Of a DNA stretch of 36,043 nt, positions 1 to 36,043 are shown in pieces. This stretch comes from an uncultured Bacteroidota bacterium. GTDB lineage: Bacteria; Bacteroidota; Bacteroidia; Chitinophagales; Saprospiraceae. The notes below the pieces were generated by a model. That model made no database searches. It saw only the letters and a list, made by a program, of their open reading frames with translations, and had not been told where the DNA came from. Location of the stretch: NCBI GenBank assembly GCA_903933805.1, contig CAIZLM010000075.1, positions 1 through 36,043 of the forward strand, in the 5' to 3' direction. Positions within the stretch are counted from its first letter, which is position 1; each line of letters begins with the position of its first letter. A program made the translations under genes and the position numbers.

Positions 1-28
1 CATACAGCGCGCCACCCAACCAATTAAC
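1..28. repeat. Right arm of palindromic MITE, cut by window edge
   Basis: The first 28 bases match the right arm of the repeat family described at 14176-14253 (ACAGCG..GCCACC.AACCA..TAAC). The left arm lies outside the window. It sits about 70 bp beyond the pbpC stop, in the 3'-end position favoured by the family. Confidence 0.7.
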
Positions 29-96
29 AAAACACAATTTTTCACATAAATTATCCGGCCGTTGATAAGTTCCGACAGCACCAACGCTAATTGAAA

Positions 97-2562
97 TCAC
101 CCCTTACCTGCCTTACCGACAATTTCAAAGTGCTGTTCCAGCCGAAAACCGTTTTTATCCACCAATACCAAGTGGTGGGGGCCAATGGAGGGCTGAAGGG
201 CCATTTGATGAAACGTTTTCGTGGCGCCCAGGTAGGCGCCATCCAAGTGCCAATAAATCTCCGTCTCCGGTACTCGATGGGCCACTTGAAAAATCGTGCT
301 GCTGAGCTGGCCGTTCAAATCTACTGGCACGTAAATACGCGTCGGCTGCTTGGGATAAAGGAGCTGCATAGGGTTTTGCCGCTGAGCACTTTGTGTGCCC
401 GCACAGTCGGCCCGAAACGGTGGCGGCGTCACGTACCAAGGATTTTTATTTTTGAAATAATATTCCTCAACAGGCGGTAATACAAACCATGCCCGGTGCT
501 GCATGAGGGCTGGTGATTCGCAATCACCGGTAACCTGCCACTGGGCGGTAGCATCGAGGTGCAAGCGTTGGTGATACGGACAAACACCTGACTTTAACCC
601 GTTTTTTGGTATCCAAACGGTGTCTGACGTGCAATATTCCCCCGCCCGAAAGCCACTTTCTCTGCAGACGGCGGCCCGCACCATGTCGTCGTAGGGCGGA
701 TCAAACCACCGCTCTTCCCGTGGCAATTGTTCAAAAATCTCAAATAAAACGGGCGCGGCAAACTCCACTCCAATCAAACCCGGACGGCCTTCCCCGTCCG
801 CATTGCCGACCCAAACACCCACCGCATAACGCGGTGTGACGCCCGCAGCCCAAGCATCCCTGAAACCAAAACTCGTACCTGTCTTCCAAGCTATTGGCTG
901 GCCTGCACGGAAAAGTTCCCACTCCCCGGCACTGTTGGGCCGCTCTACTTCGCGCATGGCCTCAAAAGTGTACCAAATGGCGCCAGCACCCAGCAAATTC
1001 CCTTCCGCGGTCAGTCGCCCACCGCCCTGCTGTTGCCCGCCTGACCGCCTCAAAAAATATACACCCCGAAAATCATCCGAAGCATAGCGACCGTTGCGAT
1101 CGTAATAAGTCCCAAGTCTGCGGGACATACAGGCGTATGTGTTCGTAATATCCAACAAATTGGCCTCGGCTCCACCTAAAATTAGCGATAAACCATAATG
1201 GTCCGGTGGCTTATTGAGGGTGCTCAACCCCATTCGCTGCAAATTGAAATGAAACTTTTCAAGCCCATACTGCTGCAAAAGCAATACAAAAGGCACGTTG
1301 AGCGAACGAATCAACGCACGCCTCGCAGGAACAGCACCATCGTATGTTTCGTAATAATTTTCCGGTCTGTACTGACCCAGTTGTATGGGAACATCCCGCA
1401 GCAAGCTTGCCGGCAGAATATCCCCGCTTTCCAAAGCCAAGGCGTACAAATATGGCTTTAATATACTGCCTGTACTACGCGGAGCGGCAATTACATCCAC
1501 CGATTCACCGTGATCTTTGCCGGAACCCGGCACATTGCCCAGGTAGGCCAACACATTGCCTGTCGGTACGTCTATGATAACAGAGGCCAGGTTAAAAACA
1601 CCGTTTCCCCGGTATTGCTCTTGACGACGCGCAAGGATTTGATTCACACGCTCCTGCAAATGTTTGTCTATGGTCGTTCTAAAACGAGCCCTGCCAGCGG
1701 AAACACCCAGCGCATCTGATTGCATCAATCTATCAAGCAAGTAAGGGGCCAGTTGGGGGAGTGGCAGGGGCTGGTCGGGCAAAGGCTCTTCCATGGCGTA
1801 TTCGCAGGTACTCGGACTGATGCTGCCAGCATCGCGAAGGCGCTCTAGCAGGTGATTCCGCTTGGCAACCAGGACAGCCCTGTTTCTGCCGGGGTGAATG
1901 AGGGCAGGGCTGTTTGGCAAAACAGCCAAAGTAGCCGCTTCCGCCCATGTCAACAAACCCGGATGCTTGCCGTAATAACGCCACGATGCCGCCTCAATAC
2001 CAACCACATTGCCGCCAAAAGGTGCATTAGAAGCATACAGTGACAATATTTCCATTTTGGAATACGTCAACTCCAAGCGTGTTGCCAAGAAGGCCTCCAC
2101 TATTTTTTCCCACACCGTCCTCCCAGGATTGTCGCGCGCCATTCGAATAACCTGCATGGTAAGGGTACTTCCACCACTGACCACACGGCCCTTGGATAGG
2201 TTCAACCAAAGTGCGCGACCCAAACTCAACGGATCAATGCCGGGGTGCCACCAAAATCTTTTGTCCTCAAACGCAATGACACAGTCCACATATTTTGATG
2301 GCAATGAATCTACTCCGGGAAAACGCCACTGCCCATCAGAGGCGATCCTTGCTCCAAGCAACGATCCCTCCCGATCTTCCAACACCACCGATAAAGGCTT
2401 CTGAAAAAGTGGGCTGGGAAGACAAAACAACCATACAATCAAGACCACAATTGATCCCAATACGGTTTTGGGACGCAACAAGAGCGTTTTCTGCGCTTGC
2501 TGCCAAACAACCGCCCATTTGTGTCGTAAAACCTTTAGGCTTTTGTACGGGAAATATTGCAC
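97..2562 (-). CDS. pbpC: Penicillin-binding protein 1C (bifunctional GT51 transglycosylase/transpeptidase)
   Basis: Class A PBP of the 1C type, which polymerises lipid II and cross-links peptidoglycan at the periplasmic face of the inner membrane. From the GTG at 2562 it is 821 residues. Visible parts: a membrane segment at about 33-50; a GT51 domain with EDKRF at 99-103 and the SGGSTLTMQ motif at 129-137; a transpeptidase with SxxK (S366, K369), SLN (420-422) and KTG (560-562); and a C-terminal BiPBP_C-like domain at about 735-815. The frame stays open upstream to 2823. A TAAATTTG box at 2629-2636 and a repeat fragment at 2587-2604 suggest the region above 2562 is untranslated leader, so I chose the GTG that puts the membrane segment near the N-terminus. 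ATG 2658 (853 residues) is the alternative. In many Bacteroidota pbpC sits beside an alpha-2-macroglobulin gene; any such neighbour would be outside the window. Confidence 0.93.
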   Translation of the reverse strand: MQYFPYKSLKVLRHKWAVVWQQAQKTLLLRPKTVLGSIVVLIVWLFCLPSPLFQKPLSVVLEDREGSLLGARIASDGQWRFPGVDSLPSKYVDCVIAFEDKRFWWHPGIDPLSLGRALWLNLSKGRVVSGGSTLTMQVIRMARDNPGRTVWEKIVEAFLATRLELTYSKMEILSLYASNAPFGGNVVGIEAASWRYYGKHPGLLTWAEAATLAVLPNSPALIHPGRNRAVLVAKRNHLLERLRDAGSISPSTCEYAMEEPLPDQPLPLPQLAPYLLDRLMQSDALGVSAGRARFRTTIDKHLQERVNQILARRQEQYRGNGVFNLASVIIDVPTGNVLAYLGNVPGSGKDHGESVDVIAAPRSTGSILKPYLYALALESGDILPASLLRDVPIQLGQYRPENYYETYDGAVPARRALIRSLNVPFVLLLQQYGLEKFHFNLQRMGLSTLNKPPDHYGLSLILGGAEANLLDITNTYACMSRRLGTYYDRNGRYASDDFRGVYFLRRSGGQQQGGGRLTAEGNLLGAGAIWYTFEAMREVERPNSAGEWELFRAGQPIAWKTGTSFGFRDAWAAGVTPRYAVGVWVGNADGEGRPGLIGVEFAAPVLFEIFEQLPREERWFDPPYDDMVRAAVCRESGFRAGEYCTSDTVWIPKNGLKSGVCPYHQRLHLDATAQWQVTGDCESPALMQHRAWFVLPPVEEYYFKNKNPWYVTPPPFRADCAGTQSAQRQNPMQLLYPKQPTRIYVPVDLNGQLSSTIFQVAHRVPETEIYWHLDGAYLGATKTFHQMALQPSIGPHHLVLVDKNGFRLEQHFEIVGKAGKG

Positions 2563-2586
2563 GTGGATCCATTTTATATTAAAAAA

Positions 2587-2604
2587 CGACCACCTACCAG
2601 TTAC
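2587..2604. repeat. MITE end fragment (right terminus)
   Basis: CGACCACCTACCAGTTAC matches the outer end of the palindromic family (GACC....TAACCAGTTAC) with one A missing. No matching left half is visible. It lies between the -7-like box of pbpC and the chosen GTG start, so it would be in the 5' leader. Confidence 0.5.
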
Positions 2605-2628
2605 ATAAACACTGGTGGCGTGTACAGG

Positions 2629-2636
2629 CAAATTTA
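2629..2636 (-). promoter_or_regulatory. Putative -7 box (TAAATTTG) for pbpC
   Basis: On the minus strand the sequence TAAATTTG matches the Bacteroidota -7 consensus TAnnTTTG. No good -33 TTG is seen at 17-23 bases. Its place downstream of ATG 2658 argues against that start codon for pbpC. Confidence 0.35.
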
Positions 2637-2828
2637 CCACTTTTTGTGCGCTCATATAGTGAAAAACCACAAAATACCGGCATAAGTCGCTCGTGAATCC
2701 TTTTTCAAGCCGCACACAGCAACTTTTTTGGGGTAACTGGTTGGGAATATTGACACCCAAAATTGGCGGGTTGGCAAAGGTCCGACGAACCAAGCACAGA
2801 GAATACCGTATAACTCGCAACACATAAC

Positions 2829-2836
2829 TACCTTTG
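2829..2836 (+). promoter_or_regulatory. -7 promoter box (TACCTTTG) immediately before ruvX
   Basis: A perfect TAnnTTTG box ends only five bases before the ruvX ATG at 2842. Transcription starting the usual few bases after the box would give a leaderless or nearly leaderless mRNA. No clear -33 TTG was found. Confidence 0.5.
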
Positions 2837-2841
2837 CACCA

Positions 2842-3258
2842 ATGAGTAGGATTCTTGCGATAGATTTTGGATTAAAACGAACAGGCATCGCCGTCACCGA
2901 CCCGCTGCGTATCATTGCCAGTGGATTGACAACCGTTTCAACAACGGAGGCAATGGATTTTCTCATCAACTACTGCAAGGCGGAAGAGGTTGAGTGTTTT
3001 GTGGTGGGACTTCCCATGCACCACGATGGAAACCCAGCCCAAATAGCGCCTCAGGCAGACGAATTTGCCGCTCAATTGCAAAAACAGTTTCCCGATAAAC
3101 CTGTTTTAAGATTCGATGAACGTTATACCTCGAAGGAGGCATCCCAAATTATCCTGCAAAGTGGCGCCAAAAAAAGCAAACGCCGCGACAAAGCATTGGT
3201 GGATAAAGTGGCCGCAGCGCTGATTTTGGAACGTTACATGGAAAAAAACCATTGGTAA
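2842..3258 (+). CDS. ruvX: Holliday junction resolvase-like protein RuvX/YqgF (pre-16S rRNA nuclease)
   Basis: RNase H-fold protein of the YqgF/RuvX family, 138 residues, the usual length. The N-terminal strand carries DFG at residues 8-10 (AIDFGLKRTGIAVTD), the family's metal-binding Asp. The second conserved block is DERYTSKEA at about 93-101, and the C-terminal DKVAAALILERYM holds the last acidic residue. Family members process the 5' end of 16S rRNA in E. coli; a role in Holliday junction resolution has also been proposed. The ATG at 2842 sits five bases after a TACCTTTG box. def follows 44 bp downstream on the same strand and is probably co-transcribed, a pairing I infer from spacing alone. 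pbpC is divergent. Confidence 0.93.
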   Translation: MSRILAIDFGLKRTGIAVTDPLRIIASGLTTVSTTEAMDFLINYCKAEEVECFVVGLPMHHDGNPAQIAPQADEFAAQLQKQFPDKPVLRFDERYTSKEASQIILQSGAKKSKRRDKALVDKVAAALILERYMEKNHW

Positions 3259-3302
3259 GGGCTGTTGTCCTTACCTACCATCATCACCAAACCTAGAATG
3301 CA

Positions 3303-3872
3303 ATGCTACTGCCTATTTACGCCTACGGACAGCCGGTACTAAAGAAAAAAGCCGACCCGATTTCCGCTGACTATGCTGATTTAAAAGACCTGATTTCCAA
3401 TATGTGGCAAACCATGTACCATGCCGATGGGGTTGGTTTGGCAGCACCTCAAATCGGCCTAAGTATCCGGTTGTTCATGATTGACACCCTGGAGGTGAAA
3501 CGAAAAACGGAAAAAGTTGATACCGACCTCGGGATGAAACAGGTGTTCATCAATGCACAAATACTGGAGGAAACCGGTGAACCTTGGGTGTATGAAGAAG
3601 GTTGTCTCAGTATCCCACGGGTTACCGGCGACGTAGAGCGCCTGAAAGAAGTGCGGATTCGCTGGCAGGATGAGCAATTTGAAACGCATGAAGCGCTTTT
3701 TACCGGCATCAACGCCCGTGTCATCCAACATGAATACGACCACATCGAAGGATTGCTGTTCACCGAAAAATTGAAACCGCTTAAAAAACGACTGATCCAG
3801 CGTAAATTAGACGAAATCCGCGTCGGAAAAATCAATACCGACTACAGGATGCGGTTTTTCAACGTACGCTAA
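3303..3872 (+). CDS. def: Peptide deformylase
   Basis: Removes the N-formyl group from the initiator methionine of nascent proteins in the cytoplasm. It has 189 residues with all three catalytic motifs: GVGLAAPQ at 43-50, EGCLS with the metal ligand Cys101, and HEYDH at 143-147 supplying two His ligands and the catalytic Glu. A Bacteroidota-type insertion, roughly residues 62-80 (EVKRKTEKVDTDLGMKQ), lies between motifs 1 and 2. It follows ruvX by 44 bp with no promoter box seen between them, so it probably shares the ruvX transcript. It converges on the DUF2256 gene, which ends 16 bp away on the other strand. Confidence 0.96.
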   Translation: MLLPIYAYGQPVLKKKADPISADYADLKDLISNMWQTMYHADGVGLAAPQIGLSIRLFMIDTLEVKRKTEKVDTDLGMKQVFINAQILEETGEPWVYEEGCLSIPRVTGDVERLKEVRIRWQDEQFETHEALFTGINARVIQHEYDHIEGLLFTEKLKPLKKRLIQRKLDEIRVGKINTDYRMRFFNVR

Positions 3873-3887
3873 CGGCAGGATTGGCTG

Positions 3888-4049
3888 TTACACGCCGCTA
3901 CGGCACACGGTTTTTTTATTGCTCCGGCAGCGATCACTGCAGTGTCGTACCGCTTCCCAAACTTTTTCCCATTTCTTGCGCCAAACAATGGGCCTACCGC
4001 AGGTGACACAATTTTTTTGAGGCAAATCCGCTTTTTTTATCATCTTCAT
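3888..4049 (-). CDS. DUF2256 small zinc-ribbon protein
   Basis: A 53-residue gene found by reading the minus strand of the def-SDR gap codon by codon. It has CVTCGRP at 14-20, then WRKKW and VW, then HCSDRCR at 36-42. This CxxC...CxxxC layout with the WRKKW.K.W.. block is the hallmark of DUF2256. The function of the family is unknown; four cysteines suggest a zinc ribbon. The ATG at 4049 starts 16 bases after the SDR stop, so the two genes are very likely co-transcribed, with the DUF2805 gene further upstream. From memory, DUF2256, DUF2805 and an SDR often sit near cryptochrome/photolyase-family genes, but none is present here. ATG 4043 is an alternative start two codons later. Confidence 0.85.
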
Positions 4050-4065
4050 ACATCCAGCGACAATT

Positions 4066-4764
4066 TTACATCATTCGCACCGAAGACATTCCGCCATCCA
4101 CCCGCAGTATCTGGCCTGTCACCCAAGATGATTGTTCGCCGAGTAGGAAACCAATCGCATGGGCAATGTCTTCCGGTTGGCCAATTCGACGCATTGGATG
4201 GCGCTTGCTGCTGGCTTCCAGTTTTTCCGGTGCGTTGATGAGCTTATCGGCAAGTGGTGTGGTGGTAAGCGATGGCGCCACTGCATTTACCCGGATTGTC
4301 GGCGCAAGTTCAGCTGCCAATGCCAATGTCAATCCTTCTATAGCACCCTTTGCCATACCAATAGCGGTATGAAAATTCATACCCTGGGCCACAGCAACGG
4401 TACTGATAAACACAATGGAGGGTGTAGGAGGCGCATTTTTCAAATTTTGAAGGTAGCGCTGTACCACGCTCACCGCCCCGAGCGCGTTGATTTTGTATTC
4501 CTGCATAAACGCTTCTTCCGTGATACGATGGAAGGGCTTTAAATTGATCGTACCGGGAAAATACACCAACCCATCCAAGGGCTGCGCAATTTCAGGCAGG
4601 AAATCCTTGCTGTATTCCGAGACTTGGTGGTAGGCTGAATACCCTAGTTCACCGATATCCTTCGTACTCAAACCAATCACCCGGTGGCCTTCAGCCCTGA
4701 GTTGTCGATGTGTCTCCTGGGCAATGGCGCTGGATGCGCCTGCGAATAAATAAGTCTTTTGCAT
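4066..4764 (-). CDS. Atypical short-chain dehydrogenase/reductase lacking catalytic Tyr
   Basis: Rossmann-fold SDR of 232 residues. The nucleotide-binding loop is GASSAIA (9-15) rather than GxxxGxG. The structural Asn is at 93, and the C-terminal part has the usual [13 protein letters not shown] and WVTGQ.L.VDGG blocks. In the active-site helix the canonical Ser-(12)-Tyr-xxx-Lys reads Thr122 ... Ile135-GMA-Lys139, so both Ser and Tyr appear replaced (codon ATT for Ile, read directly) while Lys is kept. This suggests altered or lost dehydrogenase chemistry, perhaps a binding or structural role. It is encoded between DUF2805 (167 bp upstream) and DUF2256 (16 bp downstream) and probably forms a transcription unit with at least the latter. 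The substrate is unknown. Confidence 0.9.
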
Positions 4765-4811
4765 GTAGCGTAGGTTAGAGATTTGTGGCCGAGGGCAAAA
4801 ACGAGGGTTTT

Positions 4812-4830
4812 TTAACTGGTTGGGTGACTT
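4812..4830. repeat. MITE left-end fragment
   Basis: TTAACTGGTTGGGTGAC at 4812-4828 matches the left terminus of the palindromic family (GTAACTGGTTAGGTGGC). The matching right arm is not recognisable in the rest of the DUF2805-SDR gap. Degenerate. Confidence 0.45.
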
Positions 4831-4880
4831 GTCATGTTGGTTTTTTGAAGCAGCATGCTGGCGCTGCGTGGCCGAACAAC

Positions 4881-4903
4881 GGTAAAAAAAGGTCGTTTTT
4901 TAC
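4881..4903. other. Inverted repeat in DUF2805-SDR gap
   Basis: GGTAAAAAA, a 6-base loop, then TTTTTTACC forms a 9-bp perfect stem downstream of the DUF2805 stop codon. It is AT-rich and has no separate T-run after the stem, so it is a weak terminator candidate at best. Confidence 0.3.
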
Positions 4904-4930
4904 CCGGTGCATAAATCCCCGACTTGCGCG

Positions 4931-5224
4931 CTAGCGTTTGGAGATTTTATTGCCTGAAATAGCACGCTGTCGGGTACACCTGAACCGACCCACATACTCC
5001 TCTCGAAGTGCCGCGTGCTTGGTAGATCGGCCGTGCATACGCTTGCGCCACATTTCGAAACTACTGCGCTTCATTTGAAGCCGCATAAACGCAATGACGT
5101 CCTTCTCTTTGAGGCCAAACTGCGTTTCAATGGCCTCGAAGGGCGTGCGGTCCTCCCACGCCATTTGGATGATGCGATCAATATTTTCAGGTGAAAGCGG
5201 TGTCAACATAGCAGACAATAACAA
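4931..5224 (-). CDS. DUF2805 / TIGR03643 family protein
   Basis: A 97-residue protein of an uncharacterised family rich in Trp and Met. Diagnostic stretches are IDRIIQMAWEDRTPFEAI near the N-terminus, then FGLKE.DVI.FMR..MK.SSF..WR.R..GR.TKH. The region from about 15 to 50 looks like a helix-turn-helix-like bundle, which is an inference. ATG 5224 is used; ATG 5209 (MLTPLS) is equally possible and closer to the family's usual N-terminus. CACATTTG, one mismatch from TAnnTTTG, lies 13 bases upstream of the ATG. The gene lies 167 bp upstream of the atypical SDR and in the same group as DUF2256. Members are known from marine and aquatic bacteria, and no function is established. Confidence 0.88.
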   Translation of the reverse strand: MLLSAMLTPLSPENIDRIIQMAWEDRTPFEAIETQFGLKEKDVIAFMRLQMKRSSFEMWRKRMHGRSTKHAALREEYVGRFRCTRQRAISGNKISKR

Positions 5225-5325
5225 ATGTGGTGAATTAACAACGTGTATCCAAGGTGGTTCAAAATGTCGAACAGGTTTTATAGGCCTTTGTGTTTGATTA
5301 CAACAATCAACGCGCTGCTGGCTTG

Positions 5326-5355
5326 TTGCAAATGTGGGGTATTGTTCTATTTTTG
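5326..5355 (+). promoter_or_regulatory. Bacteroidota promoter of the first cotH-like gene
   Basis: TTG at 5326-5328, 19 bases, then TATTTTTG at 5348-5355 (TAnnTTTG). The start codon is 36 bases further on at 5391. Confidence 0.6.
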
Positions 5356-5390
5356 CGCTCTACACTGGATTGTTACCATCAACAATTGAC

Positions 5391-8300
5391 ATGAACAACA
5401 CACTTCTGAAGACACTGGTTATTGCCCTTTGCTGCGCTTCCATCAATGCCTTTGCGCAATTGACCCTCAACGAGGGTTCCAATAGGAATTATTCAACGAT
5501 AGCCGATGAAAACGGCGAGTACCCGGATTGGATCGAATTGTACAACGCCGGAACCGACACGGTACACTTAATCCACTATTCCCTCTCCGATGATGCCTCC
5601 AACCCAGCTAAATGGGTTTTCCCAAATGTATTTCTTTTGCCAGGACACTACAAAACCATCTTTTGTAGTGGCAAAGACCGCAAACCCATCTCTGGATTCA
5701 ACCATGTTCTGAATACCGGCAGTTTTAACCCCGTTGTGGGTTGGAATACCCATACCCTTTCCGATCCTTTTTATTGGGATGGCATTTCCAATATCCTCCT
5801 CAATACTTGCTCCTATAGTTCAACTGGATACACCACCAATTCTGTTTTTAACCAGACAGCAACACCTTATTATGCCACCGTTTTTGCGTTTCAGGATGGA
5901 AGTCCCTTTATTTGTGAAGCACAATATGGCACCAAGGCAAAATTAAGGCCTAACATGAAAATAAACGGCGCCACCATCGGCACCGATGTTGTCCAAAATT
6001 CTCCACTTGACTACCCGGCTCCTTACGGCAACTGGTACTGGGCAGCAAAAAATCAAATGATCATTCCCGCTGCTGAACTGTTGTCTGCCGGACTAACCGC
6101 AGGCAATATTTCAAGTATAGCGTTTGATGTGGCCGCAACCGATCCGAACACGTTCTACGACTACATCGACTTCAACATGAAGCTGGTTTCATCAGAAGAA
6201 GTAACCTCTTTTTTTGAACCGGTTGACACAAACATCAGCCTGCACACCAATTTTAAAATTCCCAGATCTGGCGGCAGCGTTTACCTGTATTCACCCGCCC
6301 AAGTACCACTAAGCACGCTTTTGGTAGATTGCGGCAACCTGGACAACAGCGTAGGTTGCTTTCCCGATGCATCGTCTAATCTTTCACTTTTTGAAAAAGC
6401 AACCCCTTCGGCTACCAACAACCTGTCTGATACCTTTGTGGGTTACCTGCTTGCTCCCAAGTTTTCAACACCTTCCGGCATATACAATGCCTCCATAAAT
6501 GTCAGTATTGACAACCCCAACGGAAGCAATACCTCTGTCCACTATACCTTGGATGGAAGCGACCCAACCACGGAATCAACCCTTTACACTGGAGCGCCCA
6601 TTAACATCTTTTATTCCAATGTGCTGAAAGCCCGTGCCTTTGCCAATGGTGTTTTATCCAGCCCAATGACAACCGCCTCTTACCTGTTGGGAATCAACCA
6701 TGTCACACCCGTGCTGTCTGTCATTACAGAAAACAAAAACCTGTATGGGCCTACGGGAATATTTGATAATTGGCCGCTTGACTGGGAGAAGGCGACCTAT
6801 GTGGAGTATTTTGATACCGCACAACACTTGGTTTTTGGACAAAATGCCGCCATGCAAATCGACGGCGGAGCCGGTGGAAGTCGGTCTAACCCGCAACATT
6901 CTTTCCGAATTGGATTGGATGACAATGTGCTGGGGGAGGGCCCGGTTGAGGCTTCCTTGATACCCAACAAAGCTGAACGCACAAAGTATAGTTCCTTGTA
7001 TTTGAGAAATGGCAGCAACCAATACCTGGTTTATCCATACAAAGATGCTTGCCAAGTGGCGTGTATGGGAGGAGAAACCAATAATTATTATTCCGCCTGG
7101 AGACCCATTACCGTTTATATCAACGGAACCTACTTCGGGCTCTACGAACTGCGGGAAAAATTTGATTCGGAATACTTTGAAACAGCGGACAACGCAGCAG
7201 CAGACTCCATCGATATTCTCTCCCAAAGTTATTGGTATGGAGCTGTATTGAGACCGGTGAAAGGATCCCTAGACGCTTTCTATGATTCTTATACGGCTTT
7301 CAAAAACCTGGATACTGCCAGCCCTGATTTTTGGAGCGATGCCGACAAACACTTCGACATGACCTGGTACAATGACTATATCATCGGAGAATCCTGGATG
7401 GGGAATACCGACTGGCCAGGAAATAACATTAAAATCTACCGATCCGATAAAACAGCTTTTCGCTGGAGATTCTGTCTCCTGGATATGGAACTATCCTTGG
7501 CCCCCAATGCGTGGACCGATGCCAATTTTGACCATATCAACTATATGTTGACGCAAGATGCCGCAAATCCCTACGTCAACATCTGGCTGAAAGGAATGGA
7601 AAATCCGCAATTCCGAAATTACTTCATCAACCGGTATGCCGATGTGATGAACACTTCCTATGGTATTGATCGGCTTTTGCCCATTGAAAACAACATGTTT
7701 GTCCAAACAGCTTTGGAAATGCCCAAAGAATTTCAGCGATGGGGAGACCCAAATCGTATAAACCAGCAAATGGCTGATTTTACCAACAACCACCTTGTTT
7801 TCCGGGAACAACTGGCTGCCAGAACAGAACAGGTGCGAAACCATATTATATCAAATTTTAACCTAACTGGGCCGGTAGCTGTCACGCTGAGTGTGTTTCC
7901 CCCGGAAGCCGGAAAAATAAAAATCAGCACCATTGTTCCCAAGGAGCTCCCCTGGACGGGCGTGTACTTCGACGGGAACCCCGTGAAAATTACCGCCCTG
8001 CCAAACCCCGGTTATACTTTTTCCCACTGGGATGCTAATACCGTTATGCCTGTTCAAAATACCCAGCCTGAACTCAACCTGAACATCCCGTCTGACGCCA
8101 TTTTCAATGCCGTGTTCTCCAACAACCTGAACGCCGGCCTCCTGACCATCAGCGAACTAAACTACCACGCAGACAGTACCCGAAACTCCGGCGACTGGGT
8201 AGAATTCCACAACATCAGCGATACCCCTTTAAATATAGCCGGATGGTCGTTTTCAGACACGACCGCCCCCTTGGGCTACGCGTTTCCTGCGGGGACCATC

Positions 8301-9395
8301 GTGCAACCTTACGGGTGGATTGTGTTGGCGGAAGACCCGCAAAAATTTGAATCGCAACATCCCGGTATCAACTTTTTAGGGCCAACAGGCTTCGGATTCA
8401 GCAATTCAGGGGAAACTTTGACCCTTTTTGATGCTGCTGGGGCCCCGCTGCTGGAGATGGTGTACGACGATTCAAAACCCTGGCCAATACCAGCAGACGG
8501 ATTTGGTTATACCCTGGAGTCTCTCAACGACAGCATCAACCCCTCCCTCCCGGAAAACTGGTTTGCCGGCTGTCTTGGCGGTTCTCCGGGTGGCCCACAC
8601 CAACCGTGCACCGAAACATTGATTTTCAGCGAAATTAATTACAACGCTTCGCCCAATGCTGATGCCGGAGATTGGGTGGAAATCATGAATACAACTGCCA
8701 TTCCGAAAGATATTTCCGGTTGGATATTCTCAGATAATTTGGATGCCCATCGCTATACCATTCCGACAGGCACCGTACTTCCTGCTTCGGGTTACTGGGT
8801 ACTCTACGAAGACTCCATTGCCTTCAAATCCCGTTTTCCAAACGTTACCAACGCAACAGGCCCTTTCATTTTTGGGCTGAGCGGTGGCGGTGAAGCGATC
8901 CGTTTGTTCGATGATGCCGGAAGATTATACCAATCCGTGTTGTACGATGACACAGCCCCCTGGCCGCCGGGCGCCGCAGGAAACGGATACACGTTGGAAA
9001 TTGTTGACCCTACGGGCAATAGCTGTGATGGTTCAAACTGGATGGATGGATGCCCGGAAGGATCGCCAGGTGGCCCATTCACAACGCCTTGCCCTACTAC
9101 GCAAATTTCAGAAATCCCATCAAAGAGTAGGGTGAACATCTTTCCCAACCCCTCCGGTGGTATATTCTCCGTTGTTTTTGACCTTGCTGAAAGAACAAAC
9201 CTCACGCATATTCAAGTTTTTAGCCCACTGGGAACTCAAGTATATACACAAACATTTTCTGCCAACCACGGCCCATTGACCATAGATATTGCCGGCGTGC
9301 CCGACGGCATCTACTTTATGATCCTGCACAATGGCCCCAATACTTTTTCGGAAAAAATTGTGGTAAACAACTCAAATACTACTTCCGGGCATTAA
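5391..9395 (+). CDS. Secreted CotH-kinase/lamin-tail multidomain protein, T9SS cargo
   Basis: A 1334-residue secreted protein. Order: signal peptide 1-23 ending AFAQ; lamin-tail domain at about 24-105 (GEYPDWIELYN); a linker region of unclear fold; a chitobiase/Fn3-associated domain at about 350-434 (VHYTLDGSDPT); a CotH domain at about 437-823 (INGTYFGLYELREKF, GNTDWPGNNIKIYR, RWRFCLLDMELS); a bacterial-repeat domain at about 827-914 (ALPNPGYTFSHWD); two more lamin-tail domains at about 916-1070 and 1076-1234 (GDWVEFHN, GDWVEIMN); and a type A T9SS sorting domain from about 1240 (FPNPSGG...). CotH proteins are atypical secreted protein kinases in sporeformers. Here the likely place is the cell surface or medium, and the substrate is unknown. 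The frame is open to 5334, but ATG 5391 gives the signal peptide and follows a good promoter. The adjoining DUF2805 gene is divergent. Confidence 0.9.
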   Translation: MNNTLLKTLVIALCCASINAFAQLTLNEGSNRNYSTIADENGEYPDWIELYNAGTDTVHLIHYSLSDDASNPAKWVFPNVFLLPGHYKTIFCSGKDRKPISGFNHVLNTGSFNPVVGWNTHTLSDPFYWDGISNILLNTCSYSSTGYTTNSVFNQTATPYYATVFAFQDGSPFICEAQYGTKAKLRPNMKINGATIGTDVVQNSPLDYPAPYGNWYWAAKNQMIIPAAELLSAGLTAGNISSIAFDVAATDPNTFYDYIDFNMKLVSSEEVTSFFEPVDTNISLHTNFKIPRSGGSVYLYSPAQVPLSTLLVDCGNLDNSVGCFPDASSNLSLFEKATPSATNNLSDTFVGYLLAPKFSTPSGIYNASINVSIDNPNGSNTSVHYTLDGSDPTTESTLYTGAPINIFYSNVLKARAFANGVLSSPMTTASYLLGINHVTPVLSVITENKNLYGPTGIFDNWPLDWEKATYVEYFDTAQHLVFGQNAAMQIDGGAGGSRSNPQHSFRIGLDDNVLGEGPVEASLIPNKAERTKYSSLYLRNGSNQYLVYPYKDACQVACMGGETNNYYSAWRPITVYINGTYFGLYELREKFDSEYFETADNAAADSIDILSQSYWYGAVLRPVKGSLDAFYDSYTAFKNLDTASPDFWSDADKHFDMTWYNDYIIGESWMGNTDWPGNNIKIYRSDKTAFRWRFCLLDMELSLAPNAWTDANFDHINYMLTQDAANPYVNIWLKGMENPQFRNYFINRYADVMNTSYGIDRLLPIENNMFVQTALEMPKEFQRWGDPNRINQQMADFTNNHLVFREQLAARTEQVRNHIISNFNLTGPVAVTLSVFPPEAGKIKISTIVPKELPWTGVYFDGNPVKITALPNPGYTFSHWDANTVMPVQNTQPELNLNIPSDAIFNAVFSNNLNAGLLTISELNYHADSTRNSGDWVEFHNISDTPLNIAGWSFSDTTAPLGYAFPAGTIVQPYGWIVLAEDPQKFESQHPGINFLGPTGFGFSNSGETLTLFDAAGAPLLEMVYDDSKPWPIPADGFGYTLESLNDSINPSLPENWFAGCLGGSPGGPHQPCTETLIFSEINYNASPNADAGDWVEIMNTTAIPKDISGWIFSDNLDAHRYTIPTGTVLPASGYWVLYEDSIAFKSRFPNVTNATGPFIFGLSGGGEAIRLFDDAGRLYQSVLYDDTAPWPPGAAGNGYTLEIVDPTGNSCDGSNWMDGCPEGSPGGPFTTPCPTTQISEIPSKSRVNIFPNPSGGIFSVVFDLAERTNLTHIQVFSPLGTQVYTQTFSANHGPLTIDIAGVPDGIYFMILHNGPNTFSEKIVVNNSNTTSGH

Positions 9396-9397
9396 GC

Positions 9398-9472
9398 GCA
9401 AACTGGTTGGCTGGCACGCTGTCTGGCCCAAAACTGGTCAATGTTTTGGACCAGACGCAACCAAACAATTGC
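9398..9472. mobile_element. Palindromic MITE copy, degenerate
   Basis: Begins three bases after the upstream stop codon. Both ends read GCAA instead of GTAA. The centre forms a long stem (GTCTGGcCCAAAAC / GTTTTGGaCCAGAC), so both arms are of the same type. No 8-bp target duplication is recognisable. Confidence 0.65.
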
Positions 9473-9480
9473 AAACTTTT

Positions 9481-9512
9481 TTTGATAAAAATCAGGGATC
9501 TTTTGATCTTTG
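9481..9512 (+). promoter_or_regulatory. Putative promoter of the small membrane protein gene
   Basis: TTTG at 9481-9484, 20 bases, then GATCTTTG at 9505-9512, one mismatch from TAnnTTTG. The likely TTG start at 9519 follows within six bases. Confidence 0.4.
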
Positions 9513-9518
9513 TACGCT

Positions 9519-10073
9519 TTGAAGCAAGTCGCTCGACATCGCAGTAACCAAGCGGTTACCATACTGGTTTCTCTGATCATTTTTCAGGGGGTTGGGTGGC
9601 ATTTGGCTTGGCAATCCATTGAGTGGAAAGCTAAAATCGCTGCCAGGCATGCGCTGATTGGCGCAAGTACCCCCCTGCTACACGTAACGCTACAGCAGGA
9701 TTTTTTTCAACAATCCAAGATCGACAAGCGGGAAATTCGCCTGAATGGGAATCTTTACGACATCAAAACCAGCGAGTGCGTAGGCGATTCCGTTCGACTG
9801 TTGCTGTACCATGATCAGCACGAACAAGCGCTTTTTGCACTGCTGGGCATTCACTTTTCATACCTCGACCGTTCAACGGGTACAACCCCACAACCCCTCG
9901 CGTTGTGGGCGGCTCAATGGCTGGGATTAGCCTTCCTGATGCCGGAAGGCATCTTACTCCCCAATGCCCCCATTGGTGTTTGCTTACCCGTGTTTTCCTG
10001 GTGTTTTCCCCATACAGCAGGCCAACATTCGCCGCCTTTCACACCCCCCCAATTTGTCGTTGTACTGGTATAA
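9519..10073 (+). CDS. Uncharacterised single-pass membrane-anchored protein upstream of TonB receptor
   Basis: An unrecognised protein of 184 residues if it starts at TTG 9519 (TTG 9510 is in frame but lies inside the -7 box). No ATG occurs in frame until late in the reading frame. Visible parts: a hydrophobic segment at about 12-32; a soluble middle with REIRLNGNLYDI and GDSVRLLLYHDQHE, which reads like a compact extracytoplasmic beta domain; and a Pro-rich tail ending HSPPFTPPQF. Small proteins of this layout are common just upstream of TonB-dependent receptors in Bacteroidota, as recalled from general knowledge, and the receptor here follows 268 bp downstream across a MITE. No function is proposed. 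A non-ATG, nearly leaderless start makes the exact N-terminus uncertain. Confidence 0.7.
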   Translation: MKQVARHRSNQAVTILVSLIIFQGVGWHLAWQSIEWKAKIAARHALIGASTPLLHVTLQQDFFQQSKIDKREIRLNGNLYDIKTSECVGDSVRLLLYHDQHEQALFALLGIHFSYLDRSTGTTPQPLALWAAQWLGLAFLMPEGILLPNAPIGVCLPVFSWCFPHTAGQHSPPFTPPQFVVVLV

Positions 10074-10113
10074 TACCACGGCCGCAGGATTGCGACCGCT
10101 TTATTGATCCTTT

Positions 10114-10274
10114 GTAACTGGTCAGAGGAAACGCTGTCTGGCCCAAAAAGATCCATTTTCCGTCCTACTTCGCAGCTTTTTTGACCGTAGCGCTGCTACG
10201 GCCTTCAAAAATCCGCTTCGTCTGGCAAATAATGGCCACTTTTTTGTCACAGACGCGACCAACCAACCATTTAC
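10114..10274. mobile_element. Palindromic MITE copy interrupted by a second palindrome
   Basis: The left arm (GTAACTGGTCAG....CGCTGTCTGGCCCAAAAA) and the right arm (CTTTTTTGTC.CAGACGCGACCA....TTAC) are those of the family, but 161 bp apart instead of about 78 because a different palindrome sits in the centre. The flanking octamers GATCCTTT and TGTCATTT match at five of eight positions, an eroded duplication at best. Confidence 0.75.
10153..10235. repeat. Second type of palindrome nested in MITE
   Basis: An 83-bp imperfect palindrome from CCATT to AATGG. Its core is CCGTAGC-GCT-GCTACGG (10185-10201), flanked by outer arms of the type CTTCGCAGC-TTTTTT / AAAAATCCGCTTCG. It is the only copy seen in this window, but its structure suggests another dispersed repeat family. 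Confidence 0.55.
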
Positions 10275-10288
10275 TGTCATTTAGCCAT

Positions 10289-10304
10289 CAGGGGTACATC
10301 CCTG
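10289..10304. promoter_or_regulatory. Inverted repeat upstream of TonB receptor
   Basis: CAGGGGTACATCCCTG: five-base arms CAGGG/CCCTG around six bases, centred about 45 bp before the receptor ATG. It could be an operator or a leader hairpin. No known regulator motif is recognised. Confidence 0.3.
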
Positions 10305-10341
10305 CATTGGCTCTTTTGTCATTTTCAACGACAATCTATCC

Positions 10342-12549
10342 ATGAAAAAAAGTCTTCTTTTCAGCATATTGCTGCTGTCATCCCTATGGGCTGTAGCACA
10401 AAACACACCCGTAGACACCACCCTAAAAGCCGTACTGCATGAAGCCGTGGTAGCAGCCTCGCGAGGATCTCAGTCAAAAAGTGCTGTTGCACAACAAGTG
10501 CACATCATCACCCGAACGGATATTGCGTATGCCAACGCACAGTCTTCCGCTGATTTGCTGTCGGGTTCAGGCCAAGTTTTTGTTCAAAAAAGCCAACAAG
10601 GTGGCGGGAGCCCTGTACTGCGTGGCTTTGAAGCAAGCCGTGTGTTGCTGGTGGTAGACGGCGTACGAATGAACAATGCTATTTACCGTGCCGGCCACTT
10701 ACAGAATATTGTCACCGTGGACAACGCGTCTCTTGACCGTGTAGAATTAGTGTTTGGTCCCGCTTCAACTGTTTATGGCTCAGATGCCTTGGGAGGAGCC
10801 ATCTGTTTTTTCACAAAAAACCCGGTATTTGCATCGGACTCCAAGCGTCTAATTGCGCAGGGAAATTCATACGTTCGATACGGAACAGTGAATCAAGAGA
10901 AAACTGTCCATGTCGATGTAACCCTTGGCGGTCAAAAAATTGCTGCCATAACGTCCTTTACCAGAAGTGATTTTGGAGATTTGCGCATGGGTGAAAATCC
11001 AGGCCTCGACGGTGTCTTTGGAGCAAGAAATTATTTCGTGGCACGTATCAATGGCATGGATTCACTCGTCCGAAACAGTGACCCATACGTTCAGAGATTC
11101 ACCGGTTACAAGCAGTACGACTTGCTGGAAAAAATAGTGTTCAAAGCAAATGACAGAACCAAACACACCCTGAATATTCAGTACAGCAATTCTTCCGACA
11201 TACCCCGATACGATCGCCTTACGGATCCGGCAGGGACTGGATTGGCTTCTGCTGAGTGGTATTATGGTCCTCAAAAGCGACTGATGGCGGCTTACACGTT
11301 TAATCGACAAGACGTTGGCCCGTTTGACGCGTTCAACCTCACCACAAGCTGGCAAGAGATTGAAGAAAGTCGCCACAACCGCGGTTTTGGCGCATCTCAC
11401 CGCACCGATCGCGTTGAACGTGTAAAAGTATATGGCCTGTTGGCAGAATGGGTAAAAAATTATGAACACCAATCCCTTCGGCTTGGGCTCGACGGCCAGT
11501 ACAACGATGTAACCTCTTCTGCAAGTCGTTTCAACGTGAGCACCGGCGAAATTACGCCCCAAAGTACCCGTTATCCGGATGGCGGTAGCGGAATGCTCAA
11601 TGCCGCCGTGTACGCGACCCACCATTGGCAACTTGGCAAACGCGCGTGGTCGTTCAGCGAGGGTCTGCGGCTAGGATATTCAAGCCTGTCATCGACTTTT
11701 GTCAGCAAAACGTTTTATCCCTTTCCATTTGATAAAATCACACAAAAAACACCCACTTATTCCGGAAATCTGGGTGCGGTTTGGAATGGAAACGATTACT
11801 GGAAACTGGCCTTCCACCTGTCTTCCGGTTTTCGTGTACCCAATGTTGACGACATGACCAAAGTGTTTGATTCACAAAAAGGCAGCGCCGTTGTCCCCAA
11901 CAAAGACCTAAAACCGGAGAAAACGTTGAATTTGGATATCAATGTATCCCGCAACATATCAGACCAACTGCGTTGGGAAAATGTGCTTTGGATGACGGCA
12001 CTTCGCGATGCCATTGTGACCGATGCTTTCCTGTTCAACGGTCAGGACAGTATTGACTACGATGGCGTCTTGAGTCGGGTTTTGAGCAGCCAAAACAAAC
12101 GGCAAGCCAATCTGTGGGGCATGAGCAGCACACTCGCGGCAGATGTATATCCCAATTTGGCGATGTATGCCTCCATCGCATACACAAAGGGCGAAATCAA
12201 GGCGGAGACTGGCGCCAACGCACCATTGGACCACATTGCTCCTATGTATGGAAAATTTGGCGCGCGCTGGCACACCACCCGCGCTTCCATGGAAGGTTTT
12301 ATCCTGTTCAATGGTCAAAAAAAGCGCAGCGATTACAACCTCGAAGGGGAAGACAACCCGCAGTATGCACCCGAAAATGGTATGCCGGCATGGTTTACCG
12401 CCAACCTCCGCGGCGCCTACCAATACAACCGTCACCTGACATTGCAAGTTGGCATAGACAATATTTTAGACACACAATACCGCACATTTGCGTCAGGCAT
12501 CAATGCTCCCGGGCGTAATTTCTGGGCAACAGTACGGATGGGCTTCTAA
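10342..12549 (+). CDS. TonB-dependent outer-membrane receptor (heme/hemoglobin-receptor-like)
   Basis: A 735-residue outer-membrane receptor with a signal peptide (1-20, ending AVAQ). The plug domain at about 30-155 contains VLRGFEASRVLLVVDGVRMN, IYRAGHLQN and GPASTVYGSDALGG. The beta-barrel ends in an aromatic residue (FWATVRMGF), as expected for OMP assembly. The RGFE..RVL..DG.R.NNAIYR.GHLQN pattern is typical of the TonB hemin/hemoglobin/transferrin receptor group, but no heme-ligand histidine is assigned, so the substrate remains open (iron complex, heme or another metal chelate). It has no carboxypeptidase-like CnaB extension and no SusD partner, so it is not a SusC-type glycan importer. 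The gene upstream is a small membrane protein; downstream are three MITE copies. Confidence 0.92.
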   Translation: MKKSLLFSILLLSSLWAVAQNTPVDTTLKAVLHEAVVAASRGSQSKSAVAQQVHIITRTDIAYANAQSSADLLSGSGQVFVQKSQQGGGSPVLRGFEASRVLLVVDGVRMNNAIYRAGHLQNIVTVDNASLDRVELVFGPASTVYGSDALGGAICFFTKNPVFASDSKRLIAQGNSYVRYGTVNQEKTVHVDVTLGGQKIAAITSFTRSDFGDLRMGENPGLDGVFGARNYFVARINGMDSLVRNSDPYVQRFTGYKQYDLLEKIVFKANDRTKHTLNIQYSNSSDIPRYDRLTDPAGTGLASAEWYYGPQKRLMAAYTFNRQDVGPFDAFNLTTSWQEIEESRHNRGFGASHRTDRVERVKVYGLLAEWVKNYEHQSLRLGLDGQYNDVTSSASRFNVSTGEITPQSTRYPDGGSGMLNAAVYATHHWQLGKRAWSFSEGLRLGYSSLSSTFVSKTFYPFPFDKITQKTPTYSGNLGAVWNGNDYWKLAFHLSSGFRVPNVDDMTKVFDSQKGSAVVPNKDLKPEKTLNLDINVSRNISDQLRWENVLWMTALRDAIVTDAFLFNGQDSIDYDGVLSRVLSSQNKRQANLWGMSSTLAADVYPNLAMYASIAYTKGEIKAETGANAPLDHIAPMYGKFGARWHTTRASMEGFILFNGQKKRSDYNLEGEDNPQYAPENGMPAWFTANLRGAYQYNRHLTLQVGIDNILDTQYRTFASGINAPGRNFWATVRMGF

Positions 12550-12562
12550 GTATTTCACATTT

Positions 12563-12642
12563 GTAACTGGTTAGCGTGGTCGCGCCTGAGAGAAAAAAGT
12601 GGCTATTTTTTGGGCCAGACAGCGTGCCACCTAACCAGTTAC
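12563..12642. mobile_element. Palindromic MITE copy with 8-bp target duplication (7/8)
   Basis: An 80-bp element with perfect ends GTAACTGGTTAG...CTAACCAGTTAC. It is flanked by TCACATTT on the left (12555-12562) and TCATATTT on the right (12643-12650), a duplication with one change. It starts 14 bp after the TonB receptor stop. Confidence 0.88.
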
Positions 12643-12653
12643 TCATATTTTAT

Positions 12654-12729
12654 ACAACTGGTTAGCGTGGTCGCGCCTGGGACCAAAAGACCACTTTTGA
12701 CCATCAGACGCGACCAACCAACCGGTTAC
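12654..12729. mobile_element. Palindromic MITE copy, symmetric-arm variant
   Basis: A 76-bp copy 11 bp after the previous one. Both arms are of the GCGTGGTCGCG type, unlike most copies, which have one arm of each type. The ends have drifted (ACAACTGG / CCGGTTAC), and no target duplication is visible. Confidence 0.7.
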
Positions 12730-12774
12730 AGCATTTGTATCATTCAATTCACCTTAATCAGCGTTTACTTTACC

Positions 12775-12782
12775 TACTTTTG
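12775..12782 (+). promoter_or_regulatory. Putative -7 box of glyA (TACTTTTG)
   Basis: A perfect TAnnTTTG box. Its last six bases are also the start of the left target duplication (CTTTTGCA) of the next MITE, so the element landed at the promoter and now lies between the box and glyA. No clear -33 TTG was found. Confidence 0.45.
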
Positions 12783-12784
12783 CA

Positions 12785-12865
12785 TTGACTTGGTCAGGTG
12801 GTCTCGTCTGAGACAAAAAAATAGGCCTTTTGGGGTCTGACAGTATGCCACCCGACCAGTTTTAC
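12785..12865. mobile_element. Palindromic MITE copy in glyA leader, perfect 8-bp target duplication
   Basis: An 81-bp diverged copy (TTGACTTGGTCAGG ... CCGACCAGTTTTAC). It is flanked by CTTTTGCA at 12777-12784 and again at 12866-12873. It ends 45 bp before the glyA ATG. Confidence 0.85.
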
Positions 12866-12910
12866 CTTTTGCAAACCTTCCACAATAATCACCTATCAAC
12901 GCAATACAGC

Positions 12911-14179
12911 ATGCCAGACATCATTTTTTCACTCATAGAAAAAGAACTAGAACGCCAAAGGCACGGCGTTGAGCTCATTGCATCTGAAAATTTTACGAGT
13001 CAGGCTGTGTTGGACGCCATGGGCTCCTGTCTGACAAACAAGTATGCAGAGGGATATCCTGGACGCCGTTATTACGGGGGTTGCGAAATAGTGGACCAAG
13101 TAGAACAAGTTGCCATTGACCGGCTTAAAGAAATTTTTGGTGCCGCATGGGCCAATGTACAGCCCCATTCCGGTGCACAAGCCAATGCTGCAGTTTTTTT
13201 AGCATGTCTCCAACCTGGTGACAAAATACTCGGATTTGACCTTTCTCACGGTGGCCACCTCTCCCATGGTTCTTCGGTCAATTTTTCAGGGAAGGTGTAC
13301 AAACCTTTTTTCTATGGCGTTGAGCAAGCGTCTGGGCGTATTGATATGGATAAAGTGGAGGCATTGGCCTTGGCTGAAAAACCCAAGTTGATTATTTGCG
13401 GCGCATCTGCCTATTCCCGCGACTGGGATTACGCCCGTTTTAGGCAGATTGCTGACGCTGTGGGGGCCCTATTGCTGGCCGATATCGCCCACCCAGCCGG
13501 ATTAATCGCTGCCAAATTACTCAACAACCCACTCCCTCATTGCCATATTGTGACCAGTACCACACACAAAACCCTGCGGGGCCCTCGCGGTGGGATTATT
13601 ATGATGGGAAAAGATTTTGATAACCCTTGGGGGCGCACCACCAAAAAAGGCAACCCCATTGCTATGTCAAGTATCCTCGATAGCGGTGTTTTTCCGGGCA
13701 TGCAAGGCGGTCCGCTTGAACATGTAATCGCAGCAAAAGCGGTTGCTTTTGGCGAAATATTGCAGCCATCTTTCACGCTTTATAGCCAGCAAGTAATAAA
13801 AAATGCCCAGGCCATGGCGGAAGAATTTATGGCGCGCGGATATGATATTATTTCTGGTGGTACCGACAATCACTTGATGCTTCTTGACTTACAGCGAAAA
13901 AACGTAACCGGAAAAGCAGCAGATTACGCCCTTGGGCAAGCAGACATCACGGTGAATAAAAACATGATTCCTTTTGACCCACAACCACCCATGACCGCAT
14001 CCGGAATACGTGTCGGCACTGCTGCTATAACCACCCGGGGGTTCAAGGAAAACGACTGTCGCCAAGTTGTAGCGTGGATGGACGACGTATTAAGCAGCCC
14101 CGATGACGCCGCCGTTCAAGCACGAATTAAAAGCGCTGTACACGATTTTATGGCAAATTTCCCGCTGTACGAAAGGTAA
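12911..14179 (+). CDS. glyA: Serine hydroxymethyltransferase
   Basis: PLP enzyme that interconverts serine and glycine while loading tetrahydrofolate with a one-carbon unit in the cytoplasm. It has 422 residues, normal for the family. Seen: ELIASENF at 21-28, the substrate-binding [11 protein letters not shown] at 47-57, and the PLP-binding lysine K220 in [13 protein letters not shown]. The frame is open upstream to 12830, but that stretch is MITE sequence; ATG 12911 matches the family N-terminus. The stop codon TAA (14177-14179) is supplied by a MITE inserted at codon 422. The uninterrupted sequence would have read TAC GAA AGA TAA, so the protein end LYER is unchanged. The transcript probably starts near 12788 and carries another MITE copy in its leader. 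Confidence 0.97.
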
Positions 14180-14253
14180 CTGGTTAGCGTGGTCGCGTAT
14201 GAGACAAAAAAGTGGCCATTTTTTGCCAGAAAGCGTGCCACCTAACCAGTTAC
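14176..14253. mobile_element. Palindromic MITE at the glyA stop codon, perfect 8-bp target duplication
   Basis: The reference copy, 78 bp, with perfect 12-bp terminal inverted repeats GTAACTGGTTAG / CTAACCAGTTAC. It is flanked by TACGAAAG at 14168-14175 and again at 14254-14261. The arms are related but not identical (GCGTGGTCGCG... and GGTGGCACGC...), meeting at a central AAAAAAGTGGCCATTTTTT. There is no coding capacity. GTAA ends with 8-bp duplications are the hallmark of IS66-family transposition, so it is probably an IS66-mobilised MITE; the family assignment is an inference. Confidence 0.93.
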
Positions 14254-14317
14254 TACGAAAGATAAGTTCTTAGGCCCAGCCGTTCAAATCGGATATTATT
14301 TGAACGGCTGGGTACAC

Positions 14318-14947
14318 TCATTCCAACAGACGGTCGTGTGTCTGTAGGGTCACTTTGCTTTTCCAGGTGCGATACCCCATAACGGCCAGTACCAGAAATA
14401 CCAGGTACTGGAAACTCGTGAAAACATAGCCTTTTGAAAAATAAAGTGGCACGCAAACGGCATTGGTTACCATCCACCAAATCCAATTTTCCAATTTCTT
14501 ACGGGTCATTAGCCACATGCCGGTGTACGCAGTCGCTGAGGCAAAGGCATCCGCAATTGGTACTACACTGTTGGTATAATGCCCCAAAATAAACCACAAC
14601 AACAGCCAGCACCCGCCAAAAAAAAGCAAGGCATCACGCCACTCCAGTGCTGAAGACGCGGTAATCGTCAATTTTCCATTTTCAGATGTTTTTTTTGCCC
14701 ACAACAGCCAACCAACGACACTCATCACCGTGTAATATGCGTTCACACTTGCCTCAGCATAAAGTCCTGCTGCCATGCTCAAGTAGATGTACAAGGTTGT
14801 GTTGATGAGACCCGTCGGGTACACCCAAATATTTTCCTTTCTGGAAAACAAGACGCTAAGAATACCAAAAACAACGGCGATAAATTCAAGCCCAGTGGTT
14901 GCCAACAGACCTGTGTATAGTTGGTGCCAAATTTCAGGGAGAGACAT
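14318..14947 (-). CDS. pnuC: PnuC-type nicotinamide riboside transporter
   Basis: Inner-membrane transporter of 209 residues with about seven hydrophobic segments. PnuC family blocks are visible: YPTGLINTTLYIYL, NAYYTVMSVVGWLLW, and the C-terminal WIWWMVTNAVCVPLYF with the conserved W..W...N. PnuC proteins take up nicotinamide riboside by facilitated diffusion for NAD synthesis; some relatives (PnuT) take thiamine, and the sequence alone does not settle this. No NadR-like kinase or thiamine gene is adjacent. It converges on glyA. The upstream gap to the peptide gene's terminator holds a decayed MITE. Confidence 0.92.
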   Translation of the reverse strand: MSLPEIWHQLYTGLLATTGLEFIAVVFGILSVLFSRKENIWVYPTGLINTTLYIYLSMAAGLYAEASVNAYYTVMSVVGWLLWAKKTSENGKLTITASSALEWRDALLFFGGCWLLLWFILGHYTNSVVPIADAFASATAYTGMWLMTRKKLENWIWWMVTNAVCVPLYFSKGYVFTSFQYLVFLVLAVMGYRTWKSKVTLQTHDRLLE

Positions 14948-15013
14948 GATGGGGTATAAATGTCGTGAGGAGTTCCAACGCGGAAAACTGATTGAAAAAA
15001 TCGTGGCAAAGGA

Positions 15014-15082
15014 TTAAATGGACGTGGCTGAGACCAAATGTGGCTAATTTTGGGTCAAACAGCATACCACCCAACCCGTTAC
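15014..15082. mobile_element. Palindromic MITE copy, left end eroded
   Basis: The right arm is intact (CAGCATACCACCCAACCCGTTAC) and has the CCCGTTAC variant end, also seen in the 22360-22436 copy. The left arm is shortened (..CGTGG.TGAGACCAAA.GTGGC). No target duplication is visible. Confidence 0.65.
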
Positions 15083-15097
15083 ACCTACAAACAGTAC

Positions 15098-15132
15098 AAA
15101 AAAAAACCCTTCACGGAGTACCGTGAAGGGTT
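15098..15132 (-). terminator. Rho-independent terminator of the 68-aa peptide gene
   Basis: A perfect 12-bp stem AACCCTTCACGG / CCGTGAAGGGTT with a four-base loop, followed on the minus strand by nine T. It lies 18 bp after the peptide stop codon. It is the only textbook intrinsic terminator found in the window. Confidence 0.92.
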
Positions 15133-15150
15133 ATAACTGCTTATGTGTTT

Positions 15151-15357
15151 TTACAGTGGAATAGTGCCACCGAGGCTATCGCGTAGATCCGAAAAGTCGG
15201 TAAATGAACGCTTGGACTCCTTTCCACCCTCTACTCGATTCATCTCCGACTTACCCAATACGGTCAAGTCAGATTCGATTTCGTCGAGTGAACGCTTCTT
15301 TTCCTGCTCCCCAAATAAGGATGCCTGATTCTTTTTTTTGCCAAATGGGAAAATCAT
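15151..15357 (-). CDS. Small double-glycine leader peptide (candidate RiPP/secreted peptide precursor)
   Basis: A 68-residue charged protein. Residues 34-45 (LGKSEMNRVEGG) fit the double-glycine leader pattern exactly: L-12, E-8, M-7, V-4, G-2, G-1. In known systems such leaders are cut after GG by a C39-peptidase ABC transporter. The remaining 23-residue core (KESKRSF...GGTIPL) has no cysteine, so it would not be a lanthipeptide. The gene is well supported as a transcription unit: a TTG-N19-TACCTTTG promoter, a leader of about 35 bases, ATG 15357, and a strong terminator. No modification enzyme or C39 transporter is in the window; an HlyD-like adaptor lies 7 kb away. The function is inferred from the leader motif only, and it could be an unrelated small cytoplasmic protein. 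Confidence 0.72.
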   Translation of the reverse strand: MIFPFGKKKNQASLFGEQEKKRSLDEIESDLTVLGKSEMNRVEGGKESKRSFTDFSDLRDSLGGTIPL

Positions 15358-15396
15358 GAGAGTACCGAGATTATATGGTGAAACACTACTTAGACC

Positions 15397-15426
15397 CAAA
15401 GGTATTGTTTTTTTCTATGACATCAA
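15397..15426 (-). promoter_or_regulatory. Promoter of the 68-aa peptide gene
   Basis: On the minus strand: TTG (15426-15424), exactly 19 bases, then TACCTTTG (15404-15397). This is the best match to the Bacteroidota consensus in the window. The ATG at 15357 is 39 bases beyond the box. Confidence 0.75.
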
Positions 15427-15543
15427 GCGTGTTGGTGAATTTTTTTGTTGATTATCTTGTTTTTATGAAAAATATTACAAGGTTAAGCGCAGTGCTGGTA
15501 ATATTCATCAAACACAAAACGATTTTACCCACCAAAGCTTGCT

Positions 15544-18500
15544 TCACATATTTCGGCGATATTGGCCCCCAACCTCGAACAATGCCCCGGTAATTTGTCC
15601 AAGCGAACAAACCCGTACCGCCGCCATCAATTCTTCAAAAATATTGCCGTTTTGAACGGCTACTTGTTGTAGTTTTTGGAGCGTAGCCTTGGCTTGAAGT
15701 GCATTGGTTGCGTGCAAATTTTGCAGCGTTTCAATTTGGTATTGCTTTTCCCATTCTTCTGCTCGGATCACCTCTCGGGGAATAATGGTTGGAGACCCAT
15801 CTTTAGACAAAAATGTATTTACTCCAATGAGGGGTAATTCTCCTGTATGCTTCAGTGTTTCATAGTAAAGGCTCTCCTCTTGTATTTTTCCGCGTTGGTA
15901 CATGGTTTCCATAGCACCCAAGACGCCTCCCCTTTCGGTGATACGATCGAATTCTGAAAGGACCGCCTCTTCCACCAAATCGGTGAGTTCGTTGATGATA
16001 AATGCTCCTTGTAGGGGGTTTTCGTTTTTTGAAAGCCCCAATTCCTTGTTGATGATCAATTGAATGGCCATCGCGCGACGGACCGACTCTTCCGTTGGCG
16101 TTGTGATGGCTTCGTCGTACGCATTGGTATGGAGCGAATTACAATTGTCGTAAATGGCGTAAAGTGCCTGTAAGGTGGTACGAATATCATTGAATGCTAT
16201 TTCCTGGGCATGCAGACTTCGACCACTGGTTTGTATATGGTATTTCAGCATTTGGCTGCGCTCGTTGGCGCCATAAAACTGCTTCATCGCTTTCGCCCAA
16301 ATGCGTCTTGCCACACGGCCGATCACGGCATATTCGGGGTCAACGCCATTGGAGAAAAAGAAGGATAGGTTGGGGGCAAAATCATCTATATTCATGCCCC
16401 GAGATCGGTAGTATTCCACAAATGTGAAACCATTCGAGAGCGTGAAAGCAAGTTGGGAAATAGGATTTGCACCCGCTTCAGCGATGTGATAGCCTGAAAT
16501 AGAAACAGAGTAGAAGTTTCGAACCTTCTTTTCAATAAAATATTCCTGCACATCCCCCATGACACGGAGGCTAAATTCAGTGCTAAAAATACAGGTGTTC
16601 TGCGCCTGGTCTTCCTTCAAAATATCCGCTTGAACAGTACCGCGAACGGAAGACAGGGCGTACGCTTTTATTTTTTCGTACGCCTCTTTCGGCAGCACTT
16701 CGTCACCGGTGATGCCAAGCAACAGCAAACCGAGTCCGTTGTTTCCTTCTGGAAGTTCCGTACTGTTGTCACCGCCTGCGTAATGCGGCCGTGGCCGTCC
16801 CTGGTTGTCAAATTTCTCTTTTAATCGCGCCTCCACCAGATTTTCCAAGCGGTGTTCCCGGATGTATTTTTCGCACTGCTGATCAATGGCGGCGTTCATA
16901 AAAAATGCTGCTATGGTGGCTGCAGGTCCGTTGATGGTCATGGAAACAGACGTCTTCGGATCGCACAAATCGAAGCCAGAGTATAGTTTTTTTGCATCAT
17001 CTAGGCAACAAATACTCACCCCGGAATTTCCAATTTTTCCATAGATATCGGGCCGCAAATCTGGGTCTTCTCCATAAAGCGTCACAGAATCAAACGCCGT
17101 TGACAAGCGTATGGCAGGCATCCCCAAGGAGACGTAGTGGAAACGGCGGTTGGTGCGCTCAGGCCCACCTTCCCCTGCAAACATTCGGGTAGGGTCTTCT
17201 CCCTCGCGCTTAAAGGGAAAAACACCAGCAGTATAAGGGAACTCCCCGGGAACATTTTCCTGCAAACACCACCGAAGTACTTCCCCCCAATCTGCCCATT
17301 TTGGCAAAACTACCTTGGGGATTTTCAGGTGACTCAAGCTTTCCGAGGTCGTTTGGACCTTAATTTCTTTGCCCCTGACGAGGTAGATATAGTCGTCGTT
17401 TGCATAGCGTTTTTTCTTCTCCTCCCATCCTTCAAGTATTCGAAGGCAAGCACCGTCCAAGTCTTTTCTAAGTTCCGCTATCAGCGTTGAAAGATGGGCT
17501 ATGAGTGGGGCGTCTTTTTCAGGATGAAAAGAATCAAGACTGATCTGATACCCGAACAAACGTCGGGCAATATTCACCTGCTTATCGACCCACTGGTCGT
17601 ACTTTCGGTTGTTCTCGCTGATTTCACTCAAATAGCGAATCCGATTGGGCGGTATTATGTATATTTTTTCAGATTGACTGGCGCTCGGTGCCGTTGACAA
17701 AGAAAAGTGGGCGGCGCGTTGTGCGATCAACGCCATAATGCGGTGATACAATTGGTTCACCCCTGGGTCATTGAATTGGGATGCGATACAACCAAATACC
17801 GGCATGTCGTCCAACGATTGCTCCCATTGGTTTCTGTTTCGCTGCACTTGCTTGCGCACATCGCGCAGTGCATCAAGTGCCCCGCGCTTGTCAAATTTAT
17901 TGATGGCGATCACATCGGCAAAATCGAGCATGTCAATTTTCTCCAACTGCGTCGCGGCGCCAAACTCGGGGGTCATAATGTACAAAGAGACATCACTGTG
18001 GTCCACAATTTCAGTATCACTCTGTCCAATACCGCTTGTTTCCAAAACAATCAAGTCGTAATGAGCCGCTTTAAGGATGTCAATGGCTGCGTGCACGTAT
18101 TTAGACAGTGCCAGATTGCTCTGTCGCGTGGCCAGGGATCGCATGTACACCCGAGGGTTGTTGATGGCGTTCATGCGGATACGATCGCCGAGCAGTGCGC
18201 CTCCAGTCTTTCTTTTTGAAGGGTCAACGGAAACGATGGCAATGGTCTTCTCGGGAAAATCAAGCAGGAAACGGCGTACCAATTCATCTACCATGCTTGA
18301 TTTCCCGGCACCGCCAGTACCGGTGATACCAAGAACTGGTGGGATTGGCGCTTGCTCTTTACTGCCAGACAGCAGCGGCTTGACCGCCGTTTCGTACAGT
18401 TCGGGGCTGTTCTCGGCAATAGAAATGAGGCGGGCTACCGATGCCGCGGAGCTTTCTGTCGGGCGTTTGCCTTCCAAATGCTGCCATTCTGCTCCCATCG

Positions 18501-18948
18501 AAAATCCAATGGGGAAATCGCATTGTTGCAGCACGTCGTTGATCATTCCCTGAAGCCCCATCGAACGGCCGTCGTCAGGGTGGTAAATACGGGCAATCCC
18601 GTATGCCTGCAACATCGCAATTTCCTGCGGGAGAATGGTGCCGCCACCGCCACCAAATATTTTTATGTGCCCGGCCCCGCGTTCTTTCAGCAGGTCGTGC
18701 ATGTATTTGAAGAACTCATTGTGACCACCTTGGTAAGAGGTTATCGCAATGCCTTGAACATCTTCCTGTATGGCACAGTCCACAATTTCCTGGACGGATC
18801 GATTGTGACCAAGGTGAATGATTTCCGCTCCACTCGATTGCATGATGCGGCGCATGATGTTGATGGCCGCATCGTGGCCGTCGAAAAGACTTGCGGCGGT
18901 GACGATGCGGATTTTGTGGTGTGGTTGGTAAGGCTGGACTTGCGTCAT
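15544..18948 (-). CDS. icmF: Fused isobutyryl-CoA mutase IcmF (B12 domain, G-protein chaperone, mutase)
   Basis: An adenosylcobalamin-dependent carbon-skeleton mutase of 1134 residues fused to its own MeaB-like GTPase. Order: B12-binding domain at about 12-150 with DGHD at 23-26 (H25 the cobalt ligand); GTPase at about 203-420 with P-loop GTGGAGKS at 210-217, ETSGIGQSD and NKFD at 350-353; and the mutase TIM barrel from about 565 onward. Two positions that separate isobutyryl-CoA from methylmalonyl-CoA mutases read the isobutyryl way: Phe590 in TRMFAGEG (Tyr in MCM) and Gln783 in AQNTCIF (Arg in VRNTYIF of MCM). It therefore probably interconverts isobutyryl- and n-butyryl-CoA, with possible side activity on isovaleryl-CoA. 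It lies 143 bp downstream of tadA on the same strand; TAAAATTTG just before the ATG is a near match to a -7 box. Confidence 0.95.
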
Positions 18949-19091
18949 GGTTGGGCAAATTTTAGGTCGAAGGTACGCTGCTATCTGTCAATGACATACA
19001 AAGCGTGCAGCACTGGTGCTAACAGGAGAATACTGCCGGTAACCTCCAACAAGCCAATGTGGGTGGAAATGACAGATGATTCCAACATTTT

Positions 19092-19541
19092 TTAGCCTCT
19101 TTTTTGCTTAAAAAAAGTGGTCATGAGGACACTACACTCCGCTTCCAGAATACCCATTTCTAGGCGGGTTTTAGGATGAAGCAGACTTTTCCCGCCGTAC
19201 TGCATAAACCCCTTTTTTTCATCGGTTGCGCCATAGGCTACACGGCCCAACTGCGCCCAACTGAGCGCGCCGGCACACATCACGCAAGGTTCTAAGGTAA
19301 CATAAAGGGTGCAATCGGGCAGGTATTTGCTGCCCAAATGGCTGGCCGCAGCGGTAATGGCCATAATTTCAGCATGTGCGGTCACATCTGTCAATTGTTC
19401 CGTTTGGTTGTGGGCCCGGGCAATGATACGTCCATCGCACACAATCACGGCACCTACGGGTATTTCCCCACTTTCAAAGGCTTTTTCAGCCTCTAAAAGG
19501 GCTTGTTTCATGAAATAGGTGTCAGAATATACACTCAACAT
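19092..19541 (-). CDS. tadA: tRNA-specific adenosine deaminase TadA
   Basis: A zinc deaminase of 149 residues that converts A34 to inosine in tRNA-Arg(ACG). It has the catalytic HAE at 56-58 and the zinc ligands PCVMC at 85-89. GEIPVGAVIV at about 25-34 and GALSWAQLGRVAYGATDEKKG are also family blocks. The frame is open up to 19586, but a TACCTTTG promoter box ends five bases before ATG 19541, which fits the family N-terminus; ATG 19511 (MKQALLEA) is the alternative. Guanine deaminases share the fold, but the length and the SDTYFMKQALLEA.KA start fit TadA. icmF follows on the same strand. Confidence 0.94.
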   Translation of the reverse strand: MLSVYSDTYFMKQALLEAEKAFESGEIPVGAVIVCDGRIIARAHNQTEQLTDVTAHAEIMAITAAASHLGSKYLPDCTLYVTLEPCVMCAGALSWAQLGRVAYGATDEKKGFMQYGGKSLLHPKTRLEMGILEAECSVLMTTFFKQKRG

Positions 19542-19545
19542 GGGA

Positions 19546-19553
19546 CAAAGGTA
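19546..19553 (-). promoter_or_regulatory. -7 promoter box of tadA (TACCTTTG)
   Basis: A perfect TAnnTTTG box on the minus strand, with a TTG 17 bases upstream (19573-19571). It ends four bases before the ATG, implying a leaderless or nearly leaderless message. Confidence 0.55.
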
Positions 19554-19746
19554 CACCCATAAATTGTTTTCAATCCGTTCATACATGGCTTTTAAACCAA
19601 TATTTTGGGCTAATATTAGCCAAATACAGCTTCAAAACAACCACATTGGGCAAGCGACCGTTACTTTCGCCATTGGGAACAACAACTGCCACTTGCTACA
19701 GTACCATACCGAGTGAACTCCCCATCAACGACTAGTGTACCATGAT

Positions 19747-19760
19747 ATAACTGGTTCGGT
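19747..19760. repeat. MITE end fragment in the tadA-cotH gap
   Basis: ATAACTGGTTCGG resembles the left terminus GTAACTGGTTAGG; no right arm is seen. The rest of the 306-bp gap (19542-19847) holds the tadA promoter and nothing else I can name; its short open frames look non-coding. Confidence 0.35.
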
Positions 19761-19847
19761 GTTGTAAAACCCTTGATTTTCAATTGATTATACGGCCACT
19801 GCTTTTACCATTCCGTTGGCTATGTGTAGCCTAATCACTTATTGTCT

Positions 19848-22103
19848 ATGAAAAATACTTTACTCGCTTTCTTGATTTTGTTTGGTTTTATCACAAAAAC
19901 TGCCGCTCAAAGCCTCTACACACCCAATGTATTACAAGAAATTAAGATCACATTCTATCAAGCCAACTGGGACTTCCTCCTAGATTCCCTGAAAAACCTC
20001 AACAATGGCGGTTTTTTGATGGCGCCTTCCGTGGAAATAAACGGACAATTGTTTGACAGCGTTGGCATAAAATACAAAGGAAACAGCTCCTACAGCACCA
20101 ACAATGGAAAAAATCCGATGCACATTGAGTTGGACTACCTCCTGCCCAATCAAAACTATCAGGGCATAAAAGACCTTAAACTTTCCAACAGCTTTGCCGA
20201 TCCGACGTTTATTCGAGAGCCCCTTTCCTACGAAATATTGCGACAATATACAGACGCTCCCTTGGCAAACCACGCCAAACTTTGGATAAACGGTGTTTAT
20301 TGGGGACTGTATGGCAATGTAGAAAGTATCAACAAACGATTTGTGCGCAACCATTTCAAAACAGATGGCAACAACCCTTTTTTCAAGTGTAATCCGGCAG
20401 ATTTCGACGGCCCTGGCACCGGAGGAAATTACGCTGACCTGGTTTACAGCAGCGCTGACAGCAGTTTTTACTACAACAAGTACGACATACAATCTGACCA
20501 CGGCTGGCAGGAACTGCTGTTTTTGATGGATACGCTGAACAACCATCCAAACCATGTGCGCACGCTCTTGGACGTGGATCGCGCCATTTGGATGCTGGCA
20601 TTCAACGTCCTTCTGGTCAACTTAGACTCTTATTCGGGGGCCTATGGACAAAATTATTACCTCTATCACGACCGCAACAACCGCTGGCTTCCCATCAGTT
20701 GGGATTTAAACATGAGTTTTGGCGGTTTCCCCCTGCTCAACATAGGAAGCGGGGGCGCTCTTTCAGTGGCACAAATGAAGCAACTGGATCCGCTGATCCA
20801 GTCTGGCAACAGCAACAGACCGCTGATCAAACAATTGCTCGCCAACCCTACGTATAAGCGTATGTACTTGGCACACATGCGAACGATGTTACAGGAAAAT
20901 TTCCTCAATGGATCTTACAAAAACAAAGCGCTTGAACTGCAATCGGTGATAGACGCTGCCGTACAAGCAGATACCAAAAAATTCTTTTCCTATACCAGTT
21001 TCCTCAACAACATCAACCAGTCTGTAACGGGTGGCTTTGGTACTGTTCCCGGGTTGGTAGATTTAATGGATGCCCGCAGCGCGTTTCTCCAATCCAATTC
21101 AAATTTCACCGCCATACCACCCTCTATTGCCAACATCCAAGCTACGTTGGGCAGTGTTGTCGAGGTAACCGCAACCATTCAGAACGCCCTGACGGTATTG
21201 CTTGCCTGGCGCACAGACTCTGCGGATGTTTTTCAAAAAAATACCATGTTTGATGACGGGCAGCACGCCGATGGTGCTGCCAATGACGGTGTTTATGGGG
21301 GAGCTTTTCCCCAAGATGACGCCCGCATGCAATATTATATTTATGCCGAGAACGCCAATGCCGGCGTTTTTTCTCCTGAGCGTGCCGAACATGAATTCTA
21401 TATAGCCAATCCATTCATACCCAATGCCGGTGATGTGGTAATCAATGAATTTTTGGCAGACAATGCTGTTGGTGCCGTGGATGAAGCAGGAGAACCAGAA
21501 GACTGGCTCGAATTATACAACAATACCATCAGTCCCATTACGCTGACTGGATTGTATCTCTCAGATGACCCCACAGATAGAAATAAATGGGCCTTCCCCG
21601 CAGGCGTTTCCATTCCAGGAAAAGGATATTTAATGGTTTGGCTCGACGATGACGCTTCGCAGGGGCCTTTTCACGCCAATTTTAAATTGAATGCCGCCGG
21701 GGAGCACATCATGCTTTCTGACGGCGGAAGCAATGTGATTGATGCACTATCTTTTGGCGCACAACAACCCGATATTTCCTACGGGCGCTACCCCAATGGA
21801 ACGGGTTCCTTTACGACCATGCCGACTACATTTAATGCCATAAATTCTCTGACAATCAATACATTGGAACAACACGCCGAAAACTTGATTCAGGTATTTC
21901 CCAACCCTGTCGCCGATGTTTTGACCATCCAGAGCAAGGAGGCATTACAAGAAATTAGGATTCTAAATATGCTGGGGCAACTGGTTGCCCTAGTGCCGCC
22001 CAGCGGCAACACTGCGGTACGGGTGCCCGTTCATACACTCAACAATGGGCTATACATCCTTGAAATTGCCGGACAAAAAGTGCGCATCGCGGTGCAACAC
22101 TGA
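19848..22103 (+). CDS. Secreted CotH-kinase protein with lamin-tail and T9SS sorting domains
   Basis: A 751-residue secreted protein. The signal peptide is 1-21 (ending TAAQ). The CotH domain at about 22-420 contains IKYKGNSSYST, NSFADPTFIREPLSYE, INGVYWGLYGNVE and the WLPISWDLNMSFGG block at about 279-292, the acidic active-site region of CotH kinases. A beta-rich domain follows at about 425-521 (DDGQHADGAANDGVYG). Next is a lamin-tail domain at about 525-665 (EPEDWLELYNN, YLSDDPTDRNKWAFP), then a T9SS type A sorting domain from about 679 (VFPNPVADVLTI). CotH proteins use ATP to phosphorylate surface or secreted proteins in Bacillus and some pathogens; here the target is unknown. HlyD-like and VTC genes follow on the same strand, resembling CotH-VTC gene neighbourhoods in other bacteria. 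ATG 19848 is chosen because it opens the signal peptide. Confidence 0.92.
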   Translation: MKNTLLAFLILFGFITKTAAQSLYTPNVLQEIKITFYQANWDFLLDSLKNLNNGGFLMAPSVEINGQLFDSVGIKYKGNSSYSTNNGKNPMHIELDYLLPNQNYQGIKDLKLSNSFADPTFIREPLSYEILRQYTDAPLANHAKLWINGVYWGLYGNVESINKRFVRNHFKTDGNNPFFKCNPADFDGPGTGGNYADLVYSSADSSFYYNKYDIQSDHGWQELLFLMDTLNNHPNHVRTLLDVDRAIWMLAFNVLLVNLDSYSGAYGQNYYLYHDRNNRWLPISWDLNMSFGGFPLLNIGSGGALSVAQMKQLDPLIQSGNSNRPLIKQLLANPTYKRMYLAHMRTMLQENFLNGSYKNKALELQSVIDAAVQADTKKFFSYTSFLNNINQSVTGGFGTVPGLVDLMDARSAFLQSNSNFTAIPPSIANIQATLGSVVEVTATIQNALTVLLAWRTDSADVFQKNTMFDDGQHADGAANDGVYGGAFPQDDARMQYYIYAENANAGVFSPERAEHEFYIANPFIPNAGDVVINEFLADNAVGAVDEAGEPEDWLELYNNTISPITLTGLYLSDDPTDRNKWAFPAGVSIPGKGYLMVWLDDDASQGPFHANFKLNAAGEHIMLSDGGSNVIDALSFGAQQPDISYGRYPNGTGSFTTMPTTFNAINSLTINTLEQHAENLIQVFPNPVADVLTIQSKEALQEIRILNMLGQLVALVPPSGNTAVRVPVHTLNNGLYILEIAGQKVRIAVQH

Positions 22104-22122
22104 GTATTCCACTCCATAAAAT

Positions 22123-22190
22123 ATTGCCCGTTGGGTGGAGGCGTCTAAAAAAAGCCCTTGGGCCAGACAGCGTGCCAACCAAACAGCTAC
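22123..22190. mobile_element. Palindromic MITE copy, degenerate
   Basis: It begins about 20 bp after the CotH stop. The right arm is clear (GGGCCAGACAGCGTGCCAACC.AACAGCTAC); the left arm is diverged (CCGTTGGGTGGAGGCGTCT). No target duplication is visible. Confidence 0.6.
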
Positions 22191-22359
22191 AAAACAGTGC
22201 TGGTGCCGAGTCGTGGAATGCCTTGCCAACAATGATACTATTCGCGTAATTCATGTTGGAAAAAACCAATCAATTTGCTTATTTTTCATATCGCAGGCAA
22301 CCAGGTGCAACAAAATATCGTTTCAGAAATAACTGCCTTGCAGAAATAAAACAAATGTA

Positions 22360-22436
22360 GTAACGGGTTAGGCCGTCGCGTCTGAGACAAAAAAGTGGCC
22401 TTTTTGGGCCATATAGCGTGCCACCTAACCCGTCAA
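22360..22436. mobile_element. Palindromic MITE copy with compensated variant ends
   Basis: A 77-bp copy. The left end is GTAACGGGTTAGG and the right end CCTAACCCGT, so the usual CTGG/CCAG pair has become CGGG/CCCG on both sides and pairing is kept. No clear target duplication. With the previous copy it fills much of the 469-bp gap (22104-22572); between them (22191-22359) I see nothing identifiable. Confidence 0.75.
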
Positions 22437-22572
22437 TCAAAAAAATACGGTTTCACCAAACAGTTTATTGGTTTTTTAGTACGACCAATTACCCTTGTAC
22501 ATGAAATGCTTTGGTGATAAATTGACACCTTTGCACCTGTTTTCCTAACCTGATTATTGACAGCGACCTGAC

Positions 22573-23625
22573 GTGAGACCATTGTATAGTGGGTTTATTC
22601 TCTTTCTGATTTTAATGGCGGGACTGTATGTTCCGATGCAAGTGCCCTACCGGGCAGACAGTATTGGCAAGGTTCTGCCGGTGCAAGAATGGCAATTGTT
22701 GCAAGACCAAACAGGCCGACTTTCTTCGATTATCCGCGACAACAAAACAGGTGCGGCCCAACAAATAAATGCCTATCAGTTTCAGCAAGGTGATTTCTCC
22801 GGCCTTAGCATAGCGCTGCCCACCGGCGCCTTTGTCAATTTTGGCGATACCATTGTACGCATGTATTCAACCAGTCAGCGTCAAGAAATCCAAGAAATTG
22901 AAGCACAACTCAGTTTGTATGCCGCCCAATTAACGGCTGAAACGACAGGAGACAAGGTGCCCATCGTACAAGAAGCTGAGAACAAACTACATTTTTCGGA
23001 GCAGGATCTAATCTTAAAGGAGTCTTTGTACCAAACCAATAAACGCCTCAAAGAGGAGGGTCTGGTTGCCATGACCGACTTTCAGTCGTTTGAAAACGAC
23101 TATAAACTTGCAAAAATACAGGTAGATATTGCCCGAAAGACGCTTGAAACCGTTCGGACAGGCTTGAAAAATGAAAGTATCGGCATCACCGAAGCTCAAC
23201 TGCGCGGACTTCGGGATAGACGCTCGCTCTTGCGGCAGAAGGGTCTTTCATTTGTGTTGCGTGCACCATTTTCAGGATATATCGTGCCAACCGTTTTGCC
23301 GGAGGAAATGCTCACTTTAGAGCGTTCTGACGAATACTTGGTGCATATTCCCATCAAAGTAGAACAAATGGCGTACCTGAACGAAACATCCATAATCAGT
23401 GTCCGAGACGTAAAAACACAGCACCTTTTTCCAGCTAAATTGATTGGAACATTGCCCAGAATTGAAGTGCTCGACAACCGACAGGTGGCCATTGTATTAG
23501 CGCTCGTCGTTCCAGATAGCTCTGGATTGCGGCTTAGTACAGGTATTTCCACGCGTTGCAGCATTGATTTTGGTTCCATCAACCAGCGCGAATACATCAA
23601 ACGTGTATTAAATTTTACTTGGTAA
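22573..23625 (+). CDS. HlyD-like membrane fusion (periplasmic adaptor) protein
   Basis: A 350-residue adaptor with one N-terminal membrane segment (about 6-24). A lipoyl/barrel half domain at about 40-100 contains LPTGAFVNFGDTIVRM. An alpha-helical hairpin follows at about 104-225, rich in Gln, Glu and Leu. The second lipoyl half is FVLRAPFSGYIVP at about 230-242, and a beta-barrel region runs to about 335. Such adaptors link inner-membrane pumps to outer-membrane channels. No ABC transporter or TolC is adjacent, so its partner is not visible. It starts at GTG 22573, the only start that keeps the membrane segment complete; CACCTTTG at 22526-22533 is a one-mismatch -7 box. It lies between the CotH gene and the VTC gene, suggesting a common surface or export role. 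It could alternatively serve the double-glycine peptide encoded 7 kb away. Confidence 0.82.
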   Translation: MRPLYSGFILFLILMAGLYVPMQVPYRADSIGKVLPVQEWQLLQDQTGRLSSIIRDNKTGAAQQINAYQFQQGDFSGLSIALPTGAFVNFGDTIVRMYSTSQRQEIQEIEAQLSLYAAQLTAETTGDKVPIVQEAENKLHFSEQDLILKESLYQTNKRLKEEGLVAMTDFQSFENDYKLAKIQVDIARKTLETVRTGLKNESIGITEAQLRGLRDRRSLLRQKGLSFVLRAPFSGYIVPTVLPEEMLTLERSDEYLVHIPIKVEQMAYLNETSIISVRDVKTQHLFPAKLIGTLPRIEVLDNRQVAIVLALVVPDSSGLRLSTGISTRCSIDFGSINQREYIKRVLNFTW

Positions 23626-23729
23626 TGAGGCTTTAGCGATTGGGCAAATGGCTGTATCATTGCGTTCCAATCTTCTATTTTTTTGCCTAATCAGTTGCCT
23701 TTTTTTACAAACACATAAATAGCAGCAAG

Positions 23730-24488
23730 GTGCGTTATGAATTTAAGTACCTCGTACCGATTGAACAGTATGAAGCGCTCAAAGCCGCGTTGTTACCCTT
23801 TATGACACTCGATAAGTTTGCGCAAAAACAGCCCAATGGGCTCTATACCGTGCGCAGTATTTATTTTGACACACCGGGCTTCGATATGTACCACACCAAG
23901 ATAGATGGTGTAGCGCATCGGATGAAAGTACGCCTGCGTGGCTACAACACAGGTGACGACAATTCCACTGTTTTCATGGAAATAAAGCGCAAATATGAAG
24001 GTCCCATCCTTAAAAACAGATCAGATGCTCCATTTGGCGTTGTAAAAAAAATGTTTGAAGGCGCTTCGTTTGAAGACAGCACATCGAACATACACAACCC
24101 CGACAACGCCCGACGTTTTTTTTACCAAATATTGCGCAAAAACCTGCAACCAGTGGTCAACGTCATTTATGAACGGGAACCCTTCATGGCCAACACCTTG
24201 AACATTGACAATGACTTTCGGTGTACCTTTGACATGCACCTTCGGAGTATTGCTTACCCAAAAATCAGCAGTTTGTACGAGGAAGGACAGGTTCGATTTG
24301 TCTATCCGGGCTACTTCATCCTAGAAATAAAATTCAACCAGTATTGCCCAACTTGGGTAAAACCTATAATTGAAGGCTTTCAGCTGCGGAAAGAACCAGC
24401 ATCAAAATATGTGGGCGCCATTGACGCCAATCCTTTCATAAACGTGATGCGACGCAACGATATTTTTGCCAAAATGCCGGTGCGCTAG
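23730..24488 (+). CDS. VTC-domain protein (polyphosphate polymerase-like)
   Basis: A 252-residue protein made almost wholly of a VTC domain, the tunnel-shaped fold of the yeast polyphosphate polymerase Vtc4 and of triphosphate-tunnel enzymes. Visible blocks: FKYLVP near the N-terminus; VRSIYFDTPGFDMYHTK with following basic residues RMKVRLRGY; FMEIKRKY with KNRS; and FILEIKFN near the C-terminus, the acidic metal-binding strand. It has no SPX domain and no membrane segment. It starts at GTG 23730, since no ATG precedes the conserved strand. In many bacteria VTC-domain genes sit next to cotH and DUF4956 genes; here cotH and an HlyD-like gene precede it and no DUF4956 gene is present. The catalytic product (polyphosphate or other) is not established from sequence. 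Confidence 0.88.
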   Translation: MRYEFKYLVPIEQYEALKAALLPFMTLDKFAQKQPNGLYTVRSIYFDTPGFDMYHTKIDGVAHRMKVRLRGYNTGDDNSTVFMEIKRKYEGPILKNRSDAPFGVVKKMFEGASFEDSTSNIHNPDNARRFFYQILRKNLQPVVNVIYEREPFMANTLNIDNDFRCTFDMHLRSIAYPKISSLYEEGQVRFVYPGYFILEIKFNQYCPTWVKPIIEGFQLRKEPASKYVGAIDANPFINVMRRNDIFAKMPVR

Positions 24489-24531
24489 CCTACAAGTTTG
24501 TTTCCAAATCTTTTTTTTACCCAAACAACAC

Positions 24532-24539
24532 TACTTTTG
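24532..24539 (+). promoter_or_regulatory. Putative -7 box of uvrA (TACTTTTG)
   Basis: Perfect TAnnTTTG, 48 bp before ATG 24587. No TTG at the right distance upstream, so confidence is modest. No LexA-like site was recognised. Confidence 0.4.
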
Positions 24540-24586
24540 TCCTTTTCGCAAAACCTGCGAGCATTATCGTTGTTTTCCCTCCCGAA

Positions 24587-27502
24587 ATGGCAAAAGAAAA
24601 GTCAACAATAGCCCCCCCAGAATCTACCCAAATTTCATCCACCACCAGCCCCATGCCAAATAACATTGGAGGTCAAGATTATATTGAGGTCGTAGGCGCA
24701 CGGGTACACAACCTTAAAAACATCGATGTTCGTATTCCACGCAACCGCCTTGTTGTACTCACCGGGGTGAGCGGCTCAGGAAAGAGTTCACTCGCTTTTG
24801 ACACCATCTACGCCGAGGGCCAACGCCGCTTCATGGAGACCTTGTCGAGCTATGCGCGACAATTCATCGGTGAAATGGAGCGCCCCGATGTCGAGCTGAT
24901 TTCCGGGCTTTCGCCCGTCATATCCATTGAACAAAAGACGACCGGCCGCAATCCGCGTTCCACAGTCGGTACCGTCACCGAAGTCTATGATTTTCTGCGT
25001 CTGTTGTTTGCCCGTGCTGGTGAGGCTCATTCCTATGTGACGGGAGAAAAAATGGTTAAATATACAGAAGAGCAGATCATCGCAAACATACTCGAACGGT
25101 TTGCCAATCAAAAAATAGTACTGCTTGCCCCAGCGGTTAGATCAAGAAAAGGCCATTACCGCGAACTTTTCGAACAAATTCGCAAGCAAGGCTATACCCG
25201 CGTTCGCGTGGATGGCGAAATGTTGGAAATAACCCCCGGGATGCAGTTGGACCGCTATAAAATCCACGACGTAGAGATTGTCGTGGACAGACTTACCATT
25301 GGCGATGACCGCGGCGAAAGGCTTTCAGAAAGCATCAAAACAGCCATGCGTCTGGGAGATGGGCTGCTGCAAGTGGTGTCATCCGACCAAGAGGCCGGCG
25401 CTATTTTTTCACGCAACCTCATGTGCCCTGTTTCCGGTATTTCTTACGACGAACCCTCTCCCAATTCCTTTTCGTTCAACTCCCCGTATGGCATGTGCCC
25501 TCATTGTAAGGGACTTGGAGAAGTTCACGAAGTGGATATTGACCGGGTAATACCAGATAAGTTAAAAAGTATCAACGAGATAGGCATCGTTCCGCTCGGA
25601 GAAGTGCGGGATAATATGTTGTTTAAACAACTGCGAACGCTCGCCAAAAAATACCAATTTACTTTCAGTACCCCCGTTGGAGAAATTTCACCAGAAGCCA
25701 TCAACACCATTTTGTTTGGAGGCGATGATGAACTCAAAGTGGAGGTTACCTGGGGCGGCGATGAATGGAGTTACAACTTGGCATACGATGGTTTAATCAA
25801 CATGCTCAAGCGATGGTACGCCGATACGACCAGCGAAAAAACACGCCAATGGGCAGAAGATTTTATGGTCGTAGCACCCTGCTCCGAATGCCACGGTGCT
25901 CGATTGAAAAAAGATAGTTTGTGGTTTAAAATTGGCGGTCTCAATATTTCGACGTTGGCCGAAAAGGATTTGACATCCTTGTATGATACTCTACAACACA
26001 TTGAAAATGACATGAATGAACGGCAACGCTCTATTGCAAAAGATGTGTTGAAGGAGATTCGTTTCCGTGTCAAATTCCTTTTGCAAGTAGGGCTCGACTA
26101 CCTCGCTCTCAACCGCCCTGCCCGTACCCTCAGTGGCGGCGAAAGTCAACGAATTCGGTTGGCCACCCAAATTGGATCGCTGTTGACGGGTATTACGTAT
26201 ATATTGGACGAGCCTAGTATCGGTTTGCACCAACGCGATAACCTGCACCTGATTAAGGCGTTGAAAAACCTCCGCGACATCGGCAACACCGTGATTGTCG
26301 TGGAACACGACCGTGACATCATGCTGGAATCTGATTACCTCATCGACCTAGGCCCCGGCGCTGGTAAGCATGGCGGCCAAATTGTGGACATTGGCACACC
26401 CGCAGAATTCCTGAAAAACCCCACCGCTACCAGCGATTATCTGGCAGGACGTTCAAAATTAGACGTACCAACCGTGCGACGCACGGGAAATGGTTCCAAC
26501 TTGGTACTGGAAGGGTGTACCGGACACAACCTCCAGAAGGTCAGTATCACATTGCCCTTGGGGACATTCATTTGTGTGACCGGGGTCTCCGGCTCCGGAA
26601 AGTCGTCGCTCATCAATGAAACCCTGTTTCCAATACTGCAGCAACATTTTTACAACAGCTTGAAAAGGCCACTTAAATATGAAAAAATCACCGGCCTTGA
26701 ATTGCTGGACAAAGTAATTGAAATTGATCAAAGCCCCATCGGAAGAACGCCGCGTTCCAACCCCGCAACGTACACCAACGTGTTTGGCGATATTCGAAAA
26801 CTATTTGCGGAAACCCCAGAAGCAAAAATTCGGGGTTATGCCAATGGTCGTTTTTCTTTCAATGTAAAAGGTGGCCGATGTGAAGTCTGTGAAGGCGCCG
26901 GACTCCGAACCATTGAAATGAACTTCCTACCCGATGTGCAGGTACACTGTGAACGCTGCCAAGGTCGTCGGTACAACCGTGAAACACTTGAAATCCTGTA
27001 CAAAGGAAAATCAATTTCTGATGTCCTGGATATGACAATCAACGAAGCAGCAGAGTTCTTTCAACCCATTCCAAACATATACCGCAGAATCAAAACGCTG
27101 CAAGATGTCGGACTCGGTTATATCACCCTGGGCCAACAAGCAACCACACTCTCCGGAGGAGAAGCCCAACGCGTAAAACTGGCCGAAGAACTCTCCAAAA
27201 AAGATACCGGCAAAACTGTCTATATCCTCGATGAACCCACCACGGGCCTTCACTTTGAAGATATCCGACAACTACTCTCCGTGCTCCATAAACTGGTCGA
27301 AAAAGGCAATACCATCATTGTCATCGAACACAACTTGGATGTCATCAAAATGGCCGACTACCTGATCGATGTGGGGCCTGACGGCGGCCACCGCGGTGGA
27401 AAAATTGTCGCATTTGGCACACCAGAACAGGTGGCCAGCATAGATGGGAGCTGGACAGGAATGTTTCTAAAGAAAGAACTTCTCCCAGTCACTGCACCCT
27501 GA
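24587..27502 (+). CDS. uvrA: Excinuclease ABC subunit UvrA
   Basis: The damage-sensing ATPase of nucleotide excision repair, 971 residues. Two ABC modules are seen: Walker A GVSGSGKS at 60-67 and again near 665, ABC signatures LSGGESQR and LSGGEAQR, and Walker B-type ILDEPSIGL and ILDEPTTGL. The C-terminal zinc module is intact (CEVC ... CERC in the [11 protein letters not shown] block). The N-terminal zinc module keeps CPHC, but its first half reads CPVS, so one ligand is missing. The first 22 residues are a low-complexity Ser/Thr/Pro stretch; ATG 24653 would give a start closer to E. coli UvrA. It acts in the cytoplasm with UvrB and UvrC, neither of which is in the window. It follows the VTC gene by 98 bp. 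Confidence 0.97.
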
Positions 27503-27543
27503 ACAACACCTGGGCTTTCATGGAAGTCCAACAAGCGACCCCA

Positions 27544-27855
27544 TCAGGGTTTTTCGTTTCCATAAGCTTCCTGCCATGCCATGATGCCTCCTTGTACATT
27601 GCTTACATGCTCAAATCCGTTGGCCAATAGTATGCTCTGGGCCATGCCAGAACGGGCACCGGAGCGACAGTGTACCACAATTTCTGCTGTTTTATTGTCT
27701 TCCAGTTCCCACATTCTATTCATTATATCGCCGACTGGAATCAATGTAGCGCCAAGATTGAACTCTTCGTATTCCCAAGGTTCTCTTACGTCTATAAAAA
27801 CAATATCATCGCCAGCTTGCAGTTTTTGGTGGAGTTCTTGAACGGTAATTTCCAT
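27544..27855 (-). CDS. Single-domain rhodanese-like sulfurtransferase
   Basis: A 103-residue protein consisting of one rhodanese domain, with FIDVREPWEYEEF at about 20-32 and the catalytic cysteine in the VVHCRSGARS loop at about 60-69. The six-residue loop CRSGAR is typical of GlpE-like and other single-domain sulfurtransferases. It would carry sulfane sulfur as a cysteine persulfide; the physiological donor and acceptor are unknown. It is predicted cytoplasmic, with no signal peptide. It converges on uvrA, and the PASTA gene lies upstream on the same strand, separated by a short MITE remnant. Confidence 0.93.
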   Translation of the reverse strand: MEITVQELHQKLQAGDDIVFIDVREPWEYEEFNLGATLIPVGDIMNRMWELEDNKTAEIVVHCRSGARSGMAQSILLANGFEHVSNVQGGIMAWQEAYGNEKP

Positions 27856-27893
27856 GATTGAAGGGTAAGGTCTAAAGTGTGATGTGATAAATA

Positions 27894-27938
27894 GTAACTG
27901 GTTAGGTGGTACGATGTGTAACCAAAAAGGCCAGTTTA
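27894..27938. repeat. Internally deleted MITE remnant at the PASTA gene stop codon
   Basis: Left terminus GTAACTGGTTAGGTGG, the central CAAAAAGGCC, then CCAGTTTA, which resembles the right terminus CCAGTTAC. About 45 bp remain. The TTA in the right end is the TAA stop of the PASTA gene on the minus strand. No target duplication is visible. Confidence 0.55.
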
Positions 27939-28793
27939 TTGTTGGTTGGGCGGATTTTTTGTGATGTAGAGGTCAATTTGTTCTCCCTTTCGCATGGTTC
28001 CTGTATCATCGTATTTGGGACTTTGCCGGTAAACAAAGGCGTCATTGTCGTCTATCGATACCGTAGCATCAGGAATGACGGTACCGACACTGAGTTCACT
28101 GGTTTGTATGAGAAATTTGGCAGCATCAAGCGTTTGTCCAACGCAATCGGGAATATTGACCGTGAGGGTAACCTCTTCACTGACAATAAAATCAATGGTC
28201 GAACCCATTTCAACAGACACCCCGTATCGAATTTTTTGGGTGATGGTATCACCCCTGTACACCACTCCAACAATGATGTTGGGACCCAGTTTAGGATCCG
28301 GAATACGCGCCATGATACGTGGCTTAAGTCCCAACCGACTTAGTTTTCTGCTGTACAACTCGTAGTCATCGCTGCCTGCCAACACCGGCAATTTGATGAT
28401 ATCCGGGTTGTTTTTTGTCACCGTAAAATAAATCGTACGCCCTTCTTTTACCTGGCTCTCTGGTTTTGGATCTTGCGAAACGATCTCTCCAGGAGGTTTA
28501 CCGGGAACATACAAAGAATCACTTACAACAACGCCAAAGTCTCGGGAACGGGCCTTGCGTGCAGCCTCCCGGAATCCCATTCCAACATAATTGGGGACCT
28601 GTACACTCTCGCCGTGGTTCGTGTAGCATTTCAACCACCAAAAAGTAAATACCAAGAAGATTGTTATGGTACTCAAGATACCCAAACAATTTTTAAATAC
28701 GAATGGTGTTGTAAAAAAAGCATACACTTCAACACCCAAGTGTCGGATTTTTTGCCACATTTTTGAATAATTTAGCAACTGATTTGGGGACAT
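27936..28793 (-). CDS. Membrane-anchored protein with three PASTA domains
   Basis: A 285-residue protein. It has a short cytoplasmic N-terminus and one membrane segment at about 34-55 (LGILSTITIFLVFTFWWL). Three PASTA domains follow at about 62-128 (VPNYVGMGFREA), 129-210 (LPVLAGSDDYEL) and 212-281 (IPDCVGQTLDAA). PASTA domains bind peptidoglycan fragments or beta-lactams in Ser/Thr kinases and PBPs, but here no kinase or PBP domain is attached. Kinase-less PASTA proteins of this form are common in Bacteroidota and are probably periplasmic wall sensors or scaffolds. ATG 28793 follows a TAATTTTG box by six bases; the frame is open to 28826, and ATG 28760 is a further alternative. The stop codon lies in a MITE remnant. 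Confidence 0.88.
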   Translation of the reverse strand: MSPNQLLNYSKMWQKIRHLGVEVYAFFTTPFVFKNCLGILSTITIFLVFTFWWLKCYTNHGESVQVPNYVGMGFREAARKARSRDFGVVVSDSLYVPGKPPGEIVSQDPKPESQVKEGRTIYFTVTKNNPDIIKLPVLAGSDDYELYSRKLSRLGLKPRIMARIPDPKLGPNIIVGVVYRGDTITQKIRYGVSVEMGSTIDFIVSEEVTLTVNIPDCVGQTLDAAKFLIQTSELSVGTVIPDATVSIDDNDAFVYRQSPKYDDTGTMRKGEQIDLYITKNPPNQQ

Positions 28794-28799
28794 AAATGG

Positions 28800-28807
28800 C
28801 AAAATTA
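28800..28807 (-). promoter_or_regulatory. -7 promoter box of the PASTA gene (TAATTTTG)
   Basis: Perfect TAnnTTTG on the minus strand, ending six bases before ATG 28793: the same near-leaderless spacing as ruvX and tadA. No -33 TTG at the expected distance. Confidence 0.45.
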
Positions 28808-29033
28808 AAATAGTCCGCCAATTCACCCCTATCTTTTGTTGCGGGTTGTCGTTCTTTGCTGCTAGTTATTCGCTTACCAGTTGGGCATTACGGAGAATTA
28901 ACTGTTTTCGCGACCAGTTCGGTAGCATGCTGAATGGCACAAACAAGCACATTTCTTTGGCTCAACCAACCAATTGCGAAAAAAAGACAGCACATACGTC
29001 CGACAACACCAACCAACAAAACAATAAACGCTC

Positions 29034-30122
29034 ATGTACGAAAATTCACGCCTGATCATTGATTCTTCCAATATTCCAGACGCTGGCAGCATCACCTGGC
29101 GTTCACCCAGCAACATTGCAATCGTCAAGTATTGGGGTAAGTACGGTATTCAACTTCCACGCAATCCTTCTCTCAGCCTTACCCTCACAGCATCCTGTAC
29201 AGATACCCAACTGGAATACACATTGAAAGAAGGTAATCTTGATGGTAAAATCGACCTTGATTTTTTTTTCCACGAGGAGGAAAACGAACCGTTCAAAATT
29301 AAAATTGTTGCTTTTCTGGAAAGCTTACTCCCTGTTTATCCTTTTTTAAAGCAACTTAAACTAACGATACGTTCCGGAAATTCCTTTCCCCATTCTGCTG
29401 GCATCGCATCTTCCGCCTCTGCAATGTCGGCGCTGGCACTGTGCCTGTGCTCGTTGGAAGATACCCTGTTTGGTACCCTGAAAGAATCGGCGGTATTTGA
29501 CCAAAAAGCCTCTTACCTTGCGCGCCTCGGCAGCGGTTCGGCTTGTCGCTCTATTTTTCCTTACGCTGCAGCTTGGGGAGAAACCTCCCAGTGGAAAGGC
29601 AGTAGCAATGAATTCGCCATCCCGATGGAAAACCACTTACACGATACTTTCAAAGACCTACACGATGACATTCTCATCGTAAGTCGAGCAGAAAAGACTG
29701 TGAGCAGCCGCGCCGGACATGCCCTGATGGAAGGAAACCCCTTCGCAGCGCCCAGGTACGAGCAGGCTCGAGCGCGTTTTAGTACGTTACTCGATGCCAT
29801 GCGGGTCGGTGACTTAGAAGTGTTTGGTAAAATTGCCGAAGACGAGGCTTTAACGCTACACGCCCTCATGATGAGCAGCAATCCTTCTTTTACCCTCCTG
29901 CGCCCAGCATCGTTGTCTATCATTGAAAAAGTTCGGCAGTATCGCGCAGACACTGGAAATCAAGTGTATTTTACGTTAGATGCCGGGCCAAATGTGCACC
30001 TACTTTACCCCGGTGACATTGTACACGAAGTTCGGGCATTCATAGAAGAACAACTCGAAGAACACTGTGAAGACGGCTTCGTACTGCAGGATTGGGTCGG
30101 AGAAGGACCCGAAGAAATATAG
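29034..30122 (+). CDS. mvaD: Diphosphomevalonate decarboxylase
   Basis: GHMP-family enzyme of 362 residues that converts mevalonate 5-diphosphate to isopentenyl diphosphate with ATP, the last step of the mevalonate route to isoprenoids. Seen: SPSNIAIVKYWGKYG near residues 25-39; the GHMP phosphate loop SAGIASSASAMSALAL at about 121-136; and GSGSACRS at about 163-170, carrying the substrate-binding Arg. The catalytic Asp is expected near the C-terminal part (LDAGPNVHLLYPGD at about 315-328). It is cytoplasmic. An alpha/beta hydrolase gene follows after 19 bp and is probably co-transcribed. Its presence indicates the mevalonate rather than the MEP route in this organism. Confidence 0.95.
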   Translation: MYENSRLIIDSSNIPDAGSITWRSPSNIAIVKYWGKYGIQLPRNPSLSLTLTASCTDTQLEYTLKEGNLDGKIDLDFFFHEEENEPFKIKIVAFLESLLPVYPFLKQLKLTIRSGNSFPHSAGIASSASAMSALALCLCSLEDTLFGTLKESAVFDQKASYLARLGSGSACRSIFPYAAAWGETSQWKGSSNEFAIPMENHLHDTFKDLHDDILIVSRAEKTVSSRAGHALMEGNPFAAPRYEQARARFSTLLDAMRVGDLEVFGKIAEDEALTLHALMMSSNPSFTLLRPASLSIIEKVRQYRADTGNQVYFTLDAGPNVHLLYPGDIVHEVRAFIEEQLEEHCEDGFVLQDWVGEGPEEI

Positions 30123-30141
30123 TATCCATAGCCAATTTAAA

Positions 30142-30951
30142 ATGAAATCCTCTTTTATTCAACTACCCTCCGGCAACATTCATTGCCTGACTTTCGGAAC
30201 CGGGCCCGAACTGCTCATCGCGCTCCACGGCTTTAGTGATCGCGCCCGCATGTTCGCCGTGCTGGAACCCGCATTGTACGAAAATTACACCGTTGTAGCA
30301 GTTGATTGGCCTTTTCACGGACAAACAGTATGGCAACCTAAAACTTTTTCAAAAGAAGACCTCCTTGACATTATCCGCCGTATTTTAGCAGAAAATGGCA
30401 CAGACCGATTCTCGCTGATGGGGTTTAGCTTCGGTGCAAGGCTGGCACAGGCCATGCTTCCTGAACTGGTCGGCCAACTCAACAAGTTGTACCTACTCTC
30501 TCCTGACGGCGTAAAAACAAAGGGCATGGGCATCGCATCCAAAACACCCATGTGGGTCCGACGATTACTTTTTATCGTGCTACAAAATCCGGGTTGGTTT
30601 ATTGGACTCTTGAACATTGGACGAAAAATCGGTATCACCCCTCCGCTGATTCACCATTTCCTAACGAACAACCTAAACCGTCCAGAACGCTTTAGACGTA
30701 CATTTGGATGTTGGCTGGCACTGGACTCCTTCTACCTAAGACGGCATACCATTCAGCGTATTCTAAGAGAAAGTCATCTAAGCACCGACGTATATATCGG
30801 ACTGAATGATCCCATGTTGACCCAAAAAACTATAAAAAAATTATTTGAAGGGCTACCCAATGTCCGTATTTCTTGGCTCAAGGAAGGACACCGTTTGATT
30901 GGGGAACAGTTGTGCGAACACCTGAAAAAAAACAGTTTGAATGCGTCATAG
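30142..30951 (+). CDS. Alpha/beta-fold hydrolase
   Basis: A 269-residue hydrolase with no signal peptide. The oxyanion region is ALHGFSDRA at about 28-36, the nucleophile elbow GFSFGARLA is at about 93-101 (Ser in GxSxG), an acid candidate lies in GLNDPML near 218, and the catalytic His is in EGHRLI near the C-terminus. A helical cap lies between. The substrate is unknown; esterase, lipase or C-C hydrolase activities all occur in the family. ATG 30142 is chosen because it gives the conserved first strand; the open frame further up overlaps mvaD. It lies 19 bp after mvaD and probably shares its transcript, though no known link to isoprenoid synthesis follows from that. Confidence 0.9.
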   Translation: MKSSFIQLPSGNIHCLTFGTGPELLIALHGFSDRARMFAVLEPALYENYTVVAVDWPFHGQTVWQPKTFSKEDLLDIIRRILAENGTDRFSLMGFSFGARLAQAMLPELVGQLNKLYLLSPDGVKTKGMGIASKTPMWVRRLLFIVLQNPGWFIGLLNIGRKIGITPPLIHHFLTNNLNRPERFRRTFGCWLALDSFYLRRHTIQRILRESHLSTDVYIGLNDPMLTQKTIKKLFEGLPNVRISWLKEGHRLIGEQLCEHLKKNSLNAS

Positions 30952-31002
30952 ATAGACGCCTATCCAAACCGCGCCGATGAACATTCCTTATTTTATGCTG
31001 TT

Positions 31003-31020
31003 TAAATGTCACAACATTTA
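31003..31020. promoter_or_regulatory. Palindromic operator upstream of marR-type gene
   Basis: TAAATGT-CACA-ACATTTA, perfect 7-bp arms around a four-base spacer, 10 bp before the regulator's ATG. Size and place fit an autoregulatory MarR-family site. Confidence 0.6.
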
Positions 31021-31030
31021 GTTTTATATC

Positions 31031-31486
31031 ATGAAATTGGAAGCTGAAATAAAGAACACAAAGTTCATGCAACCCCGCCAACGTGCTATTGTGAACATTT
31101 TGTTCACAGCTAGTTGGCTGGATTGTATCATCTCCAGAAGTCTTAGGCCTTATGGGCTTACAAACCCGCAGTACAACATCCTGCGGATACTCAAGGGCAG
31201 TTACCCAAAGGGGCTTTCCGTCTTGGATATCAAAGGTCGCATGCTCGATCGCAGCAGCAACGTGAGTCGCTTGGTTGAGAAATTGCGTATCAGCGGGCAC
31301 ATTGAACGTGTACCACATGGTTCTGACCGTAGAATGGTGGTGGTCAACATCTCTGAATCCGGCAGAAAAATGCTGGAGGAGATCGAGCTGCCGGCAACAA
31401 CCAAAGCCAAAGAAGGGCCTGGTGGCAAAATGTCTGATGCAGAACTCTTAGAATTGGCGCACTTGCTGGATAAATTTCGGGATTAA
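31031..31486 (+). CDS. MarR-family transcriptional regulator
   Basis: A 151-residue winged-helix regulator. LTNPQYNILRILKGSYPKGLSVLDIKGRM covers helices 2-3. The recognition helix is in LDRSSNVSRLVEKLRISG, and the wing is RVPHGSDRRMVVVNIS, with the DRR typical of MarR proteins. N- and C-terminal helices would form the dimer interface. It probably represses its own promoter through the palindrome just upstream. The ligand is unknown, and no cysteine-based redox switch is obvious at the usual N-terminal position. The esterase gene starts 68 bp downstream on the same strand and may be a co-regulated target, which is an inference. Confidence 0.94.
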   Translation: MKLEAEIKNTKFMQPRQRAIVNILFTASWLDCIISRSLRPYGLTNPQYNILRILKGSYPKGLSVLDIKGRMLDRSSNVSRLVEKLRISGHIERVPHGSDRRMVVVNISESGRKMLEEIELPATTKAKEGPGGKMSDAELLELAHLLDKFRD

Positions 31487-31554
31487 CCTCAACCACCGCT
31501 TCTGCTGGTACATGATATCGTGAACAAAATTTGCATATTTTTTCTGTATCTAAC

Positions 31555-32643
31555 ATGTCACCGTTGATAAAAACATCCTTAACACTGGCGTTATTCACCC
31601 CCAATGACGATGTTCGGCCAGTGTTTCTCACCGGTAGTTTCAACGATTGGGCTACCCGTGATGAGCGTTTCAAGATGCAAAAAGTCAAGGACGGTCACTA
31701 CGAATATACTTTTTCGGCAGCACCTACAACCTTTGAAACTTTTGAATATAAATACGCAAAAGGGGGGTGGGAGGCCGAGGAGTTAGCAGCCGATGGTTGC
31801 CCCCGTTCCAACAGGCGCATGGAATCGTTACAGGGAAAAGTGAACGATGTGGTACACCAATGGAAACACCTCAGCGCCAAGCACGATCCTCAGTACTACC
31901 CAGATATTCAAATCGTTTCCCATCAATTCAATGTACCACAACTCCAGCGGAAACGCCGTATTTCCGTGCTCCTGCCGTGGGACTATCATGCGTCCGATAA
32001 GCGATACCCGGTGTTATACCTACAAGATGGACAAAATCTGTTTGACAACAACGCCCCGTTTGGTACTTGGGGGGTGGACATGCAGCTGACTAAGCTGGCA
32101 CAAGCTGGCAAAGGAGGTTTTATAGTTGTCGCAATAGACCATGGTGGACGAGATCGAATTCAGGAGTTTTCTCCCTACAACACCCAACAATGGGGTGAGG
32201 GATTGGGAATGGACTATGCTCAATTCCTCGCCCAAACGCTCAAACCACATATTGATGACCATTTTAGAACGATGGCAGACCGGGCGCATACCGGTATCGG
32301 GGGCAGCAGTATGGGCGGCCTCATCAGTATTTATGCCGGTCTTTTGTTTCCGGAAGTGTATTCCAAGTTTATGATTTTTTCACCCTCTCTTTGGGCCGCC
32401 CCCAATGTGTACTTTGAACCGGTCCGATTTTCACCTTTTCAAGAGACAAAAATATACCTCTACGCTGGCGAAAAAGAGGGCTCAGGTGTATTAGACAATG
32501 TCCACAGATTCAAAAAAGCCATGGAAAATCGCGGATATGATCCAACTAAAATGAAAATTGAGGTTTCTACAGACCCTCATGGGAAGCACACAGAGTCGCG
32601 GTGGGGTAATGAATTTCCCAAAGCGGCCACATGGTTGTTTTAA
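31555..32643 (+). CDS. Putative esterase (esterase D/Fes family) with N-terminal CBM48-like domain
   Basis: A 362-residue protein without a recognisable signal peptide. Residues about 8-105 resemble an E-set/CBM48-like domain (PVFLTGSFNDW near 22-32, FEYKYAKGGWE). The esterase domain follows from about 125: ISVLLPWDY, YPVLYLQDGQNLFD, and the nucleophile elbow GGSSMGGL at about 250 (Ser in GxSxG). An acid and His are expected near YAGEKEGSG and DPHGKHTESRW at the C-terminus. This layout occurs in enterochelin-esterase-like and carbohydrate-esterase-like proteins; the substrate is unknown. ATG 31555 is taken as start, since an upstream TTG at 31531 adds only eight residues. It lies 68 bp after the MarR gene and converges on the amidotransferase gene. 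Confidence 0.9.
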   Translation: MSPLIKTSLTLALFTPNDDVRPVFLTGSFNDWATRDERFKMQKVKDGHYEYTFSAAPTTFETFEYKYAKGGWEAEELAADGCPRSNRRMESLQGKVNDVVHQWKHLSAKHDPQYYPDIQIVSHQFNVPQLQRKRRISVLLPWDYHASDKRYPVLYLQDGQNLFDNNAPFGTWGVDMQLTKLAQAGKGGFIVVAIDHGGRDRIQEFSPYNTQQWGEGLGMDYAQFLAQTLKPHIDDHFRTMADRAHTGIGGSSMGGLISIYAGLLFPEVYSKFMIFSPSLWAAPNVYFEPVRFSPFQETKIYLYAGEKEGSGVLDNVHRFKKAMENRGYDPTKMKIEVSTDPHGKHTESRWGNEFPKAATWLF

Positions 32644-32656
32644 ACCGCCCAAAGTA

Positions 32657-33466
32657 TTAAATAGCCAATGCCATATCCAATTGCTGAATAGCATGGTCTA
32701 AAAAAGCCGGAATGAGGGTATTGAAGGTCCGGAGTATTTTTTGTGGATTTTTCAAGTCACGCATCATCCGTGCATATCGCGCTGCTCCATGCTCTTCTTC
32801 AATGGATTTTCGGCGATCCTCCTCCATGAAATATTGGTGTAATCCACCCGGATCAGCTTCCGGATGAAATTGTGTGCCAATCATTTCGGGGCTGAAACGA
32901 ACAGCCATCAGTGCTCGCTCAAAATGACTGTTCGAGCGCAGTTTTTCAAGACACAATATGCTAGCACCCATTTTTTTGATGCGCAAATGATTGGGCTTGG
33001 TAACTTGAAAACGCCTAAAGTCCGCTATATAAAAAGGATCGGGTAAATCTTTAAAAAAAGGCTCTTCCTTTCCGGCATGGGTTTTATGAACAGGATATGT
33101 TCCAAAAGACATTTTATACCGCTGCGACACTTCACCAAGTCCGAAGTGGTGACAAGCCATTTGGAACGAGTGGCAAATAAATAAACAGTATTTTTTGGAT
33201 GCCTGCTGGTTTTGATTGTGTTGCCACAGCGATTCAAGTAGGTTGTAAAAAGGCGCTTGCCACGGTCCTCCTGCTTCTAGTGGGTCTCCTGGGCCACCCG
33301 AAAAAAAATAAATATCGTGGGAAAGGTCCGGGATTTCGCACTTGACACGCACATCAAAATGGCGCAGTTCAAGGGTGTCGGCATAGCGCCCAACAATACT
33401 TTTTAGCATGGGAATGCCGCGATTGGCTTCTCCATTGTACAAATCGATAAGAGCAATTCGGAGCAT
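32657..33466 (-). CDS. Class I glutamine amidotransferase-like protein
   Basis: A 269-residue protein with a GATase1 fold. It has the oxyanion-region SGGPGDP at 56-62, the nucleophile Cys98 in FICHSFQ (variant of the usual GICxGxQ), and the His201/Glu203 pair in TQFHPEAD, so the triad appears complete. A helical tail of about 60 residues (from about 210) is extra to the minimal domain. No synthetase domain is fused and no ATP-grasp or synthetase gene is adjacent, so the ammonia acceptor, if any, is unknown. Stand-alone proteins of this kind are often labelled GMP synthase, which this is not. It is convergent with the esterase, 13 bp apart. An inverted repeat at 33479-33504 lies just before the start. 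Confidence 0.85.
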   Translation of the reverse strand: MLRIALIDLYNGEANRGIPMLKSIVGRYADTLELRHFDVRVKCEIPDLSHDIYFFSGGPGDPLEAGGPWQAPFYNLLESLWQHNQNQQASKKYCLFICHSFQMACHHFGLGEVSQRYKMSFGTYPVHKTHAGKEEPFFKDLPDPFYIADFRRFQVTKPNHLRIKKMGASILCLEKLRSNSHFERALMAVRFSPEMIGTQFHPEADPGGLHQYFMEEDRRKSIEEEHGAARYARMMRDLKNPQKILRTFNTLIPAFLDHAIQQLDMALAI

Positions 33467-33478
33467 AGGCTTTGATGA

Positions 33479-33504
33479 CGACCATGGGTGTTACAACATG
33501 GTCG
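33479..33504. promoter_or_regulatory. Inverted repeat before the amidotransferase gene
   Basis: CGACCATG, ten bases, CATGGTCG: perfect 8-bp arms starting 13 bp upstream of the minus-strand ATG. It could be an operator or a leader hairpin. Confidence 0.4.
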
Positions 33505-33563
33505 CATGCTGCAGCAAAGGTCGGCTATTGTAGTGGGATTTATCCTTTGAGGTTGCTTTTTGA

Positions 33564-33595
33564 TTTGGCAGGGCGTTTACAAAAGCGTAGTTTTG
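33564..33595 (+). promoter_or_regulatory. Promoter facing the acidic-protein gene
   Basis: TTTG at 33564-33567, 20 bases, then TAGTTTTG at 33588-33595, a full consensus match. The next plus-strand gene starts 241 bp away at 33837, with a MITE between. The rest of the 33467-33836 gap holds only this promoter, the inverted repeat and the MITE. Confidence 0.55.
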
Positions 33596-33630
33596 CGGAG
33601 CGGTTTGCTGAAAAAAATTGTTGATTTTTA

Positions 33631-33709
33631 GTAACTGGTTAGGTGGCACGCTGTCTGGCCCAAAAAGGCCCATTTTTTTGTCTCAGACACGACCAAACTA
33701 ACCAGTTAC
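33631..33709. mobile_element. Palindromic MITE with perfect 8-bp target duplication
   Basis: A 79-bp copy with ends GTAACTGGTTAG...CTAACCAGTTAC. GATTTTTA precedes it (33623-33630) and follows it (33710-33717). Its arm order is the reverse of the glyA copy. Confidence 0.93.
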
Positions 33710-33836
33710 GATTTTTAAATTCTTAGGGATTTTTTTGGACGATCCGGGCCCCAAGTATGAACAAAAACATATTTTTTGGACAACCGACTGCCGCGGCACA
33801 GACGCCTAAAGTTGCTAACCTTTAAATCACCCAAAC

Positions 33837-34322
33837 ATGGAATTTGTTTCAGAAGAAATAATTGACGCCATCATTGATGAGTTGGAAACCTTTGACGACG
33901 AACAGTATGAGGAACAAATGGAGGCCTTCGCAGAGGCACAACCTGTCTTGTTCGCATGGCTTTTTAGTGAGCATTTTGAATTGTTGAACGAGGACGAAAA
34001 GGGGTACCTGCAATACCTTTCGCTCATCGCTTGGCGCTCCATTGTGAGCGTAAACAGCGATGTAGAGGCCGTATCAGAGGATCAAATCGGCGAAGCCGAA
34101 GAGGCCAATTATGCGGTTTTGGAAGCTTCAAAAGCACAGGATTTCCGAGATCGCCTCAATGAATTTTTTGAAGGCAGCGATCAGGAAGACCTGCTTGCTT
34201 TTGCCGAGGAAGCTGTTTTGGAAGACGAGGACGATCCAGAATCACTTGTTTCCAAAGAAGCCCGTGAGCCCATTTTCATAGCCGTGAAAACGCTTGTGGA
34301 CGCGCTTACCGGAGAACGATAG
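33837..34322 (+). CDS. Uncharacterised highly acidic protein
   Basis: An unrecognised 161-residue soluble protein. About 46 of 161 residues are Asp or Glu and only about nine are Lys or Arg, so the pI is very low. It is predicted mostly helical. Aromatic clusters (LFAWLFSEHFELL, YLQYLSLIAWRS at about 38-68) suggest a folded core rather than a disordered tail. It has no signal peptide, membrane segment or cysteine. It is convergent with dnaE, the stop codons being 46 bp apart. It probably is transcribed from the promoter at 33564, which would place a MITE in its leader; TAACCTTTA at 33816-33824 is a weaker, closer box. No function is proposed. Confidence 0.8.
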   Translation: MEFVSEEIIDAIIDELETFDDEQYEEQMEAFAEAQPVLFAWLFSEHFELLNEDEKGYLQYLSLIAWRSIVSVNSDVEAVSEDQIGEAEEANYAVLEASKAQDFRDRLNEFFEGSDQEDLLAFAEEAVLEDEDDPESLVSKEAREPIFIAVKTLVDALTGER

Positions 34323-34368
34323 CCTTTTCTACACAGATGTTGGTTTTTGGGCGGTGGATTTCAGCGGT

Positions 34369-36043
34369 TTAATTCACACTGCAATCCACCCCCAACATTT
34401 CCAATTCAGACAAAAATTCATTACCGACCGTCACCATTTTCCCCTTAGAGGTGAATGCCATTTTTTCTTTGTTCTGACGGTCAATGAGCTCCATGTGTAA
34501 GGTTTGTCTTCCCTTATGGGCTGCGCAAATTTTTTCAATGCTGTTTATGAGGTCAATAGAAAGGTTTTCAACAGGAATTTTGAGGGTGACGGAGGTTGTT
34601 TTTTCCTCGCCAATGGTTTCCAACAAGCGGACATTCAGCACCTTGAATTCAAATTCATCTCCGTTGTACCGCTGTTTGTATTCTCCTTCCACATACACAC
34701 TGGTGCCTTCCTCAAAAAAGGTTTTAAACTTGGCATAGTTTTCAGAAAACATGGTGATTTCGAGCGAACCCGTGTAATCCTGAATCGTAAAACGGCCCCA
34801 ACCAGTCCCTTTTTGGCTGATCCGGTGCTCCGCTTTCATGACAAAACCTGCCACATTTACCTTTCGACCTTTGTATTGCTCCACCTGATCAAGCGGTGTG
34901 GCGAAATTCTCCCATTCGTACCGAAAATCATCGAGCGGATGACCACTGAGGTAAATACCTATGACGTCTTTTTCTTTTTGAAGCTTGTAAATAAGGCCCC
35001 AATCATTGGCTTTTGGAACAGTTGGCTCGGGGATACTGACCGACGAAGACAGGTCGCCAAAGAGTGAGTTTACCGACATCAATTTATCCTCTTGGTGCGA
35101 ACTTCCATATTTGAGGAGGTTTTCAATGAAGGTATCAAACTTCTCAGCTGGGGTAAAAAAGGCACTGCGGACAAGGCCAAAGCTGTCAAAAGCACCGGCA
35201 TAAGCCAAATTTTCCATGACGCGTTTGTTCACCGTGCGGAGATTAATACGGCGCATAAAGTCAAAAATATCGCGAAATGGGCCCTTTTTTCGGCGTTCTT
35301 CAATGAGCGTTTCCACCGCCGCCTCTCCAACGCCTTTTACCGCGCCCATACCATATCGGACATCGCCATTTTTATTGACTGCGAAATTGATCAGTGACTC
35401 GTTTACGTCGGGGCTTTTTACGTTGAGGCCCATGCGTTTGCACTCCTCCAGAAAAAAGGTTATTTTTTCAATATTACTTTGTGAGTGGGTGAGTACCGCG
35501 GCCATGTACTCAGAGGGGTAGTGGGCTTTGAGAAAAGCTGTTTGGTAAGCCACGAAAGCATAGCAAGTCGAGTGACTTTTGTTGAAAGCATAGGAGGCAA
35601 AAGCCTCCCAGTCGGTCCACACCTTTTCCAACACCTTTGCTGGGTGCCCTTTCGCCGTTGCGCCCTCCATAAACTGCCCTTTCATTTTATTCAGCACACT
35701 AATTTGCTTTTTTCCCATGGCTTTTCGCAGCACATCGGCATCGCCCTTGGAAAAGCCCGCGAGTTTCTGAGAGAGCAGCATGATCTGTTCCTGATACACA
35801 GAAATACCGTACGTGTCTTTTAGAAACTCCTCCATATCCGGTAAGTCATAGGCAACAGCCTGTCGCCCGTGTTTGCGGGCAATAAAATCCGGGATATACT
35901 CCAACGGCCCGGGGCGATACAACGCATTCATGGCAATCAGGTCATCAAATTTATCCGGCTTAAGGTCTCGGAGGTATTTTTGCATACCAGCACTCTCAAA
36001 CTGAAAGGTGCCATTTGTTTCCCCTCTTTGGTAAAGTTCGTAG
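34369..36043 (-). CDS. dnaE: DNA polymerase III alpha subunit, C-terminal half (partial at window edge)
   Basis: The replicative polymerase alpha subunit; 557 C-terminal residues are present and the reading frame continues past the right edge. The visible part begins in the polymerase core with NGTFQFESAGMQ and RPGPLEYIPDFI, followed by YGISVYQEQIM, GDADVLRKAMGKK and the FNKSHSTCYA block. Then comes a helix-hairpin-helix region (GVGEAAVETLI), an OB-fold at about 375-455 of the visible part (VNVAGFVMKAEHRI, GRFTIQDYTGS) and a C-terminal domain ending LGVDCSVN. The PHP domain and the catalytic aspartates lie outside the window. An ATG at 35985 is internal, not the start. It is convergent with the acidic-protein gene. 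Confidence 0.97.
   Translation of the reverse strand, partial: YELYQRGETNGTFQFESAGMQKYLRDLKPDKFDDLIAMNALYRPGPLEYIPDFIARKHGRQAVAYDLPDMEEFLKDTYGISVYQEQIMLLSQKLAGFSKGDADVLRKAMGKKQISVLNKMKGQFMEGATAKGHPAKVLEKVWTDWEAFASYAFNKSHSTCYAFVAYQTAFLKAHYPSEYMAAVLTHSQSNIEKITFFLEECKRMGLNVKSPDVNESLINFAVNKNGDVRYGMGAVKGVGEAAVETLIEERRKKGPFRDIFDFMRRINLRTVNKRVMENLAYAGAFDSFGLVRSAFFTPAEKFDTFIENLLKYGSSHQEDKLMSVNSLFGDLSSSVSIPEPTVPKANDWGLIYKLQKEKDVIGIYLSGHPLDDFRYEWENFATPLDQVEQYKGRKVNVAGFVMKAEHRISQKGTGWGRFTIQDYTGSLEITMFSENYAKFKTFFEEGTSVYVEGEYKQRYNGDEFEFKVLNVRLLETIGEEKTTSVTLKIPVENLSIDLINSIEKICAAHKGRQTLHMELIDRQNKEKMAFTSKGKMVTVGNEFLSELEMLGVDCSVN

Follow-up and report, generated by a model that had tools for sequence, protein, structure and literature searches.

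We report that a 68-residue double-glycine (GG) peptide encoded in a 36,043-nucleotide stretch of DNA from an uncultured member of the Saprospiraceae (the whole stretch that was analysed, hereafter the window) is probably one arm of a three-gene signalling module, in which a C39 transporter would cleave and export it and a cytosolic TPR histidine kinase would read it. The linkage of the peptide gene to the genes for a LytTR response regulator and for this kinase is well supported. An earlier reading, made from the window's sequence only, had called the peptide an orphan. This holds for the window's genus, and only there; in other genera the gene lies within a LytTR regulator - peptide - TPR kinase cluster.

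The minus-strand open reading frame at 15151-15357 (codons without the stop, 15154-15357) translates to MIFPFGKKKNQASLFGEQEKKRSLDEIESDLTVLGKSEMNRVEGGKESKRSFTDFSDLRDSLGGTIPL. The features of the unit are as follows.

15424-15426, minus strand: -33 promoter element TTG, 19 nt before the -7 element (spacing 19 in 29 of 30 genus loci)
15397-15404, minus strand: -7 promoter element TACCTTTG (identical in 29 of 30 genus loci)
15151-15357, minus strand: peptide precursor gene, 68 amino acids plus stop (translation, homologues, dN/dS)
15223-15357, minus strand: leader, 45 residues, ending in GG (15223-15228; GG at 67 of 68 loci)
15154-15222, minus strand: predicted core, 23 residues, free of Cys (position after GG)
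15154-15177, minus strand: conserved tail SLGGTIPL, residues 61-68 (T65, I66 and P67 invariant, penultimate Pro)
15098-15132, minus strand: intrinsic terminator, stem at 15105-15132 followed by a T-run (12-bp stem, loop of 4, 7 G-C pairs)

The leader segment LGKSEMNRVEGG fits the L-12/E-8/M-7/V-4/GG pattern, and the product is as the sequence-only reading had described it, with this leader and a 23-residue Cys-free core. It was also right that no export or maturation gene adjoins the peptide gene, the flanking genes being pnuC and icmF (fused mutase). Searches with the single protein or with profile A1 (E up to 10) gave no paralogues in the peptide's own genome. One sub-cutoff match to TIGR04149 lies elsewhere in that genome (G000:C27:3383-3463, L169; E 0.1), where the weakly matching leader may belong to another GG peptide.

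The proposed promoter, TTG-N19-TACCTTTG, is present, and with a spacing of exactly 19 it is kept at 29 of the 30 genus loci despite differing neighbour genes; the sole exception, L003, carries TACCTTTA instead. Its ranking as the best promoter in the window is not established by the sequence, since the window, counted on both strands, has 14 occurrences of the consensus TTG-N18-21-TAnnTTTG. The terminator, earlier described as the only textbook one, is the strongest of 51 terminator-like matches in the window, none of the others having as long a stem or as many G-C pairs; such matches as a class are at background (28 vs 24.1 in shuffles, and 23 vs 21.5). Upstream of the promoter, part of the genus (loci L003-L029) carries tandem ACCGTT-like repeats about 75-105 nt 5' of the peptide ATG and just before the -33 element, with a spacing of mostly 20-21 nt, which resemble a possible LytTR site. 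Their summed score was 294, with a mean of 244 and a highest value of 257 in 200 shuffles that preserve base composition only, for a motif picked after the sequences had been viewed and in sequences that are related. When any spacing from 10 to 44 was allowed, 42 was most often the best, and the repeats are absent from the window's own copy (best 9/12) and were not visible by eye in other genera; this candidate site was not used as evidence.

Homologues and purifying selection show that the 68-residue reading frame is coding and thus a real, conserved gene. Specifically, dN/dS was 0.02-0.14 in the 14 unsaturated pairs among 16 orthologue pairs (the pair L030/L031 being read from an upstream ATG, 106 codons), and the two saturated pairs gave pN/pS values of 0.05 and 0.20. 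In a single-protein search of 149 genomes, relatives with E≤1e-3 were found in 36 of 41 same-genus genomes, and 63 of the 149 had matches at E≤1. Profile A1 matched 98 of 398 genomes of the family (E≤0.1), and the broader profile A3 matched 91 of 213 (E≤0.001), spread over 54 of 112 genera. Applied to a phylum sample of 395 genomes, A3 matched six at E≤0.01, of which two belong to the same family (E≤2e-15 to 2e-16) and four are weak (E 2e-4 to 4e-3); the peptide therefore looks restricted to one Bacteroidota family, probably the Saprospiraceae.

The family has a three-block anatomy: a leader of the C39 type that closes with GG is followed by a linker whose length and sequence vary, and then by a conserved tail. 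The check on GG conservation in homologues that had been asked for came out in its favour, with GG at 67 of 68 loci and GS at L094. A penultimate Pro is present at all 68 (PQ 42, PL 24, PS 2), and T65, I66 and P67 are invariant among 16 genus sequences. The tail reads GGTIPL in the window's genus and (C)GGIVPQ-like in other genera, and the genus also has a leader that is longer by about 15-20 residues. The core holds no Cys at 37 of the 68 loci, the window's included, and one at 31, and this single Cys is often replaced or absent. In these counts the loci L094-L096, which belong to the window's genus, are outside the 35 other-genera loci and inside the 68; L032-L036 repeat the genomes of L003-L008 and are in neither the 30 nor the 68; and L081 and L091, with a leader-like match only and no tail, were left out before counting. 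L081 (G226) encodes another kind of GG-leader peptide, which has a longer core, lacks the PQ tail and matches the family by its leader only. Conservation across the GG had been named as a refuting outcome. It does extend past the GG, but what is conserved there is a distinct tail block set off by a variable linker, an arrangement more in keeping with a conserved signal than with an uncut protein. With a conserved tail and at most one Cys, neither a hypervariable bacteriocin core nor a multiply cross-linked RiPP would be expected.

When all neighbours at 45 loci were compared, two recurrent families dominated, a LytTR response regulator upstream and a TPR histidine kinase downstream, the latter of about 640 amino acids with TPR repeats, His_kinase and HATPase_c (Pfam; four relatives scanned). 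Outside the window's genus, tblastn searches of 35 loci that together represent 26 other genera located the regulator (identity to the L067 regulator 45% or more) on the same strand within 620 nt upstream of the peptide at 29, and the kinase on the same strand within 490 nt downstream at 31 of the 35; both stand beside the peptide at 26 of the 35, and contig ends account for three of the ten missing partners (the regulator at L083 and L093, the kinase at L082). Among the matches listed, 72 genomes had both peptide and kinase located, counting one peptide place per genome, and the peptide lies less than 700 nt upstream of a listed kinase place in 60 of them and is not adjacent in 12. Seen from the kinase, the 30 best loci divide into 25 with the peptide just upstream and five with no peptide within 900 nt upstream; the genomes of these five carry the peptide elsewhere. 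An ion-channel-like gene (named from its sequence) lies on the opposite strand near the module in 21 of the 45 loci (L057-L092), mostly about 1-2 kb upstream of the peptide.

The two genes also occur together. With kinship ignored, the kinase is present in 89 of 91 peptide genomes, the exceptions being G226 (leader-like match only) and G268, while 18 of the 103 listed kinase genomes (handles 42-304) gave no peptide match at the threshold used.

The sequence-only reading had also called for a C39 transporter in the genome, and one was found, as a single-copy C39-ABC transporter gene on contig C48. Across genomes, again with kinship ignored and with a cut-off of E≤1e-10 that admits some weaker C39-like matches, a C39 gene is present in 89 of 91 peptide genomes (no match in G258 and G282), and in 192 of 202 kinase genomes vs 54 of 196 kinase-less ones. 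It is seldom a neighbour: of the stretches fetched around 40 loci only 2 contain a C39 gene, more than 4 kb away, and a regex scan of 16 kb around the window genome's own C39 gene found no GG peptide beside it. In the same genus, L095 (G012) has a C39 transporter gene with 68% identity to that of the window's genome; it is on the peptide's strand, about 5 kb upstream. Taken together, the conserved L-12/E-8/M-7/V-4/GG leader and the C39-ABC transporter in the same genome are the features of a C39 (PCAT) substrate, and cleavage after GG with export by the C39 transporter is likely. The HlyD-like adaptor at 22573, earlier offered as a distant partner, did not hold up, having no Pfam match, NCBIfam scores far below the cut-offs, and VTC and UvrA as neighbours. 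In the window, this HlyD-like protein and the VTC-domain protein that follows it span 22573-24488, and 5334-9395 and 19842-22103 each encode a large protein that carries CotH, Lamin Tail and type IX sorting domains.

Judged by hydropathy alone, no clear transmembrane (TM) segment was found in 30 linked kinase ORFs (three of them partial) or in the window genome's own kinase. The highest 19-residue hydropathy mean over the 30 ORFs was 1.62, in a stretch spanning the start codon of one ORF, and the next highest, 1.60, lies inside a kinase domain; maxima this low make a TM segment unlikely, and its absence points to a cytosolic kinase. An AlphaFold2 model of the window genome's kinase (mean pLDDT 82.7, pTM 0.59, from an alignment of 32 rows) contains a TPR superhelix, one long helix and the kinase core. 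Structurally the TPR part aligns to many TPR proteins, among them LGN (Z 27.2), NprR (23.9) and Rap proteins (23.8). By sequence the best matches are designed TPRs, followed among others by kinesin light chain, LGN and RapF (E 4e-8). These matches are generic, the best being LGN and the designed and kinesin TPRs, and they do not single out the RRNPP quorum sensors. Positions at which a polar or aromatic residue is kept in 80% or more of the sequences are commoner in A helices (19 of 140 positions) than in B helices (4 of 109; P 0.008; helix labels assigned by hand). The A helices line the inner groove of a TPR superhelix, and we thus propose that the peptide's tail is read in the TPR groove of the kinase, which is fairly likely to be the peptide's receptor.

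The explanation that we favour is that the LytTR response regulator, the double-glycine peptide and the soluble TPR histidine kinase form one signalling module. The precursor would be transcribed from its own promoter, and the C39 peptidase-ABC transporter would cut it after the GG and export the product. Inside the cell, the TPR superhelix of the kinase would then bind either the whole released peptide or a C-terminal fragment that bears the GGTIPL or GGIVPQ-like tail, and binding would alter phosphorylation of the LytTR regulator and hence transcription. A peptide gene flanked by both genes of a sensing system with an intracellular-looking sensor is likelier to encode a signal than an antibiotic, and the signalling peptide is the one of the three earlier guesses that the evidence favours. 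The other two, a bacteriocin or a new RiPP class, fare poorly given a tail shared across genera, at most one core Cys and no modifying enzyme among the recurrent neighbours.

The weak point of this explanation is the re-entry of the exported peptide into the cytosol, which, like a role in density sensing, is conjectural, and the main rival is a purely cytosolic role. There, the peptide would not be usefully exported and would bind the TPR kinase as a small subunit, or the kinase would sense the uncut precursor and so gauge export. A kinase with no clear TM segment then requires no re-import, and two peptide genomes have no C39 match, but the GG leader is kept at all loci except one and C39 closely tracks both kinase and peptide, so that we give this rival a small but real chance.

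We regard it as unlikely that the peptide is an exported antimicrobial or other effector controlled by the adjacent two-component system without being its ligand. A GG leader and a C39 transporter are typical of bacteriocins, and several family members weakly match bacteriocin-leader models. However, the tail is conserved across many genera, purifying selection is strong, and no immunity-like gene recurs among the neighbours at the 45 loci.

In the window's own genome all four parts are present on four contigs, with the peptide on C75, the regulator on C19 (L147:7927-8694, 255 amino acids, 51% identity), the kinase on C205 (L106:7595-9499, 634 amino acids) and the transporter on C48. A second LytTR gene directly before the own kinase (L106:6741-7451) was considered as the module's regulator and rejected, as it has about 25% identity and the orthologue is on C19; a relative of it is present near the kinase in 5 of 12 additional stretches from the genus. 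The scattering of the genes, a tail that now reads GGTIPL, the longer leader, and an own kinase just 31-39% identical to those of other genera might mean that the peptide of the window's genus has moved out of the module and taken on another purpose. This is highly unlikely, given that the genus keeps all partners: the kinase was found in 28 of 31 genus genomes and the regulator in 37 of 42, at 49-55% identity over nearly full length. Finally, a modified-peptide (RiPP) precursor matured by unlinked enzymes is scarcely credible: 12 of 33 members match TIGR04149, a leader model of rSAM-modified RiPPs, at E up to 1 (best 2e-4), yet the window's peptide matches no model, TIGR04149 included, no modifying enzyme recurs nearby at the 45 loci, and the single Cys is not kept.

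The module offers a substrate candidate in about half of the family's genera as sampled by the searches, and the kinase and regulator linked to it put the question within reach of a test. Moreover, the orphan status of a small gene becomes explicable through gene order in relatives, as a module scattered in one genus with its parts kept. If the peptide is a signal, TPR sensing would be joined to a two-component output, and in the open-licence literature we found no such system described for the group.

In ComCDE and BlpC-type streptococcal pheromone systems the kinase is a membrane receptor for the extracellular peptide. The module shares with them the double-glycine peptide, the C39 exporter, a LytTR response regulator, here linked at 29 of the 35 other-genera loci, and a kinase of the His_kinase (LytS-like) type. 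It differs in having a soluble-looking kinase whose sensor is of the TPR type, with no membrane-spanning receptor kinase by hydropathy or in the model, and in that the host is a Gram-negative member of the Bacteroidota. RRNPP receptors are DNA-binding or Rap-type proteins whose propeptides are exported via Sec or PptAB, whereas here we find a histidine kinase and a C39-type leader. The RRNPP/RRNPPA systems of Firmicutes (PMC10075063, PMC9765709) have a cytosolic TPR receptor and an adjacent propeptide gene; the likeness lies in a TPR receptor, here cytosolic to judge from the absent TM segment, beside a propeptide gene in relatives, and in a conserved C-terminal part of the peptide. Pfam gave only TPR, His_kinase and HATPase_c in the four kinase relatives scanned, with no HTH or Rap-type effector domain.

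Bacteroidetocins (PMC6671954) have cores of 42-48 amino acids with Cys pairs, fragments that begin with Lys directly after the GG, and a gene that adjoins a C39 transporter and a membrane protein. The Bacteroidetes double-glycine leader and the Lys after GG are shared, whereas the core here has 23 residues and no Cys, and no transporter is nearby; the class II bacteriocin features of at least two core Cys and an adjacent C39 transporter are absent. HetC of Nostoc (PMC10986499) is a C39 exporter proposed to export a signalling peptide whose gene is not nearby. The likeness is a Gram-negative C39 exporter with a proposed signalling-peptide substrate and non-adjacent genes, and the difference is that there the transporter is known and the substrate is not, whereas here a candidate substrate is known and the transporter is assumed. 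A search of the open-licence literature returned no description of a LytTR - peptide - TPR kinase module. Tentatively, and with somewhat less than even confidence, the system may represent a hybrid form of peptide quorum sensing among Gram-negative Bacteroidota, in which a C39-exported double-glycine pheromone returns to the cytosol and has its tail read there by a soluble TPR kinase that drives a LytTR regulator. The module looks like a hybrid of ComCDE and RRNPP yet belongs to neither, as it lacks one defining feature of each: a membrane kinase in the first case, an HTH or Rap effector in the second.
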